Part shown: positions 1 through 64,000 of the stretch, one piece after another
Layout of the letters: each line of letters opens with the position of its first letter
Position numbering within the stretch: position 1 is the first letter of the stretch
From: an uncultured Nostoc sp.
Lineage (GTDB): Bacteria; Cyanobacteriota; Cyanobacteriia; Cyanobacteriales; Nostocaceae
Direction of reading: 5' to 3'
Length of the DNA: 64,000 bases
NCBI RefSeq assembly: GCF_937863485.1
Contig: NZ_CALMFY010000151.1
Coordinates: 1 to 64,000 of the forward strand
The notes under the pieces: model-generated
Database searches by the model: none
What the model was told of the DNA's origin: nothing
What the model saw: only the letters and a program-made list of their open reading frames with translations
Made by a program: the position numbers and the translations under genes

Positions 1-1431
1 CAGGGGGGCAGAGGAGCAGAGGGGCAATACTTTTCTGCCATTTCTTCATCATCTCTGACTTATTCTTCATCACTCGATGAGATTGAGGAAAAGAAACCGT
101 TTGACCCGTTTGCAGATGCGCCGAATTTGCCGATTTCAAAGCCAGCATCTCAAATCAAACCTATCTTACTAGGTGCAGCTTTGGTAGGAATTGTAGTCTT
201 AGGCGGTGGTACTTACTTTTTGACTCGCCCTTGTGTAATGTCTGAGTGTAAAGAAATACAAAACGCCGAGCAATTAAAAACAAGATCCCCGCAACTGATG
301 CGCCGCGCTAAGTCTGAAAAAGAATTAGTAGCTGTACAACAGCAGCTTACAACAGCCAATGCAGCCCTGAATGCAATTCCTAGTTGGTCACCCCGTTTCC
401 AGGTGTCAGAAGAACTAAAAGCAAGTTTGTCTGGACAGTCAGAAAAAATCAACCAGGTGGTCAAGGCTTTACAGACTGCATCTTTGGCGACACAAAAAGT
501 TCAAATTCCTGCAAATAGCCTAAAGGAATTACAAAGTAGACAACATTTATGGCAACAGGCTATAGCACCACTAGAAGCTATAAGTTCCGATAATGAACTC
601 TATGGGCTAGTGCAAGGGAAATTATTTGATTATCGTCCCCGTTTGCAGGCTGTAAATCAGCAGATATTTACTGAGGAAAAATGGCTGAAAAAATTAACAG
701 CAGCAAAATCTGTAGCTAATGCAGCCAAGAATCGGGAAGCTACTGCTAAATCTTTGAATGACTGGCAAAAGGTTCAGTCTACTTGGCTGGTAGCCATTAA
801 TGCCTTAAATAGCATTCCCATAACTAGCCCTGGATACCAAGAAGCCGAAAAGCTGTTGGTAGATTATAAACCTAAACTAGTAGCGGCACGCGATCGCGCT
901 ACTAAAGAACAATTAGCTGCTAGAACCTACCAACAAGCCGTTAGCACCGCCAAGCAAGCCAAAGTTTATCAGCAACAAAACCAATGGCTTGCAGCGGCGA
1001 CATACTGGGATCAGGCTTTGCAAACTGCTAAAAAAGTTTCCCAAGATAGCTTGTACTACACTCAGGCTCAGTCTCTCATCGAACCCTATTCAACAGCCCT
1101 CAAACAAGCACAAGAAAAACTACAAGTTGTTAGTAGTTTGCAACAAACCCGCACTGATTTGGATAAAACCTGTATTAATGGAATTCGGATTTGCACATTT
1201 AGCATAGACAAAACAAGAATTATTGTTAGGTTAACGCCTGAGTATGACCAAATAAGGCAAAATAATTTGGCTAATCCTTATTCTGAAAATTCTAATACTG
1301 CTGTTGATATTACCAATCACTTGCAAATCTTACGGGAAGCTTTAGCTGTAATTAGTGACAATGCAAACTTGTCCCTTTTCCTCTACGATTCTCAAGGTCA
1401 GGTAATTTATACGCGGACTTTGGGTGGGTAA
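1..1431 (+). CDS. Membrane-anchored coiled-coil protein, 5' end outside window
   Basis: The reading frame is open from base 1 to the stop at 1431, and the first usable start codon in frame is a TTG at 127. The true start therefore probably lies upstream and this is a C-terminal part. Read from the TTG, residues about 13-32 form one membrane helix (rich in G, V, I, L). A long Lys/Gln/Ala-rich helical region follows, with three spaced repeats of the type 'L..W..A...L..IP...P.Y'. Bases 1-40 resemble a low-complexity intergenic repeat and would encode a Gly/Glu linker. A single helix followed by such a domain is common behind cyanobacterial Ser/Thr kinase domains, so a kinase tail is possible, but no catalytic motif is visible here. 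Function unknown. Confidence 0.7.
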   Translation, partial: QGGRGAEGQYFSAISSSSLTYSSSLDEIEEKKPFDPFADAPNLPISKPASQIKPILLGAALVGIVVLGGGTYFLTRPCVMSECKEIQNAEQLKTRSPQLMRRAKSEKELVAVQQQLTTANAALNAIPSWSPRFQVSEELKASLSGQSEKINQVVKALQTASLATQKVQIPANSLKELQSRQHLWQQAIAPLEAISSDNELYGLVQGKLFDYRPRLQAVNQQIFTEEKWLKKLTAAKSVANAAKNREATAKSLNDWQKVQSTWLVAINALNSIPITSPGYQEAEKLLVDYKPKLVAARDRATKEQLAARTYQQAVSTAKQAKVYQQQNQWLAAATYWDQALQTAKKVSQDSLYYTQAQSLIEPYSTALKQAQEKLQVVSSLQQTRTDLDKTCINGIRICTFSIDKTRIIVRLTPEYDQIRQNNLANPYSENSNTAVDITNHLQILREALAVISDNANLSLFLYDSQGQVIYTRTLGG

Positions 1432-1433
1432 GT

Positions 1434-1677
1434 AGAAAAGTTAGGAGTTAGGAGTGAGGAGCTAGGAATATATGCGGTAATTCGTGATCAACATCGCGCT
1501 TGCGAATGATTCGATCGCAATCACAGATCAGATTCTGGTACTCTCAAAATCGCGCTGATTGCATTTGTGGAGAAGGCTTTCTGAAGAAGCGATCGCTCAA
1601 CTGAACCGAGCGCTATTGATTGCTCTTGATCTGCCAGGGCAAGATGATAAAATACTCTTGGATGTAGATTAATTCCC
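1434..1677. other. Intergenic, heptamer repeat and decayed coding traces
   Basis: A short tandem run of the type TTAGGAG/TGAGGAG lies at about 1438-1466. The rest has two HIP1 sites and a short open frame ending in TAA at about 1672 whose residues (EAIAQLNRALLIALDL) look protein-like but lack a start. Probably remnant DNA. Confidence 0.3.
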
Positions 1678-2454
1678 TCACCTTATTAACTGCGCGGCGG
1701 AATTGAAAAATTGACGACACAACCCCTTCGTGACTAAAACTGTTGTCAACAAGTTAGCGAAAGCAACCATGAACATAATCAAAATTTCGTAAGATACTGC
1801 GTCCAGAGGTTTTACACCAGCTAATAACTGTCCGGTGGTAATTCCTGGTATTGCGACCATACCTATGAGGATCATTTGATTGAGAGTAGGAATCAATCCG
1901 GCTCTGATGGCGTCTTTGCGGTATTGGCTAACTGCTTGCTCTGGAGTTGCGCCTAAGCTCAAATGGGTTTCTATTTCGAGATAGCTGGAATTAATGGTGC
2001 TGACAAGGCGATCGCCTGCGATCGCTGCTGCATTAGTAGCATTACCTAAGACTATCCCTGCTAGGGGAATTATATACTGTGGTTCATACCATCTTTCTGG
2101 TTGAATGATCAAAAAGTTGGTGTAAAGCACTGTCAGGGCGGTACTAATTAAAATTGCACCCCACACCAAAGGCAACACATAAGGAATTTTTTGGCTGATG
2201 CGATTTCGTGCGACAATCGCCGTAATTGTCAGCATTATTGCTAATAGCGCCAAAACTGCCCAAGCATTGTCTAAAGCCAAGATGAAATCTAAAATGTATC
2301 CCAATACAAGTAGTTGTAAGATGGTTCTCCCAGTAGCAAGGGCTAAGTTAAACTCTAATCCTAATTTTTCCCACGCAGATAAACCAATGGCGATCGCCAT
2401 CAATCCCACAGCAATAGCTAAATCCACGAAATCCAGCTTGATCAGATCCTGCAT
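1678..2454 (-). CDS. fetB: FetB-like (UPF0014) ABC permease
   Basis: Integral membrane protein of the UPF0014/FetB (YbbM) family, the permease half of an ABC exporter linked in E. coli to iron homeostasis. About seven hydrophobic segments are visible. The family hallmark 'IIPLAGIVLGNATNAAA' lies in the middle and 'R.GLIPTLNQM...G.VAIPGITTGQLL' near the C-terminus. The frame can be opened at 2496, but the ATG at 2454 is preceded by AGGAG at about 11 bases and gives the usual N-terminus, so I prefer it. No FetA-type ATPase is adjacent. It ends just downstream of the previous gene in convergent orientation. The assignment to a family is firm; the substrate is inferred. Confidence 0.85.
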   Translation of the reverse strand: MQDLIKLDFVDLAIAVGLMAIAIGLSAWEKLGLEFNLALATGRTILQLLVLGYILDFILALDNAWAVLALLAIMLTITAIVARNRISQKIPYVLPLVWGAILISTALTVLYTNFLIIQPERWYEPQYIIPLAGIVLGNATNAAAIAGDRLVSTINSSYLEIETHLSLGATPEQAVSQYRKDAIRAGLIPTLNQMILIGMVAIPGITTGQLLAGVKPLDAVSYEILIMFMVAFANLLTTVLVTKGLCRQFFNSAAQLIR

Positions 2455-2781
2455 GGGTTCTCTATCTCCTGGTATTTTGTTATCAAAGCAGCCCACATGC
2501 CTGGAACTTTGATCCGATGTGTTGGATCTTGGTTGATATATATCACTTTCATCAATTCAAAATTCAAAATGGTACGACCAAAACATGGCAAACACCTAGT
2601 ATATCTACTATCTGTAAATTAAATGTGCGGTAGTTGACCACCACACAATTTAAGTAAAAACCCTAATAGATGCGTATCTTGGGCGATAGTCTTTTAGTAG
2701 CTCCTCTTTGATTAATAATTCAATCAGCAAAAATTGACTGTTGAAGTGCATCCTTTGTATCTCCCGATAAAATGAGAACTC
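2455..2781. promoter_or_regulatory. Divergent intergenic region, fetB-like / aminotransferase
   Basis: About 330 bases separate two divergently transcribed genes, so both promoters should be here. I see an ATTCAAA-type tandem repeat at about 2555-2570 but no clear regulator box. Confidence 0.3.
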
Positions 2782-3948
2782 ATGATCCAAAGTGTAAATC
2801 CCATCCCTGCCTTTGATATTAAGCAGCAATACACCACCATCGAAGCAGAAGTAAGTGCAGCTGTATTAGAGGTTCTGGCTTCTGGCCGCTATATTGGCGG
2901 CCCCTTAGTCGAAGGCTTTGAGCAACAGTTTGCTGCTTATAATACTGTTACTGAATGTGTGGCTTGTAATTCTGGTACTGATGCGCTCTACTTAGCATTA
3001 CGAGTCTTGGAAATTGGTGCAGGCGATGAAGTGATTACAACGCCTTTCACCTTTATTGCGACATCTGAAGTGATTAGCGCCGTGGGTGCAAAGCCTGTTT
3101 TCGTTGATATTGACGCTACTACGTTTAATTTGGATGTAGAGCAAGTGGCGACAGCGATTACACCCAAAACCAAAGCGATTATCCCGGTTCACCTATTTGG
3201 ACAACCTGTGGATATGACATCATTGATGGCGATCGCTCAGTCTCACAATTTGTCAATAATTGAAGATTGTGCTCAGTCTACAGGGGCGATTTGGGCTGAT
3301 CAAAAAGTAGGAAGCATTGGACATATTGGTTGCTTTAGTTTCTACCCTACCAAAAATCTTGGTGGTTGCGGCGATGGCGGGGCAATAACGACTAATGACC
3401 CAGCGATCGCTACTAAACTGCGAATACTACGGGATCATGGTAGTAAAATTCGATATTTACACGAGGAAATAGGTGTAAATAGCCGCTTGGATGCTCTCCA
3501 AGCAGCTATTTTGCAAATTAAGCTGCGTTATTTAGATATTTGGAATGATCGCCGCCGAGATATCGCCAATTATTACTATCAGTTCCTTAGCCAAGTTCCA
3601 GAGATCGTTCCGCCCCAAGAATTATCTGGGGGTATTGGGGTATGGAATCAATACACTGTTCGCATATCAGGTCAAGGGCGAAATGGTTCTAGTGCCAAAT
3701 ATCGAGATTGGGTGCGTAATCAATTGCAAGAGCAGGGCGTGAGTTCAATGATTTACTATCCCCACCCTTTACATTTGCAGCCAGTTTATCAAAGTCTAGA
3801 CTATCAAATTGGGGACTTACCAATAGCAGAGCAAGCTTGTCATGAAGTCATATCCTTGCCTATGTTCCCAGAATTGACACAACAGCAGCAAGACCAGGTG
3901 ATTTATGCGTTGAAGGATTGTTTGGGAATAGGGAATAGGGAATTTTAA
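2782..3948 (+). CDS. DegT/DnrJ/EryC1/StrS-family aminotransferase
   Basis: PLP-dependent sugar aminotransferase (fold type I, ArnB/WecE/DesV group), which transaminates keto-sugar nucleotides for surface polysaccharide or glycan synthesis. The PLP lysine is K191 in 'YPTKNLGG'. 'NSGTDAL' (residues 63-69) binds the cofactor phosphate, and 'EDCAQS' carries the Asp that contacts the pyridine nitrogen. At 388 residues it has normal family length. The last residues (GIGNREF) are encoded by a GGGAATA tandem repeat that runs into the stop, so the extreme C-terminus looks shaped by repeat expansion. The start is an ATG with only a weak GAGA upstream. No other sugar-nucleotide gene is next to it, so the exact substrate cannot be inferred. 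Confidence 0.9.
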   Translation: MIQSVNPIPAFDIKQQYTTIEAEVSAAVLEVLASGRYIGGPLVEGFEQQFAAYNTVTECVACNSGTDALYLALRVLEIGAGDEVITTPFTFIATSEVISAVGAKPVFVDIDATTFNLDVEQVATAITPKTKAIIPVHLFGQPVDMTSLMAIAQSHNLSIIEDCAQSTGAIWADQKVGSIGHIGCFSFYPTKNLGGCGDGGAITTNDPAIATKLRILRDHGSKIRYLHEEIGVNSRLDALQAAILQIKLRYLDIWNDRRRDIANYYYQFLSQVPEIVPPQELSGGIGVWNQYTVRISGQGRNGSSAKYRDWVRNQLQEQGVSSMIYYPHPLHLQPVYQSLDYQIGDLPIAEQACHEVISLPMFPELTQQQQDQVIYALKDCLGIGNREF

Positions 3949-3978
3949 TATTTACTACTCCCCACTTCACATTAAAGA

Positions 3979-4725
3979 CTAAGCGATCGCGCGGCTGCTA
4001 GCAGTTGTTAAGGCTTCCACTAAGCCACGCACAGCGGCAATCATGGCTACTTCGCTATTGAGTTGATTGATGGCGGAACCAACACCAACACCAGCAGCAC
4101 CAGCAGCGATCGCTAATGGTGCAGTAACGTTAGAAATGCCTGAAGCACACAATACTGGCACTGACACCACACGGGAAATCTCAAAAGCTGCTGCCAAAGT
4201 GGGAGCAGCTTTTTCAATTAATCCTAAAGTTCCAGGGTGAACTGGGTTACTGCTAGTACCGCCTTCGGTTTGGATAATGTCCGCTCCAGCTTTCACCAGT
4301 TCTTCTGCTAACTGTACCTGTTGATCTAGTTCCAAAATGTGGGGAACGGTGACAGATAGGGTAATTTCCGGGAAAAGAGCGCGGGTTTGCTTAGTCAGCG
4401 CTAGCACTTCTGGAGCCTCAAAACGGCGTCCTTGAGCATAGAAGGAATCGAAATTCCCGATTTCAATTAAATCAGCACCAGCTGCCACAGCTTGCACAAA
4501 TTTTTCTGGTTCTACTGCTGATACACAAATTGGTAATTTTGTCAAATTTTTAGCTAGCTGTACCAAGGTTGGATCGGCGGCAATATCGACAAAAGTAGCA
4601 CCGCCAAATTCAGCAGCTTTGACAGTCGCAGCGACGCTAGCGGCGTCGAAGTTATTCAAGCCGCTGATCACTTTCAGAACGCGGCGGTTATTAAATGCAC
4701 GTTGGAGTGGAGAATGCATCGTCAT
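3979..4725 (-). CDS. Ycf23-like DUF561 protein
   Basis: A 248-residue protein of the DUF561/Ycf23 family, found in cyanobacteria and in some plastid genomes. The sequence has a TIM-barrel look: repeated beta strand/alpha helix units, 'ADLIEIGNFD', 'AGADIIQTEGG' (about residues 147-157) and a Gly-rich C-terminal phosphate-binding type segment 'AAGAAGVGVGSAI'. No function has been firmly established for the family. It is convergent with the aminotransferase gene. Two Met codons (residues 1 and 3) could serve as start. Family call is firm, biochemical role unknown. Confidence 0.85.
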   Translation of the reverse strand: MTMHSPLQRAFNNRRVLKVISGLNNFDAASVAATVKAAEFGGATFVDIAADPTLVQLAKNLTKLPICVSAVEPEKFVQAVAAGADLIEIGNFDSFYAQGRRFEAPEVLALTKQTRALFPEITLSVTVPHILELDQQVQLAEELVKAGADIIQTEGGTSSNPVHPGTLGLIEKAAPTLAAAFEISRVVSVPVLCASGISNVTAPLAIAAGAAGVGVGSAINQLNSEVAMIAAVRGLVEALTTASSRAIA

Positions 4726-4794
4726 GGTTGGGCTTTTGAAGCTATGAAAATTAGGTATATTCTACCGTCCCTCAGTTGATGAGGGACTAAATTA

Positions 4795-6747
4795 CTATGG
4801 CAGTTGCCAAATCTTGATAGTTTTATCCTTACCGCCACTAACCAAAGTTTTGCCATCTGCACTGAAAGCGATCGCATAAACTTCGGCTGAATGTCCATTA
4901 AAGGTGTGTATTGCCTCTCCCGTGTTCAGTTTCCAGACTTTTACAGTCTTGTCATCACTACCACTAGCAATATATTCCCCATTTGGGCTGAAGGCGATCG
5001 CATTTACATCAGCTAAATACCCCGGAATAGTGCGTATTTCCATGCCTGTGTCCAGTTTCCACACTTTGATGGTTTTGTCATCGCTAGCACTAGCTAACAT
5101 CTGACCATCTTGGCTAATTGCAACGTCATTCACATCGCCTAAATGCCCCATAATGGTATTTATTTCCTTACCAGTATTCAAATTCCAGACTTTAATAGTT
5201 TTATCCTTACTGCCACTGACAATAGTCTTACCATCCGGGCTGATGGCAACGGAAAAAACATCCCCTTAATGCCCCGTAATAGTACTTATTTCCTTACCAG
5301 TATTCAAATTCCAGACTTTGATGGTTTTGTCATAACTACCACTGACAATAGTCTCACCATCCGGGCTGATAGCAACAGAATTAACGAAGTCTTTATGACC
5401 ATTCAAAGTGCGGCTTTCCTTACCAGTATTTAAATTCCAGACTTTGATAGTTTTATCCTTGCTGCCACTGACAACAGTCTTTCCATCTGGGCTGATGGCA
5501 ACAGCATAAACCCAGTCTGAATGCCCGGTAAGAGTACGAATTTCATGCCCACTTTCGATGTTCCAAATTTTGACAGTTTTGTCATCGCTGCCACTGGCAA
5601 GGTTATTAGTTAAAGAGTTAGAGTTCATAGCCAGGGAATTAACTTCACCTAAATGCCCAGTTAGAGTTGTGATAGACGCTAAGCTTCGTAAATATATATA
5701 TCCCCCTAACCCCAATAGCACAACAGCACCCCCCACCAGCAGTTTACTTTTCCACTGGATTTTCGGCGGTGCAACAGTGGCGAGTAAAGCAGATGGCGGT
5801 GCAACAGTGGCGAGTAAAGCAGATGGGGGTCTATACTGATCCATTGATAGCGGCTGTAAGCTTGAATCCAAATCTAGGAGGACTTCATCCGCTGACTGGT
5901 AACGCTCCTCGATATTTTTTTGTAACAGCTTACCTAGTACATTTTTTATGGATGCAGATATTGGCAACCTCACGTGTTGCTGCCAGTGTGTTACCCAGCC
6001 GTAGCCCTCTTCAGCCCAGAGTTCAGAGGGGTTAATTCTTGTTAACAGATGAAAGCAAGTCACACCCAAACTGAATAAATCGCTAGCCGCATAAGCGCGA
6101 CGCAGTTTCATTTGTTCAATTGGCGCATAGCCATAGGAACCAATACTCGTGCCTGTATTATCCAAAGAATTTGTAGTTAACTGCTTGGCAACGCCAAAAT
6201 CAATCAGCACTAACTTGCAATCGCTTTGGCGACGGATAATATTTTCTGGCTTAATGTCGCGGTGAATTACCTGATGTTCGTGGACAAACTTCAAAACAGG
6301 TAATAATTCACTCAAAACTTCCCAAATCTTGTCTTCACTGAAAATTCCTTGTTGTCGTAACTCCTGCCCTAAAGTTTGCCCTTTGATCAACTGCTGCACC
6401 AAATATAAATAGTTATCCTGCTCAAAATAAGCATACAAAGTGGGAATTTGAGGATGTTCTCCTAGCTGTTGCAGACGCCGTGCTTCTTCTTGAAATAATT
6501 CCGTTGCCTTATGCAAAGCGGTACTTCCTTGGACTTGGGGTGCTAGCTGCTTAACTACACAATGCTCTTTGAGCTTGTCTTCATCCTCTGCCAAAAAAGT
6601 TCTGCCAAATCCGCCGCCTCCCAGTGGTTGAATAATGTGGTAGCGGTTTCGTAGCCGTGGTAGTAATCTTGTCCCGCAACTTTGACAAAAATTTATGCCA
6701 TTAGGGTTGAGGGGCTTCATGCAACTGAGATTGAGGCAGTAGCTCAT
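4795..6747 (-). pseudogene. Ser/Thr kinase-WD40 gene interrupted by in-frame TAA
   Basis: One continuous frame of about 650 codons broken only by TAA at 5266-5268. N-terminus: a Cys4 zinc ribbon (C4, C9, C21, C24), then a PknB-type kinase domain (about 34-300) with glycine loop 'GGGGFGRT', 'HRDIKPEN' and 'DFGVAK'. A proline/alanine linker, one membrane helix and seven WD40 repeats follow. Membrane receptor-like Ser/Thr kinases with this layout are typical of Nostoc. The stop falls in the 'GH-x-GDV' start of blade 4, where the next blade reads GHLGDV (codon TTA), so a single T-to-A change explains it. The upstream part (493 residues) keeps kinase and three blades; the downstream part (4795-5265) keeps the other four, which cannot close a propeller alone. 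It may be a pseudogene, a truncated but active kinase, a readthrough site or a sequencing error. Confidence 0.8.
5765..5824 (-). repeat. 30-bp perfect tandem duplication inside kinase linker
   Basis: Two identical 30-bp units (5765-5794 and 5795-5824) encode a doubled SALLATVAPP in the linker between the kinase domain and the membrane helix. Being a multiple of three it keeps the frame. Confidence 0.9.
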
Positions 6748-6956
6748 AGTTAGGCATCTATCACCCGTTGTAATCTATGATAAATACTTCCTGTGCATCC
6801 CTTAGTATTTCTGATCGCTATGTTGTAAAATTTTGCTTTTGGAGCTTATTGTCCTAATTCAGCTAGGTATTAAATGCAGCATAGCGCCACTATACTCATA
6901 AAGTTCAGTAAATGCCTATACGAAAATAATTAAGTTATGCCTTTCAGGAGGAATAC

Positions 6957-7769
6957 ATGACTGAAGAAATAATGGTAAAGTTTGACGAGAAAGAAATACT
7001 TGAACTCTGGGATAATAGAGCTACAGACTGGGATATTCAAGTTGGCGAGGATGGCGATAGCAATCGAATTCTAAACTCAGATCCGGTACTATGGAGTTTC
7101 GCTGGTAATGTTGCGGGATTGTCTGTCCTCGATGCTGGTTGTGGCACAGGATATCTGGCACGCCAACTTTGCCTTAAAGGTGCCAGTGTAACTGCTATAG
7201 ATTTTTCACCTCAGATGATAGAAATTGCCCAATTCAGAGCTAGCCAAAAGAATCTAGATATAGATTTTCATTTGGATTCATGCACTGAACTCAAGTCGCT
7301 TCCAGATGAGCAATTTGATATTATCATCTCGAATTACGTTCTCATGGATTTGCTTGATCTCGAAGGAGCAATCAGGGCATTCAATCGTGTTCTTAAGCCT
7401 AGTGGTATTGCAATCCTTGTGTTCTCACATCCTTGCTTTCCCCAAGGCAACTCGACAACTGTAAATGAGGATGGGACAGTTTGTTATGGTTGGGCTTCTT
7501 CTTACTTTGAAAGGACACAACGCAACGATGAACCTTGGAACCATTTTACAACACCATTTATCTGGTTTCACCGTCCTCTTTCCGACTACTGGAAAGCCTT
7601 CAAGGCAGCAGGTTTTTCTGTGGACGAATTTGAAGAACCAAGAATTACCCCAGAACGATATCATCTTGCAGAAAACGACCGGAAGCTTTTCAATTCCAAA
7701 ACACGTCCCTATTCGGTAGTTTTTAAACTCCTGAAGGTTAAAGGATTATATAGCAACCCGATATTCTAG
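6957..7769 (+). CDS. Class I SAM-dependent methyltransferase
   Basis: A 270-residue Rossmann-fold methyltransferase. Motif I 'VLDAGCGTGYLAR' at about residues 58-70 binds S-adenosylmethionine, 'VTAIDFSPQMI' supplies the acidic residue for the ribose, and 'FDIIISNYVLMDL' is the post-II motif. The C-terminal part ('HPCFPQ...', 'FHRPLSDYW') resembles the small-molecule methyltransferases of the UbiE/Methyltransf_11-25 group; the substrate cannot be told. AGGAGG lies about 6 bases ahead of the ATG at 6957, which settles the start. It stands alone between a minus-strand kinase and a minus-strand Uma2 gene. Confidence 0.85.
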   Translation: MTEEIMVKFDEKEILELWDNRATDWDIQVGEDGDSNRILNSDPVLWSFAGNVAGLSVLDAGCGTGYLARQLCLKGASVTAIDFSPQMIEIAQFRASQKNLDIDFHLDSCTELKSLPDEQFDIIISNYVLMDLLDLEGAIRAFNRVLKPSGIAILVFSHPCFPQGNSTTVNEDGTVCYGWASSYFERTQRNDEPWNHFTTPFIWFHRPLSDYWKAFKAAGFSVDEFEEPRITPERYHLAENDRKLFNSKTRPYSVVFKLLKVKGLYSNPIF

Positions 7770-7808
7770 TTCCATCCATCTACGTCTGTAGGGTCTTTTA
7801 CCACTATC

Positions 7809-8351
7809 CTAGTCAAACTCTGGAGGCCACAAATCTGTAATTGGTACTTCCCATCCTGGAAGCAGTTCGGGAACTGTTAAAATATCGCCATCACGAAGTA
7901 TTATTACCTCTTGTCCAAAGTTGTAAACTTCAACAATCCGCTCATCTGGATTGAGCAAAATTCCTACCTTAGTTCCCAAACTCAGAAATTCTTGAATCTT
8001 GGCTCTCAGATCCTCTAAATTATCACTAGGGGACTTCACCTCTACAGTCAAATCGGGAGCCAATTGAGCAAAAGATTTGGGACTGTGACGCAAGCGTTCA
8101 GCTAAAACAAATGAGGCGTCCGGTGCGCGTAAATCTGAATTTGGCAATCTGAAACCAGCGCTAGAAGCTGCTGTTCGTCCTAGTTTGCGCGGTCTTACCC
8201 AATTACGTAATTCGGCAATCATTGCAGCTGCTACTTCATCTGATTCGTATCCTGATGGACTCGAAACAATAATATTACCCTTGATTAGTTCCATCCGATA
8301 GTCAGGATACTGTTGCTGCATTTTTTCCAAGTCATCAAGCGTTAGGGACAT
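7809..8351 (-). CDS. Uma2/DUF820-family putative restriction-fold endonuclease
   Basis: Member of the Uma2 (DUF820) family, very abundant in cyanobacteria, with a PD-(D/E)xK nuclease fold. 'MELIKG' near the start, 'RAPDASF' and 'LTVEVKSPSD' carry the expected acidic and lysine residues. The frame opens at 8450, but the ATG at 8351 follows AGAGG at about 5 bases and gives the standard N-terminus (MSLTLDDLEKM), so I use 180 residues. The biological role of the family is not established; copies are often mobile. Convergent with the methyltransferase gene. Confidence 0.85.
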   Translation of the reverse strand: MSLTLDDLEKMQQQYPDYRMELIKGNIIVSSPSGYESDEVAAAMIAELRNWVRPRKLGRTAASSAGFRLPNSDLRAPDASFVLAERLRHSPKSFAQLAPDLTVEVKSPSDNLEDLRAKIQEFLSLGTKVGILLNPDERIVEVYNFGQEVIILRDGDILTVPELLPGWEVPITDLWPPEFD

Positions 8352-8520
8352 AAAACCTCTGATTATCACACGCCCTGTATTTATATTATGGACAGACCTC
8401 TCCAGGAGCGATCGCCCCATGAATTTCCTAGTCATCGCCAAACCTGTCACTCCAAAGGCTTCCTATGTTCTGCTGGATCGTGAAAAAATAGGAATAAGCA
8501 GTAAAATCGAATATTATTGC

Positions 8521-10896
8521 TTATTTTTCAAAACACTCCATCGCTGTTTGAACTTTCTCAACTTGCCTGGATGCTTGCATTTCATGAAAAAGTGCGTAGG
8601 CGTAGCCCGTCGCAGACATCGCTTGCACAAAACTTTCCCTACTCTGCTCAATTTCACCCATTTTTTTATGAGTCAATGCCAACTGATAATAAGCTTCAGC
8701 TAAATCAGATTTAGCACCTATTTTATCAAGAATTTCTATTGCTTCTGAATGATGAAAAATTGCTCTAGGAAATTCTCCTTCTTCTCGAAAAAGTTCCGCC
8801 AGACAACTGATAGCTTTAGCTTTGATCTGAGTAAAGTTGTTTTGTTCAGAATTAAATATAGCTCGTTGGCACAACTCAAAGGATTTTTTTAAATTACCTA
8901 AATTTTTATAAGTTAAGCAGAGGGTTACTAAACTATGCCCTATTCCCCATAAAGTCACTCTAGTTGATGATGACATGGCATAAAAGGCATTTTCAGCAAG
9001 ATTCAAAGCATCTTCTCTGCTACCAGAGCGTGATTTTATCAAAGCTAGACAGCATTGAGCATATGCCATGTAATCATCAAGGTTGCTATTTTGTTCAGCA
9101 AGGCTACAAACAGAATTAAAACAATCTTCGGCTGCTTCTATTTCCCATAATTCAAGTTTGCAAAGCCCTGTATTGAACAAAATAGATATTTTTGTTTTGA
9201 CATCTAATTCGCCTAATACTTTTCCTGATTTTTCATAACATTCTATAGCTTCTCTAATACACCCGATAATTCGATATGTATACCCCAGGATATTGTAAAG
9301 TTTAATTAATCTTTCTGGCGATTTTATATCGTCTATTATCCGTTTAATGACAGAAAAATTTTTCTGGAGCAGTCCCAGTTGGTAAAACGAGCAACCCAAA
9401 GGCAACCCTATACTCCACTGTTCACCTCTTCCTTGTAAAATTACATCACCAGCTTGCTCAAAATCACTAATTTCTACATAGTGATAATAAGCCTCTAAAG
9501 CGGTTAAAGCATCTGTGATATTTTTGACGGCTGCAACTCGTTGCGTCCAAAATTCTGCGGCTTTTCGGTTTACTAAATCCCATTCTTCACTGATTAACCT
9601 TAACCTACTAATCGCTTCATCACGAATGACCGGATGCAGCCAGTATTGTCCTTTTTTTGCTTCTATTAAAGACAAATCTTGCAGAGCTTTAATTACACCT
9701 CTACGTTTTTGTTCTGGTACATCCCAAAGCAAACATAAAACTCCCTCAATAGGTAATGAAGTAATATCTTGATAACGATAGCATCCTAAACGACACAGGA
9801 GACGATAGGCTTCTAAGTCATTTTCTTGGAGACGGGTAAATTGACTGGCGACTAAATCTTTTAACTCTCTTTCTATTAATAAATTTGTACAGTTTTCCTG
9901 CCAATAGGCATGTATATCACCAGAAAAATCTGTCAATATTGCTCCTCGGAGAATTTGCATTGCTTTGGCGTTACCTCCACAAGCTTTGCACATTTCACTG
10001 AGAATAGTAGAATCACAATTGATGTGGCGACGGCTGAAAAATTGTCGCCACGCTTGATCATCTAAACCTTCCAGTGGGTAGAGATGAACCTCTACACTTG
10101 ACTCCCGCAAACGCTCACGACTCGTTACTAAAGTAACTGAATGCACATCCTGATCTGCTAATAGTCTCAATAGTTCAACATAAGGGCGACGAGATTCGAG
10201 AATCTTGCCATTTTTATCGAGAGCAGTTTCTAGATTATCGATAAATACCCCAATTTTAGAAGTTTGTTCTCGGAGTTTGCGCCGTAGTCGTTCTAAGCTG
10301 ATACCAAAGTCGCATCCCGGTTCTTCCTTAAAGTATCGCCGCAGCCATTCCTCAACCACACTCTCCACAGGAGTGAGGTTTTGGATTTCTGTGGCCATCC
10401 ACAGTTCCAGTACAAAATTAAACTTTTGAGTTTTAAAATACTTGCGTGCTAAGGTGGTTTTACCAACACCGCCTTCACCCTGGATGAGAATAACTTTTGC
10501 TTCCCGACTCACAAGGGCGTGGAGATCGGCTATTTGGCGATCGCGCCCCACGAAGTTAGAATCTATTTCTTGAGGTTTAGTGCCATTGCCCACTAAATTG
10601 GGAATCTGGGAGATTTGTTGCGACTGTTGCGTTGTTCTAAACCCCTGAACCACGCCTTGGAAGGTAGATTTTGAGACTTTCTCCCCTAGCACTTTTGATA
10701 GTAATTGCCAAAGTTCTGCACCAACTGCTTTTAAATGCGCTTCAGTGTAACCACGGCTATTGGCAATATCCTGGTAAGTCCGCTTTTCATCCTCCCACAA
10801 ATGACGCAAGATAATCCTTTGAGTTTTATCTAAGTGTTCTCCCGTCTTGAGAAAAACCAAGTTATCTACAAACTCTAAGGCTTCTTCTGCACCCAT
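8521..10896 (-). CDS. STAND NTPase: N-terminal HTH, NB-ARC, C-terminal TPRs
   Basis: A 791-residue signal-transduction ATPase. Residues 1-90 resemble the helix-turn-helix effector-associated module found ahead of cyanobacterial NB-ARC proteins (vMAP type). The NTPase domain has Walker A 'GEGGVGKTT' with K146, Walker B 'IGVFIDNLE' and 'TLVTSRE'. The C-terminal half (about 470-780) is helical with TPR-like repeats ('AYYQLALTHKKMGEIEQS', 'CLTYKNLGNLKKS'). Such proteins act as oligomerising switches; several relatives serve in anti-phage defence or programmed death, but no toxic effector domain is recognisable here. A dispersed small repeat is embedded in frame close to the 3' end (8594-8622). 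The start ATG at 10896 has no strong ribosome-binding site. No obvious partner gene adjoins it. Confidence 0.85.
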   Translation of the reverse strand: MGAEEALEFVDNLVFLKTGEHLDKTQRIILRHLWEDEKRTYQDIANSRGYTEAHLKAVGAELWQLLSKVLGEKVSKSTFQGVVQGFRTTQQSQQISQIPNLVGNGTKPQEIDSNFVGRDRQIADLHALVSREAKVILIQGEGGVGKTTLARKYFKTQKFNFVLELWMATEIQNLTPVESVVEEWLRRYFKEEPGCDFGISLERLRRKLREQTSKIGVFIDNLETALDKNGKILESRRPYVELLRLLADQDVHSVTLVTSRERLRESSVEVHLYPLEGLDDQAWRQFFSRRHINCDSTILSEMCKACGGNAKAMQILRGAILTDFSGDIHAYWQENCTNLLIERELKDLVASQFTRLQENDLEAYRLLCRLGCYRYQDITSLPIEGVLCLLWDVPEQKRRGVIKALQDLSLIEAKKGQYWLHPVIRDEAISRLRLISEEWDLVNRKAAEFWTQRVAAVKNITDALTALEAYYHYVEISDFEQAGDVILQGRGEQWSIGLPLGCSFYQLGLLQKNFSVIKRIIDDIKSPERLIKLYNILGYTYRIIGCIREAIECYEKSGKVLGELDVKTKISILFNTGLCKLELWEIEAAEDCFNSVCSLAEQNSNLDDYMAYAQCCLALIKSRSGSREDALNLAENAFYAMSSSTRVTLWGIGHSLVTLCLTYKNLGNLKKSFELCQRAIFNSEQNNFTQIKAKAISCLAELFREEGEFPRAIFHHSEAIEILDKIGAKSDLAEAYYQLALTHKKMGEIEQSRESFVQAMSATGYAYALFHEMQASRQVEKVQTAMECFEK
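8594..8622 (-). repeat. 29-bp dispersed repeat, copy within STAND gene
   Basis: Read on the minus strand it starts GCGATGTCTGCGACGGG and ends CTACGC. A second copy with three substitutions lies at 13146-13174 on the plus strand in an intergenic region. In this copy it encodes AMSATGYAY in frame in the STAND protein. Confidence 0.8.
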
Positions 10897-11272
10897 TTGC
10901 TAGCTTGATGTATCATTTGTAATTCATTATAACCATATTTTTACTACTTCTTCCTACCCGTCATACTACAAAATACTTTTTCCTACTCGGTAGGGAACTC
11001 ACTTTATCCGACTGCAAAGCATTCTGGGCTGTATTACTATTGTAATTAATACAGGCGAAGTTAAGTTAAGCGCCAAGAAAAGGTGGTTGAGGAGAGATTT
11101 TACCAGCGCTACTATTGCAAGCTTAGTAAATCACAGATATTATTTGTTCCTCTCCCATATTAATGACTCATGAAAGTGGTGTCTACTAAACAGGCAGTAG
11201 CTATTAACTAATTAGATTCTGTAGAGCGTATTTACAAGTAAGTATGTAAGTCTTTACCCTACAGGAGGTTCA
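10897..11272. other. Intergenic region upstream of small Cys-rich ORF
   Basis: Divergent region between the STAND gene and the small ORF at 11273. No RNA gene or clear operator seen; AT-rich promoter-like stretches are present. Confidence 0.3.
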
Positions 11273-11407
11273 ATGATGTTAGACAAAGATTGTCATCATG
11301 ATTGCAATCAAAATCACTGCCCCTTTGCTCAAGATACACGTAATCCCAATAGATATGTTTGCCTCAAATGTGGTGTTGAGCGAGAAATAAGTATCCCTCT
11401 AGTTTAG
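11273..11407 (+). CDS. Small Cys/His-rich protein (43-44 aa), possible zinc knuckle
   Basis: A short frame with a perfect AGGAGG at 11263-11268. Two successive ATGs (11273 and 11276) give 44 or 43 residues; the second has the better spacing (7 bases). The product has 'CHHDC' near the N-terminus, a Cys at about residue 16 and 'CLKCG' near residues 35-39, so one or two metal sites are plausible. The strong ribosome-binding site, rare in this window, argues that it is translated. I do not recognise a family. It is alone, followed by a small membrane-protein gene on the same strand. Confidence 0.6.
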   Translation: MMLDKDCHHDCNQNHCPFAQDTRNPNRYVCLKCGVEREISIPLV

Positions 11408-11654
11408 GCTCATTTTTGCTGCTGTTGTTGGGCTTGTTTATTTCGTTTCAACTATTAGCTAATTAGGAAAAGGAAAATGAGCTACAAAGGCAACAACAGT
11501 CTTTGAAGAATTCACCCAATCAGGTAATTATTCACTAGTAAAATTAATCTTCAGACTAGGCATAATTTCCCACATCCTCCTTTTTAAAATGGGAAACGGG
11601 AAATTAAAAAGAATATTCACTACTAAAAACTCAGCTACTTTCGTAACTAAAATT

Positions 11655-11882
11655 ATGCACACAAATCAGGATACGCTTCTATTTCGCTTTGCTTCTAAAT
11701 CTTTGAAATATTTCTTGTTGGTGCTATTTGGCATTGCGATCGCCTACGTTTTATCCAGTGGTTTAGGTATCTTACAAATCATCCCCATACTGCTGTACCT
11801 TTTACAACAGTTTTTGCTTCCACTAGGAATTATCCTGTTGTGTTTAATTACAACAGCAGTAATTCTTGAATCCCTGCGTTAA
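11655..11882 (+). CDS. Small two-helix membrane protein
   Basis: A 75-residue protein (97 if the upstream in-frame ATG at 11589 is used). Two hydrophobic helices ('FLLVLFGIAIAYVLS' and 'LLPLGIILLCLITTAVIL') are joined by a short hydrophobic loop. I prefer the inner start because the extra 22 residues are Lys/Thr-rich and unlike a membrane-protein N-terminus, but neither start has a clear ribosome-binding site. Such small inner-membrane proteins are common and uncharacterised in Nostoc. Convergent with the SPOR-like gene. Confidence 0.5.
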   Translation: MHTNQDTLLFRFASKSLKYFLLVLFGIAIAYVLSSGLGILQIIPILLYLLQQFLLPLGIILLCLITTAVILESLR

Positions 11883-11909
11883 GAATCGAGGGAATGACTC
11901 CTAACTTAT

Positions 11910-12839
11910 TCACTTTCCGTAGTAAACCCTGGCATTACCATATCCTATATTTCGCAGGTATTTATTCCATTCCTGAGCTTGGAATCGCTCAGGGAAAGGC
12001 CCTACTGCTACGTGTGGCCCTCGTGGTTGCGTCCTTTCGAGGACTGCGCCAGATCGTCCTAAATCTTGACTATATGGGGCTATATTCTGCCTAATTTTTG
12101 CTGCGATCGCAGGTAACTCTTGTTGAGTGGTGGGAATGACGACATAATATCTAGAGGCTTGCCTGGGAGGATTTATATTACTGCGATCGCCTACAAAGCC
12201 TCTATTACCTCCATCTATTTCCTGTCCGTTAGCGGAGCTGATCCGTACATTAGAAATGCCTCGTGACTGTAGCTCTCTGACCCGTTGTTGGGCGTTAGAT
12301 ACTCTGTTAAAAACTCCTGACTGAATTACATTCCGTCCTTGGTAGTAGCGAATGTAAGCACTGGGTTCAATCCGACGGATTGCTTGTAGCGTCTGGAAAT
12401 CACTACTATCAACGTAAACTGAGTAGCGCTCAAAGTTCTGGTTATATTGACTAAACTGTGCAGGTTGAGAGGGCTGAAAATTCTGTTCAAATTGATTGTT
12501 CTGTAATGGTTGAGAGGGCTGAAAATCCTGCTCAAATTGATTATTTTGTACTAGTTGGGAGGGCTGAAAGTTCTGCTCAAATTGATTGTCCTGTACTGGT
12601 TGTAACTGCGGTGATGGCTGTTGACCAAAGGGAATTGGCGGTGGCGGTAAAGTTTCACCTGCTTCTTGAGCCAGTAGCACCTTGTTGTGGATTTGTGCTT
12701 GTGCTGGGGTAGAGTTGGGAATCAGCACTAACCATCCTCCCACTAACAAGGGGAGAAGTCTAATAGTGGGTTTCCAACCCTCAGAACTTCGGTGCAGCAT
12801 CTGAAATGGGATAAATTGACAAGGCATTCCTCTCGACAT
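11910..12839 (-). CDS. Secreted SPOR-like protein with Gln/Asn repeat region
   Basis: A 309-residue exported protein. A hydrophobic stretch at about 28-40 followed by 'TPAQAQ' looks like a signal peptide with its cleavage site. Residues 81-125 hold three 15-residue repeats (consensus PxQNNQFEQNFQPSQ). The C-terminal half has two segments with the SPOR-like pattern: 'YSVYVDSSD...RRIEPSAYIRYYQGRNVIQSGVF' and 'YYVVIPT...GPHVAVGPFPERFQAQEWNKYLR'. SPOR domains bind denuded glycan strands of peptidoglycan, so a periplasmic cell-wall role is likely. Proteins of this layout are frequent in cyanobacteria and unnamed. The start at 12839 gives a long n-region; a later Met (residue 14) is also possible. 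Confidence 0.75.
   Translation of the reverse strand: MSRGMPCQFIPFQMLHRSSEGWKPTIRLLPLLVGGWLVLIPNSTPAQAQIHNKVLLAQEAGETLPPPPIPFGQQPSPQLQPVQDNQFEQNFQPSQLVQNNQFEQDFQPSQPLQNNQFEQNFQPSQPAQFSQYNQNFERYSVYVDSSDFQTLQAIRRIEPSAYIRYYQGRNVIQSGVFNRVSNAQQRVRELQSRGISNVRISSANGQEIDGGNRGFVGDRSNINPPRQASRYYVVIPTTQQELPAIAAKIRQNIAPYSQDLGRSGAVLERTQPRGPHVAVGPFPERFQAQEWNKYLRNIGYGNARVYYGK
12465..12599 (-). repeat. Three 45-bp tandem coding repeats
   Basis: Units at about 12555-12599, 12510-12554 and 12465-12509 encode the Gln/Asn/Phe-rich 15-residue repeat of the SPOR-like protein. In-frame unit length permits copy-number change without loss of the gene. Confidence 0.85.
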
Positions 12840-13269
12840 AAGTAGTTAGAAAGTAGTCAAAATATTTCTAGACAATTTCCATCAGGAACTAATTAGTTCA
12901 CGTTGTAGCAACTATAGCGCTTCTGGTTTCTATACAATACACTCTGACCTCACTTCCATTCCTTTCTCTAAAAAGAGAAAAGCTTTGAATCTTACTCCCC
13001 AACGCTACAAGGGTTGGGGGTTAGGTATCTATTGGACTCCAACCCAGAGGCGCTATATATAGCCTTAACGTCAAATTAGCTCATGCTGCGTGGCAAAAAA
13101 TACATCTGTAACTAATCTTAGATAAGGGTGATGGGAGAGGGAACAGCGATGTCTACGATGGGCTACACCTACGCTAATTTAGTTACTTTAAAACTGAAGT
13201 GCTTTACTAGCAAGGCTTTGAAGAGTGTGTGCTACAATGGTACAACCACGCATATCGTGTCGTGTTTGT
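12840..13269. other. Intergenic region with hairpins and dispersed repeat
   Basis: Contains a TTTCTCT/AGAGAAA hairpin (about 12963-12979), a CCCCAAC/GTTGGGG hairpin (12997-13018) and the second copy of the 29-bp repeat (13146-13174). The promoter of mnmA must be near the right end. Confidence 0.5.
13146..13174 (+). repeat. 29-bp dispersed repeat, intergenic copy
   Basis: Same family as the copy embedded in the STAND gene at 8594-8622, inverted relative to it; 26 of 29 bases agree. Confidence 0.8.
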
Positions 13270-14325
13270 ATGAAAAAAGTCGTCGTTGGTCTTTCTGGTG
13301 GCGTTGACAGTTCCACCGCCGCAGCTATCCTGCACCATCAGGGCTATGAAGTGATTGGTTTGACTCTTTGGCTAATGAAAGGCAAAGGTCAATGTTGCTC
13401 TGAAGGTATGATCGACGCGGCTGATATCTGTGAACAATTGGGCGTTCCCCATCAGATTGTGGATATTCGGGATCTCTTTCAGACGCATATTGTCGATTAC
13501 CTGGTGACTGGTTACAGTGCTGGGATCACTCCTTTGCCTTGTTCCCAGTGCAATAAAACGGTGAAGTTTGGGCCAATGGTGCAGTATGCCCATGAACAAT
13601 TGGGATGCGATCGCATCGCCACTGGTCATTATGCCCGAATTAGCTATGACGAAGCAACTGGACGTTACCAGTTATTAAGAGCTGTTGACCGCAATAAAGA
13701 CCAGTCATACTTCCTCTATGATTTGTCTCAAGATTTACTTGCTGCAACTATATTCCCTCTCGGTGAACTAGAAAAAACTGACACCCGCCGGATTGCGACT
13801 GAATACGGACTGAAAACTGCTGATAAACCAGAAAGTCAAGACTTATGTTTAGTGGAAAGTAACGGTTCCATGCGGGCATTTCTGGATAAATATTTAGCTC
13901 CCAAAACAGGCGATATTGTAGATATGACAGGCAAAGTTTTGGGACAGCATGATGGTGTCCATCACTACACCATTGGCCAGCGCAAAGGCTTGGGGATTGC
14001 TGCTGCCGAACCGCTATATGTGATTGAATTAGATGCGGAAAATAATAAGGTAGTAGTAGGCGATCGCACTAAGGTAACTCAACCAGAATGCACTGTAAAT
14101 CGGGTAAATTGGGTTTCTATTGCTGAACCATCCACCCCAATTCATGCCGAAGTGCAAATTCGCTATCGTTCTACGGCTACACCAGTGACGGTGATTCCGT
14201 TGGAAAACTCCCGTGTGCGTTTGGTGTTTGATGAACCCCAAATCAGCATCACCCCCGGACAAGCAGCGGTGTGGTACGACGGGGAGAAAGTGTTAGGTGG
14301 CGGAATTATTGAACAATTTAGTTGA
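13270..14325 (+). CDS. mnmA: tRNA 2-thiouridylase MnmA (TrmU)
   Basis: Transfers sulfur to U34 of tRNA-Lys, -Glu and -Gln using ATP and a protein persulfide. The PP-loop 'GLSGGVDSS' lies at residues 8-16, 'GQCCSEGM' follows, and the two catalytic cysteines are those of 'PLPCSQCNK' and 'SQDLCLV'. 'DKDQSYFL'-type motif (here NKDQSYFLY) and '[10 protein letters not shown]' are present. The frame also allows GTG at 13225 and ATG at 13237; the ATG at 13270 gives the usual '[11 protein letters not shown]' start, so I prefer it. 351 residues is normal. Housekeeping gene, apparently monocistronic. Confidence 0.93.
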
Positions 14326-14435
14326 ATGTCACATCGGTTTTGCTAGAAGCCAAAACTGCCTCTTCTTTTAACTTCAGATAAGCAAAAGCTGCACTGAGTT
14401 TTGGAGGGGTATTTTTGTGTTTAAATTGGATAATA

Positions 14436-14726
14436 ATGCCAGAACAAGAGCCAATCACTGATCCGTTTTTAATACAGCTATTAGAAGGCTATACCTCAGC
14501 AGAGGCGGCAGGGATTCAACAATACATGGATCAATGGGATGCTGCTACCTATACCAGTGTTGCTCAAAGTATCTTAGACCATGCTGCTAGAAAAGGAATT
14601 GAACCTTTAAAGTATCTACGCAAAGCTCATAACTTTAATAAAAAAGGAGCGATTCGAGTTCCGAAAACTGGATATAGAGGCGATAGTTCAGCTGTCTATC
14701 GTAAAAGCGGGGAGTGTGGGCGATGA
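14436..14726 (+). CDS. Small conserved hypothetical protein
   Basis: About 96 residues, soluble, mainly helical: 'PFLIQLLEGYTSAEAAGIQQYMDQWD', then a basic tail ('AHNFNKKGAIRVPKTGYRG'). I do not recognise a family. An in-frame TTG at 14415 preceded by GGAGGGG is an alternative start (103 residues); the ATG gives a more natural N-terminus. It lies 110 bases behind mnmA on the same strand and could be read through from it. Confidence 0.55.
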   Translation: MPEQEPITDPFLIQLLEGYTSAEAAGIQQYMDQWDAATYTSVAQSILDHAARKGIEPLKYLRKAHNFNKKGAIRVPKTGYRGDSSAVYRKSGECGR

Positions 14727-14783
14727 CTTGGGTCGATTCGTACCGCCTTTTCCTGCACCCTCACAGACATTTGTGCCATTTCC

Positions 14784-15224
14784 TTAATCTGTCAAAGATG
14801 GTGTAGCAGTGCGACGCAAAACTGCTAAATCCTCCTCATCCAGTTCCACCTCAATTCCACTGCGAATCAGTTCAGCAAAATGGTCATTTGGCACCATAAT
14901 ACTTAGGGCATATAAGCGACCCAACCCGGTATTTTCAATAAAATGTATGTCGGTGGGAGGTACTAAAAAGCTGTCCCCCGCCTGAATTGGTACTGCCTTA
15001 CCATCACAGTGAGCGAGTCCTTCCCCTTTAAGGATGAAAAACATTTCCACCGCCGACTGATGCCGATTCGGGGGTTGCTTCCCGCCCACGTCAAAAATTT
15101 CTACACAAACTATAGGGGAGACGTCAGCACTTGCCTTATCGAACACGATCGCTAACCGATTCGTGGCATCGGGACTGATACGATATACCTGGTAGTCTTT
15201 GGGAGATTTAATTACTGGAATCAT
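14784..15224 (-). CDS. Cupin-domain protein
   Basis: A 146-residue single-domain cupin. Motif 1 is 'PPNRHQSAVEMFFILKGEG' (H and E metal ligands) and motif 2 'VPIQAGDSFLVPPTDIHFIENTG' (His ligand), with the standard spacing. Cupins of this size bind a metal and act as isomerases, dioxygenases or sensors; nothing here tells the substrate. Convergent with the small hypothetical gene. ATG start at 15224, with AGGTAACTC just upstream. Confidence 0.8.
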   Translation of the reverse strand: MIPVIKSPKDYQVYRISPDATNRLAIVFDKASADVSPIVCVEIFDVGGKQPPNRHQSAVEMFFILKGEGLAHCDGKAVPIQAGDSFLVPPTDIHFIENTGLGRLYALSIMVPNDHFAELIRSGIEVELDEEDLAVLRRTATPSLTD

Positions 15225-15371
15225 ACATTGAGTTACCTTTATAGTGAGTTCATTATCTCGCTTTCAGTTACCTCTTCTAGGTTGCTACTTACGTCATGAT
15301 TGTGATCCTCTATCCCAACTGTCCCCTCTGTCAATACCCCCCACCTGAATCCTTACGTGTTTTTGTTGGTT

Positions 15372-15662
15372 TTATATAGAGAAAAGGGAAACACTGCCAC
15401 CAAATCGGGGTGACGCTACTATATCTCCATGAGATAAGGCAAACTCGCGGAATTTTGTCCAGTCGGAAATCTTGTGTCCATTACCGGGAGGTTGATTAGG
15501 CAACGCTTGAAAGTCCCCAGTAATGTCCAGCCGCTTTAGCCATAGGTTGATGGTGTTGCGACTAATGTTGAATAGAAGACTTGCTTCACTAATCTTCAAT
15601 CCATCGAGCTTTATGGCTTGGATAACTTTCTGACGCAGGTCGTAACTGTAAGGTTTGGACAT
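15372..15662 (-). pseudogene. IS630-family transposase N-terminal remnant
   Basis: The first 75 residues match the DNA-binding start of IS630-type transposases ('YSYDLRQKVIQAIK', then helix-turn-helix 'LFNISRNTINLWLKR', then 'TGDFQ' and 'PGNGHKI'). After 'EFALSHGD' the match ends and the frame runs into unrelated residues and a stop. The catalytic DDE domain is missing, so this is an inactive leftover. IS630 enzymes insert at TA, which fits the TA-flanked miniature elements found elsewhere in the window, but no direct link can be shown. Confidence 0.75.
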
Positions 15663-15755
15663 GGAATGAGTGCGATCGCGCGGAAGGAGGATTTGGGACT
15701 ACTTCCAGTTTATGTCATAACCGCCAAGGCGGTTGCTATACTTATGGAGTCAACG

Positions 15756-16154
15756 ATGACTGAAGCAATTTGAAATGAGCAAGAATTTACTAAGAAAAAC
15801 ATTGTTCAATTGTTAGGGCAGTTGACTAACGCATATCAAAGTAGTCGCACCGAACGACAAGAAATTGCTATAAAGTTTCTCTCAGAGAATGAAGAGTTTT
15901 CTCTGTTAGAAGAACTTGAACTTTTAACAGTAAATCTCAGAGGTTATGCTAGTCAATTTCAATCCACAGATCGAATTGTCAATAAAGACCACGCAATTGA
16001 GCAATTACAAGCTATGCGAGTTTTAAATGTAGCTCAAATTGCGAGTTTTTATTTTGGCAGTAATGGCAATTATCAACAGATAAAGAGTTATATTAGAACG
16101 TTAGATTACTTGCGGTTACTACTATTGGAGTATTTGCAGCTTCAAAAAGCATAG
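15756..16154 (+). pseudogene. Small helical protein, stop codon at codon 6
   Basis: An ATG at 15756 with GGAG 6 bases upstream opens a frame that meets TGA at 15771-15773 and then stays open for 126 codons to 16154. The same frame can only be restarted at a TTG (15810), giving 114 residues. The product is a helical, Leu/Glu-rich protein ('FLSENEEFSLLEELELL', 'RTLDYLRLLLLEYLQLQ') that I cannot place. Good start signals followed by a stop suggest a recent nonsense mutation; use of the TTG is the alternative. Confidence 0.45.
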
Positions 16155-16200
16155 TACTGGAATAGCGACCACTTTTTATCTCTAACCAAGGTTCAGTCAA

Positions 16201-17961
16201 TTAATCAGATAAACAACCATTAATTTCATTAATGATCTCAATAATTTTATCTTCATTCTTTTGATAACCCTGTTCTTTAGCTACTGCTAATGCTTGCTGA
16301 TAATATTTCAGTGCTTTGGAGTGTTGTTTTAGTTCAATAAATAGTTCGCCTATATGTTCAATATTTTGAAGTTCAGTCATACGATTGCCTAATCGGTTAC
16401 AAATAATTAAAGATTGCTGATAGTATTTTATAGCTTTTTCATCCTCTTTCAAATGTCTATACATCAACCCTAAAATACTAAGAGTATTACTCTCACTCAG
16501 ACTATCTCCAATTTCTTTACTAATCGCTAGAGCTTCTTGAAGATAATTTTGTGCTTTTGAGTAATTTGCTAAATCGCAATAGACATCACCAATGAGATAG
16601 AGAGTCTCTGCCTGACCTGGACGAGCATTAATTTCTCGTCGAAGTGCTAATGCAAGCTCGTAATAGTTTAATGCTTTTTCAAAGTCTTTTAAACTAGCGT
16701 TAAGTAACCCAAGATTACTCAAAACAATAGCCTCTGTGTCGCGATCGCCCATCTTACTCGCTATTACTAATGCTTCTTGATAGCATTTTAAAGCCGTTGT
16801 ATAATTTCCATAACGAAAGTATATATGACCTATATTATTGAGGGTTGTACTTTGACCACCAAGATCACCAATCTGCTGATGTAGGCTTAAAGCTTCTTCA
16901 TAGTATTGAAGTGCTTTTGGGAATTCTTCTAGAAAACTATAAACTGCTCCAATGTTATTTAAAGTAGTACCTTCGTCTTGCTGCGCTCCTATTTCTCGAC
17001 GAATTGATAAAGCTTGGTGATAATATTTTAATGCCTCTTGATACTGTCCTGTCTGATCATAAATACCTCCAAAATTATTGAGGGCTGTAGCTTCGTTAGC
17101 GCGATCATCTAATTGTTTGAAAATTTTTAAAGCTTTTTTATAGTGTTCTAGCGCTTTTGTGTATTGTCCCATCTGGCGATAAACACATCCTATATTATTC
17201 AGGGAAGAGGCTTGACCTGATAAATGATTATTTTCTAGCTGGATGTTAAGGCTTTGATGATGTAGCTCTAATGCTTCTGGATATTGGCTTAATTCATTGT
17301 AAATTTGTCCTATATTGTTAAGAACAGATGCTTCACCATTTCGATGATTTTGACTCCTGTAAATTTTTAGTGCCTCTTGAGATTTATCTAAGGCTTTTTG
17401 AGGCTGTCCAAGCCTTTCATAAATTAAGCCAGTATTACTGAGAGTAGCAGCTTCATTAGATAGATGGCCTACTTCTCTACTAATTATTAAGGAGTGATTA
17501 TAGTGCTGTAGTGCTTCTGAATATTGTCCTAATAAGGAATAGACTGCCCCAATACCACAAAGTGTTTTTCCTTCCATTTTGCGATCCATGACCTCAAGAT
17601 GAAGAAAAAGCGCTTTTTGATAGTTCTCTAAAGCATTTGAATATTGTCCAATACTACGATAAGCACCCCCAATATTACTAAGAGTAGTACCTTCATTTTT
17701 TAAATCTTTAATTCTTTGAAAATAAGATAAAGCTTGACTGAACTGTTTTAATGCATCATGATAAAGTCCTTGATTATATAAGTCAAGTCCTAGATTTAAA
17801 TGTCTTACTCCGTCTGCTTGATATTCTTGTTTTATTAAAAACTTAACGAATCGACGGATTGCTCTTAATGGTCTAAGTAAAGCTGAAGCTAGCACACGTA
17901 AGTAAGATAGCACTTGCAACCTCCAAAGGCTAGTTCTTGAGTTCAAACTTATTTTTCCCAA
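16201..17961 (-). CDS. TPR-repeat protein (kinesin light chain-type repeats)
   Basis: A 586-residue protein. A basic amphipathic N-terminus (residues 1-45, rich in Arg/Leu) may touch the membrane. Then come about 12 tandem 40-residue repeats of the type 'A..L.NIG.IY...GQY..AL.YY.QAL.I....GD', the long-period TPR_12 form. These make a protein-binding superhelix. There is no effector domain, so it is probably a scaffold or co-factor of a signalling pathway. Nostoc genomes carry many such genes. The start at 17961 is an ATG without a strong ribosome-binding site. Confidence 0.85.
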   Translation of the reverse strand: MGKISLNSRTSLWRLQVLSYLRVLASALLRPLRAIRRFVKFLIKQEYQADGVRHLNLGLDLYNQGLYHDALKQFSQALSYFQRIKDLKNEGTTLSNIGGAYRSIGQYSNALENYQKALFLHLEVMDRKMEGKTLCGIGAVYSLLGQYSEALQHYNHSLIISREVGHLSNEAATLSNTGLIYERLGQPQKALDKSQEALKIYRSQNHRNGEASVLNNIGQIYNELSQYPEALELHHQSLNIQLENNHLSGQASSLNNIGCVYRQMGQYTKALEHYKKALKIFKQLDDRANEATALNNFGGIYDQTGQYQEALKYYHQALSIRREIGAQQDEGTTLNNIGAVYSFLEEFPKALQYYEEALSLHQQIGDLGGQSTTLNNIGHIYFRYGNYTTALKCYQEALVIASKMGDRDTEAIVLSNLGLLNASLKDFEKALNYYELALALRREINARPGQAETLYLIGDVYCDLANYSKAQNYLQEALAISKEIGDSLSESNTLSILGLMYRHLKEDEKAIKYYQQSLIICNRLGNRMTELQNIEHIGELFIELKQHSKALKYYQQALAVAKEQGYQKNEDKIIEIINEINGCLSD

Positions 17962-18129
17962 TTATTAGTCTGGAGTTGCAGGAAACTGAAAGCAGTTCTT
18001 ATCTCAGGTAAATCTTGTGATAGGTTGAAAAGACACTATTTTTCCAACTATTTTTTCTCTACGTACCAGCATTTGATAAGTTAGTACATAATCTGAAACA
18101 ATAACAGTAAAAGCAGAGAGGGGATTACG

Positions 18130-19308
18130 TTGAGTCAAAATTCAGATGCCATAGCCCCGCACGGTGGACAGTTGGTTAACCGGATCGCCACACCAGAACA
18201 AAGAGCAGAGTTTCTCTCAAAAGCTGACTTTTTGCCGCGAGTGCAACTTGACGATCGCGCCGTTTCTGATCTAGAAATGATTGCGATCGGTGCTTTTAGT
18301 CCACTGACGGGTTTTATGAACCAGGAAGACTACGATCGCACTGTGACAGAAATGCGACTAGCTAACGGTCTTGTTTGGTCAATCCCGATTACATTATCAG
18401 TAAGCGAAGAAGTCGCTTCTCGCCTGAAAGAAGGCGACTTGCTCCGTCTAGATAACCCCGCCGGTCGGTTTATCGGGGTTTTGCAACTCACGCAAAAATA
18501 CCACTACGACAAAACCCGCGAAGCAATAAAGGTCTACCGCACTGATGATGCCAATCATCCAGGTGTACAGGTACTCTATAACCAAGGTTTAATACATCTG
18601 GCTGGCGATATTTGGCTACTGCAACGCGAACCTCATCCCCAGTTTCCCACCTATCAAATTGATCCGGCTGCCTCGCGGCAAATGTTTCGAGAAAATGGCT
18701 GGAAAACCATTGTTGGTTTCCAAACTCGCAACCCCATTCATCGCGCTCATGAATATATCCAAAAGTGCGCGTTGGAAACAGTAGATGCACTCTTTTTGCA
18801 CCCATTGGTAGGGGCTACAAAAGATGATGACATTGCCGCCGACGTGCGGATGCGCTGCTATGAAATTTTGCTAGAACATTACTACCCTGATGACCGGGTG
18901 GTTTTGGCAATTAATCCAGCCGCAATGCGGTATGCTGGCCCTCGTGAGGCAATATTCCATGCTTTAGTCCGCAAAAACTACGGCTGTACTCACTTTATCG
19001 TCGGACGAGATCATGCTGGCGTCGGTGACTATTACGGCACTTACGATGCTCAATACATCTTTGACGAGTTTGAGCCAAGTGAATTGGGCATTGTGCCGAT
19101 GAAATTTGAACACGCTTTCTACTGCCTGCGTACTAAGCAGATGGCAACATCTAAAACCAGTCCCAGCAAGCCAGAGGAACGCATTCATTTATCTGGGACA
19201 AAAGTCCGGGAAATGCTGCGGCGCGGTGAGTTACCTCCACCAGAGTTTTCCCGTCCAGAGGTGGCGGCAGAGTTGGCACGGGCAATGCGGATAGAAGTAT
19301 CGGTCTAG
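18130..19308 (+). CDS. sat: Sulfate adenylyltransferase (ATP sulfurylase)
   Basis: Makes adenosine 5'-phosphosulfate from ATP and sulfate, the first step of sulfate assimilation. '[13 protein letters not shown]' (about residues 197-209) is the catalytic/ATP-binding HxxH-type motif, and '[13 protein letters not shown]' and 'SGTKVREML' are the other conserved blocks. At 392 residues it is the single-domain bacterial/cyanobacterial form without a kinase tail. No ATG is in frame near the start; TTG at 18130 with GAGAGGGG about 6-7 bases upstream is the probable start. A TTGGGCA tandem repeat begins at the stop codon. Confidence 0.93.
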
Positions 19309-19345
19309 GGCATTGGGCATTGGGTATTGGGCATTAGTTATTCTT
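19309..19345. repeat. Short tandem heptamer repeat (TTGGGCA type)
   Basis: About five imperfect heptamers directly behind the sat stop codon; a typical heterocystous-cyanobacterial STRR. Confidence 0.7.
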
Positions 19346-19468
19346 TCTCACTCTGTTCCCTGATCTTCCTCATCTCCCCCACTACCCACACTTTGATCAA
19401 CAAGCAAACAGCATAAACTGTAACTCCTGTAAGCTGCTAGCTGATGGGCTGAGGGCTGATAGCTAATT

Positions 19469-21568
19469 ATGAAACGGCGCACGTTTTTACACAGAATTGG
19501 CTCAATACTCGCGGTATTGGGGATAACTGAAGCTGAGTGGTTGACCTTGGGAAATCGCTATTATCAGGCTTTGGCACAACCCAGTCCGCGCAAGTTGGCT
19601 TTGTTAATAGGTATTAACCAATACCCCAAAATTCCAGACCTCAGAGGTTGTCTGACGGATGTAGAACTACAAAAAGAACTTTTGATTCACCGCTTTGGCT
19701 TCCAAGGGTCAGATATTTTAACCTTAACTGAGGAAGAAGCTAGCAGGGAATTCATTGAGGCGGCTTTTTTGGATCACTTGGGCAAGCAAACTAAACCCGG
19801 TGATCTGGTCGTATTTCACTTTAGCGGCTATGGCAGCCGTGTCAAATTGGAAACATCGTCAGATCCAATGCAAAATGCTCTGGTGGCAGCCAATGTAAGT
19901 AAAAAATTACAAGATGAGAAAATAGTCAACTATATATTAGAAGAAACTCTACTGCTATTATTGCGATCGCTCCCCACAGACCGAGTAACAGCAGTATTAG
20001 ATACTAGCTTTTATGCTCCTAGCACAGTATTAGGATTAAAAATTCGCACCCTTGAGGAGTCAGTAGCAAAGTTAGCAGCAGAGGAAGACTTTCTTAAACA
20101 ACTTAAAACTCAAAACTTACCCAGCACTCCAATTGTTTTAGCAGCTACCTCAAATCCAAAGCAGTCGGCGAGAGAAGGACTATTTTCTGGTTTTAGTGCC
20201 GGGTTATTTACCTACGCCTTGACGCAGTATTTGTGGGAATTCACCCCAGCCACCACAATTCAAGTCGCCCTCTCTCATGTAGAAAATTCTCTATCCAAAT
20301 TGGGTAGCAAACAGCAACCAGCGTTATTAAGTAATCAGAAAAATCAATATATAACGTCTCTATTGCCAGACAGTATGATCGGTGCCCAAGGTGCGGTGAG
20401 TGCCATTGAAGAAGACGGCAAAACCGTGCATCTGTGGTTAGCAGGATTACCTCCACAAGTGCTGCTATACTACGGAGTGAATTCTCGATTCACCCTAGAA
20501 ACAACAGAGCAATTAGTATTGCGATCGCGGACTGGGTTAACTGCAAAAGCCCAAATTTATAAAATTGAAGGTGCAAATTCCCTCCAAGTCGGGCAACTCG
20601 TCCAAGAAGCAGTCCGGGTTTTACCCCGAAATATTAATTTAATAATTGCTCTGGATACTGGATTGGAAAGAATTGAGCGGGTAGACGCTACAAGTGCCTT
20701 TGCTGGATTTTCCCATGTATCCACCGTAGTAGCAGGAGAAAAACCAGCTGATTATCTATTTGCCAAGCAACAGGAAATTCCCAGTCATTATGGTCTATTT
20801 TCTCTTGGTGGCGAGCTAATTCCCAATACCACTGGGGAAGAAGGAGAAGCAGTAAAGTTAACAGTACAAAAGTTAGCGCCAAAATTATCAACCTTGCTTG
20901 CAGCCAAGTTATGGCGACTTACAGAAAATCAAGGTTCTTCCCGCTTGGCTCTGAAGGCAACCTTAGAAATAATTAGTGAGATATCGCCTCGCGTCGTCAT
21001 GCAGCGCCAAACAGCACGAACTTTCAAAACTGAAACTTCGATTAAAAAATCACTCCCCACTCCCGTTGTGCCAGTTGGTAGTCAAATGCAATATCGAGTG
21101 GAAAACCAGAGCGATCGCTCGGTATATTTAATCTTGCTGGGATTAAACAATAATCATACAGCAATTGCCTTCTACTCTTGGAACCCCCAAGAACCAAACA
21201 CAGCGGACACCAAACCCCTCCTCCAACAAGTCGTCATCGCCCCAGGTGAAACCATTACCCTACCCCAAACTAATGCTGCTTCCGAATGGGTGATTTCAGG
21301 ACTAGCTTCTGAGTGCGAACAACAATTGATTTTTAGTACTGCCCCCTTTAGTGCAACTCTCGCCGCCTTGAACACTACTAAATATTCCACAGCCGAAGAA
21401 CAACCGATTGGTCCATTGTTGAATCCATTAGACGTTGCACAAGCCTTGCTACAAGACTTACATAATGCCAGCGCCCTCAAAACGGAGATGAATGGCACAG
21501 CAGCCGACTCATATATCTTGGATGTAAATAATTGGGCAAGTTTTAGCTTTAGTTTTCAGATTGTATAA
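19469..21568 (+). CDS. Caspase-fold protein without catalytic His/Cys (pseudo-orthocaspase)
   Basis: A 699-residue C14-family protein. The N-terminus 'MKRRTFLHRIG' plus a hydrophobic run resembles a Tat-type signal or anchor. The caspase core (about 40-290) has 'ALLIGINQYP', 'LRGCLTDVELQKELL' and 'GDLVVFHFSGYGS'. In active orthocaspases the last motif reads SGHG; here the histidine is Y121. The cysteine motif (usually D-x-C-H-S) reads D178-T-S180-F-Y, so Cys is Ser. It is therefore a Tyr/Ser variant that should not cleave peptides. The long C-terminal part (about 300-699) is beta-rich, with a DUF4384-like segment ('YRVENQSDRSVYLILLGLN'). Likely role: binding or regulation, inferred only. Confidence 0.85.
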   Translation: MKRRTFLHRIGSILAVLGITEAEWLTLGNRYYQALAQPSPRKLALLIGINQYPKIPDLRGCLTDVELQKELLIHRFGFQGSDILTLTEEEASREFIEAAFLDHLGKQTKPGDLVVFHFSGYGSRVKLETSSDPMQNALVAANVSKKLQDEKIVNYILEETLLLLLRSLPTDRVTAVLDTSFYAPSTVLGLKIRTLEESVAKLAAEEDFLKQLKTQNLPSTPIVLAATSNPKQSAREGLFSGFSAGLFTYALTQYLWEFTPATTIQVALSHVENSLSKLGSKQQPALLSNQKNQYITSLLPDSMIGAQGAVSAIEEDGKTVHLWLAGLPPQVLLYYGVNSRFTLETTEQLVLRSRTGLTAKAQIYKIEGANSLQVGQLVQEAVRVLPRNINLIIALDTGLERIERVDATSAFAGFSHVSTVVAGEKPADYLFAKQQEIPSHYGLFSLGGELIPNTTGEEGEAVKLTVQKLAPKLSTLLAAKLWRLTENQGSSRLALKATLEIISEISPRVVMQRQTARTFKTETSIKKSLPTPVVPVGSQMQYRVENQSDRSVYLILLGLNNNHTAIAFYSWNPQEPNTADTKPLLQQVVIAPGETITLPQTNAASEWVISGLASECEQQLIFSTAPFSATLAALNTTKYSTAEEQPIGPLLNPLDVAQALLQDLHNASALKTEMNGTAADSYILDVNNWASFSFSFQIV

Positions 21569-22230
21569 ACATGGAATTCATTAACTTAGTTGTGTATATA
21601 ACAATTCACTTAAAAAATTGCAACGATATGATCAGGCGATCGCTTCTGAATGATAGAGTCCAACCTCACATAGAATTGGTATAAGTAATAAATTAGACTT
21701 TTCAAACAACCTCTAAGAAGTTGAGTATCTTAGTACTTTGAAAAATTTACCTTTTGATAAACCATGTACAGATCAATACGCTTGAATTAGAGCCACATAA
21801 AATATATTGCATAGGTTGGGAAGCCACTGCGCCCTTCTCCCTACAGCCCTTTGGGCATCCTACGGCAGGCGCTAGCCTCTTCCTTTGGGAGAAGGGGAGA
21901 CGCCAAGGACGATGCAGTTTCCCGACGAGCCTTGCAAGTGGCGTTTGAGGAATAAAACCTAACCTAAACGGGCATTTGTTAGGTTTCATTTCGTTCAACC
22001 CAACCTACAATTATTTTTAACTAAACTGTATTAATGTAGAGATGCGAAATTGCACTTAATACCGCTATGCTTTTATGTATTTACATGGTTTATCTGCCAT
22101 CATCAAATATCTATAACTTTTGATTATTAAACTTTTTAAATAATTCATTCGCTAGACGGAGGTAAATAAGTAGTTAAGTGTCTACTTTATTTATTAGGAG
22201 ATGCCAAGAAAATTTTTGAGGTAAAATATA
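21569..22230. other. 662-bp intergenic region with dispersed repeats
   Basis: Holds one end (21696-21715) of the CTTTTCAAACAACCTCTAA repeat, also found at 48945-48963, and a palindromic repeat at 21829-21911. No gene seen; an antisense frame at 21747-21998 runs through the repeat and is not credible. Confidence 0.5.
21829..21911. repeat. Palindromic dispersed repeat (CCCTTCTCC...GGAGAAGGGG)
   Basis: Inverted arms CCCTTCTCC and GGGAGAAGGGGAG enclose 'GGGCATCCTACGGCAGGCG'. A longer relative with a 25-bp internal insertion is at about 40794-40900. Confidence 0.7.
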
Positions 22231-23139
<909 letters not shown>

Positions 23140-23294
23140 CTAAATATAGTCATTAGTTACTAGCTAATGGCTAATAATTAATTCGCCACAGTGCAGGTGG
23201 GGCTATAAAATTAGCTTTACCTGTGCTTATAATAGGTCAGAATCAGCACTACATTTAATTTAGCTAAGTAAAAAGCAGTTCATAAATTTTGCAT

Positions 23295-24191
23295 ATGAAT
23301 AGCCAACCGATGGCCAAAAACATTGGACAGGCAAACTCGAACTCTCGCACTAGCAGCTCACTAGCAGATTTGAAAAATAAGGTAAATAATTTTACTGTCA
23401 TCGATAAGCAAGGTCAGCTAGTAGGAGTAGTTCATGATTTAATTGTGGATGCTAATCGTCGGCTAAACTTAGTTATATCTAACCAGGTGAATCAACAAAC
23501 TGGAGAATATAATCAGCAATTAGCCGATAAACGTCCTTCTTTATTTCGATTGCAGAGCCAGAGAATCAAAAAAATCGACAAGCCGACTAAATCTGTTTTC
23601 ATAGACTTAAACAAATCAGAAATCGAGTATATGCCTGAATATTTAGAGAGAGAAACACCAGGCGATAGCAACTCAACTGAGCAACTAGCCAATAATCAAA
23701 TTACAAATAGCCCAGTTGAGGCAACAAATTCAGAAGAGGCTAGCGAAGAACAGATTATTCGTCTATTAGAAGAACGACTAGTTGTTGAAAGCAGCAAGCG
23801 GAAAGTTGGTGAGGTAATTGTTCGCAAAGTAATCGAAACCCGGATGGTGCAAGTTCCTGTCCGGCGTGAAAAGCTGATTGTGGAACAAATTAGCCCAGAA
23901 CACAAACAACTCGCAGAAATTGATTTAGGACAAGAGGAAATTGATGGTATTGACTTGACCCAAGTAGAAAGACTTGAAGTTACAAATTTTGACAGCGCTT
24001 TAACGGTAAGCGGCGAATTTACTTCGCCTAAAACTGCTAGTTTATTGTTGAATGCGATCGCACTAGAGCGAAATCATGGATGCAAGCTGGTGCGAGTGAC
24101 CATTGCTGTTGAAGATGAGTCACAGCAGAAAAAATACCAGGAGTGGTTTGACCGCTGTTCTAAAGATCAATCAATAAAGCCAGAAAAATAA
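23295..24191 (+). CDS. Second PRC-like/DUF2382 protein
   Basis: About 298 residues, sharing the layout of its upstream neighbour: a PRC-like start ('FTVIDKQGQLVGVVHDLIVDA'), then 'EEQIIRLLEERLVVESSKRKVGEV' and 'VRREKLIVEQISPEH', the DUF2382 signature. A C-terminal extension (about 225-298) is unlike the neighbour. The frame opens at a TTG (23289), but the ATG at 23295 is the better start. Separated by 155 bases from the upstream gene and probably a diverged tandem duplicate. A clear intrinsic terminator follows at 24212. Confidence 0.8.
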   Translation: MNSQPMAKNIGQANSNSRTSSSLADLKNKVNNFTVIDKQGQLVGVVHDLIVDANRRLNLVISNQVNQQTGEYNQQLADKRPSLFRLQSQRIKKIDKPTKSVFIDLNKSEIEYMPEYLERETPGDSNSTEQLANNQITNSPVEATNSEEASEEQIIRLLEERLVVESSKRKVGEVIVRKVIETRMVQVPVRREKLIVEQISPEHKQLAEIDLGQEEIDGIDLTQVERLEVTNFDSALTVSGEFTSPKTASLLLNAIALERNHGCKLVRVTIAVEDESQQKKYQEWFDRCSKDQSIKPEK

Positions 24192-24211
24192 GTTTTTAGA
24201 AGACCAATTAG

Positions 24212-24241
24212 TAGGGTGGGTATTGCTCACCCTATTTTTTT
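24212..24241 (+). terminator. Intrinsic terminator after DUF2382 gene
   Basis: Stem TAGGGTG/CACCCTA followed by seven T. Lies 20 bases after the stop codon at 24191. Confidence 0.85.
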
Positions 24242-24354
24242 GCTAATTTAAGAAAAGAATGTTTAAATTTCCGTTCCCTTGCAGGTAAGTAGACTGTCTC
24301 CAAAGCAACTTAATTTACAATACTAAGCAGTTGCCGTTCTTTTGGCTACTTGCA

Positions 24355-25269
24355 ATGAAATTTCGACTCAAGAGACTTTCACGGAAGAAACGAGAGCGTC
24401 TGATCCCACCGATTCAGATTGAAGTTCGAGATGGAAAATTTGAGATTATGGGTATTGGTGCATGGTATTCTTACTGGCGCGATCCCTACCATCTGCTGCT
24501 AACGATTCCCTGGATTGCCTTTCTGATCCTGATTTGTACTTTTTATGTAACTATTAATACTCTATTTGCCCTAGCTTACTTGATAGGAGGAGATTGTATT
24601 GCCAACGCCCGACCTGGCTCTTTTTTAGATGTATTTTTCTTTAGTGTGCAAACCCTAGCATCCATCGGCTATGGGGCAATGTATCCTAAAACAACTTACG
24701 CCAACATTATTGTCACGATTGAAGCAATGATCGGTTTGGTGGGAATTGCTGTAATGACAGGACTAGCGTTTGCTCGGTTCTCCCGACCCACAGCCCGTGT
24801 GCTTTTTAGCCGTGTTGCTGTAATTACACCTCATGATGCCATGCCAACTCTGATATTTCGCACCGCTAATAAGCGTCGCAATACAATTTTGGAGGCGCAG
24901 ATGCGAGTCTACTTAATGCGCGACGAAGTAACCCAAGAAGGGCAGTTCATGCGTCGGTTCTACGATCTCAAACTGCTGAGGAACCAAACACCTAGCTTCA
25001 CGTTAAGCTGGTCAGTGATGCATGTCATTGATGAGTTTAGTCCTCTATATGGGATGACATCAGAATCGTTAACCCAGACAAATAGTATGCTGATTATCTC
25101 TTTGAGTGGCATTGATGAAACCGTTGCACAAGTGGTTAATGCCCGTCATAGCTATGGTGCTAATGAGATTTTGTGGAACAATCAATTTGTCGATATCTTC
25201 CACCACACACCCGATGGACATCGCTACATTGATTACAACCGCTTCCACGATGTTTTACCTTTAGATTAA
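24355..25269 (+). CDS. KirBac-type inward-rectifier potassium channel
   Basis: About 304 residues. Two transmembrane helices (roughly 43-70 and 118-142, numbered from the ATG at 24355) flank a pore helix with the filter 'TLASIGYGAMYP'. The cytoplasmic C-terminal half has the Kir immunoglobulin-like fold ('PTLIFRTANKRRNTILEAQMRVYLM', 'SWSVMHVIDEFSPLYGMT'). Well-studied KirBacs have GYGDM; here Ala replaces Asp directly after the filter, a position that can affect conductance. The frame can open at a TTG (24331), but the ATG fits better. A plasma-membrane K+ conduit next to DUF2382 stress genes is suggestive only. Confidence 0.9.
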   Translation: MKFRLKRLSRKKRERLIPPIQIEVRDGKFEIMGIGAWYSYWRDPYHLLLTIPWIAFLILICTFYVTINTLFALAYLIGGDCIANARPGSFLDVFFFSVQTLASIGYGAMYPKTTYANIIVTIEAMIGLVGIAVMTGLAFARFSRPTARVLFSRVAVITPHDAMPTLIFRTANKRRNTILEAQMRVYLMRDEVTQEGQFMRRFYDLKLLRNQTPSFTLSWSVMHVIDEFSPLYGMTSESLTQTNSMLIISLSGIDETVAQVVNARHSYGANEILWNNQFVDIFHHTPDGHRYIDYNRFHDVLPLD

Positions 25270-25290
25270 AGGGGATTAAATTCCTGAAAT

Positions 25291-25485
25291 TTACTCCAAA
25301 GTCTGATTGAGTGGTGGTTGTAAGGGTTTAACGACAACCCGACCATTTTCAATTACAGTGCAACTTTTAACCACGCTCTTGCTGTAGTTAACTGGTACAT
25401 TCTGACACTGGCTTTGGTGAGAGATATTTTGCTTCTGTTGTTGATTGAGGACGACAACACAACAGGCGCAGGAGGAGAAGGACAT
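25291..25485 (-). CDS. Possible small hypothetical protein
   Basis: A 64-residue frame, convergent with the Kir gene. It begins with a Cys-rich hydrophobic stretch ('SSCACCVVVLN') and has a polar middle and a Pro/Leu end. No ribosome-binding site or family is recognised. Codon usage does not look random, but the call is weak. Confidence 0.35.
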   Translation of the reverse strand: MSFSSCACCVVVLNQQQKQNISHQSQCQNVPVNYSKSVVKSCTVIENGRVVVKPLQPPLNQTLE

Positions 25486-25796
25486 ATAAAATATTTTGAT
25501 CTCTATATCTATTATCGCCCTACTGGTGCTGTTTAGCTGAAAAATTTACTAACCATGTGTTTTGAATAACTCAGGATAATAAGCAAACTAGCTGTGCGCC
25601 TCTAGCACCCCGAAATTTAATTCAGTGCCGGTTTAAAGCGTATATGTGAAACTATAGTTAGTAAGTACTTGCTTTCTTGTGCTTGTAGCTTGTTTGATAT
25701 ATCTAAACCAAGTAAACAGGAAAGCGGTTATAGATCCCGCCCCGCTTTCCTCCCTGCCCAAACAAGTATGGCAGGGTTAGACAGTGGGCTTTTCTA
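25486..25796. promoter_or_regulatory. Upstream region of hydrolase with GGAAAGCGG hairpin
   Basis: A stem GGAAAGCGG/CCGCTTTCC (25719-25727 with 25742-25750) lies 47 bases ahead of the hydrolase start. It is not followed by a T-run, so a 5'-UTR structure is more likely than a terminator. Confidence 0.4.
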
Positions 25797-27479
25797 ATGA
25801 AAAAATTTTTCAGATACCTGGGTTTAGGTTTGCTATCTACGTTTTTGACTGCTACTCCCGGATTGGGAGCTGAGCGCATTAGCTTTTTTTATCCTCCCTT
25901 CGGGGAATTTTACTTGTCCGTGGACTCGCTGGAAACTTTTGCTAAAAAAGGCAAAATCGATCAAGATTTTTCATTTTATGCTAACCGTGCTACTCCCGAA
26001 CAACTCGCTCAACTGCGGGATTTACTTCAGCAAAGGTTCAATGTCACTCCGACATTAGTATCTCAAGTTACCTACTCACCGATAGGTGAGGAGCTGGTGC
26101 AACAACTGGGAAAATTACTCCTCACTGAGTCTCGACAGAACGGCTTTTATGCCATACGTGCCTCTTTGATTTTGTCTGCTGCTGATCAAGAGGGCTTAAC
26201 AGTTGTGAATTTGCTGCGGAAATTTCCTAGCAACACTATCCGGGTGAATTTCACAGAGGGGTTAAGGATAGTCGATGACTTGTCGCAATTGATCAAAAAA
26301 AAGGATGAAGTTTTTGCCTCTCTTCAAAAAGAAGCGATCGCTGAAGCAGCCAATTCAACAATTGACTTCTCAAAACAGCCAGATTTGCGATCGCCTGGAA
26401 AATACAGTTGGCAGAAAAAAAGCCTAGAGCTAAATGACATTTCTCGCAATCGCCGTCTACCCGTGGATATATATCTGCCAAAAGCAGGTTCACCAAGCAC
26501 TAAAGAACTGCCCTCGCCTCCCTTTCCCCTGATTGTAATTTCTCATGGACTTGCCTCAGACCGCTCTACCTTTGTTTATCTGGCTGAACATCTAACATCC
26601 TATGGTTTTGCCGTTGCTGTACTGGAACACCCTGGTAGTAATGCCAAACGCTTTCAGCTATACTTTGCGGGTTTGGCAGGGCCGCCAGACGCAGCAGAAT
26701 TTATCAACCGACCTTTAGATATCAAATATCTACTCAATGAACTCCAGCGTCTAGACAAATCTGATCCTACTCTCCAGGGAAAACTCAATTTTCAGCAAAT
26801 TGGGGCGATCGGTCAGTCCTTTGGTGGTTATACTGTTTTGACTCTAGCAGGAGCAAATATTAACTTTGGGCAACTAAAGCTAGACTGTAATCCCAATAAT
26901 TCATCCTTTAATTTGTCGCTCTTTTTGCAGTGTCAAGCAACTAAGTTACCACCACTAAATTACGAACTTAAAGACGATCGCATCAAGGTTGTCATGGCGA
27001 TTAATCCGTTTGACAGCTCAATTTTGGGTGAGGGTGGAGTCAGTCAAATTAAAATTCCGGTAATGCTGGTAGCAGGTAGTCAAGATATTTTCGCCCCACC
27101 TGTATTTGAGCAAATTCGCCCCTTCACCTGGCTTTCTGACTCCAATAAGTATCTAGCTTTGATTGAAAACGCCACCCACTTTTCGGCGATCGGAGAATCT
27201 AAAGATGATGTGTTACCTGTACCGTCTACCTTACTGGGCCCCGATCGCGTTGCTGTTTATTCCTATCTTGATGCCCTGAGTGTAGCTTTTATGGAAACCC
27301 ATCTCCTCAATCGCTCTGAATACCGATCATATTTGCAGCCATCCTACGCCACATTTATCAGTAAAGAGCCTCTGAATCTTAGTATTTTACAGTCCTTGTC
27401 GGCAGATCAGTTAAATCAAATTTGGAATGGGCCAGCCCCTTTGGGAAGTCAAAAGTCAAAAGTCAAAAGTCAAAATTAA
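25797..27479 (+). CDS. Exported alpha/beta hydrolase with DUF1400 N-domain
   Basis: A 560-residue protein. Signal peptide residues 1-24 (ending GLGA). The DUF1400 domain (about 25-150), a cyanobacterial helical module, precedes an alpha/beta-hydrolase fold: oxyanion region 'LIVISHGLASDRS', nucleophile elbow 'GQSFGG' and a late 'ATHFSAIGE' that can supply the catalytic His. This resembles the platelet-activating-factor acetylhydrolase-like group, so a lipid or ester substrate in the periplasm is likely. The last 10 residues (SQKSKVKSQN) are encoded by an AAAAGTC tandem repeat. A fragment of a paralogue of this gene occurs in the chimeric pseudogene at 33701-33786. Confidence 0.85.
   Translation: MKKFFRYLGLGLLSTFLTATPGLGAERISFFYPPFGEFYLSVDSLETFAKKGKIDQDFSFYANRATPEQLAQLRDLLQQRFNVTPTLVSQVTYSPIGEELVQQLGKLLLTESRQNGFYAIRASLILSAADQEGLTVVNLLRKFPSNTIRVNFTEGLRIVDDLSQLIKKKDEVFASLQKEAIAEAANSTIDFSKQPDLRSPGKYSWQKKSLELNDISRNRRLPVDIYLPKAGSPSTKELPSPPFPLIVISHGLASDRSTFVYLAEHLTSYGFAVAVLEHPGSNAKRFQLYFAGLAGPPDAAEFINRPLDIKYLLNELQRLDKSDPTLQGKLNFQQIGAIGQSFGGYTVLTLAGANINFGQLKLDCNPNNSSFNLSLFLQCQATKLPPLNYELKDDRIKVVMAINPFDSSILGEGGVSQIKIPVMLVAGSQDIFAPPVFEQIRPFTWLSDSNKYLALIENATHFSAIGESKDDVLPVPSTLLGPDRVAVYSYLDALSVAFMETHLLNRSEYRSYLQPSYATFISKEPLNLSILQSLSADQLNQIWNGPAPLGSQKSKVKSQN
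27448..27476 (+). repeat. AAAAGTC heptamer repeat at the gene's 3' end
   Basis: Four units of the heptamer form the final codons and stop context of the DUF1400 hydrolase gene. The same heptamer recurs at about 35728-35752. Confidence 0.8.
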
Positions 27480-27686
27480 GAACCACCAAAATAAATTTAG
27501 GGGCTTGAGTCAACTGACGTAGTATTTCTTGTATTACGTGTCTCGAAATACATTTTTTTATTTTCCACTCAAGTGGACTCAAAGCCTTGCTCAGTCTTAT
27601 TTAGAAGACTTTAGCTATTAGCCTGAGAATTCATTCTCAGGCGGTTGTTGGGAATGGTGGAATATCTCAGTTTTAACGGACTTTAG

Positions 27687-28025
27687 TTATAAAAGAGGAA
27701 CTTTAGTTCTGGGCGGTTTATGTTTAGAACGAAATAGCCCTGCTCCCAGCCTTATCCATTTATTGATTGGCGGAAGATATTCGTCGTTTTCGACTAGGCG
27801 AAGAAAGTCTGGTTGAGGGTCAATGAGCATGAGCGCTAAAGAACATTTTGGTTGTGCAAATAATCTCGCCAAAAAAATCTACCTAGCCTTAGCGTGACGA
27901 CCAAGATTTAGGAATATCCAAAAAATAAAAGTTCTCTTCTGTTTCAATGATATTTTTGGCAAACCTCTCATAATTTTGCTGTTTTCGCCCTCCAGGGCGA
28001 AAGCGACGGCTTTTGTTTTTATAAC
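27687..28025 (-). pseudogene. Possible decayed coding region
   Basis: Two neighbouring minus-strand frames look protein-like: about 28025-27895 (basic, 'SRRFRPGGRKQQNYERFAK', no start codon) and 27872-27687 (61 residues, TTG start, 'CSLALMLIDPQPDFLRL'). They are separated by stops and a frame change. I cannot name the parent protein; a broken mobile-element or resident gene is likely. Confidence 0.25.
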
Positions 28026-28029
28026 TGAT

Positions 28030-28897
28030 AAGTGCCTTGCCTGTAAGTAGGTGGGTGGGGAAATTTATAAGTATGTCATTGCGAGTGAAACAGAGTGCAA
28101 CAAAGCAATCACAAAGACTTTGATAGTTTTACATTCTGTTATATAGTTAGGTTTATTCGTGCCTAATTTATGTGTTTCCTATGTAAATATCAAGGTTATA
28201 TACAGCTAAGTCTAAATAACAATTAGCGCATTTTAGAACGAACATAAAATCTTTATATTTTTTTTCTAAAATTTTATCGTTTCTTTATTTATTTACAAAA
28301 AATTTGTGTATTCAATAAAGCTTTTTTCCAATTTATCAATAATTCAGCAAAATTAAACGTTTTAATATTAAAAGAAATTATATATGTTACAACTAATACT
28401 GTATAAAATGATACAAACAAATTATCTAGCGTAAAAATACTTATTCAAAAATGTCGAATCCCAGTTTTTAGTTTTATAAATTTTGTTTAAGTAAAATTGG
28501 TATAAAAACGTTATCTGGTAGCTTGATTATATCTTGAATTATGGGAATTTTAGTTATTTTATCAGTATTAATACGTAATTAGCTTAAGTTATACATTTTT
28601 CGAGAAAATTAAGCTTTTAAATCGCCATCTTTATATCAATATATATTGACGCCTGCGATTTTTTGATAAATAAAAACTTCTTTTTAATTAAATTTGTATA
28701 AATAGTAACTATGTAATATTTTTCTGAACCAGTGTAATACACATTTCTTAAATATTTAACTGCTTGACCTATTTCGTAAGAGGAGTAATAATACTCTTAA
28801 CGGCACAAAAAAGTTACTAAATATACACTTTACGTTTATATTTATTACTTTTGAGTGACGTGACTTTAATCCCAACAATCAAGCGAGAACTAAAATC
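28030..28897. other. AT-rich region without genes
   Basis: More than 800 bases of very AT-rich DNA with stops in all frames. It precedes the GG-leader peptide gene and may hold a long 5' region. No repeat family or RNA gene recognised. Confidence 0.4.
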
Positions 28898-29158
28898 ATG
28901 GAAAGCACACTTTTTTCTTCATTAAGCACCAACGAAGAAGCTAATCTGTCTGGTGGCAGAACCAGAGTTCGTGTCAATGCTAATGGCGGCAGTGCTAATG
29001 GCGGCAATGCTAATGGCACTGGTGGCAACGCTGGCAATGGTTCTGTCAATCTATTGAGTCTTAATGATGCAAGTGGAAATGGTGGAAATGGTGGAAATGG
29101 TGGAATTGGTGGACCTGGTGGAGCTAATGGCTCCATTATCGGCAACGGCAACAGCTGA
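28898..29158 (+). CDS. Double-glycine-leader Asn/Gly-rich peptide (bacteriocin-like)
   Basis: An 86-residue peptide. Residues 1-20 look like a double-glycine leader: 'LFSSLSTNEEANLSGG' fits the L/E/L/GG pattern recognised by C39-peptidase ABC exporters, with cleavage after Gly20. The mature part would be a Gly/Asn-rich chain with repeated NGG/NGN units and few charges. Such precursors are plentiful in Nostoc and are annotated as bacteriocin-like or CTB-type; their activity is mostly untested. No C39 transporter or modification enzyme is within the window, so export would rely on a distant system. A Gly/Pro-rich antisense frame over the same bases is an artefact of the composition. Confidence 0.65.
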   Translation: MESTLFSSLSTNEEANLSGGRTRVRVNANGGSANGGNANGTGGNAGNGSVNLLSLNDASGNGGNGGNGGIGGPGGANGSIIGNGNS

Positions 29159-29586
29159 TTCTAGCAGGATAAAAAATTCATTGCTATAGGCAAACCTACG
29201 AGGTTTAGTAGAAGGGAAACAATAAACGTCAAGACACGATTAACTGCGCCTTTAGAGAAATAAAGCGTCGCGTTTGAAATAATTTACCCTGTTAGCGCAG
29301 GTTAAGTTACTTTTACACGTGCCTCAATTGCTAATTGACTTATCCTACGAGCCATGAGCATGTTTATTTCTCAGAATAATCTTAACATACGTTTATTGTT
29401 ACCTACCTACTTTTCTTAAAGGAATTTAACATTGACGTTACCCACGAGTAACCGTCGATAATCTTTAGTAGCGCTTATCCCTAAGACTGTTCAGCTTTAA
29501 GTAGTCCAGTAGGGAAATAAGCGCTGCTACTTCATAAATTGACCATATTCATCACAATCTAATAACTTGTGGATAACCAAACTCTT

Positions 29587-29650
29587 TTTACCTAACTTAC
29601 TCCAAACGAATAAGCAAGTCTGTCTATTAGTTTGGAGTAAGTTAGGTAAA
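29587..29650. repeat. Perfect 21-bp inverted repeat, 22-bp loop
   Basis: Arms at 29587-29607 and 29630-29650 (TTTACCTAACTTACTCC...) match without error. No T-run follows, so it is more like a small element or protein-binding dyad than a terminator. Confidence 0.85.
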
Positions 29651-29804
29651 CATACTAAAATTCCCGATATTTTCTCTGTTGAGATATGGAATAAATAGAA
29701 GGGCTTAATTAAATCAAAGCTCGTAGTAAGCGGCTCTAGCCATTGAGAACCTTATAAGTAGGTGGACAAAAATATTTCTCGTCATTGCGAACATTCTGCA
29801 ACTC

Positions 29805-29875
29805 TTGGATACGCTACCGCGTAGCTTGCTTCTGGGTTCGTGGAGCGTCTCGTAGAGAAGGAGTACGCTCCATTC
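29805..29875. repeat. GC-rich dispersed repeat
   Basis: Segment with 'ACGCTACCGCGTAGC' and 'GGAGCGTCTCGTAGAGAAGG', sharing words with the repeats at about 35507-35560 and 35620-35655 (CTCTACGAGACGCTCTTGCG). Confidence 0.5.
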
Positions 29876-29947
29876 GCAATGACATTGTGTAATTAATTCT
29901 GTTTAACTACTTATAGAATGATAAATAGCTCACTACTTGAAAGCCTT

Positions 29948-30009
29948 AGATCCCCGACTTCTCTCAGAAGTCGGGGATCTTGTTGTTTACGAATGATTTA
30001 AGTTTGCTA
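29948..30009. mobile_element. TA-type miniature element, right half
   Basis: A 15-bp perfect hairpin (AGATCCCCGACTTCT and its complement) followed by 'ACGAATGATTTAAGTTTGCTA' and a TA. The hairpin core and right end match the complete element at 33849-33950. The left terminus is not recognisable with certainty. Confidence 0.55.
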
Positions 30010-30774
30010 TATACCAAGCAAGTCTCAAGCATTTCTTTGATAAACTCAAAGCTAAAGCTATACAAATTACCATTTGTCCTAAAGTTTTGGCAGATAAATA
30101 TGCCGTTGTAATTTGCATTAAAGACAATAATTTAACTCTCTTCTATTCTTTTAATAAATAAAAATCAGAAACCTTGATTTTATCTAAATAAGTAAATATA
30201 CTGATGCAATTCTGCAAAATAGCTGAACAACATAAGTTTTGCAACCATAAACAAAAACGCTGTATGTCTTTTTTGTTTCTAAGTTATGAGTTAGGTATAA
30301 CAATTTCACCAAATCAGAGCTAATTGTCAGGAAAGTGAGATATTTGTACTGAGGTATTCATAAAAACTTATTTAATAAAATCTTTTGCATATATATGCTT
30401 GTCGTTAAGAAGTATTAAGAAATCCTGATTAAAGAATATTGCAATACCTTGATTTAATTGCTAATGTGTGTAAGACAACGATGCTGATGAGCGCTCGGAT
30501 CTAGGAGAAGTAAAATCTATGAGCTACATGCATTCAGCCAAGTATTTTAGGCTTTGACGGTTTAAAAATGAGAAATTTCTGCCTCGTATAGACAATTATG
30601 AGGGATTGCAGATTAACCAAGAAATATCTCGTTGCTAAAGGCTTCGTTTGAATTTGATTTCAATTGCGATTGATTATTTGTCTTACCTTGTGCCCACAAG
30701 CGAATAGCTGTTGATTGTGTGTATCGGCAATAACGAAGAGTTTGGTAAGACTTAAATTTTGGAGGATAAAACCA

Positions 30775-31650
30775 ATGGATATTCAAGGTAAAGTAGCCCT
30801 AATTACAGGGGCTTCGCGTGGTATTGGACGAGCGATCGCTCTTGAACTAGCGCAACAAGGCATTAAGCGGCTGATATTAGTAGCACGGGATCGCCAAAAG
30901 TTAGTCGAGTTAGCTAAGGAAATCGAGGCGATGGGCACAGAAACTGCGATCGTGGCATTAGATTTGACGCAGACAATTGAAGTGAATATCGCTGTTGCCC
31001 AACTGTGGCGCAATTACGGACAGATTCACCTGCTGGTTAATTGTGCAGGAGTCGCATACCAAAGTTCGTTTTTGCAATCTAAAATGCCCCAAGTTCAAGA
31101 AGAACTTTCTGTGAACTTGTTAGGAATGTACAACCTTACTAGTCTGATCGCTCGACGCATGGCCAGCCAAAGGCAAGGAACAATCGTCAATGTATCGAGT
31201 CTGATGGGGAAAGTAGCAGCACCAACTATGGCGACTTACTCAGCTACCAAGTTTGCAATCTTAGGGTTTACCCAAGCTTTGCGCCAGGAATTGGCTGAAT
31301 ACAATATCCGAGTGATTGCATTACTGCCTTCCCTGACAGACACAGACATGGTGCGCGACTTAAAATTATTTCGCTGGGTGATCCCCATGACTACCCAGCA
31401 AGTGGCTAAAGCACTGATCACCGGAATGCAAAGGGATGCACCAGAAATTTTAGTCGGATGGCAAAGTCATTTAGCTGTATTGTGTCAACGCCTTACTCCT
31501 TGGTTACTAGAGCTAATTTTACGAATAGCAACTCCGCCAGCCCCAAGAAGACAACAGCCTCATGAAAAACTGAGTTTTTTGGTTAAGATGCAGCGTTTTG
31601 GCGATTTGTTACTGTCCAGAAAAACTCAATGTCAGGTCAAGTCACTATAA
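30775..31650 (+). CDS. Short-chain dehydrogenase/reductase
   Basis: A 291-residue SDR of the classical type. 'TGASRGIGRA' near residues 11-20 binds NAD(P), 'LVNCAGVAYQSSF' is the NNAG-type motif, 'VNVSS' carries the catalytic Ser, and 'YSATK' the catalytic Tyr and Lys. The C-terminal 80 residues add a hydrophobic helix region, as in membrane-associated acyl or sterol-type reductases; the substrate is unknown. GGAGG at 30761-30765 fixes the ATG at 30775. A broken paralogue lies 2 kb downstream. Confidence 0.9.
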   Translation: MDIQGKVALITGASRGIGRAIALELAQQGIKRLILVARDRQKLVELAKEIEAMGTETAIVALDLTQTIEVNIAVAQLWRNYGQIHLLVNCAGVAYQSSFLQSKMPQVQEELSVNLLGMYNLTSLIARRMASQRQGTIVNVSSLMGKVAAPTMATYSATKFAILGFTQALRQELAEYNIRVIALLPSLTDTDMVRDLKLFRWVIPMTTQQVAKALITGMQRDAPEILVGWQSHLAVLCQRLTPWLLELILRIATPPAPRRQQPHEKLSFLVKMQRFGDLLLSRKTQCQVKSL

Positions 31651-31737
31651 CTATTTATCCCAGCGTTAACACCTTGGATGGTATATCTACCACCAACCGC
31701 TGATTTTTGAGCCACTGGCGATTAAGTAACACTTTTG

Positions 31738-31768
31738 AGAGTTCCTGTCCATGTAGGACAGGAACTCT
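31738..31768 (+). terminator. Hairpin downstream of SDR gene
   Basis: Thirteen-base arms (AGAGTTCCTGTCC and complement) around ATGTA. A weak T-tract follows (TAAAATCTTCT), so termination is probable but not textbook. Confidence 0.5.
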
Positions 31769-31852
31769 TAAAATCTTCTCCACCAACTCGTATTTTTCCT
31801 AAATAAACCGCGTCCACCTTGAAAACTGTAGTTCTTTACCGTATGAAAAGAA

Positions 31853-31960
31853 AAAACCCTCATCCCCCAGCCCCTTCTCCCAAATTTGGGAGAAGGGGAG
31901 CCGGAAAAAAGTCCCTCTCCCTACTGGGAGAGAGATTTAGGATGAGGGCAAAAATTACGG
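31853..31960. repeat. Palindromic CCCTCATCC...GGATGAGGG repeat
   Basis: Outer arms CCCTCATCC and GGATGAGGG enclose two inner hairpins (TCTCCCAAATTTGGGAGA; CTCTCCC...GGGAGAG). A typical dispersed palindromic repeat of Nostoc located between two convergent genes. Confidence 0.7.
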
Positions 31961-32003
31961 TTTTCAACATAGATGAGGTTTAGACATCAAATTCAGATCA
32001 TTT

Positions 32004-33245
32004 TTATTTAGGGAATAATTTATTTTCTGGAAGTCCCTTAAGTCGTTTGGTTTTACCCTTTTGCAACAAAGTAACACTCACAGTGCCAAGAAGCGCTAAT
32101 AAGCTGAAAGTAGAACTAGATTCAGGAACAGACCTGGGATTCTCAATTTTGAGAACTTGTCCAAGTCCAGGGCTATCGCCTCGATTTGTCACATAAATAG
32201 CACCATCAGCACCAATAGTCAAACCAGTAGGAGACTCTAGTCCATTGCCATTAAGAATGGTTGTGCGAGTTCCATCGGTCGCTATTTTAATCACAGAACC
32301 ATCTACATTACCTTTCCAGAGTGACTGATTAGCGTACTGCAAAGCATACAAATTACCCTCAGGATCAAAAGCTAAGTCAGTAAGTTGGGTAAAGCCATCG
32401 CTATAGACTGTTGGTTGACCATCAGAACCAACTCGGTAGATTTTTGCTTTACCTTCGGGAAAAGGAAAACCAGTTAATTGGCTAATATAATAAGCGCCAT
32501 CTGGGCCTTTGGCGATATTTGTCGGTACTGCTTGGATTTCAAATGGTGATGACGATGCACCAGAGGGAAAAACTGGATTAGTTAATGTCTGCCGGGGAAT
32601 TGTGGCGATCGCCTTTAAATTACTCCCATCAGTCCCTACACTGAGTAACTCATTAGCACCAGTATCAACTGCAATAATATTATTTCCATCCAAAAGAAGA
32701 GAGAAGGGATTACTAATTAGATCGCCTTGGTCAGGATTATTTGCAAGTTCATAATTAGCTAAATCAGCAACACTAGTCCAAGAATTTGTATTGAAATTAG
32801 CAGTGATGATTTTTCCTAAGTCAGTGTTACCTAATCTGGCGCGAAATGTGGGATTAGAAGCATACCCAACTGCAATATAAGGCTTACCACTGGCATCAAA
32901 TTTTATATCATGAGGCCCAGCAGTATCAGTACCATTTGGTAATGCTAAAGAAGGAAGTCCTGTAAGTACATGTTCTTGCGTACCATTTCCAATTTTTGTC
33001 ACTGCACCAGTTGTGCCATAACATAAAGATTGGCCTTGGGCACTCGGTGAAGGAACACAAGCTCCATTTCCGCCCGTTCCTGCCTCTGTGACGTAGAGAC
33101 TCCCGTCAGGGCCAAAAGTTAGACCCCGTGGATTATTAAGACCATCGGCAATTACCGAAAACGATGCCGCCTCTGCTGCTTTCATTCCCGAAAAAGCAGC
33201 AATACAAACACTCAAAAATGTAATCCCAAATCGCTTTAGTTTCAT
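32004..33245 (-). CDS. ScyD/ScyE-family secreted beta-propeller, PEP-CTERM
   Basis: A 413-residue exported protein. Signal peptide residues 1-27 (ending AEA). NHL/SMP-30-like propeller repeats follow: 'NPRGLTFGPDGSLYVTEAG', 'GPHDIKFDASGKPYIAVG', 'NIAKGPDGAYYISQLTG', 'DLAFDPEGNLYALQ', 'GLTIGADGAIYVTNRG'. The C-terminus has 'VPESSS', a hydrophobic helix and a basic tail, the PEP-CTERM sorting signal. ScyD/ScyE proteins belong to the scytonemin cluster of Nostoc, but dispersed relatives with no scytonemin neighbours, as here, are common, so a sunscreen role is not implied. Likely cell-envelope located. Confidence 0.85.
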   Translation of the reverse strand: MKLKRFGITFLSVCIAAFSGMKAAEAASFSVIADGLNNPRGLTFGPDGSLYVTEAGTGGNGACVPSPSAQGQSLCYGTTGAVTKIGNGTQEHVLTGLPSLALPNGTDTAGPHDIKFDASGKPYIAVGYASNPTFRARLGNTDLGKIITANFNTNSWTSVADLANYELANNPDQGDLISNPFSLLLDGNNIIAVDTGANELLSVGTDGSNLKAIATIPRQTLTNPVFPSGASSSPFEIQAVPTNIAKGPDGAYYISQLTGFPFPEGKAKIYRVGSDGQPTVYSDGFTQLTDLAFDPEGNLYALQYANQSLWKGNVDGSVIKIATDGTRTTILNGNGLESPTGLTIGADGAIYVTNRGDSPGLGQVLKIENPRSVPESSSTFSLLALLGTVSVTLLQKGKTKRLKGLPENKLFPK

Positions 33246-33700
33246 TAGACCTGTCCTAAAATTAAATTTGCGTAAAGATAAAATTTTATATTTTATCTTT
33301 ATAAATACTAATATTTGCCGTATGTAGTTTCTGCGGATTGTACAGCATAATAAATCATGTTGCCACTCAAAATTTAAAAATCCTATTTTTTCTCTCTAAA
33401 CTATTATCAACTATGCCAAACCCTTATTGATACGTTGAATGAAGACATATAGTCAACCTTTAAAACCCTTGTACAGACTGAGTTATAAAATTTTGGACAA
33501 GTCTATTTGTTGTAAGATTGGCTAATTAGAGAAGTTTGAAAATTTTTTAATTGGTTACAAATTATAACAATTCTCTAAAATAGGGCAACAGATTCAAACC
33601 CAGAAACCCAGATTAAATCTGAATCTCTTAATTTTGAGTTGTATCATACCATTTCCAAAAATCTTTGCAACACATGAATCGGCTGTAGGGACGTACAGAT
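33246..33700. other. AT-rich intergenic region
   Basis: Upstream region of the ScyD/E-like gene. No gene, repeat family or operator recognised. Confidence 0.35.
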
Positions 33701-34290
33701 AAGTATCTACTTAATGAACTCCAACGTCTGGAAAAATCTGATCCCACCCTCCAGAGAAAACTCAATTTTCAGCAAGTTAAGGCGATTGACTTACTCAGCT
33801 ACCAAGTTTGCTATCTTAGGATTTACCCAAGCTTTGCGCCAAGAGCTATAGCAGTCCTATCTGATTTCGTTCAAATTCGCGGTGTCCAGATCCCCGACTT
33901 TGTAAAAGTTGTCGGGGATCTAACTTTTCACGAATGATTTAGGATTACTATAGCTGAACACAATATCTGAGGATTGCATTACTGTTTTCCCTGACAGACA
34001 CAGACATGGTGCGCGACTTAAAATTATTTCGCTGGGTGATCCCCATGACTTCCCAGCAAGTGGCTAAAGCACTCGTCACTGCAATACAAAATAATTCAGT
34101 AGAAATTTTAGTCGGATGGGATCATTTAGCCGTATGGTGTCAACGCTTTGCTCCTTGGTTGCTAGAGCTAATTTTACGAATAGCAATTCCGCCAGCACCA
34201 AGAAAACAACAGCCGAGTCAAAAACTAGTTTTTTGACAAGAATCCATCGTTTCGGTGATTTGTTCTTGTCAAGAACATGATTTTTTGCGT
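33701..34290 (+). pseudogene. Chimeric pseudogene: hydrolase fragment fused to SDR fragment
   Basis: Bases 33701-33786 match the DUF1400 hydrolase gene at 26728-26809 (residues KYLLNELQRL...LNFQQ). From about 33788 the sequence matches the SDR gene from its YSATK motif (31221) to near its stop. The junction shares GGCGA with both parents. The SDR part is split by a TA-flanked element (33849-33950), carries a TGA in place of an Arg codon and a one-base deletion ahead of a surviving open stretch (34006-34236). The product would be non-functional. The many silent differences show that the parents of the fragments were diverged paralogues, not recent copies of the two intact genes. Confidence 0.85.
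33849..33950. mobile_element. 102-bp TA-type miniature element, complete
   Basis: Ends TAGCAGTCCTA and (inverted) TAGTAATCCTA, flanked by TA at 33847-33848 and 33951-33952. An internal hairpin of AGATCCCCGACTT lies in the middle. Removing it with one TA restores 'gag cta gct gaa cac' (ELAEH), matching ELAEY of the intact SDR, so the boundaries are well supported. TA duplication is typical of IS630/Tc1-type transposition. Confidence 0.85.
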
Positions 34291-34555
34291 GTCTGCGCGT
34301 AATTTCTAAATTTTTTGAGGCTTCTGCGGTCAATTGCCTTTATCTTAATGCACCTTGAATCGTTGATGGTGCGTTGCACTGCGCGACAACGCACCAATGA
34401 TTTAAATTTATTAACATAGCTTTAAATATTAGCACCGACTTACTTACACTGAACCGTATTGTGTTAGAAACTTGTGCCAATGGGGAACTCTATTATTAGA
34501 GATCAATTGTTTGATTTATTTTTTTCTTTGGAATACTCACAAGAGGTAGTTGTTA

Positions 34556-35413
34556 ATGATTAGTATAATTACACCAGTTTATAATGGGGAGAGATTTATA
34601 GAATCTTGTCTTCAAGTTGTTATTGACCAAAACTGTTTAGAAGTGGAGCATATCATTGTAGATGGAGGTTCAAGTGACAAAACAGTAGACATTATTAAGG
34701 ATAAAGCCAATCAATATCCCCACATCCGCTGGATTAGTGAAAAGGATCAAGGACAATCTGATGCTATGAATAAAGGAATTGCTATGGCACAAGGACAGAT
34801 TATTGGTGTTTTAAATGTTGATGATTTTTATGAAATAAATATTCTTAATCGCATCTGTGAAATTTTCCAAACTTTACCAGAGCCTAGCTTTATTGTTGGC
34901 AATTGTAATATTTTGAATCAAAAAGGTCAACTAATTTATATTAATAAACCTAACCGATTACGGACGATTGATTTACTATTAGAAAGGCGAGTTAATGATG
35001 ATGGAATTATCGATGCTTCTTTTCCAGTAAATCCCTCTGCTTACTTCTACCACAAATCATTGCATCAGCAAATCGGACTCTATAAAGTAGAAGCTCATTA
35101 TGTAATGGATTTAGATTTCCTCTTGAAAGCGGTTTGTTCATCTCATGTTAAGTATTTCAATGAGACTTGGGGTAACTATAGATATTATCCAGGAACAAAA
35201 ACATTTGATGATTCTACCAGAGGAACCAGCACAGCGCGAATTAAACATTTATTTAATGATTATATTAAAACACTATCCTTGATGGAGCAATGGCAAATTT
35301 GGTTAGCTCGGAACATGAATTTTATTTTATTAAAAATATTTTATTTTTATAAATATCCAGAACGATTACCTGAATCGATTAGGCAGAGATTAACTAAATA
35401 TAGTCGAACCTGA
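34556..35413 (+). CDS. Family 2 glycosyltransferase
   Basis: A 285-residue GT-A enzyme. 'SIITPVYNGERFIESCLQ' opens the nucleotide-binding fold, 'DGGSSDKTVDII' and 'LNVDDFY' (DxD-like) coordinate the sugar nucleotide and metal, and 'YVMDLDFLLKAV' is the acceptor-side acidic motif. This layout is seen in enzymes decorating exopolysaccharide or glycolipids. AAGAGGT is 8 bases ahead of the ATG at 34556; the frame itself extends to a TTG at 34550. No other polysaccharide gene adjoins. Confidence 0.88.
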   Translation: MISIITPVYNGERFIESCLQVVIDQNCLEVEHIIVDGGSSDKTVDIIKDKANQYPHIRWISEKDQGQSDAMNKGIAMAQGQIIGVLNVDDFYEINILNRICEIFQTLPEPSFIVGNCNILNQKGQLIYINKPNRLRTIDLLLERRVNDDGIIDASFPVNPSAYFYHKSLHQQIGLYKVEAHYVMDLDFLLKAVCSSHVKYFNETWGNYRYYPGTKTFDDSTRGTSTARIKHLFNDYIKTLSLMEQWQIWLARNMNFILLKIFYFYKYPERLPESIRQRLTKYSRT

Positions 35414-35769
35414 TAAAAAGGATTGCAATAAAATTCAAGACTAGAATTTGTGACTACTTTAGCTAACAGGGGATCGGGAGCATCCCACTTTTTTGCCTGT
35501 CATTGCGTAGGCGGAGCCTTCCCGTAGGGTACGCAACGAAGTGGAGCGTGGCAATCCCATCAACTGATGCTTAGTGAGAGATTGTGGGATTGTTTGTCTG
35601 CGACACACTCTTGCGTTCGTCGTCCCTCCTCTCTACGAGACGCTCTTGCGTTCGCAATCACAAGTTATTCTCTGATTACAAAATAAAAACTGGAATGCAC
35701 CCCAGGGGATCTAGTACCGCAAGGCGGAAGTCAGAAGTCAAAAGTCAAAAGAATTGTATTCCGGGCTTT

Positions 35770-36226
35770 TTACCCATTTGAGATGGTAGGTTTATTTCCG
35801 CCGTAACGTACTAGTCCGAATAGCAATAATAAAAGCAGAAACACTTGTGGTTTAAGCAGTTTGCAATTACTTATGTAATTGATGCAGGATTTTGCCATCA
35901 AGGGGTAAGCTTTCAGGCGGCGTTTGCGGACTCGTGCTTCACTTCTGCCTGGGCCTAGAACACGATCTGGAACAACCTTGTGAACAATAACTTTTAGTAA
36001 AGCGCGATAATTTTGGTAACATTGTTAGGACTTACGCAAAACTACATGCGCTCTAGGGCAATTCATGAGTTGCCCTAAGAAGAAAATCTTTCTTTTCGGC
36101 TATTGTTTACGTAAGTCCTGATTGTGTTAAATTTACTGCTAAAAAGTTAGGAATCAATTCTACACATTGCTGCCAATAACTGGCACAGACGCCCAGACGC
36201 TCTTGGCGACTTGTCTCTCCAGACAT
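35770..36226 (-). pseudogene. Probable IS4-like transposase C-terminal remnant
   Basis: If the 95-bp miniature element and one ATTGT copy are removed, a frame runs without a stop from ATG 36226 to TAA 35770. It contains 'GRSEARVRKRRLKAYPLM', which resembles the basic C-terminal tail of IS4-type transposases. The catalytic domain is absent. The uninterrupted frame after excision also confirms the element boundaries. The transposase assignment rests on the tail motif alone. Confidence 0.45.
36026..36120. mobile_element. 95-bp miniature element with 5-bp target duplication
   Basis: Ends TAGGACTTACG and CGTAAGTCCTG are inverted repeats. ATTGT occurs directly on both sides (36021-36025 and 36121-36125). 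Same terminus as the large element at 48463-54814 and the element at 61044-61162. Confidence 0.85.
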
Positions 36227-36410
36227 GGGCAATCAGCATCCTAATCAACGCCAGCAGCATGGAGTAAGTATATTTTGCCAAAAGGGCCAAATCATGCTAA
36301 TCAGAAAATTCTGACTAAAATCTGACATATTAGCAGATGGTAAACAAACTTTATCAATTACTAGAACATAAAGATGCGAATATCTGGGTAGACTGCACCG
36401 ATAATTACTA

Positions 36411-36442
36411 TAGCAATCCTATTTGATGAAATCGGATTGCTA
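36411..36442. mobile_element. 32-bp micro-element of the TA-type family
   Basis: TAGCAATCC and its inverted complement GGATTGCTA form the ends of a near-perfect palindrome, flanked by TA (36409-36410, 36443-36444). It looks like two element termini with the interior deleted. Confidence 0.75.
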
Positions 36443-36587
36443 TAGACTTGCCTGAGTTCGCAGTTACTGAAAATCACCAAATTCAAAATGTTATGACTCA
36501 AGGTATTTATTGTATCTATACTGAGTCAGGTGCTATTAGATACTCATGCAAGTTTTATAGATATAACTTATTTCGGAGCAATCAGAA

Positions 36588-38075
36588 ATGCTTTCCTTCC
36601 CCACGACTCTTACTCCTTTGCCCGAAATCATTGATGGCTTGCCGAATATTTCTGGTTGGGAAACAGAGGTTATCTCTGTAGTTAACCATAATAAACCAGT
36701 ATTTTTGCCAACAACAAATATCCGCTTAGAGGATGTGAATGCTGTGTTTGCGATCGCCTTGCACATGCACCAGCCAACTATACCCGCAGGAAATGATGGT
36801 ACACTGATCAGCAATCTGCAATATATGTTTGAACATCCTCATGAAGGGGATAACCACAATGCAGATCCTTTTGCTTATTGTTACAGCCGCATGGGAGACT
36901 TGATCCCCGAACTTGTAAATCAAGGTTGCAATCCGCGTGTGATGTTGGATTACTCTGGTAATCTTTTGTGGGGACTGCGGCAAATGGGACGCAGTGATGT
37001 TCTCGATAATCTCAAACGCATCACTTGCGATCGCACCTATCAACCTTATGTAGAGTGGCTGGGTACAATGTGGAGCCATGCAGTTATTCCTTCCACACCT
37101 ATACCAGATATTAAATTGCATATCATCGCATGGCAACATCACTTTGCGGCAATTTTTGGCTGGGAAGCACTAGGGCGAGTCAAAGGATTTTCGCCCCCAG
37201 AAATGCACCTACCAAATCACCCTGATGCTCTGTTTGAATTTGTGAAAGCGCTGAAAGAATGTGGATATCGCTGGCTACTTGTTCAAGAACATTCTGTAGA
37301 AACAATTAGTGGTCAATCTCTTACCCACAAACATTTCCCACATCGTCTGATTGCCCGCAATTCTCAAGGCGAAACAATTAGTATCACAGCCTTAATTAAA
37401 ACCCAAGGTTCGGATACTAAATTAGTTGCACAAATGCAGCCTTATTATGAAGCCAAAACCTTATCCAAACAACAAATTGGTAGTGTATTTGTGCCACCAA
37501 TAGTTAGCCAAATTGGAGATGGTGAAAATGGTGGCGTGATGATGAATGAATTTCCTAGCGCTTTTAAACAAGCTTGGTGGGATATGCTCAATAACGGCGG
37601 AGGAAAATCAGGTGTTGTTGGGATGTGTGGTACAGAATATTTAGAATTAATAGAGGCTGCTGGATGCAAACCTGAAGACTATCCAAGTTGTCAGCCAGTT
37701 GGACAACATCAGATTTGGGAGCGAGTTTCACCAGACAATTGCCAACCGGAAGCTGTAGAGAATGCGATTCAAGAATTAAAGCAAATAAACTCTAATTTTC
37801 ACATGGATGGAGCCTCGTGGACAAATCATATCAGTTGGGTGAAAGGATATGAAAATGTCTTGTCCCCCATGTATAAACTAAGCAGTTTATTCCATCAAAA
37901 ATTTGATCCATTACAGCAAATTGATTCAACTGAACCTGTTAACAGACAATTTTACTACCGTAACGTTCTCCTACATAACCTTTTGCTGCAAACCAGTTGT
38001 TTTCGTTATTGGGGACAAGGTGCTTGGACTGACTATGCACGGGAAATTTATCAACGGGGCGAAAATTTATTGTAG
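36588..38075 (+). CDS. Glycoside hydrolase family 57 protein
   Basis: A 495-residue GH57-type enzyme, a family acting on alpha-glucans (amylase, 4-alpha-glucanotransferase, amylopullulanase). Conserved region 1 is 'IALHMHQPTIPAG' (about residues 57-69), region 2 'WSHAVIP', and 'FSPPEMHLP' fits region 3 with the catalytic glutamate. It lacks the C-terminal helical domain of branching enzymes. A cytoplasmic role in glycogen handling is likely, but the exact activity cannot be told. GGAG stands 9-12 bases ahead of the ATG. Single gene. Confidence 0.85.
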   Translation: MLSFPTTLTPLPEIIDGLPNISGWETEVISVVNHNKPVFLPTTNIRLEDVNAVFAIALHMHQPTIPAGNDGTLISNLQYMFEHPHEGDNHNADPFAYCYSRMGDLIPELVNQGCNPRVMLDYSGNLLWGLRQMGRSDVLDNLKRITCDRTYQPYVEWLGTMWSHAVIPSTPIPDIKLHIIAWQHHFAAIFGWEALGRVKGFSPPEMHLPNHPDALFEFVKALKECGYRWLLVQEHSVETISGQSLTHKHFPHRLIARNSQGETISITALIKTQGSDTKLVAQMQPYYEAKTLSKQQIGSVFVPPIVSQIGDGENGGVMMNEFPSAFKQAWWDMLNNGGGKSGVVGMCGTEYLELIEAAGCKPEDYPSCQPVGQHQIWERVSPDNCQPEAVENAIQELKQINSNFHMDGASWTNHISWVKGYENVLSPMYKLSSLFHQKFDPLQQIDSTEPVNRQFYYRNVLLHNLLLQTSCFRYWGQGAWTDYAREIYQRGENLL

Positions 38076-38179
38076 ATGAATTGAACTGGGACTGGAACGG
38101 ATATAGATGGGTATTCAAATTCCAATAGGCTTTGGTTAAGACTTTCTCCTCCCTAACCCTCCTTAAAAAGTAGGGAATT

Positions 38180-38215
38180 AAGCCCCCTTTTTTAAGGGGG
38201 GTTGGGGGGGTATTC
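38180..38215. repeat. CCCCCTT/AAGGGGG palindromic repeat
   Basis: Inverted arms CCCCCTTTT and AAGGGGGG with a trailing TTGGGGG. Close relatives lie at about 45699-45755 and 48850-48905. Confidence 0.6.
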
Positions 38216-38269
38216 TGAGGCAAAATATCATTAACACCAAGTATATTGGTTTCTAAATAGGCAGTATAA

Positions 38270-38854
38270 ATGAAAAATCTTTATGAGATTTTAGCAATGA
38301 TCAGATCAAGACCAGCAATGTATTTAGGACAGCGTTCTTTAACTGCGTTAGACGGCTTTATTGGTGGCTATTCTTTTGCTCTGGGGGAAAATGGGATCTT
38401 TTATGGAGAAGAGACACCTCCTTTTACACAGTTCAACGACTGGGTAGCTCGATATTATAAATGGTACGAATCAACAGCAGGATGGAAAAATATCATTCTC
38501 CGAGAAGTTGGAGACGAAGCAAAGGCATGTGATGTATTCTTTGAACTCTTTGAATTATTCAAGCAACGGTTTCCTGTACTCAAGTATCGTGTTTTCTTAA
38601 ATCCAAACCATAAATCTACCGGAGCTATATATCGACGTAGATGTATAGATGGGATAGAAAAAGAATTAGATCCACCTAAAGAAATTAGAATAGTGCAATA
38701 TACAACAGATTCTGGCTTTTACCGTTTCGATATATCACAAGCGGGAGAAATTTTAGAAATTGGCTATTTTGAGACAGTAAGGTTAACTATGGAAGAAGTT
38801 AACAGAGAGTTTCAAGTTTCTTTGGATGAGTGGGAAGCCTCAAATAGTATTTAA
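38270..38854 (+). CDS. Immunity-like hypothetical protein
   Basis: A 194-residue soluble protein. The start 'EILAMIRSRPAMYLGQRSLTALDGFIGGY' fits a widespread family ('RPxMYLG..SL..L..F..GY') whose members often sit next to polymorphic toxins as putative immunity proteins. No toxin is adjacent here. The C-terminal part includes a 45-residue beta segment ('IRIVQYTTDSGFYRFDIS'). Function inferred only from that resemblance. It is preceded by a palindromic repeat and stands alone. Confidence 0.65.
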   Translation: MKNLYEILAMIRSRPAMYLGQRSLTALDGFIGGYSFALGENGIFYGEETPPFTQFNDWVARYYKWYESTAGWKNIILREVGDEAKACDVFFELFELFKQRFPVLKYRVFLNPNHKSTGAIYRRRCIDGIEKELDPPKEIRIVQYTTDSGFYRFDISQAGEILEIGYFETVRLTMEEVNREFQVSLDEWEASNSI

Positions 38855-38978
38855 TTATCTTAAACTCATAAAAGAATAATTTTAACACGATATCATGCTG
38901 ATTCCAAAATTAGCGTTTAAGCAATTCTTTATTTGAAAAAATTGTTAATGTGTGGGACAATCTTCTAAATATATGTTG

Positions 38979-40337
38979 CTACACCAAAGGTAACAATATT
39001 TCAAATTTTGTACCTATACCAATCTGTGAATGGAAATTTAATTTTCCACCATGTCTCACGGTGATAATTCGATAACTTACTGCTAAACTAGTATTCTTAC
39101 TATTCTTTGTTTCAAGAGAAAAAGACTCTATAATTTGCTGTTGCAATTCTTGAGATATTCCAGAACTATTGTCAGCAATGCGAATTAAGATCCAGCGAGA
39201 ATCTGGTGCATCTGGATTGCTTGCTTCCTGGGAAATAACTTCTGTGGTAATCTCAATTCGGGGTTTTTGAACAGTCTTTGTATCATCTAGATGCAACTGC
39301 TGTCGGACTGTTTCATTGAGTAAAGTATCTACAACTTCGCTGAAAATATTCATAAAAACCTGATTTAATTGCCCCATAAAGCAATATACTGGAGGTAATT
39401 GACCGTAGTATTTTACGATTTCAATTTCTCCTTGAAGACGGCTATTAATTAATAAAATAATACTATCTATGCAGGCATGTAAATCTGCTGGTTTTGGATA
39501 AAGTTCATCGATATGACAGAAGTTTTGTAAGCTGGTAACGAGTTTTTTTAATCTTTCCGCTCCAGTGCGGATACTAGCAAGCGATCGCGACAAATCTTGT
39601 TCTAAAAAATCAAATTCAATCTCTTCTTTAAGAAGATTAATTGCCTGGGAAGTTGATGGTAATTCTTTTTCATAAGCTGCTATCAGCTTGAGTAAATCTT
39701 GGCTGTAGTTTGAAACATAAGTTATATTACCCCAAATAAAACCTACTGGGTCTAAAATTTCGTGCGCTATGCCGTCTACCAAACGTCCCAGATTTGCCAT
39801 TTTATCATTTTGAATCATTTGGGCTTGGCTGCGTTCATACCGCACCAGATTGTCAATTCCCCGAATTTGCCAAGAAATAATATTCAATTCTTGTACATCT
39901 AACAATCTATAAGCACCAGATTCTGTGTGTACTACAATTGGTTCTGCTAATAATTCTGGCGATCGCTTTAAGCTAAGTTGCATCGCAGTTAAAATCGATG
40001 TTGTATCAGCAAGGAGCAACATCGGTATCCGCGCATAGCTGTAGAGAACGGCTAATGGTTGTTGAACAAATAACTCTTGTCCAAAGGGACGAATCAAAAA
40101 TTCCAGCAGTCGTCGCCGCGAAATCATCCCAATAAAGTTTCCCTGTTCTACCAAAATTACTCCTGGTAACAGGGGATATTTTTCCAAAAAATTAGCCACT
40201 TCCATACCAGTGCGGTTGATTTCCACTGGGAAGTTGTACATTGGTAGTTCTTGGAGGGTTGACTCTAAATCGAGATCGCGATCGCTACCAAGAGACAAAA
40301 ATGGCGGTAAGATTGGGCAACTGAATTCTTCTGGCAC
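38979..40337 (-). CDS. Sensor histidine kinase-like protein with decayed ATP site
   Basis: A 452-residue soluble protein. N-terminus about 30-150: CBS-like pair ('VILVEQGNFIGMISRRRLLEFL'). Then an H-box 'RLVDGIAHEILDPVGF' with the phosphoacceptor His, and a HATPase-like C-terminus. Aligned with the histidine kinase end of the 49-54 kb gene, the N-box Asn is changed (NSIDS to EVVDT), the G1 box reads DNSSG for DNGSG, and the G2 box GTGLGLSI reads NTSLAVSY. ATP binding is therefore doubtful; it may be a pseudokinase or phosphotransfer/scaffold protein. No response regulator adjoins. Confidence 0.8.
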   Translation of the reverse strand: MPEEFSCPILPPFLSLGSDRDLDLESTLQELPMYNFPVEINRTGMEVANFLEKYPLLPGVILVEQGNFIGMISRRRLLEFLIRPFGQELFVQQPLAVLYSYARIPMLLLADTTSILTAMQLSLKRSPELLAEPIVVHTESGAYRLLDVQELNIISWQIRGIDNLVRYERSQAQMIQNDKMANLGRLVDGIAHEILDPVGFIWGNITYVSNYSQDLLKLIAAYEKELPSTSQAINLLKEEIEFDFLEQDLSRSLASIRTGAERLKKLVTSLQNFCHIDELYPKPADLHACIDSIILLINSRLQGEIEIVKYYGQLPPVYCFMGQLNQVFMNIFSEVVDTLLNETVRQQLHLDDTKTVQKPRIEITTEVISQEASNPDAPDSRWILIRIADNSSGISQELQQQIIESFSLETKNSKNTSLAVSYRIITVRHGGKLNFHSQIGIGTKFEILLPLV

Positions 40338-41029
40338 TAGACACCCTGATTTTTACAAAGACAGGTAAACAATAAGTTAATATTTTACATTCTGCCACCT
40401 CTAAATCATGTTTAGGTTTAGGTATCTAGTCAAACTAAGCTAATCCTTATTCATTTTTCCAGAATGATTCGCTTGTAGTAAGCGGCTCCAGCCCTGCTTT
40501 TATGCAACTTAAATGCTCGTTAGCCTTATACAGCAGGCGCAAAAATCCAGCTACCATCTCAATTAACAAACAAGGGCAAAATCTCTTGTCTTAAATGCTA
40601 ACTTTCACAATTACTGGCAAGAGCGATCGCAAGCTAAACTAAAAACAACCTTTACAAAAAGTGCAAAGGTAGCATTATCACCTCTGCAACCAATCCATCC
40701 ACCGCCCTCACCCCTTTCACCGATCATACCCAGCTTCCTGAGTCTGATGGCACGTTTGTGTTCGCGAAGCGTGCCGGAGGCAAAAATTGGCAAGAGCATC
40801 CCCAAATTCTCCCTACAGCCCTTCTCAAGACAGGAGACGCTCTTGCGTTCGGGCATCCTACGGCAGGCGTTAGCCTCTGGCAATGTGAGAAGGGGAGACG
40901 ATGCCGCGCAACGAGCGTCATTACGAATTATAAATTAGGTAATTATGAATTAAAAAGGCCTGGTGTAAAAGAGTCATCTGTGGCTTAATTTGTTTAGACA
41001 CAAATTTTACTGCTACCAGGGTAATCACG
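40338..41029. other. 692-bp intergenic region with dispersed repeats
   Basis: A 'GTAGTAAGCGGCTCCAGCC' word (about 40476-40494) is shared with about 29728-29746. A GC-rich palindromic repeat fills about 40745-40910. Frames crossing the repeat on both strands are not credible genes. Confidence 0.5.
40794..40900. repeat. Longer copy of the CCCTTCTC...GAGAAGGGG repeat
   Basis: Shares arms and 'GGGCATCCTACGGCAGGCG' with the copy at 21829-21911, with an extra segment (CAGGAGACGCTCTTGCGTTC) after the left arm. Confidence 0.65.
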
Positions 41030-42181
41030 ATGACAAATAGACCTCCTTCCGAACCGGAGTCATCCCAAAGAACTGCCCTTGGCTTTGATGAATTTATAGC
41101 CATTCTGGTTGCCTTCACCACTATCGGAGCGATTCTTTTTTGGTCATTGTCTGGCAGATATTCTAACTGGAACTTAAACGGGCTGCTGTCGCCTTCTTCC
41201 ACTCCATCTCCTAGCGTTCAACCAAATCAAGTATTGCCCTCCCCTACTCCCAAGGTAGAACCAAATGCAGTCCCTAGATTCAACGTTTTGCCGTCATCTC
41301 CACCTGAGACTGTTATTGAACCCACGACACCTTCATTCCCAACTAACAGCGCAACTCCTTCCCGTGCAGTGTTACCATCTGCTGAGGTAATTCCAACTCA
41401 ATCCCCACAACCACAGACGCCTGTATCTTCTTCAACAGGACTTGAGTCATCAATTACATCATTAGCATTGCCTTTAGTAACTCCGGCAAAACAAAAATCT
41501 ATTATTCCGCCGCCAATTGCATTTAACGATGTGCCCAATAACTTCTGGGGTCGGCGTTTTATAGATGTTCTTTCTTCCCGTGGTATTCTCAAGGGGTTTC
41601 CTGATTATTCTTTTAGACCAAATCAGCCTGTAAACCGCGCCGAATTTGCTGCTATACTCCAAAAAGCCTTTGACCAAGAACCGTCTAAGACCGCGATCGC
41701 ATTTCAAGATGTACCAACAAAATTCTGGGCAACTCCAGCAATTGACCAAGCCATCAGTGCCGGATTTCTTACAGGCTACCCTAAAAAAACCTTCAAACCA
41801 CAACAAAATATTTCGCGAGTGCAAGTTTTAGTTGCCCTTGTCAGTGGGTTGAATTTAAAACCACCCACTTCCCCAAATCAGATTTTAAGTGTCTATAAAG
41901 ATGCTAAAGATATTCCAACCTATGCTATCAGCAAAATAGCCGCTGCTACAACTAATGGTCTGGTAGTTAACTATCCAAATCAACAAATTATTGCTCCTAA
42001 CAAAGTAGCTAGTCGGACTGAAGTGGCAGCGATGATTCATCAAGCTTTAGTAAAACGTGGCAAGTTGGAGGCAATTTCATCTCAAAACATTGTGCAGCAG
42101 CTACGCGTGTCTCCAGGACTTTCGCGCACTCCAAAGCACAACCTAAAAGGTAACTTGTCCGCAGGAGGCTCGTCTCAGTGA
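41030..42181 (+). CDS. Membrane-anchored SLH-domain protein
   Basis: A 383-residue protein. One transmembrane helix at about 20-40 ('FIAILVAFTTIGAILFW'), a long Pro/Ser/Thr linker (about 55-160), then three S-layer-homology repeats (about 162-215, 224-277 and 285-343; 'FNDVPNNFWGRRFIDVL', 'FQDVPTKFWATPAIDQA', 'YKDAKDIPTYAISKI'). SLH domains bind wall-linked polymer; with the N-terminal helix it would tie the inner membrane to the wall. A short basic tail follows. No enzymatic domain. Single gene. Confidence 0.85.
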   Translation: MTNRPPSEPESSQRTALGFDEFIAILVAFTTIGAILFWSLSGRYSNWNLNGLLSPSSTPSPSVQPNQVLPSPTPKVEPNAVPRFNVLPSSPPETVIEPTTPSFPTNSATPSRAVLPSAEVIPTQSPQPQTPVSSSTGLESSITSLALPLVTPAKQKSIIPPPIAFNDVPNNFWGRRFIDVLSSRGILKGFPDYSFRPNQPVNRAEFAAILQKAFDQEPSKTAIAFQDVPTKFWATPAIDQAISAGFLTGYPKKTFKPQQNISRVQVLVALVSGLNLKPPTSPNQILSVYKDAKDIPTYAISKIAAATTNGLVVNYPNQQIIAPNKVASRTEVAAMIHQALVKRGKLEAISSQNIVQQLRVSPGLSRTPKHNLKGNLSAGGSSQ

Positions 42182-42427
42182 GCTTGGTAGGGAAAGTGTT
42201 CAACAAATAGGCAGAGGAACTGAGGAGAAAGATTCTTTATTGCTCCCCTACTCCCTTGCTTGTTGGCTAACCCATTGCAGAGAATTCAAAATTCAAAATT
42301 AGATATTCAAAAAAAATTCTTAATTTTGAGAAAAGTCTGATCTAAGGCTTCCTCAGATCAGAACAGAGCGTGATTTTGAATTAAAGCATTAGCGTAGCGT
42401 CTTTGCAGGAGAAGCCATAGTTAGATA

Positions 42428-42865
42428 TTAAGCTTCTGGAATTTCTTTACCAACTACTTGTGATTTCAGAGTGGTGATTTCACTAGTTAACTCTTTCCTG
42501 GTTGAGGCTTTGAGTAAATAGCGGTAAACAAACCAGGCAGAATAACCAATACCGATCAACTCAAAAGTAGGTGCTACCAAGGGGATATCATTCAAAGCAT
42601 CTAATATTGCCAAGAGTACTTTAACCCCAACAATTGATCCCACAATTAAACCAACAGTCACCAGGGGTTGCTTATATTGATTAAAGAAGCTTCCCAGATA
42701 TTCTGGTAATGTTGCTAAAAAGCTAGAAATTTGCTCTCCGTATTTTAGCCATTCGTCTTGAGATTGTGCGGGGGGCTGGAGTTTGGTGATGGTTCCCGTT
42801 TGGCTGTTGATATCTGTCACTGTACCCTCTTTGGATGTGCTTTCTGTGAATTCTTGTTCTGGCAT
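42428..42865 (-). CDS. CAAD-domain membrane protein
   Basis: A 145-residue protein with the CAAD domain, which in cyanobacteria is appended to some aminoacyl-tRNA synthetases and also exists alone, anchoring proteins in the thylakoid. Two hydrophobic helices (about 65-85 and 92-113, 'LVTVGLIVGSIVGVKVLLAIL') are followed by an amphipathic helix, and the N-terminus is soluble and acidic. This is the stand-alone form (CURT1-like fold). It probably sits in the thylakoid membrane. Confidence 0.8.
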   Translation of the reverse strand: MPEQEFTESTSKEGTVTDINSQTGTITKLQPPAQSQDEWLKYGEQISSFLATLPEYLGSFFNQYKQPLVTVGLIVGSIVGVKVLLAILDALNDIPLVAPTFELIGIGYSAWFVYRYLLKASTRKELTSEITTLKSQVVGKEIPEA

Positions 42866-43060
42866 TTTCGCTCCTATAAATTTGACAGTTGAGTTTTTCT
42901 GATCTGGATAATTACAACCAAAAGGCTGTTGATTAGGTAATGCACAAGTGCATCAATAGAATTAGGTCAAGGGCAGAAAAGGGTTTTAGTATTCTATAAC
43001 CATAATTGCCCCGTAATATCTACTGCATCAACTACAAGGTAGAAAGTCAGTAGGAGGATA

Positions 43061-43110
43061 GAACTCAGAAGGATGTTGTATTATAATCGGCTTTCTGAGT
43101 TCTTTTTTTT
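43061..43110 (+). terminator. Orphan intrinsic terminator
   Basis: Perfect 10-bp stem GAACTCAGAA/TTCTGAGTTC (43061-43070 with 43093-43102) and eight T. No plus-strand gene precedes it within 880 bases, so it may end a small RNA starting near 42960-43030. Confidence 0.75.
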
Positions 43111-43679
43111 GAATCAACTGGAATCCTCCGGTTGTGATTATCCCATTCCGTGTCATTTGCTCATAATCGTACTAAATCTAAGTACAAATTATGCAAAAAT
43201 CAGTCCACCTCTCATTTATATAAGCCTAAAAGCCGATTTTATCTGATATTAAAGCTATCTTAAGCCGCCTTCGTCAATTAACGCATTCGTATTGATATTA
43301 ATACGTAATAACAGTTTTTGTGTGTTCATATAGACTAGATTTTAGAACTGTTTTATGATATGTGTGCCTGGGGACTGGGGAACTCGGGGCGCTCTCTGGG
43401 GATAAGGGGCAATGGGGACTGGCCAGACATGGAGGAAGAAGTCTCTAACTTGTCTCCTCCCAATGCCCAATACAACTCTTCTCTACGAGAGGCTGCGCCA
43501 AGGAGAGGCTGGCGCTTAGGGCGTAGCTATGTCGCAGGCTTTACGACTACGCTCAGGACAAGCTCAGTACAAGTGCCCAACGAATGTCAAAGCTTTTGTT
43601 TTTTTCCTGATTGTATTAATTTTCTAAAGAAGCAGTAAGGTAGAGTAGTGGCGTACCTGATGCCAAGAACTCATTGCTA

Positions 43680-43779
43680 TAGCAATCAAAATTTAAATGT
43701 GAGAAAATACGGAGATTAAAAGTACCTATTTATAAACATTTCAGCAATTTTATCTCTCACGAATGATTTAAAATTGCTA
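43680..43779. mobile_element. 100-bp TA-type miniature element, complete
   Basis: Ends TAGCAATC and (inverted) TAGCAATTTTAAATCATTCG, flanked by TA (43678-43679, 43780-43781). The right end 'CACGAATGATTTAAAATTGCTA' matches those at 30009 and 33950. Confidence 0.85.
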
Positions 43780-43995
43780 TATCAAAACCACTTATACTAT
43801 ATAAGGTTATGCTAATTATTTAGTAAGCAATGATTTGCTATTGCTATAAAAGAAGATAATCTAGATATTAATCATTAATGAAAGTGTTTGCACAAGCTAG
43901 ACTGATTTAGTGATTTTTGCGGGAAGGCAAGGAGATTTAAGGAATACTTTCCTCAAAAGCCAACCCCTATCGACAGCAGTTCAGAAAGCAAAAAA

Positions 43996-45669
43996 GTGTT
44001 AGCCGAAGAGCCATCGACAGACGAACTCCCGACCATAGAATTTCCCTCACGAGGGAAACTCAAAGCCAGTTCTTGGCGCATCCATCAAAAAATTGGCTAT
44101 GGGTACTTTGTAGCTATCGGAATTGGCTTTTTTGGCTCACTGACTGGGTTAGTGATTGCCAACTACTACCGAGGAAGAGAAGTCAGGCAATTCAATCAAG
44201 CCTATGAACAAGGACAACTACTGAGTAATTATAAAGATGCAGTAGTAGGGGCGCAATTGCATAGCTCTAACCTAGTTGCTGTATTGGAAAATTCACAACA
44301 GCTGCAAAGCAAAAAAGCCGATTTTCTGAAAAATGTTGAAAAAGCCAAGCAACTAGAGTCAAAAATTGCCGGATTCATCGATAGTAAACCTAAAAGACTA
44401 GCAGCAACAAGTTCGATTTTACAGACGTTATTGCTGGATTACAAGACTAATTTAAAAGCTTACGTTGACCAAATAGAGGTCGTCTTAAAGGAAGTTGACT
44501 CCCAGCAAGTGCAGCCTCAGCAGATTTCCTCTGCCCGATCGCAGTTATTGACAATTATGCGTGGTGAAACAGCCATCCGGCTAGACCAGCTTTCTCAAAG
44601 CTTGACTAACATCCTGCAAACTGCTGAAGATCAAGAGCAAGAAAGGCAAAAAGCTGTTGAAGAGGCAAAAGTAGTTGAGCGATTCATCGTGATTATGAGT
44701 ATGCTGGTTTCGGTGGCGATCGCAGCCATTGTAGCATGGCGTACTAGTCGGGCGATCGCTGAACCAGTTATCACTGTCACCCAAGTAGCGGAGCAAGTTG
44801 CAAGAAAATCTAATTTCGATTTGCGAGCTCCAGTCACCACTGAAGATGAAATTGGCCTACTCGCCAAATCTCTAAATCGTCTGATTGAGCGAGTATCTGA
44901 GCGCACAAAAGAACTACAACAAGCTAAAGAATTAGCCGAAGCTGCTAGCAAAGCAAAAAGCGTATTTTTGGCCAATGTCAGCCACGAATTACGCACGCCA
45001 TTAAATGCAGTCATTGGTTTAAGCCAACTTCTAGAAGACGACGCCACCGATCTTGGTTTATCGGGAGACTTTATCACAGACTTAGAAACAATTAACTCTG
45101 CTGGTAAGCATCTACTGCACTTAATTAACGAAATCCTCGACTTGTCAAAAATTGAAGCGGGGAAAATGACCCTCTATCCAGAGACATTTGAGATTGCAAC
45201 CCTGATTCATAACGTTGTCCTCACAGTCAAACCGACTATAGAAAAAAATGCCAATGTCTTAGAAGTACATATTGATCAGCAACTTGGCATCATGTACGCC
45301 GATCAAACCAGGATGCGGCAGGTGTTGTTAAACTTACTAAGTAACGCCGGCAAGTTCACTACAAACGGCAAGGTGATGCTAGCAGTCAACAGAGAAAAGG
45401 ATGAATTCCGACTGGAGGCTCCTTTGGGCATCATTACTTTCACCGTTACCGACACAGGCATAGGTATGTCTCACCGTCAACAGCAGCAGTTATTTCAACC
45501 TTTTACACAAGGAGATACCTCGACTACGAAAAAGTATGGAGGTACGGGACTGGGGTTGGCAATTAGCCGCCACTTTTGCCAGATGATGGGTGGTGAGATT
45601 ATTGTCAAAAGTGAACCGGGAGTTGGCTCTACTTTCACTATTCGTCTACCAATGACTGTGCAGGATTGA
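43996..45669 (+). CDS. Membrane sensor histidine kinase (HAMP-HisKA-HATPase)
   Basis: A 557-residue hybrid-less sensor kinase. Two transmembrane helices (about 36-58 and 234-252) bracket a helical extracytoplasmic sensor. HAMP follows (about 253-305), then HisKA with the phospho-His H330 in '[14 protein letters not shown]', and an intact HATPase domain (N-box '[10 protein letters not shown]', 'DTGIGM', '[11 protein letters not shown]'). The start is a GTG at 43996; the frame upstream is open to 43906 without a standard start. No response regulator is nearby, so the partner is unknown. Confidence 0.88.
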
Positions 45670-45698
45670 AGGAGTTATTGAAAACCTGAAACCTAGAT

Positions 45699-45770
45699 TC
45701 CCCCTTTTTAAGGGGGGAACCCTAAACAGCCAACTTTTATAAGGGGGTTGGGGGATCTCTTGTGCGTAAG
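45699..45770. repeat. CCCCCTTTTT/AAGGGGG repeat and lone GCGTAAGTCCT end
   Basis: A CCCCCTTTTTAAGGGGGG palindrome with a second AAGGGGGTTGGGGGATC arm, followed by a GCGTAAGTCCT word (about 45761) resembling one terminus of the 5-bp-duplication family. No partner end is visible. Confidence 0.5.
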
Positions 45771-45807
45771 TCCTAAATTGTTTAATTGTTGAGAATCCTC
45801 TCCTAAA

Positions 45808-46521
45808 TTAAGTAATGATACTTACCCTCCCTGTATCCAAATCGTAACGACCTCCGACGATTTTCAATTTGCCCGACTGCACCTGCTCAGTTAAAAGCTG
45901 CGATCGCTTTAACCGTTCAATTTGATGTTGTACATTTGCAACCACAGCATTTTCAACCGCGTCACCCGACTGATTCTTGACCTTTTCCACTGCTGGTTTA
46001 ATTGCCTTCACAAAAGTACCAATATCACCGAGTAACGATTGGTTTTGTACAGCGGCTGTTACTGCCCCACAACGCTCATGACCCATCACCATCAGCAGTG
46101 GAGAACCTAACAAGACAATCGCATATTCAATACTGCCGATCGCTTCAGAGGTGGCAATATTTCCGGCAATCCGAACATCAAAGATGTCCCCAATGCCCTG
46201 ATCGAAAACAATTTCTGCGGGGACTCGTGAATCCGCACAACTGAGAATAGTTGCAAATGGATGTTGAGCTTGAGCAACTTCCTGCAACCGCAGCGCAGAT
46301 TGATCGGGGTATTGGGGTTGATGCTGAACAAACCGCTGATTTCCCTCCATCAGTTTTTGCAATGCTGCATCGGGATTGAGGGATTCAGGGGAGGTTGAGG
46401 GTATTTCGGCAGCTTTAGCCTGTTCCACCCGCCAGAGGAAATCGCTGGTAGATAGCATCATCCCAAACGCTCCAGTCATTCCCAACTTCAAAAAGTCACG
46501 ACGTTCCATGAAATGCTTCAT
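45808..46521 (-). CDS. Exported beta-carbonic anhydrase
   Basis: A 237-residue beta-class carbonic anhydrase interconverting CO2 and bicarbonate. The zinc ligands are visible: C95 and D97 of 'CADSR', H148 and C151 of 'GHERCG'. The N-terminus 'ERRDFLKLG' plus a hydrophobic stretch and 'AKAAE' is a Tat-type signal peptide, so it should act in the periplasm. It is the last gene of a minus-strand set sbtA-sbtB-carbonic anhydrase, 16 bases behind sbtB. This places extracellular CO2 hydration next to Na+/bicarbonate uptake. EcaB is the known analogue in cyanobacteria. A Met at residue 5 is an alternative start. Confidence 0.9.
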   Translation of the reverse strand: MKHFMERRDFLKLGMTGAFGMMLSTSDFLWRVEQAKAAEIPSTSPESLNPDAALQKLMEGNQRFVQHQPQYPDQSALRLQEVAQAQHPFATILSCADSRVPAEIVFDQGIGDIFDVRIAGNIATSEAIGSIEYAIVLLGSPLLMVMGHERCGAVTAAVQNQSLLGDIGTFVKAIKPAVEKVKNQSGDAVENAVVANVQHQIERLKRSQLLTEQVQSGKLKIVGGRYDLDTGRVSIIT

Positions 46522-46537
46522 TGAATTTCTAACTCTC

Positions 46538-46849
46538 CTACATCGACGCTACACATCTTACAGAGCGAATTTCCATCACATCGGAAACGTAGCAAGTACC
46601 TCCGAACTTATTCAGGAGTGGTTTGATATTTTCGACAACACGCTTGAGTTCTTCTGGCATACAAAACGCGAGGATGTAAACATTATCAAGCATAGTCATG
46701 TCTAAATCTTCTGTCGTTCCTCGTAATCCTTTACCAGCAACATTTCGGATTACGGCATGATTATGTACACCCGACTTGTCTAAACTATCTAAAATTTTGG
46801 CAAGTTCAAAGGAGTTGGCGATAATTTCTATCTTTTTAACTACGTGCAT
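46538..46849 (-). CDS. sbtB: SbtB, PII-like regulator of SbtA
   Basis: A 103-residue PII-like trimeric signalling protein that binds adenine nucleotides (including cAMP and c-di-AMP in studied homologues) and inhibits the bicarbonate transporter SbtA. 'HNHAVIRNVAGKGLRG' is the T-loop region, and 'FGGTCYVSDVMEIRSVRC' is the typical C-terminus, here without the extended redox hairpin. GGAGG 7 bases ahead of the ATG at 46849 decides the start; the frame opens further upstream inside sbtA. Four bases separate it from the sbtA stop, so translation is coupled. Confidence 0.92.
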   Translation of the reverse strand: MHVVKKIEIIANSFELAKILDSLDKSGVHNHAVIRNVAGKGLRGTTEDLDMTMLDNVYILAFCMPEELKRVVENIKPLLNKFGGTCYVSDVMEIRSVRCVASM

Positions 46850-46853
46850 ATTA

Positions 46854-47822
46854 TTACCTCCAAAATAGGTTAATTCCGTAGAGATATAACGGAATTCCCA
46901 CAATAATATTGAACGGGAATGTCACTGCTAGAGCAGTAGAAACATACAGGCTGGGATTTGCTTCTGGAACAGTCATCCGCATCGCCGCTGGGACAGCGAT
47001 GTAAGAAGCACTGGCACACAATACAGCGAATAACAGCGAATCTCCGCGAGGCATACCGATAAATTTGGCAATCACCAACCCAATGCCTGCATTGAGTATT
47101 GGAATTAGTATGGCAAATGAAATCAGGAAAACTCCGGTTTTTTGTAAGTCTTTAATTCTTCTAGCAGCGATCAATCCCATGTCCAGTAAAAAGAAGGTGA
47201 GAACGCCATAAAACAACCCTTGAGTAAAAGGTTCTAATACGTGCCAACCGCGTTCTCCTGTCAAGACACCTATTAATAGACTACCGACTAATAGAAAAAC
47301 TGAACTATTAAGAAATGCTTCTTGCAAAACTTCCGGCCATGAAAAGTCCCGCTTGCCATCGGCGGTGAATATATTCACCAAAATTAGACCAACTATAATA
47401 GCTGGGGATTCCATCAGGGCAAGAGCTGCCACCATGTAACCATCAAAAGTAATGCCAAGCTCAGTCAAAAAAGCGCTAGCCGTGATGAAGGTGACGGCAC
47501 TGATAGAGCCGTAGGTTGCAGCGATCGCACCAGCATCGTAAGTATCCAGTTTCAACTTCAGTATAAAAAAGGTGTAAATTGGAACAACACAAGCCATCAT
47601 CATTGCTGCTGCGAGTGTTAGAACTACTTCCTGAGTAATGCCGCTTTTGATTAGTTCTACCCCTCCTTTAAAACCAATGGCAAACAGCAGATACAACGAA
47701 AGGAGTTTGGGCACTGGTGCGGGAATTTCTAGATCAGACTTGACAAAAACAGCAGTCATGCCTAAAAAGAAAAACAGGATTGGCGGATTTAAAATGTTGG
47801 ATACAATTAAGCTAACATCCAT
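46854..47822 (-). CDS. sbtA: SbtA sodium-dependent bicarbonate transporter
   Basis: A 322-residue inner-membrane protein with about ten hydrophobic helices, the two inverted five-helix halves of SbtA. Conserved stretches include 'LLFAIGFKGGVELI' near residue 48, 'YGSISAVTFITASAFL' and 'LCASASYIAVPAAMR'. It takes up bicarbonate with Na+, part of the CO2-concentrating mechanism. It is the first gene of the set with sbtB and the carbonic anhydrase. AGGGGTAGAT lies just ahead of the ATG. Expression of such sets usually rises under low CO2 through LysR-type regulators. Confidence 0.93.
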   Translation of the reverse strand: MDVSLIVSNILNPPILFFFLGMTAVFVKSDLEIPAPVPKLLSLYLLFAIGFKGGVELIKSGITQEVVLTLAAAMMMACVVPIYTFFILKLKLDTYDAGAIAATYGSISAVTFITASAFLTELGITFDGYMVAALALMESPAIIVGLILVNIFTADGKRDFSWPEVLQEAFLNSSVFLLVGSLLIGVLTGERGWHVLEPFTQGLFYGVLTFFLLDMGLIAARRIKDLQKTGVFLISFAILIPILNAGIGLVIAKFIGMPRGDSLLFAVLCASASYIAVPAAMRMTVPEANPSLYVSTALAVTFPFNIIVGIPLYLYGINLFWR

Positions 47823-48269
47823 ATCTACCCCTGTTTATACTGGTAAAACCTGCAATTAAAGAAATTTTTCATCTTTAAAAATTTAACGGTTCAATCATGA
47901 TGTATCGTGTATTGCTACCCAATGTCAATTGGGTACTCAAGGAGTGAATAGTCCTATTGGTGACAATACTCTCCGTTAGGTATTGCAGCGTTTTTCATTT
48001 CAATAAACCACGGGCTAGGGAACATTGCCGTATCCCTACGAAAATCTGTAGTTCAATTAACTGAAAATAGCTGTAAGCTCTGTTGACAACAGAACAGTGA
48101 GAGCTTGCTCACCATGTTTTGAGGTTTGATTCCCTGTCGCTGATTTTACGACAGAACGCGCAAGAATAACTAGTGGCTAACTTTTCTTTGGAGAAAAGTT
48201 AACGTATTGTTGGGGCAATTCATGAATTGCTCCTACACAAACCTTGCTAAATCCCAGTATTATTTTGAT
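47823..48269. other. Upstream region of the sbtA operon
   Basis: Apart from the dyad at 47916-47935 I see a TGTTGACAACA dyad at about 48081-48091 and no gene. Confidence 0.35.
47916..47935. promoter_or_regulatory. Dyad upstream of sbtA, possible LysR-type site
   Basis: TACCCAAT-GTCA-ATTGGGTA is a perfect 8-bp dyad about 94-113 bases ahead of the sbtA start. Location and symmetry would fit a regulator site; identity with known CmpR/NdhR boxes is not shown. Confidence 0.4.
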
Positions 48270-48457
48270 TTACAACAGTTTGGTAAACCCCGCTTGCTTA
48301 AAATGACGGTCAGATGTTAAGGCTTGAGTAATCCCTTCCTGTGTCATCACCGCAAAGCTAATACAGTCAGTTAGCCCCCAATCTTTATCAGGACGCTGGC
48401 TGTATAACATCCAACCTTCATCTAGCAATTTTTGGTCAAAAGGGATGATTTGCACAC
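48270..48457 (-). pseudogene. PIN-domain toxin, C-terminal half
   Basis: Encodes 'VQIIPFDQKLLDEGW' and 'KDWGLTDCISFAVM' plus 'LTSDRHF', the second half of a VapC-type PIN nuclease, with two of its acidic residues. The first half lies 6.4 kb away at 54820-55045. The two halves join in frame (RLLKS-VQIIPF) if the element 48463-54814 and one 5-bp copy are removed. Inactive as it stands. Confidence 0.85.
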
Positions 48458-48462
48458 TTTCA

Positions 48463-48628
48463 GGACTTACGCATCGTACATAAGTACTACACGCAATTTG
48501 GGTATAAAGCCATGTTTAGTAGCCAGCGATCGCTTTCTATGCCAATAAATTAAAGTTATGCGAAGTGCCTGAAACGAGCAAATATCATAATGCACATTAT
48601 GGTTAATTTGTACAGTGCATAAGTCCTA
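48463..48628 (+). repeat. Left terminal inverted repeat of the 6.35-kb unit
   Basis: Outer end CAGGACTTACGCATCG; inner end (inverted) TAGGACTTATGCACTG. A 110-bp stretch (48629-48738) without counterpart on the right separates it from the 56-bp inner repeat. Confidence 0.85.
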
Positions 48629-48796
48629 TGATTGACAAAAGGCAGTTTATTTTAACCTCTCACCGATGGATTTTTTCGTGCCAAATTTTGATTGCCCCAA
48701 CATCATTTATGGGCAAGTTGGTAAATCAATAAAACACGCTCTGCAATATTTCTTTACAACGTGTCCTGTTTTGCGCGTATCCCGGCTGAACCCCTT

Positions 48797-48964
48797 TAAG
48801 AGGATGTTTGAAAAGTCCTCTTGTCGATATCAAAAGTTCTAATTATCTCTAAATCCCCCTTAAAAAGCGGAACTTTGATTCCGGTTCCCCCCTTTTTAAG
48901 TGGGGTATAGGAAATATAAAAGTGCCTAAAGTTATAGCAAAACACTTTTCAAACAACCTCTAAA
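48797..48964. mobile_element. Nested miniature element (AGAGG.TGTTTGAAAAGT ends)
   Basis: Inverted ends AGAGGATGTTTGAAAAGT (left) and ACTTTTCAAACAACCTCT (right) enclose about 165 bp including a CCCCCTT palindrome. One end of the same family occurs alone at 21696-21715. It sits inside the larger unit, ahead of the kinase gene. Confidence 0.6.
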
Positions 48965-49001
48965 TACTCTACTGAGAGAAATAAATCAGTAGAGTATTTT
49001 T
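48962..49001 (+). terminator. Strong hairpin with T-run upstream of the kinase gene
   Basis: Perfect 14-bp stem AAATACTCTACTGA and complement, 10-base loop, then TTTTTA. It lies about 90 bases ahead of the kinase start and may insulate or attenuate it. Confidence 0.65.
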
Positions 49002-49089
49002 ATAGGAGCCTGATGTCTTGACTTGAATTTTGGGAATTATTATAGGAACCGCCAAAATCCATTGTAAAACAACATTCAGGCAAGTAATA

Positions 49090-52000
49090 GTGTCTAAATT
49101 AATTGTTCGTATCCCAGAGTACAGTATTACCAGTTTAATTTATGAAGCTACTGCCACAGTAATTTATCGAGCATACTGCAAAGTTAACGGAGACTCAGTT
49201 GTGATCAAACTGCTCAAAGCAGAGTATCCTACTGTCAAAGAGATTGCTCAGATCAAGCACGAATACGAAATTATCCAAAATCTGAATATTGCAGGTGTAA
49301 TCAAAACCCAAAAATTAATCAATTGCGACAATGGGTATAGTAATGGTCTAGCAATGGTTTTAGAAGATTTTGGCGGAGAATCCTTAAAAGATCAGATATC
49401 TACTACAGGGTTTGAACTCAGAAAATTTCTCAACATCGCCGTTCAAATTACTGAAACATTAGGAGAGTTGCATAGTCACCACATTATTCATAAGGATATT
49501 AAACCTGAAAACATTCTTTATAACCCCAATAGCGAAAAAATCAAACTGATTGACTTCAGCATTGCTTCGCTGCTGTCAAAAGAAAGCCCAGAAATCACTA
49601 GCCTCAACCTCCTAGAAGGAACGCTGGCTTATATGTCGCCAGAGCAAACTGGACGCATCAATCGAACCTTAGATTATCGTACAGATTTTTACTCATTAGG
49701 CGTGAGTTTTTACGAAATGCTAACGGGTCGGCTCCCGTTCCAGAATGTTCAAGATCCAATGGAGTTGGTGCATTGTCACATTGCGAAAATTCCAATGGCT
49801 CCTGAGGAGATTAATCCTAATATACCACTGGGAATCTGTGCGATCGCCATGAAACTCCTGAGCAAAAATGCTGAAGATCGCTACCAAAGTGCTTACGGGT
49901 TAAAGGCTGACCTAGAGAAAGCAATGCTTCAACTGGAAACAAAAGGAAGGATTGACCTTTTTAGCTTAGGTGAGCAGGATTTTTCGCATCAATTTCAAAT
50001 AGCTCAAAAACTTTATGGTCGGGAGGTAGAAGTGGCAGCTCTTATGGCTGCCTTCGAGAAAGTTAGCCTTGGTTCGAGTGAAGTTGTGTTAGTAGGAGGA
50101 TACTCAGGTATCGGCAAATCCTCACTGGTGAACGAAGTTCATAAACCTATTGTGCGCCAACGAGGTTACTTCATCGGTGGCAAATTTGACCAACTCAAGC
50201 GAGATATTCCTTATGCTTCTTTGATTCAAGCATTTCGAGAATTGATGCGACAACTGTTAACTGAAACCCAAGTCAGAGTTGAGGTTTGGAAAAATAAATT
50301 GCTACAAGCATTGGGAGTTAACGGCCAGGTCATTATTGATGTTATCCCAGAAGTAGAACTGATTATCGGGCAGCAAGCGCCTGTACCGCAGTTGGGTGTT
50401 ACTGAGTCTCAAAACCGTTTTAATCGGGTATTTAAGCAATTTATTCATGCCTTTACTGCTGTAGATCATCCCTTAGTACTGTTTTTAGATGACCTGCAAT
50501 GGGCAGATGCTGCCTCTTTGAAGCTGGTCGAGAATTTGATGACTGACCTAGAAACCCAGTATTTATTGATGATTGGGGCTTACCGAGATAACGAAGTTAG
50601 TCCTACCCATCCGTTGATATTAATGCTAGAGGCAATTCGAGTATCTGGGGCAACGGTTGAAGAACTGCTCTTGAAGCCATTAGCAGCACCTCATATTACT
50701 CAACTGCTTACTGACACATTCAATTGCGAATCATCTCAGGCAGAACCTTTAGCTGATTTGCTACTTCAAAAAAGCCAAGGTAATCCCTTTTTCTTGACTC
50801 AGTTATTAAAAGTATTGCATCAAGATAATCTCTTAACATTTAATTACGGTTTAGGTTTATGGCAGTGGGATATTAACAAAATTGAGTCACAAGCCATTAC
50901 CGATAATGTAGTCGATTTAATGGTGAATAAAATTCAGAGACTGTCAGAATCAACCCAGCAAGTTTTACAATTAGCTGCTTGTGTTGGTAATCGTTTTAAT
51001 TTAGAAATTCTAGCAGTAGTAAACGAAAAATCTGCATCAGCAACAGCAGCTGATTTATGGTCAGCTTTACAGGAGGGATTAATTCTTCCCTTGAGCGATA
51101 CTTATAAAATTCCTCAGTTGTTGAATCAGTCGGAATTGGCAATATACTGTGATAATGCGGTACAAATTGACTATAAGTTCTTGCACGATCGCGTTCAGCA
51201 AGCTGCTTATTCTTTAATTCCAATCGGTCAGCAACAACAAGTACACCTGAAGGTTGGAAAGTTACTATTACATAATACTGAAAAAACTCAGTTAGATGAG
51301 CATCTTTTCGAGATTGTCAACCATCTAAATGCTGGAGAATCATTGATTATTGAACCAGCAGAAAGATATGAAATGGCGGAATTAAATCTGAAATTAGGTC
51401 AACGAGCAAAATCATCCTCGGCGTTTGTAACTGCCCTGAAATTGTTGAAAATCGGGATAAATTATTTAAATAAAAATAGTTGGCAAGATAAATATTTACT
51501 GACATTAAATTTATATTTACAAGTTGGAGAAGCAGAATTTTTAAATGGAAGATACGAACAAGCTTTGCTGATTTTTGAGCAGACTTTCAGCCAGGTTAAA
51601 AATACTCTTGATATGTGTCGAGTAAATGAATATCGGATTATGTGTTATCGCATGGAGAATGACTTAAACTCCGCTTATGAAATTGGGTTAAACACCTTGA
51701 AGATTTTAGGTTTTGAGTTTACAGCTTATCCTGATGATGCATATCTGTTGGAAAAACTTAATCAAACAAAGAAAGTTATTGGCGATCGCTCAACTTTTAG
51801 TCTGGCAGAACTACCACAAATGCAAGACGAAGAAAAGTTAATGGCTCAACGCATCTTAAAAGAAGTTTGGCCTATTGCTTACTTTTTAGGATCTAAAGCG
51901 TTGCACGTTACATCTATGAATTTGACTCAACTTTCGGTTCAGTATGGCAACTCACCGATTTCAGTATTTGGCTATATGCTGTATTCCTTCAACTTAGTAT

Positions 52001-54543
52001 TTCAATATGGTGAGGTAGATTCAGGTTATGAGTTTGGGCAGCTTTCTCTCCAACTCCATGAAATTATGAGAACGAAGGAATTAGAAGCGAATATTTTGAA
52101 TATGTGGGGAGGTTTAATCTGTCATTACAAAGACCATATTAGCCTGGCAAAACCTTATTTGTTAAAGGGATTTAATAGCGGTTTAGAAACAGGTTCTTAC
52201 CAATGGTCTGGTTATTGTTCAGTTAATTTTTTATGGCAATCTTTATTTGGGAATGAATCTTTAGAAAAAACCGCAGAAGTAGCCGAAGATTTTATTCCTA
52301 CCCTCCGCAAAATTGACAAAAATATGTTGAACTACCATCTGCTGGCTATGGAAGCGATCGCTAACCTAACTAAGCCAGCAGGCAAGATTGACGAGCTTGT
52401 TGGAACTTGGGCAGATGAACAGCAAGTGCTAGAGTTTGCGTTGGCATCTTCTGATATGTTGAGTGCATTTGTAGTTTACATCTATAAACTTGCGCTTTGT
52501 AACTGGTATGGAGAGTATACCAAAGCTGTTGAGTATGCAGAGAATGCAGAAAAATTTGTTGGGGGATCACGAGGAATTTTTATTAATCCTGTTTTCTACT
52601 TTCACCAAAGTATTGCTTTGGCAAGAGCTTATGGTGAGGTAGATACAACAACTCAAGCCATTTATCTGCATAAACTAAATGTCAACCTGGAAAAATTCCA
52701 GCAATGGGCAATGCACTGCCCAACCAATTATCAACACAAGTTCCTGCTGATTCAAGCTGAAATTGCCAGGATTTGTCAACAAGATTATCAGGCAATGGAG
52801 TTGTATGACAAGGCGATCGTCTCTGCTGCCGAAAACGGTTATTTACAAAATGAAGCCTTAGCAAACGAACTCGCATTTCGATTTTACTTGGCCAAGGACA
52901 GAAAAAACCTTGCCAAAGTTTATCTTACAGAAGCCCGCTATCGCTATCTGAAGTGGGAAGCGATGGGTAAAGTCCAACAACTAGAGGAACAATATTCTCA
53001 ATTTTTTACAGATACAGCAGCAGAAACAACTCTTCGGGGCACTGCTACAAACTCAATCAGAGATACTTCTGAAGCTAAAACCCAAATTCTAGATTTAAGC
53101 ACAGCGATTAAAGCATCACAAGCACTGTCGAGTGAGATGGAGCTAAATCGGCTGTTGGAGAAGATGATGACAATCGCGATCGAGAATGCTGGTGCCCAAA
53201 TGGGTTATCTACTTGTTAAACGGGAGAACCAATGGCTGATTGAAGCTGAGGGAAACGTTGATCGAGACCAAGTGACAGTGCAATCATCCAGCCTGGTTCA
53301 AGTAAAGCATAAACTACCAGTTTTGCTGATTAATTATGTTGAAAGAACAAAAGAAAATTTGGTTTTAGACGATGCTAGCCACACAGAGCGTTTTGCCAGT
53401 GACAACTATATTATTGCCAATCAACCCAAATCAGTTTTGTGTTTGCCTTTCGCTCATCAGGGTAAGCTAACCGGAGTTCTTTACTTGGAAAATAACCTTA
53501 CCACCGGAGCCTTTACCGCAGAGCGACTAGAGGTACTGAACTTATTGACTTCACAAGTTTCTATCTCAATAGAAAATGCTCGGCTCTACACAAATTTGCA
53601 CATATACTCCCAAGAGTTAGAGATTTCGGAAACACAAGCGCGTGAGAAAGCAAAGGAGCTAGAGCAGACGCTCGCTGAATTGAAGCTCACCCAGTCCCAG
53701 ATGGTGCAAAGCGAAAAAATGTCTAGCCTGGGGCAGTTGGTAGCAGGCGTTGCTCACGAAATCAATAACCCAGTCAGCTTTATCTACGGCAACCTTACTT
53801 ATGTCAATAATTATATCAAAGACTTGATGAGTGTAATACAACTTTATCAGCAGCAAAACCAGAATTTACCACCTAAAGTTCAGAATGAAATAGATGCAGT
53901 TGACTTAGATTTTTTGATGGAAGACTTACCTAAGCTGTTGGCTTCAATGAAAGTGGGAACTGATCGCATTCGCCAAATTGTATTATCTTTACGAAACTTT
54001 TCCCGCCTAGACGAAGCTGAAGTCAAAGCCGTTGATATCCATGAGGGCATTGATAGCACCTTAATGATTTTGCAAAGTCGGCTTAAACCCCAACCAGACT
54101 CTCCCGGAATTCAGGTAATACAGGAGTACGGCAACCTGCCACCCGTAGAGTGCTACCCTGGGCAACTGAATCAGGTATTTATGAACCTGATCGCTAATTC
54201 AATTGACTCTTTGGAAGAATTTAACAAACATCGGACTGATGCAGAGAGAATACGTCGCCCAGGTATTATTACAATTCGTACTACTGTTAAGGGTGATCTT
54301 GTTGTCATTCGTATTGCTGACAACGGTTCTGGGATCTCTGAAAATATCCGGCAGCAACTCTTCACCCCCTTTTTTACTACAAAACCTGTCGGTAAAGGAA
54401 CTGGTTTAGGGCTATCTATTAGTTACCAGATTGTAACTAAAAAGCATCAAGGACAGTTAGAATGTGTATCGGTTTTAGGACAAGGGGCTGAATTTATTAT
54501 CTCTATCCCCCTTCAGGGAAGACTAAAAGCAAGAAGTGTCTAA
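49090..54543 (+). CDS. Multidomain Ser/Thr kinase-ATPase-GAF-histidine kinase (HstK type)
   Basis: About 1,817 residues from GTG 49090 (the frame opens at TTG 49030). Order: Ser/Thr kinase domain (about 8-280; 'VVIKLL', 'HKDIKPEN' with D136, 'DFSIAS'); AAA-type ATPase of the COG3899 group (Walker A 'GGYSGIGKSS', K343; Walker B 'LVLFLDDLQWAD'); long helical TPR-like region (about 700-1,300); GAF domain (about 1,345-1,505); histidine kinase with H1556 in 'GVAHEINNP' and intact N, G1 and G2 boxes ('NLIANSIDS', 'DNGSGIS', 'GKGTGLGLSIS'). Anabaena HstK proteins share this plan and join Ser/Thr and two-component signalling. No transmembrane helix; cytosolic. It is the sole passenger of the 6.35-kb unit and nearly fills it. 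Confidence 0.92.
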   Translation: MSKLIVRIPEYSITSLIYEATATVIYRAYCKVNGDSVVIKLLKAEYPTVKEIAQIKHEYEIIQNLNIAGVIKTQKLINCDNGYSNGLAMVLEDFGGESLKDQISTTGFELRKFLNIAVQITETLGELHSHHIIHKDIKPENILYNPNSEKIKLIDFSIASLLSKESPEITSLNLLEGTLAYMSPEQTGRINRTLDYRTDFYSLGVSFYEMLTGRLPFQNVQDPMELVHCHIAKIPMAPEEINPNIPLGICAIAMKLLSKNAEDRYQSAYGLKADLEKAMLQLETKGRIDLFSLGEQDFSHQFQIAQKLYGREVEVAALMAAFEKVSLGSSEVVLVGGYSGIGKSSLVNEVHKPIVRQRGYFIGGKFDQLKRDIPYASLIQAFRELMRQLLTETQVRVEVWKNKLLQALGVNGQVIIDVIPEVELIIGQQAPVPQLGVTESQNRFNRVFKQFIHAFTAVDHPLVLFLDDLQWADAASLKLVENLMTDLETQYLLMIGAYRDNEVSPTHPLILMLEAIRVSGATVEELLLKPLAAPHITQLLTDTFNCESSQAEPLADLLLQKSQGNPFFLTQLLKVLHQDNLLTFNYGLGLWQWDINKIESQAITDNVVDLMVNKIQRLSESTQQVLQLAACVGNRFNLEILAVVNEKSASATAADLWSALQEGLILPLSDTYKIPQLLNQSELAIYCDNAVQIDYKFLHDRVQQAAYSLIPIGQQQQVHLKVGKLLLHNTEKTQLDEHLFEIVNHLNAGESLIIEPAERYEMAELNLKLGQRAKSSSAFVTALKLLKIGINYLNKNSWQDKYLLTLNLYLQVGEAEFLNGRYEQALLIFEQTFSQVKNTLDMCRVNEYRIMCYRMENDLNSAYEIGLNTLKILGFEFTAYPDDAYLLEKLNQTKKVIGDRSTFSLAELPQMQDEEKLMAQRILKEVWPIAYFLGSKALHVTSMNLTQLSVQYGNSPISVFGYMLYSFNLVFQYGEVDSGYEFGQLSLQLHEIMRTKELEANILNMWGGLICHYKDHISLAKPYLLKGFNSGLETGSYQWSGYCSVNFLWQSLFGNESLEKTAEVAEDFIPTLRKIDKNMLNYHLLAMEAIANLTKPAGKIDELVGTWADEQQVLEFALASSDMLSAFVVYIYKLALCNWYGEYTKAVEYAENAEKFVGGSRGIFINPVFYFHQSIALARAYGEVDTTTQAIYLHKLNVNLEKFQQWAMHCPTNYQHKFLLIQAEIARICQQDYQAMELYDKAIVSAAENGYLQNEALANELAFRFYLAKDRKNLAKVYLTEARYRYLKWEAMGKVQQLEEQYSQFFTDTAAETTLRGTATNSIRDTSEAKTQILDLSTAIKASQALSSEMELNRLLEKMMTIAIENAGAQMGYLLVKRENQWLIEAEGNVDRDQVTVQSSSLVQVKHKLPVLLINYVERTKENLVLDDASHTERFASDNYIIANQPKSVLCLPFAHQGKLTGVLYLENNLTTGAFTAERLEVLNLLTSQVSISIENARLYTNLHIYSQELEISETQAREKAKELEQTLAELKLTQSQMVQSEKMSSLGQLVAGVAHEINNPVSFIYGNLTYVNNYIKDLMSVIQLYQQQNQNLPPKVQNEIDAVDLDFLMEDLPKLLASMKVGTDRIRQIVLSLRNFSRLDEAEVKAVDIHEGIDSTLMILQSRLKPQPDSPGIQVIQEYGNLPPVECYPGQLNQVFMNLIANSIDSLEEFNKHRTDAERIRRPGIITIRTTVKGDLVVIRIADNGSGISENIRQQLFTPFFTTKPVGKGTGLGLSISYQIVTKKHQGQLECVSVLGQGAEFIISIPLQGRLKARSV

Positions 54544-54646
54544 TCTTTACCGCCACTGATTGCAATTACAAATTACGAATTAGTAATTAGGGGTTCAGCC
54601 GGGATACGCGCAAAACAGGACACGTTGTAAAGAAATATTGCAGAGA

Positions 54647-54814
54647 TTGGATTTACGCACTATACAAATTAACCATAATGTGCCTTATAATATTTGATCG
54701 TTTCAGGCGCTTCGCATAACTTTAATTTATTGGCATAGAAAGCGATCGCTGGCTACTAAACATGGCTTTATACCCAAATTGCGTGTAGTACTTATGTACG
54801 ATGCGTAAGTCCTG
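54647..54814 (-). repeat. Right terminal inverted repeat of the 6.35-kb unit
   Basis: Inverted copy of 48463-48628. It abuts directly the 56-bp inner inverted repeat at 54590-54645. Confidence 0.85.
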
Positions 54815-54819
54815 ACTTT

Positions 54820-55045
54820 TTAAAAGTCGCAAACTGTTGATGAAAGCAACTGTCTGAATACGGCTAACTGGTGTACACAGAGCATCTGCAACCTCCAATA
54901 GTACAAACTCAGTTGTCACCAAAGGCGTTTCTAAGCGCAAAAGTCTATCCATTACCTCATTTGCCTGGTGATGAAGATTATCCCTAACATTAAGAAGGGC
55001 AATCTAGGCAGTTGTGTCTACAAAAACTTTCGTCAAGGTTATGAT
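54820..55045 (-). pseudogene. PIN-domain toxin, N-terminal half with nonsense codon
   Basis: Encodes 'VFVDTTA-stop-IALLN', 'TTEFVLLEVADAL' and 'INSLRLLKS'. TAG at 55004-55006 replaces the Trp (TGG) usual in 'VDTSAWIAL'. The frame overlaps the end of the antitoxin gene and would start at a non-ATG codon (TTG at 55036 or earlier). It is cut at 54820 by the 6.35-kb unit. The toxin is thus broken twice. The catalytic Asp and Glu of this half are kept. Confidence 0.8.
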
Positions 55046-55290
55046 TCTCGCTTTGGCATTCCATAGAGATAATGGTCATGCTGGTGTGTCAAATCGCCAA
55101 TATCTGTATCAACTGCACAGTTTTTAATCAACTGCCTTAGTTTATCCCAATCTGAGTCTTCTGGCGTTACTGACTGAGGTGTGTGGTTTTCTTCGACAAA
55201 CACGATTATAACTGACTGCCCCTCATGCCCTTCAATTGGTTCGTTAGGATGAACCACACCGTTTTGGAATGTGCCTTTGACTGACAGCAT
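55039..55290 (-). CDS. Antitoxin-like protein of the broken PIN pair
   Basis: An 83-residue acidic protein. The N-terminus 'MLSVKGTFQNGVVHPNEPIEGHEGQSVIIVF' is a small beta-rich module seen in short antitoxins of cyanobacterial VapBC-like pairs (DUF104-like). The rest is acidic and flexible, fitting a toxin-binding tail. Its stop overlaps the PIN reading frame, the usual antitoxin-toxin coupling. With the toxin inactivated it is an orphan; it may still neutralise related toxins. Confidence 0.75.
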   Translation of the reverse strand: MLSVKGTFQNGVVHPNEPIEGHEGQSVIIVFVEENHTPQSVTPEDSDWDKLRQLIKNCAVDTDIGDLTHQHDHYLYGMPKRES

Positions 55291-55446
55291 AGCTTTTTCT
55301 TGCTTCTACATAAATCATGATAGAGTACCATTCTGGTTAAGAATATTCCCACACAATCTTTATTGACCAAGTTTCGTTAGGATATTGTAACCTGGGCAAT
55401 AGCAACTCTCTATTGATGTGACGCCAGGTATCGCTTTTTCACATCC

Positions 55447-57771
55447 ATGACAACAACCATCGACTTTCTTAGTCACCTTAACCCTAGCCAACGTCAAGCT
55501 GTCGAACATTACTGCGGCCCGTTGCTAGTTGTTGCTGGCGCAGGTTCCGGTAAAACACGAGCGCTGACTTATCGGATTGCGAATCTGATTCTGAAACACC
55601 GCGTTGATCCAGAAAATATCCTGGCGGTTACTTTTACCAACAAAGCCGCACGAGAGATGAAAGACCGGATTCAACGGCTGTTTGCGGAACAACTGGCAAT
55701 GAAACAACACGGTAAGCGTTTTGATTTGTTGACAGAATACCAACAAACGCAATTGCGATCGCAAGTTTACAAAAATACGATCAAAGATTTATGGTGTGGC
55801 ACTTTCCACAGTTTATTTTCTCGCATTCTCCGCTTTGATATTGAAAAATATGTAGACGAGAAAGGACGCCGTTGGAATCGCAATTTTTCTATTTTTGATG
55901 AATCAGATGTAATGACTCTGATCAAAGAAATCGTCAACAAACAGTTAAATTTAGACGATAAAAAGTTTGACGCCCGCTCTGTGCGCTACGCTATTAGTAA
56001 TGCTAAAAATCAAGGTTTATCGCCCCAAGAATTTGAGCAAGATCAACCCAATTATCGCGGACGCGTGATTGCCCAAGTCTACAATTTATATCAAGATAAG
56101 TTAGCAGAAAACAACGCTCTCGACTTTGATGATCTAATTCTCGTACCAACTAGATTGTTTCAGCAAAATGAGCAAGTATTGGGTTACTGGCATCGGAAGT
56201 TTCGCCATATTCTCGTAGATGAATATCAAGATACCAACCGCACTCAGTATCAACTCATCCACTTATTGGTTACTAATGGCGAAACCAGAAAGAGCGAATG
56301 GGAATGGGAAAATCGCTCAGTTTTCGTTGTCGGCGATGCAGATCAATCCATTTACAGCTTTCGGATGGCAGATTTCACCATCTTACTGGGATTTCAGGAA
56401 GACTTTGGCGATGGCTTGGTAGATGATGACACCCGAACGATGGTTAAGCTGGAAGAAAACTATCGTTCTTGTGAAAACATTCTGCAAGCAGCTAATGAAC
56501 TGATTGAAAATAACACCCAACGGATTGATAAAATCCTCAAACCGACACGGGGGCCGGGTGAGCAGATTACTTGTCACAAAGCCGATGAAGAACTCGCAGA
56601 AGCGGCATTTGTAATCAATCAAACTCGGACTTTAGAACAGCAAAATCCAGAGTTAAGCTGGGGTAGTTTTGCCATACTTTATCGGACAAACGCCCAATCT
56701 CGCCCTTTTGAAGAATTGTTGGTAAAATATCAAATTCCTTATACAGTTGTGGGAGGAATGAGATTTTACGATCGCAAAGAAATTAAAGATGTCATTGCCT
56801 ATTTAAGAGCGATCGCTAACCCATCTGATACAGTCAGTTTATTACGAGTCATTAATACTCCCCGGCGGGGAGTTGGCAAAACCACTATTGATGCTTTGGT
56901 GAATGCCTCCCAACAATTAGGGACAACTTTGTGGGAAATACTCAGCGATGAAACATCAGTTAATACATTAGCTGGACGGGCGACAAAAGCTGTAAATAAC
57001 TTTGCCGCAATGATTAGCCGTTGGCAAGGACAAATCGGCACGCTTCCGGTGACTGAGGTTTTGCAAGGAATACTAGAAGACTCTGGTTACGTTCAAGACT
57101 TGATGAGTCAAGGCACAGATGAAGCCACAGATCGGGTACAAAACGTCCAAGAACTTTATAACGCCGCACTGCAATTTCAAGAAGAAAACGAAGAGGTTTC
57201 CCTTCAAGACTTTCTCAGTAGTGCCGCCCTCAGTTCCGATTTGGATAACTTAAAAGAAGGGCAAACAGCCGTTTCTTTGATGACTTTGCACGCTTCCAAG
57301 GGTTTGGAATTTCCCGTAGTATTTTTGGTGGGATTAGAACAAGGGCTGTTTCCCGGCTACCGATCGCTGGGCGATCCCGCATCTTTGGAAGAGGAACGCC
57401 GCTTGTGTTATGTGGGGATTACTCGGGCCCAAGAGCGGTTATTTTTATCACACGCACGTGAACGTCGTTTATATGGTTCTCGTGAACCCGCGATGCGATC
57501 GCAATTTCTCGACGAATTACCAGAAGAATTATTATCTACCAAACACCTGAGTCGTCAAAGTTATACCAAAAGTGCTTCTACTCCTAATCGGAAACAAGAC
57601 GCAACCCAGAATTGGCAAGTGGGCGATAGAGTATTACATAAAACCTTTGGGCTTGGTGAAATCACTCATGTTTTCGGAACGGGTAATAAGATGTCTGTGG
57701 CTATTAAATTTTCTAGCTTGGGACAAAAAATTGTTGACCCAAGAGTAGCGCAGTTGCAACGAGTAGAGTGA
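55447..57771 (+). CDS. pcrA: UvrD/PcrA-type DNA helicase
   Basis: A 774-residue superfamily 1A 3'-5' helicase acting in nucleotide-excision and replication-linked repair. Motif Q/I 'LNPSQRQAV...VVAGAGSGKTRAL' at the start, 'AVTFTNKAA' (Ia), 'ILVDEYQDTNRTQY' (II), 'VVGDADQSIYSFR' (III), 'YRTNAQSR', 'TLHASKGLEFPVVF' and 'RRLCYVGITRAQERL' (VI). The C-terminal 60 residues ('VGDRVLHKTFGLGEITHV') form the Tudor-like RNA-polymerase-binding tail of PcrA. Full length; ATG at 55447. A strong terminator follows. Confidence 0.95.
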   Translation: MTTTIDFLSHLNPSQRQAVEHYCGPLLVVAGAGSGKTRALTYRIANLILKHRVDPENILAVTFTNKAAREMKDRIQRLFAEQLAMKQHGKRFDLLTEYQQTQLRSQVYKNTIKDLWCGTFHSLFSRILRFDIEKYVDEKGRRWNRNFSIFDESDVMTLIKEIVNKQLNLDDKKFDARSVRYAISNAKNQGLSPQEFEQDQPNYRGRVIAQVYNLYQDKLAENNALDFDDLILVPTRLFQQNEQVLGYWHRKFRHILVDEYQDTNRTQYQLIHLLVTNGETRKSEWEWENRSVFVVGDADQSIYSFRMADFTILLGFQEDFGDGLVDDDTRTMVKLEENYRSCENILQAANELIENNTQRIDKILKPTRGPGEQITCHKADEELAEAAFVINQTRTLEQQNPELSWGSFAILYRTNAQSRPFEELLVKYQIPYTVVGGMRFYDRKEIKDVIAYLRAIANPSDTVSLLRVINTPRRGVGKTTIDALVNASQQLGTTLWEILSDETSVNTLAGRATKAVNNFAAMISRWQGQIGTLPVTEVLQGILEDSGYVQDLMSQGTDEATDRVQNVQELYNAALQFQEENEEVSLQDFLSSAALSSDLDNLKEGQTAVSLMTLHASKGLEFPVVFLVGLEQGLFPGYRSLGDPASLEEERRLCYVGITRAQERLFLSHARERRLYGSREPAMRSQFLDELPEELLSTKHLSRQSYTKSASTPNRKQDATQNWQVGDRVLHKTFGLGEITHVFGTGNKMSVAIKFSSLGQKIVDPRVAQLQRVE

Positions 57772-57780
57772 TACAGCCAC

Positions 57781-57820
57781 AGAACCCCGACTTATCAAAT
57801 AAAGCGGGGTTCTTGTTTTT
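57781..57820 (+). terminator. Intrinsic terminator after pcrA
   Basis: Stem AGAACCCCG/CGGGGTTCT (57781-57789 with 57805-57813) and a T-rich tail. It separates pcrA from the convergent monooxygenase gene. Confidence 0.9.
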
Positions 57821-58113
57821 TATATTTCAATTACTTCAAAGTGTTCAACAGTGGGAAATGGTTCATAAAAATGATGCAGAAGTTTTTTCCACTCTTGAAA
57901 CTCAGCAGAATTTCTAAATCCAACAGTATGAGATTCTAAAGTTTCCCATCTGACAAGTAATAAGTATTTAGCTTTGACTTCTATACATTTATGCAATTCA
58001 TGGGATAAATATCCATCCATTGAAGAAATAATTTTAGAAGCTTTTCTGAAAGTAGCTTCAAAATCGGATTCTAGACCAGGTTTGACATGAAGTATAACTG
58101 CCTCAAGAATCAT
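57820..58113 (-). CDS. Antibiotic biosynthesis monooxygenase (ABM)-domain protein
   Basis: A 97-residue dimeric alpha+beta-barrel protein. 'MILEAVILHVKPGLESDFEATF' and 'YLLLVRWETLESHTVGFRNS' are the typical strands of the ABM (YgiN-like) superfamily. Members act on quinones or other aromatics, or are just stress-related; no substrate can be inferred. It follows ptuB by 83 bases on the same strand and might be co-transcribed with it, though a functional tie is not evident. Confidence 0.8.
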   Translation of the reverse strand: MILEAVILHVKPGLESDFEATFRKASKIISSMDGYLSHELHKCIEVKAKYLLLVRWETLESHTVGFRNSAEFQEWKKLLHHFYEPFPTVEHFEVIEI

Positions 58114-58196
58114 AAACTTTTGCGTTGATAATTAAATTAATATTATTTAGTGTAAGGTAAATGCGATGTCTATGCACACACTTTATTGAATTAAAA

Positions 58197-58832
58197 CTAA
58201 TTTTTGAGTAAATAGATAATCGCAGCAAAAAACTCCTCATAATGTCCTTTAAAATCAGTTTCACTGAAGCCTAGAATTAAGTCTTGTCTATCTTCCTCTG
58301 TGATTGTGTTGATGATTTCCAATATTGGCTCAAGAGCTTTTGCGCGTAAATTTTTCAGCTTGTCAATATTGAGTCCGAGTTTATCAATTGTTGTTTCAGC
58401 AGCTAATTGCTTTTTTAAATTATTTGTCGCCAGTATTTGCCCATCATCGGTATACTTAAAGAACTCCTCACAATTCGCATTTATGGGTGAAACCATCAGA
58501 TCCTCATCGTACCAATGATCTTTCTTGCTCCCACAGTGCAGAGGTTCTTTACGCTCTCTTTCTTTTTGGCATGAAGCTAACATATTTGCGTATTCCAGCC
58601 CTAGCTCAGTATAAGGATATCTAGGTTTTAGATGTTCAATATGGCTAATCTCCTTGGTAATACGCCTTCCACAATAGCAACAGATAAAACCTTGCTCTTG
58701 CAATAAGGAATCATGTACATCGGTTTTCTGTGGTTTGCTGAAGTTGTCCCAACTTGGTTGCCAATCCTTATTTGTTAGTTTTTTCCAAACGGTAAAACTT
58801 TCTGGCTCCTCGCTTTTTTTGATATATTTCAC
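58197..58832 (-). CDS. ptuB: PtuB-like HNH nuclease of a Septu system
   Basis: A 211-residue protein of the TIGR02646/PtuB group. 'CCYCGRRI' (CxxC), 'SHIEHLKPR' (His-rich core) and 'EYANMLASCQ' (Asn) form the HNH/beta-beta-alpha-metal nuclease site at about residues 50-95. In Septu defence and some retron systems this nuclease works with the ATPase PtuA. The start is a GTG that overlaps the PtuA stop as GTGA, so the two are translationally coupled. No retron reverse transcriptase is in the neighbourhood, so this looks like the plain two-gene Septu form. Confidence 0.85.
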   Translation of the reverse strand: MKYIKKSEEPESFTVWKKLTNKDWQPSWDNFSKPQKTDVHDSLLQEQGFICCYCGRRITKEISHIEHLKPRYPYTELGLEYANMLASCQKERERKEPLHCGSKKDHWYDEDLMVSPINANCEEFFKYTDDGQILATNNLKKQLAAETTIDKLGLNIDKLKNLRAKALEPILEIINTITEEDRQDLILGFSETDFKGHYEEFFAAIIYLLKN

Positions 58833-60082
58833 CGCTTCAAAATCTCTTTGCGTCGAATAGATACACTTGCTTTTACTAATTCTGGTTCATCTTGTCCAAT
58901 AATGTCAGCAATTTCCTGAGATAATTGCCTAGCACCATCAAGATTTCCTTCATCAATGAGTCTAAATAACTCATGTAAATGATCTTTAATTTCCTGTGGA
59001 CGTGCTGGAACACCCATTAAGTCTTCTAGTATTCGATTGCTATCTCTCCCAAAGGAACTTTCTGGTCTTTTAGCAACAACACCTTCGTCTGTTTTTTCTA
59101 GAATATAAATTCCTTCCGGCTTGACTTGGCTAATAACCTGGGGCGAATGGGTGGTGACAATAAATTGGCAATTAGGGAATGTTCTTGTCAAAGCTGGAAT
59201 AATTTCCCGTTGCCATTTGGGGTGTAAGTGTAGTTCAATTTCATCAATTAAAACAACACCACTACCTTGGAGTGGATCTGGTAAACTAGGGTTAGCGATC
59301 GCCAATCGTCTTGCTAAATCTCCCACCATAGCCAGCAAGCATTTTTCCCCATCAGATAGCTGATTGACTATAAGTTCCTCACCTTGTTTTATTACAGTCA
59401 TTCTTAAAGGAGAACGACGAACCCGTAACTTTGAGAAACTAGGTATTAATGAAGATATAGCTTGTCTAACTGCTTCTAACTGTGAATCTTGGTAAGCACG
59501 ATTGTCTCGTAGTAACTCACTCTCTAAATCTTCTCGGTTTCTAAACCATTGGAAAAAAATCGCAAAGTCATTTCTGGTGCCTGTAAGCGCTTTTTCATAA
59601 GCATCTATTTGCTTAAACTGAGTTTTATTTGGAATCTCTAGTCTAATATCAAGAACTGCACGATTGACGGGATAGTACACTGCTAGAGGTAGGTTGTATT
59701 GAGGCTCATTTTGCCAATGACGCCAAATTGCATTAGCAGCAGACTTTATCATTTCATGCATTGAATCTTGAGATACCCCATTACGACTTCGAGATATTTC
59801 CCAATTATCTTCTCCTCCACCTAATAAAATCGTAATATCCAGTCTTGTTAATATATCTTTATTAGAAATATCTAGTTCACTAAATACTCGTACTTCATCT
59901 TTTGGAGAAACACCTCCAATCCACTCCATAAAACGGGAAAGTAAGAGGGAAAGAGCATCAAGGATGCTAGACTTACCTACACCGTTGATACCGATAAGCA
60001 CAATAGGTTCAGTGACATCGAACTCAAGCGTCAAATCACCGATTCCACGGAAGGATTGCATTTGCAAACGCTTGACTTTCAT
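58829..60082 (-). CDS. ptuA: PtuA-like SMC/ABC-type ATPase of a Septu system
   Basis: A 417-residue ATPase. Walker A 'GINGVGKSS' (about residues 32-40), ABC-type signature 'LSDGEK' (about 243), Walker B 'VVLIDEIELHLHP' and H-loop 'VTTHSPQV'. This is the RecF/OLD/SMC-like layout of PtuA, which in studied Septu systems forms oligomers that hold PtuB and senses phage infection through nucleotide changes. The ATG at 60082 lies 5 bases after the stop of the metallophosphoesterase gene, so the three genes probably share one transcript. The C-terminus (about 345-417) is helical and charged, probably PtuB-binding. Confidence 0.87.
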   Translation of the reverse strand: MKVKRLQMQSFRGIGDLTLEFDVTEPIVLIGINGVGKSSILDALSLLLSRFMEWIGGVSPKDEVRVFSELDISNKDILTRLDITILLGGGEDNWEISRSRNGVSQDSMHEMIKSAANAIWRHWQNEPQYNLPLAVYYPVNRAVLDIRLEIPNKTQFKQIDAYEKALTGTRNDFAIFFQWFRNREDLESELLRDNRAYQDSQLEAVRQAISSLIPSFSKLRVRRSPLRMTVIKQGEELIVNQLSDGEKCLLAMVGDLARRLAIANPSLPDPLQGSGVVLIDEIELHLHPKWQREIIPALTRTFPNCQFIVTTHSPQVISQVKPEGIYILEKTDEGVVAKRPESSFGRDSNRILEDLMGVPARPQEIKDHLHELFRLIDEGNLDGARQLSQEIADIIGQDEPELVKASVSIRRKEILKR

Positions 60083-60087
60083 AATAA

Positions 60088-61005
60088 TTACGCTGATTTT
60101 AATTGAATAATACCTTTATCAAAAACACGATTATCAGTAGCGATCGCACTTATTTCTATTCTATCTTTATACACCTCATAAGAGGCAAAACTTAAATCAC
60201 TCGTGGAATACTCTGTCCACTCGGAACGTCCTACAGGACGATTGCCTGCACCTGCGCCACAAATTAAATAAGTTGTACCATCAATAGCACGAGTGCGTTC
60301 ATAACTGTGTTCGTGACCATTGATGTAAAGTTGAACGCCGTACTTTTGAAATAGAGGAGTAAAAGTTTTAATAAAACCTGGATTATTCCCATACTGACCC
60401 GATGAATAAATCGGATGATGTCCAAACACCACTTTCCAAGGAGCATTACTAAGACTTAATTCTTTTTCTAACCAAGTTAACTGGTTTTTCCAATCGGCAT
60501 TACTGTTAGTATCTAAAGCGAAAAATTGTACTTGATTCCGTTTAAATGTATAGTAACGTCCTTTCATATTAAAGCCGGTATACTTGACTTGTGGATCACC
60601 ATTGTCAGTACGAATATCGTGATTACCTAAACAAGCCTGAAATTTTACATCTTGCTTGAGCAAAACTTTGTAGGGACGCTCAAAAACTTCGCCAATTTTT
60701 TCAATTTCGCCGTTATTGTAAATGTTGTCTCCAGCTAAAACTACTAAATCATAAGGATTTTTCTTGTGATACGCATTCATTGCCCCAGCAACAGCATACT
60801 GTCCTTTAGCCCCAGTCCCTGTATCTGCAACAGACACAAAACGTAATAACAAGTCTTTTTTGGGTGGATTGGCGGCTATAGCTGTTGTTGAATCAGTAAT
60901 ATCAGCACTTTGATGATTTTGATCAGCTAACATCCAACCTAAAAATCCTGCACCAATGGCGCTGAGGCTACTTAAAAATAAAAATTGACGGCGTTTCAGG
61001 TTCAT
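60088..61005 (-). CDS. Tat-exported metallophosphoesterase
   Basis: A 305-residue calcineurin-like phosphoesterase. 'NLKRRQFLFLSSLSAIGAGFLG' is a Tat-like signal peptide. The two-metal site is visible: 'VADTG', 'LAGDNIYNNG', 'LGNHD', 'FGHHP' and 'NGHEHSYER'. The order resembles purple-acid-phosphatase/tartrate-resistant types, secreted enzymes that release phosphate from organic esters. It sits 5 bases upstream of ptuA in the same orientation, an unexpected partner for a cytosolic defence pair. Co-transcription is likely; shared function is not shown. Confidence 0.88.
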   Translation of the reverse strand: MNLKRRQFLFLSSLSAIGAGFLGWMLADQNHQSADITDSTTAIAANPPKKDLLLRFVSVADTGTGAKGQYAVAGAMNAYHKKNPYDLVVLAGDNIYNNGEIEKIGEVFERPYKVLLKQDVKFQACLGNHDIRTDNGDPQVKYTGFNMKGRYYTFKRNQVQFFALDTNSNADWKNQLTWLEKELSLSNAPWKVVFGHHPIYSSGQYGNNPGFIKTFTPLFQKYGVQLYINGHEHSYERTRAIDGTTYLICGAGAGNRPVGRSEWTEYSTSDLSFASYEVYKDRIEISAIATDNRVFDKGIIQLKSA

Positions 61006-61043
61006 AATTCACCAAATTTAATAAATAGTCAGTTCAGCAGAAA

Positions 61044-61162
61044 CAGGACTTACGCAAAATCATGATAAAACGAACCGCAAAGGACGCATAGACACGAAGT
61101 GGCTTCCCGCAGGGTAGGACACAAAGGAATAAGAGTTTCACAGAGTTCTTGCGTAAGTCCTG
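61044..61162. mobile_element. 119-bp miniature element with 5-bp target duplication
   Basis: Perfect inverted ends CAGGACTTACGCAA/TTGCGTAAGTCCTG. AGAAA repeats directly on both sides (61039-61043 and 61163-61167). Same family of ends as 36026-36120 and the 6.35-kb unit. Confidence 0.88.
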
Positions 61163-61264
61163 AGAAACAATGAGCAATGAAGTGATACATTAAGGCAAAA
61201 GAAGGCAGCACCAGTAATAATGTACGTTGTTTGTCTTTGATTCGCTGCTTTTGGTGAAAGTTCC

Positions 61265-62158
61265 ATGTCACAAGACAATCAGTCAAAACCGAGGAATGAG
61301 CAGGTAACTCAACCTCCCCAAAAACCTTACCAGAGAGTTCAGCCATTTTGGAAGGCTAAAATTATCCAACTTCTCCAAGGGACGATTGGGGTTTTAGAAG
61401 TAACGGTTGAGAAACTGGAGACTGCACCCCCACCTGGTACTGAAGAAAAACCCAGTTTTTTCCAGCAACTTCAGTTGCGATGGGGTGGACTGTTAAGGAC
61501 AATCCGCTTGTTTTTACCATCAAATTTGTCAACAAAGTTATCAGATACAGCTTTGACGGGAATTGTTACTGGAATTGCTGTAATTCTCGTTTGGACAACG
61601 GCGACTGTCTTTACTGGTAAACCTACTGAAATAGCAACAGTTCCACCAGTTGAGGAGGTTCCTGTACCTACACCAATAATAACTACTCCACCGGAGTCAG
61701 TCGCACCAGAACCACAGCCGCCACAGCCGCCAGAGGAAATTACGCCGCCGCCAGAAGTACAAACTCCGCCACTACCAACGCCGGAAGCGGAACCAGAACC
61801 AATTCCCACACCAACTCCGACACCAACCATAGAATTGACACCAGAACAAGCCTTGATTGCGGCTATTGAAAATCAGGTAGCTGAAACTAGCGATCGCATT
61901 GCCTCTGGTCTGATAAAGTCAATTCAAGCCAACTTCCGCACTAGCAATCTTACAGTTAAAATTAGCAACGATTGGTACACTCTCAAGGAATCTCAGCAGG
62001 ACACACTAGCTGCAAAGATATTACAACGCTCTCAAGAACTTGATTTTACCCATTTAGAAATTATTGACTCCCAAAATAGGCTGATAGCGCGTAACCCAGT
62101 TGTCGGTACTGAAATAGTGATTTTTAAACGGCAAACTACAAGTTCAAATAATTCGTAA
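61265..62158 (+). CDS. Proline-rich single-pass membrane protein
   Basis: A 297-residue protein. A soluble N-terminal part (about 1-95) precedes one transmembrane helix (about 97-117, 'TGIVTGIAVILVWTTATVF'), then a Pro/Glu/Thr-rich linker (about 120-190) and a compact C-terminal domain (about 195-290, 'LIAAIENQVAETSDRIASGLI', 'FTHLEIIDSQNRLIARNPVVG'). The family is restricted to cyanobacteria as far as I recognise, without a known role. The layout suggests an envelope-spanning protein. The Gly/Val-rich antisense frame over the linker is an artefact. Confidence 0.75.
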   Translation: MSQDNQSKPRNEQVTQPPQKPYQRVQPFWKAKIIQLLQGTIGVLEVTVEKLETAPPPGTEEKPSFFQQLQLRWGGLLRTIRLFLPSNLSTKLSDTALTGIVTGIAVILVWTTATVFTGKPTEIATVPPVEEVPVPTPIITTPPESVAPEPQPPQPPEEITPPPEVQTPPLPTPEAEPEPIPTPTPTPTIELTPEQALIAAIENQVAETSDRIASGLIKSIQANFRTSNLTVKISNDWYTLKESQQDTLAAKILQRSQELDFTHLEIIDSQNRLIARNPVVGTEIVIFKRQTTSSNNS

Positions 62159-62196
62159 TGTAAACACTTTATTAGGATGTTTAACTTCAAGTATTT

Positions 62197-63030
62197 ATGT
62201 TAGACAACATTTCGCTATTGCTCCAAGCTTGTGAAAACTTAAACATCAGCTATGAAATTATTCATCCTGCTCAAAACTTAATCAAAATAAAACTGAATAG
62301 TAAACAGCATTATTTTTGTAACCATAGCACTCCGTTAATTAATCAAGCAGTAGCATACCTGATAAAAGACAAGGAATACACTTACCATGTTTTAAATAAA
62401 AAAGTTAAACTTCCTCGGACAGTAGGTTTTCTTTCTCCTTTCTGTGACACCCAATATCAGATTTACTTAAAATTCTCAACTATTCAAGATATCGTATTAG
62501 AAATCAAGGAAAAGTTTGAAACACCTGTGATTGTTAAAAGGAATTCTGGTGCAAGCGGCCATAACGTCTTTTTATGTCAGAATCAACATGAAATTGAAAC
62601 TGCTTTAAAAGAAATTTTTAATATCAATTTTAAAAATTATGATTATGTTGCTCTTGCTCAAGAATTTATTCACATTAAATCTGAATATAGAGCGATTTTC
62701 TTAAATAAAGAGTTAGTTTTGCTCTATGAAAAAGATATAAGTAATGCAAAATTTGTGGGTAACCTTAGTCCTCTGCACTGGAATGGTGCAAAAGCAAAGT
62801 ATATCAACGAGCCAAAAATATTGTCAGAGATTGCTAATTTTGCTAGACCAGTTTTAGAAGAATTAGACCTTGATTATGCTGGTTTAGATATCGTCTTAGA
62901 TGGAGATAACCAATATTGGTTGATTGAAATCAATTCTCACCCAAACTATAGTATTTTCACTAGAGACAATGGCATGGAGCCTGTGTTGAAAATTTTTGAA
63001 AAAATGCTAATTAGCCTAACCTCAAAATAA
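62197..63030 (+). CDS. ATP-grasp ligase-like protein
   Basis: A 277-residue ATP-grasp protein. 'ETPVIVKRNSGASGHNVFL' (about residues 107-125) is the glycine-rich ATP loop, 'ALAQEFIHIKSEYRAIFL' the linker and 'DLDYAGLDIVLDGDNQYWLIEINSHPNY' carries the Mg ligands (D, E, N). This fits the RimK/cyanophycin-synthetase/D-Ala-D-Ala ligase branch, which joins a carboxylate to an amine through an acyl phosphate. The N-terminal substrate part is short, so the acceptor cannot be guessed. It is 38 bases behind the proline-rich membrane protein gene and may share its transcript. Confidence 0.82.
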   Translation: MLDNISLLLQACENLNISYEIIHPAQNLIKIKLNSKQHYFCNHSTPLINQAVAYLIKDKEYTYHVLNKKVKLPRTVGFLSPFCDTQYQIYLKFSTIQDIVLEIKEKFETPVIVKRNSGASGHNVFLCQNQHEIETALKEIFNINFKNYDYVALAQEFIHIKSEYRAIFLNKELVLLYEKDISNAKFVGNLSPLHWNGAKAKYINEPKILSEIANFARPVLEELDLDYAGLDIVLDGDNQYWLIEINSHPNYSIFTRDNGMEPVLKIFEKMLISLTSK

Positions 63031-63479
63031 AAAATTTAATACTTCGGTTATCTAATTCATGACTCTGCATAAATTAGTTGCATCTATGGCAATAATATTT
63101 GCTCCTGCTTTTGCGATCGCACCAACGTGGTTAAACTGTGGTGTAATGTACACATCGTATCCAGCTATTAATTGCTTCTATAGCCCAATAATCAATACTT
63201 GCACCCTTTCTTGCACGGTGCTGATGTGATTTGGCAAATCAATACGCACACCAATAGCACCATTATTTACAGCAGCTTGTGCTAGCGGCTTCGGCGGCGA
63301 GGAGAGCATCCCGCAGTCCTATTGTGCCCCTACACCTCGCAATATAATGTTTTACCTCATCTGAATGGGAACCGCTATAAGCATTTTCAATCATTAATGG
63401 TAAGAGGGGGCTGAATGCAGGGGAAAAAGTTTGTTTTGATTATGTACTAACCAACAGTTTAAAACGGTAATACAGCATT
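63031..63479. other. Intergenic region with nanE remnant, upstream of cobN
   Basis: Contains a nanE fragment on the minus strand (63062-63290). The bases just ahead of cobN show no recognisable cobalamin riboswitch box. Confidence 0.4.
63062..63290 (-). pseudogene. N-acylmannosamine-6-phosphate 2-epimerase (nanE) fragment
   Basis: The minus strand encodes 'AVNNGAIGVRID...VLIIGL-stop-KQLIAGYDVYITPQF' and 'AKAGANIIAIDAT', matching the central barrel strands of NanE ('AVAIRI', 'PIIGI.K', 'VYITP', 'GADIIAIDAT'). Both ends of the gene are missing and a TAG interrupts it. An inactive remnant of sialic-acid/ManNAc metabolism. Confidence 0.65.
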
Positions 63480-64000
63480 ATGCATCGGATAAGTAGCACA
63501 TCAGGTGGATGGAATCAGTCAGAGGGTTTAATTTTTCTAGAACAAACTCCAGCGCCTTTGGTGTTGATTACGGCTGCTGATACCGACATTCAAACTTTGG
63601 CAGCTGCGGTGACAAAATTACCTGCAAGCTTTCCGGCATTAAGAGTCGCCAATCTGTTGCAGTTGCAGCAACAATTAAGTGTAGATACTTATGGAGAGCA
63701 AGTTTTGGAACTTGCCCAAGTAATTATTTTGCGCCTGTTAGGAGGACGTTCCTACTGGGGTTATGGCTTAGAAGTAGTGCAGGAAATTGTACAACGTAAT
63801 GGTAGAACCCTGATTGTAATGCCAGGGGATGACGCTTTTGATCCCGATTTAATCTCCCTGTCTACCGTGCCTTTGGGTGTTGTTAACCAGGTATGGCAGT
63901 ATTTTAGCGAAGGCGGCGTAGAAAATTTCGTTAATGCTCTCCAATTTATCTCTGACACTTGCCTGTTAACTGCATACAATCCCCCGCTACCCCGGCCAAT
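63480..64000 (+). CDS. cobN: CobN-type cobaltochelatase/magnesium chelatase H subunit, 3' end outside window
   Basis: ATG at 63480 opens a frame that runs to the end of the window (173 codons, no stop). The product begins 'MHRISSTSGGW' and contains 'LEQTPAPLVLITAADTDIQTLA', 'LRVANLLQLQQQL' and 'VIILRLLGGRSYWGYG', the N-terminus of CobN, the large subunit that inserts cobalt into hydrogenobyrinate a,c-diamide (or a related chelatase H subunit). The full protein would exceed 1,200 residues. Identification rests on the N-terminal part only. Confidence 0.85.
   Translation, partial: MHRISSTSGGWNQSEGLIFLEQTPAPLVLITAADTDIQTLAAAVTKLPASFPALRVANLLQLQQQLSVDTYGEQVLELAQVIILRLLGGRSYWGYGLEVVQEIVQRNGRTLIVMPGDDAFDPDLISLSTVPLGVVNQVWQYFSEGGVENFVNALQFISDTCLLTAYNPPLPRP

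Follow-up and report, generated by a model that had tools for sequence, protein, structure and literature searches.

A Nostoc kinase gene between inverted IS701-type MITEs: a probable MITE-bounded composite transposon inserted in a PIN-domain gene

A mobile unit of 6,354 bp (48461-54814) lies inside a PIN-domain gene in the window, the whole stretch of 64,000 nucleotides analysed here from the 250-contig draft genome of an uncultured Nostoc sp. The two ends of the unit are inverted copies of the same 168-bp MITE, with a kinase gene between them. The reading that best explains it, with a probability of about 0.88, is that of a composite transposon with MITEs as its borders, set in motion by an IS701-type transposase acting in trans. 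It is very likely that it was inserted as a single unit through its outer MITE ends, and we infer an IS701-family transposase as the agent, a cut-and-paste mode and the source of the kinase.

The coordinates of the features are given in the table. The preliminary description had the right border of the unit correctly and placed the left one 2 bp late, at 48463. Its near-identical pair of inverted outer repeats was also recovered, with 160 of 168 bases identical rather than about 159 of 166, and its inner identical pair measures 57 bp, not 56 bp. A direct duplication of 5 bp, ACTTT, directly abuts both borders. As exact matches of the 5-bp flanks occur in 0.38% of random pairings of pooled ends, this pairing is more than chance. 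The eight differences between the left and right MITEs are all located in the inner 63 bp, with none in the outer 105 bp (p = 2.9e-4); the inner ends of the two MITEs have decayed.

Table. Features of the unit and of the interrupted gene (window positions)
Feature	Positions	Strand	Basis or remark
Target-site duplication ACTTT, left copy	48456..48460		Sequence; single copy in six relatives
Target-site duplication ACTTT, right copy	54815..54819		Sequence
Left MITE, 168 bp, outer end CAGGACTTACGCATCG	48461..48628	+	Full-length single copies in relatives
Right MITE, 168 bp, inverted, same end outward	54647..54814	-	Outer 105 bp identical to left MITE
Dispersed repeat, about 40 bp, between left MITE and MITE2 half	48629..48668	+	Matches at many places
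MITE2 half, 127 bp, outer end facing kinase	48669..48795	+	MITE2 is 307 bp in L090:1307-1613
Third small inverted-repeat element, approximate limits	48796..48964	+	Inverted-repeat pair
Cargo kinase, 1,817 residues, GTG start	49090..54543	+	Protein kinase-AAA-GAF-histidine kinase
Outer end of second MITE2 copy, 57 bp, facing kinase	54589..54645	-	Sequence comparison
Interrupted PIN-domain gene, 3' part	48270..48460	-	Frames; comparison with relatives
Interrupted PIN-domain gene, 5' part	54815..55036	-	Holds in-frame stop 55004-55006
Small gene directly upstream of PIN gene	55039..55290	-	Same order in G025

Comparison with related genomes supports the insertion. Fusing the flanks of the PIN gene with one ACTTT restores an in-frame protein with 91-96% identity over 135 residues to the full-length genes of five relatives, as the earlier in-frame joining of the two halves had implied; the in-frame stop in the 5' part is separate from the insertion. 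The site is unoccupied, with one ACTTT, in six of the 58 relatives searched, so that the PIN gene expected to be uninterrupted in related strains was found continuous at this site. In five of them (G025, G011, G021, G017 and G031) the PIN gene is full-length, its junction shows a single ACTTT, and the flanking sequence is collinear at 89-94%. The sixth, G028, is also unoccupied, as visible from one side plus 28 bases, and its PIN gene is separately interrupted by a different element bearing the same end motif. The unit itself was seen in none of the 58.

Besides the kinase, the start-to-stop frames of the unit do not exceed 76 residues, and a Pfam scan confined to the kinase frame revealed no transposase. 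In agreement with the first proposal, the kinase is the only long gene of the unit, and no transposase gene was seen in it. The arms are too short, at 168 bp, to encode a transposase, and the unit differs in this from a Tn5-like composite, in which at least one flanking insertion sequence encodes it. What was found is the arrangement of a MITE-bounded composite: the same MITE on both flanks, the duplication outermost and no transposition gene inside.

Full-length single copies of the MITE are present elsewhere (e.g. L101:4344-4511, with its own duplication ATTTC), and the end motif (YAGGACTTACGCA) occurs at 296 places in this genome with at most one mismatch. In 0.81 Mb of the genome, 17 of 26 short end pairs (<700 bp) have an exact 5-bp duplication. 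The same genome contains an autonomous element of 1,245 bp with ends CAGGACTTACGCAACTGGCACA, a duplication TTTAT and an open transposase of 349 residues, identified as IS701 (NCBIfam NF049921, E = 4.5e-121). Among 30 loci retrieved with this transposase, seven, that element included, have an end pair around the transposase with an exact 5-bp duplication (L112, L129, L132, L133, L143, L146 and L150); the other 23, many of them fragments, have no exact pair. NF049921 matches the transposases of L112 and L143, the other five elements having been recruited by similarity only, and the transposase gene of L133 contains two stops. The outer 13 bp and the 5-bp length of the duplication are common to the MITE and these seven IS701-family elements, with one mismatch within the 13 bases at two of the 14 ends. 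Past base 13 the ends diverge, continuing as ...GCATCGTACA or ...GCACTGTACA in the MITE and as ...GCAACTGGCACA or ...GCATTGACA in the IS701-family elements, and none of the seven matches the MITE beyond the outer 13 bp, as a specific parent would. An IS701-family element with ends ...GCAYYGTACA would be the likely parent of the MITE. Tn3 ends, we assume, look unlike those of the unit's MITEs. The MITE DNA does not fold unusually (z = -1.36). In a plasmid collection the unit was absent, with three records giving short matches, and the MITE alone retrieved one record.

In the composite reading, two 168-bp IS701-type MITEs would have come to flank the kinase gene in inverted orientation, around a stretch that already contained the other small repeats. 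An IS701-family transposase acting in trans would then have paired the two outward ends, and everything between them would have been mobilised and inserted into the PIN gene, duplicating ACTTT.

The remnants of three other repeats indicate that the interior of the unit was repeatedly hit, and could suggest that it was built up in steps, a MITE or a cargo-less inverted pair entering the PIN gene first, with later arrival of the kinase segment by another route. The independent interruption of the G028 PIN gene by an element with the same motif points the same way. However, both junctions have the same end of the MITE on the outside, an arrangement that a single MITE cannot produce, as already argued in the preliminary description. 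A cargo-less pair at the PIN site was found in none of the 58 relatives searched, and a further event would be required to bring in the kinase already flanked by MITE2 ends. We therefore regard this stepwise route as improbable.

Even less probable is a decayed unit transposon, which would have lost its own transposase and received the kinase segment in its place. The outer 13 bp and duplication length shared with IS701-family elements would suit it, but the short frames and the Pfam result leave no trace of a transposase in what was scanned, and both arms are full MITEs, inner ends included, of a kind found singly in relatives. An assembly artefact, in which contigs were misjoined through repeated MITEs, is conceivable in a draft of 250 contigs with so many copies of the end motif. 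Yet a misjoin is not expected to yield an ACTTT precisely at each border or to keep the parts of the PIN gene in register with relatives, and we consider this origin very unlikely as well.

The kinase gene has a dN/dS of about 0.165 relative to its G025 orthologue, and its dS in this comparison (0.31) is similar to that of hisC (0.29) and of part of a helicase (0.29). In several relatives the kinase adjoins hisC; in this genome other genes occupy its place in the hisC neighbourhood, and the end motif is absent from 14 kb there. The closest kinase, with 97.2% identity over 3,048 bp and 100/100 support, is from a MAG of Rhizonema, a lichen-dwelling genus. Contamination of that bin is possible, given this habitat and a contig of only 3.8 kb. 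The downstream flank of the Rhizonema copy matches the unit up to 54590, at most 2 bases from the MITE2 border, and then diverges. Nothing in this genome outside the unit corresponds to the flank past the Rhizonema kinase, and a donor site was not found. The kinase was possibly relocated from beside hisC, or may have been gained horizontally.

The preliminary description had proposed that such units would help account for the abundance of kinases of this class in Nostoc, and this was not supported. The kinase has 110 matches in this genome. We examined the neighbourhoods of the eight largest paralogues besides the unit's own (L224-L231), with flanks of up to a few kb, four of the eight reaching a contig end. 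None lies between inverted ends; two have one lone end and six have none. No MITE copy adjoins the orthologues examined in relatives (L095-L100, L232-L247 and L287), which sit at several places. Ends with the same motif occur near the orthologues at L233, L238, L244 and L247, none of them paired around the kinase. The unit is thus no demonstration of a main route for kinase expansion, and its repeated movement is unsupported because a single copy exists.

Such units are also rare, since among the 30 long end pairs in the 0.81 Mb only the kinase unit has an exact duplication. A search for other inverted pairs with different cargo identified one, a transposase-less unit of 1,530 bp in two relatives (L093/L094), with a PEP-CTERM gene and a duplication TAATA; its inverted arms resemble each other much less, agreeing at 45 of 63 outer bases. 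In 44 genomes, this one included and G026-G034 left out, its unoccupied site was not found, and the only near-identical flank was in G025, itself carrying the unit. That IS701-type MITEs recurrently capture genes in the chromosomes of cyanobacteria, relocating whole regulatory genes, is a tentative and rather doubtful extension. If true, any gene between two outward-facing copies would become mobile, as exemplified by the kinase, possibly from beside hisC, entering the PIN gene and elsewhere by the PEP-CTERM gene.

Units of this general kind are already known, if seldom documented, and the present one is a well-preserved example from a cyanobacterium. Mobile insertion cassettes (MIC) have IS ends around passenger genes without a transposase, as in this unit, but a single pair of such ends, whereas the unit has two complete MITEs. 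IS701-family insertion sequences differ in containing a transposase gene and in their ends past base 13. The earlier statement that no element of this kind had been described does not hold in view of the Tn3-derived TIME-COMPs and the integron mobilization unit (IMU), as portrayed in PMC4133298 and PMC13367494. In the former, TIME-COMP1 of Pseudomonas has inverted MITEs and TIME-COMP2 direct ones, around cargo without transposition genes, and transposition was demonstrated in the laboratory. They resemble the unit in the MITE pair around cargo, the lack of transposition genes and the AT-rich duplications of 5 bp, and TIME-COMP1, too, sits within a gene that it disrupts, on the plasmid where it occurs naturally. 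In contrast, they have Tn3-family repeats of 38 bp instead of IS701-family ends, are plasmid-borne, and include resolvase or replication genes in their cargo (PMC4133298). The IMU and the TIME244-, IS101- and MITESen1-bounded units carry resistance genes; they share with our unit the MITE pairs, inverted or direct, the passenger genes and the transposase in trans, and differ in having Tn3-family MITEs, mainly on Enterobacteriaceae plasmids (PMC13367494). There the authors state that, to their knowledge, MITE-bounded units other than those with TIMEs were unreported in Enterobacteriaceae. The composites documented in these two papers have Tn3-type ends, are mostly on plasmids and often carry resistance genes. 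Our literature search found no IS701-type or cyanobacterial MITE-bounded composite. The present case is from a cyanobacterial genome and has a presumably different transposase family, a cargo gene of 5.5 kb and unoccupied sites available for comparison. Common miniature elements can thus relocate an intact regulatory gene, in a unit that transposase-based annotation would overlook.

The inner identical 57-bp pair is the outer end of MITE2 and not part of the mobile ends, and related copies of the third small inverted-repeat element lie near some kinase orthologues. The end pair 54647/61162 was considered as a unit and judged a chance pairing, with a duplication match of 4/5; 61044-61162 has its own exact duplication. 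A MITE2 inverted pair in G004 (L091) was rejected as a further unit and left uncounted because no direct duplication was seen; its MITE2 arms and 10 bp beyond them are identical inverted repeats.

The 6,354-bp unit at 48461-54814 splits a minus-strand PIN-domain gene in two, and its two sides end in inverted 168-bp copies of one MITE that match at 160 positions. The eight mismatches between these arms all fall within the inner 63 bp, leaving the outer 105 bp free of differences (p = 2.9e-4), and the inner ends of both arms deviate at bases that are conserved in single copies elsewhere. By its anatomy, the unit is a single transposon with perfect ends of 105 bp. The interrupted PIN gene, inverted ends and direct ACTTT reported in the preliminary description are confirmed by these borders and by the intact PIN gene of relatives; its start was placed 2 bp late (the true start is 48461), the remaining numbers being close.

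The joined PIN protein was used as a query against this genome and 58 relatives. As anticipated in the preliminary description, an uninterrupted gene exists at this site in related strains: five relatives (G025, G011, G021, G017 and G031) have it at full length (91-96% identity) and carry ACTTT once at the junction, with flanks that are collinear with those in the window (89-94%) on either side. The gene has no stop in the first four and one stop in G031, and the G025 copy matches PF01850. The site is also unoccupied in G028, and G003 has a deletion of the PIN 5' part and a small upstream gene. The unit itself is absent from these seven genomes; the rest of the 58 have distant PIN genes or none and are uninformative on its site. 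Insertion as a single unit is very likely. The 5' part in the window has an in-frame stop (55004-55006) absent from four full-length relatives, so the PIN gene is damaged apart from the insertion. In G028 an independent 92-bp element (L016, G028:C978, 1708-1799) with the unit's end motif and a duplication of its own, CTGTT, has entered the PIN gene 19 bases away from the unit's site, and the contig ends after it. A related 119-bp element with duplication AGAAA is found in the window at 61044-61162.

Features of the unit and of the interrupted gene (window positions)
Feature	Position	Strand	Remarks
PIN gene part	48270-48460	minus	bordered by ACTTT
40-bp dispersed repeat	48629-48668		first feature inward of left MITE
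MITE2 half	48669-48795		left side, inward of 40-bp repeat; full MITE2 is 307 bp (L090:1307-1613)
Third small inverted-repeat element	~48796-48964		left side, inward of MITE2 half
Cargo gene	49090-54543		sole gene in unit; GTG start; 1,817 residues
57-bp MITE2 end	54589-54645		right side, adjoins right MITE
PIN gene part	54815-55036	minus	bordered by ACTTT

The identical inner pair noticed earlier is present and corresponds to the end of MITE2, a second repeat. On both sides the outer ends of MITE2 point toward the kinase and the broken sides outward, the orientation expected from a donor with MITE2 on both sides of the kinase. At such a donor site, the terminal MITEs would have inserted into the MITE2 copies or adjacent sequence, and the outer MITE2 remnants would have been left behind.

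Kinase-histidine kinase hybrids of this build (HstK type) are present in cyanobacteria. The cargo encodes protein kinase, AAA ATPase, GAF, HisKA and HATPase domains in an uninterrupted frame under purifying constraint (dN 0.051, dS 0.307 against the G025 orthologue), and the remaining start-to-stop frames of the unit have at most 76 residues. Many Nostoc strains have an orthologue (88-91% identity), and this MITE adjoins the kinase at none of the orthologue loci examined in relatives. The downstream-side neighbourhood is common to seven of 14 kinase loci compared, and hisC adjoins the kinase in three (L095-L097), other loci being placed elsewhere; these sets appear to overlap in part, as some loci lie on contigs of equal length and seem to be the same records, and the counts were not summed. 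Different genes adjoin hisC in this genome. The nearest copy, a fragment in a Rhizonema sp. NSF051 MAG (L245), is 97.2% identical to the unit's kinase, against about 90% for the Nostoc orthologues compared, a likeness that may reflect either contamination of the bin or horizontal transfer. The kinase of the unit may have been relocated within the lineage or gained horizontally. The proposal that such units explain the large kinase numbers is unsupported, as none of eight large paralogues examined in this genome is between inverted ends.

With at most one mismatch allowed, this genome has 296 copies of the end motif YAGGACTTACGCA, versus eight for the reversed control. End pairs, allowing up to two motif mismatches, were counted in 812,733 bp of this genome, window included, on contigs picked for length and listed ends. 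Exact 5-bp duplications border 17 of 26 short pairs; of the 30 pairs with a spacing of 0.7-15 kb, this unit alone has one, and two others show a duplication with one mismatch. The corresponding values for 400 kb of G026 are 2/3 short and 0/3 long pairs. Further copies of the motif are found in the window at 33817, 42114 and 44983-45775, and 36026-36120 is a 95-bp element with the motif and duplication ATTGT. A 365-bp element with these ends (L092:3981-4345) contains a tandem repeat translating to multiple VGSEYKS units.

The same genome holds an autonomous element with these ends (G000:C94:3714-4958; 1,245 bp; duplication TTTAT), whose transposase belongs to the IS701 family (NF049921, E = 4.5e-121). 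Among 30 loci found via this transposase, seven (its own among them) show paired ends on either side of the match and an exact 5-bp duplication. The outer 13 bp of the MITE are common to their ends (one mismatch in two of 14), and beyond base 13 the ends diverge from it, so the MITE's true parent is not identified among the seven. An IS701-type transposase would act in trans on the MITE ends, and mobilisation of the unit in this manner is likely.

Comparable systems are known. TIME-COMP elements consist of passenger genes between two MITEs of Tn3 origin in either inverted or direct orientation; they produce 5-bp duplications and have been caught transposing (PMC4133298). An IMU-bounded unit was mobilised with the ISSod9 transposase, and additional units of this sort bear resistance genes (PMC13367494). 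A MITEAba12 copy is located within a composite transposon (PMC6382973), and a review of prokaryotic MITEs mentions cyanobacterial MITEs inactivating genes (PMC10969869). As searches of open-licence papers brought up no MITE composite of IS701 type or from cyanobacteria, we place the kinase unit as an apparently new variant within the known kind of MITE-bounded composites.

When 324 sequences (2.71 Mb counting overlaps), a non-random sample since they came from earlier searches, were pooled and screened, nine of 47 long pairs had exact duplications, with a chance match rate of 0.38%. These nine are the seven IS701-family elements and two transposase-less units, the kinase unit and L093:1906-3435 (also L094:1703-3232). 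The latter, 1,530 bp long and with TAATA on both sides, carries a gene of 189 residues whose product has a PEP-CTERM signal. The right arm is related to the MITE in full (74%), and in the left arm the resemblance is confined to the outer 50 bases. The two ends match at 45 of 63 outer positions and are much less alike than the kinase unit's arms. Given these differences, the unit may be either a composite formed from two different MITEs or a longer element that is not composite. G033 and G025 have it at an identical position, and no unoccupied site was found in the genomes searched. In L091, two small genes lie between inverted MITE2 copies (3250-3566 and 5495-5682) whose arms are identical over 149 bp and whose inverted flanks, beyond the ends, are identical too.
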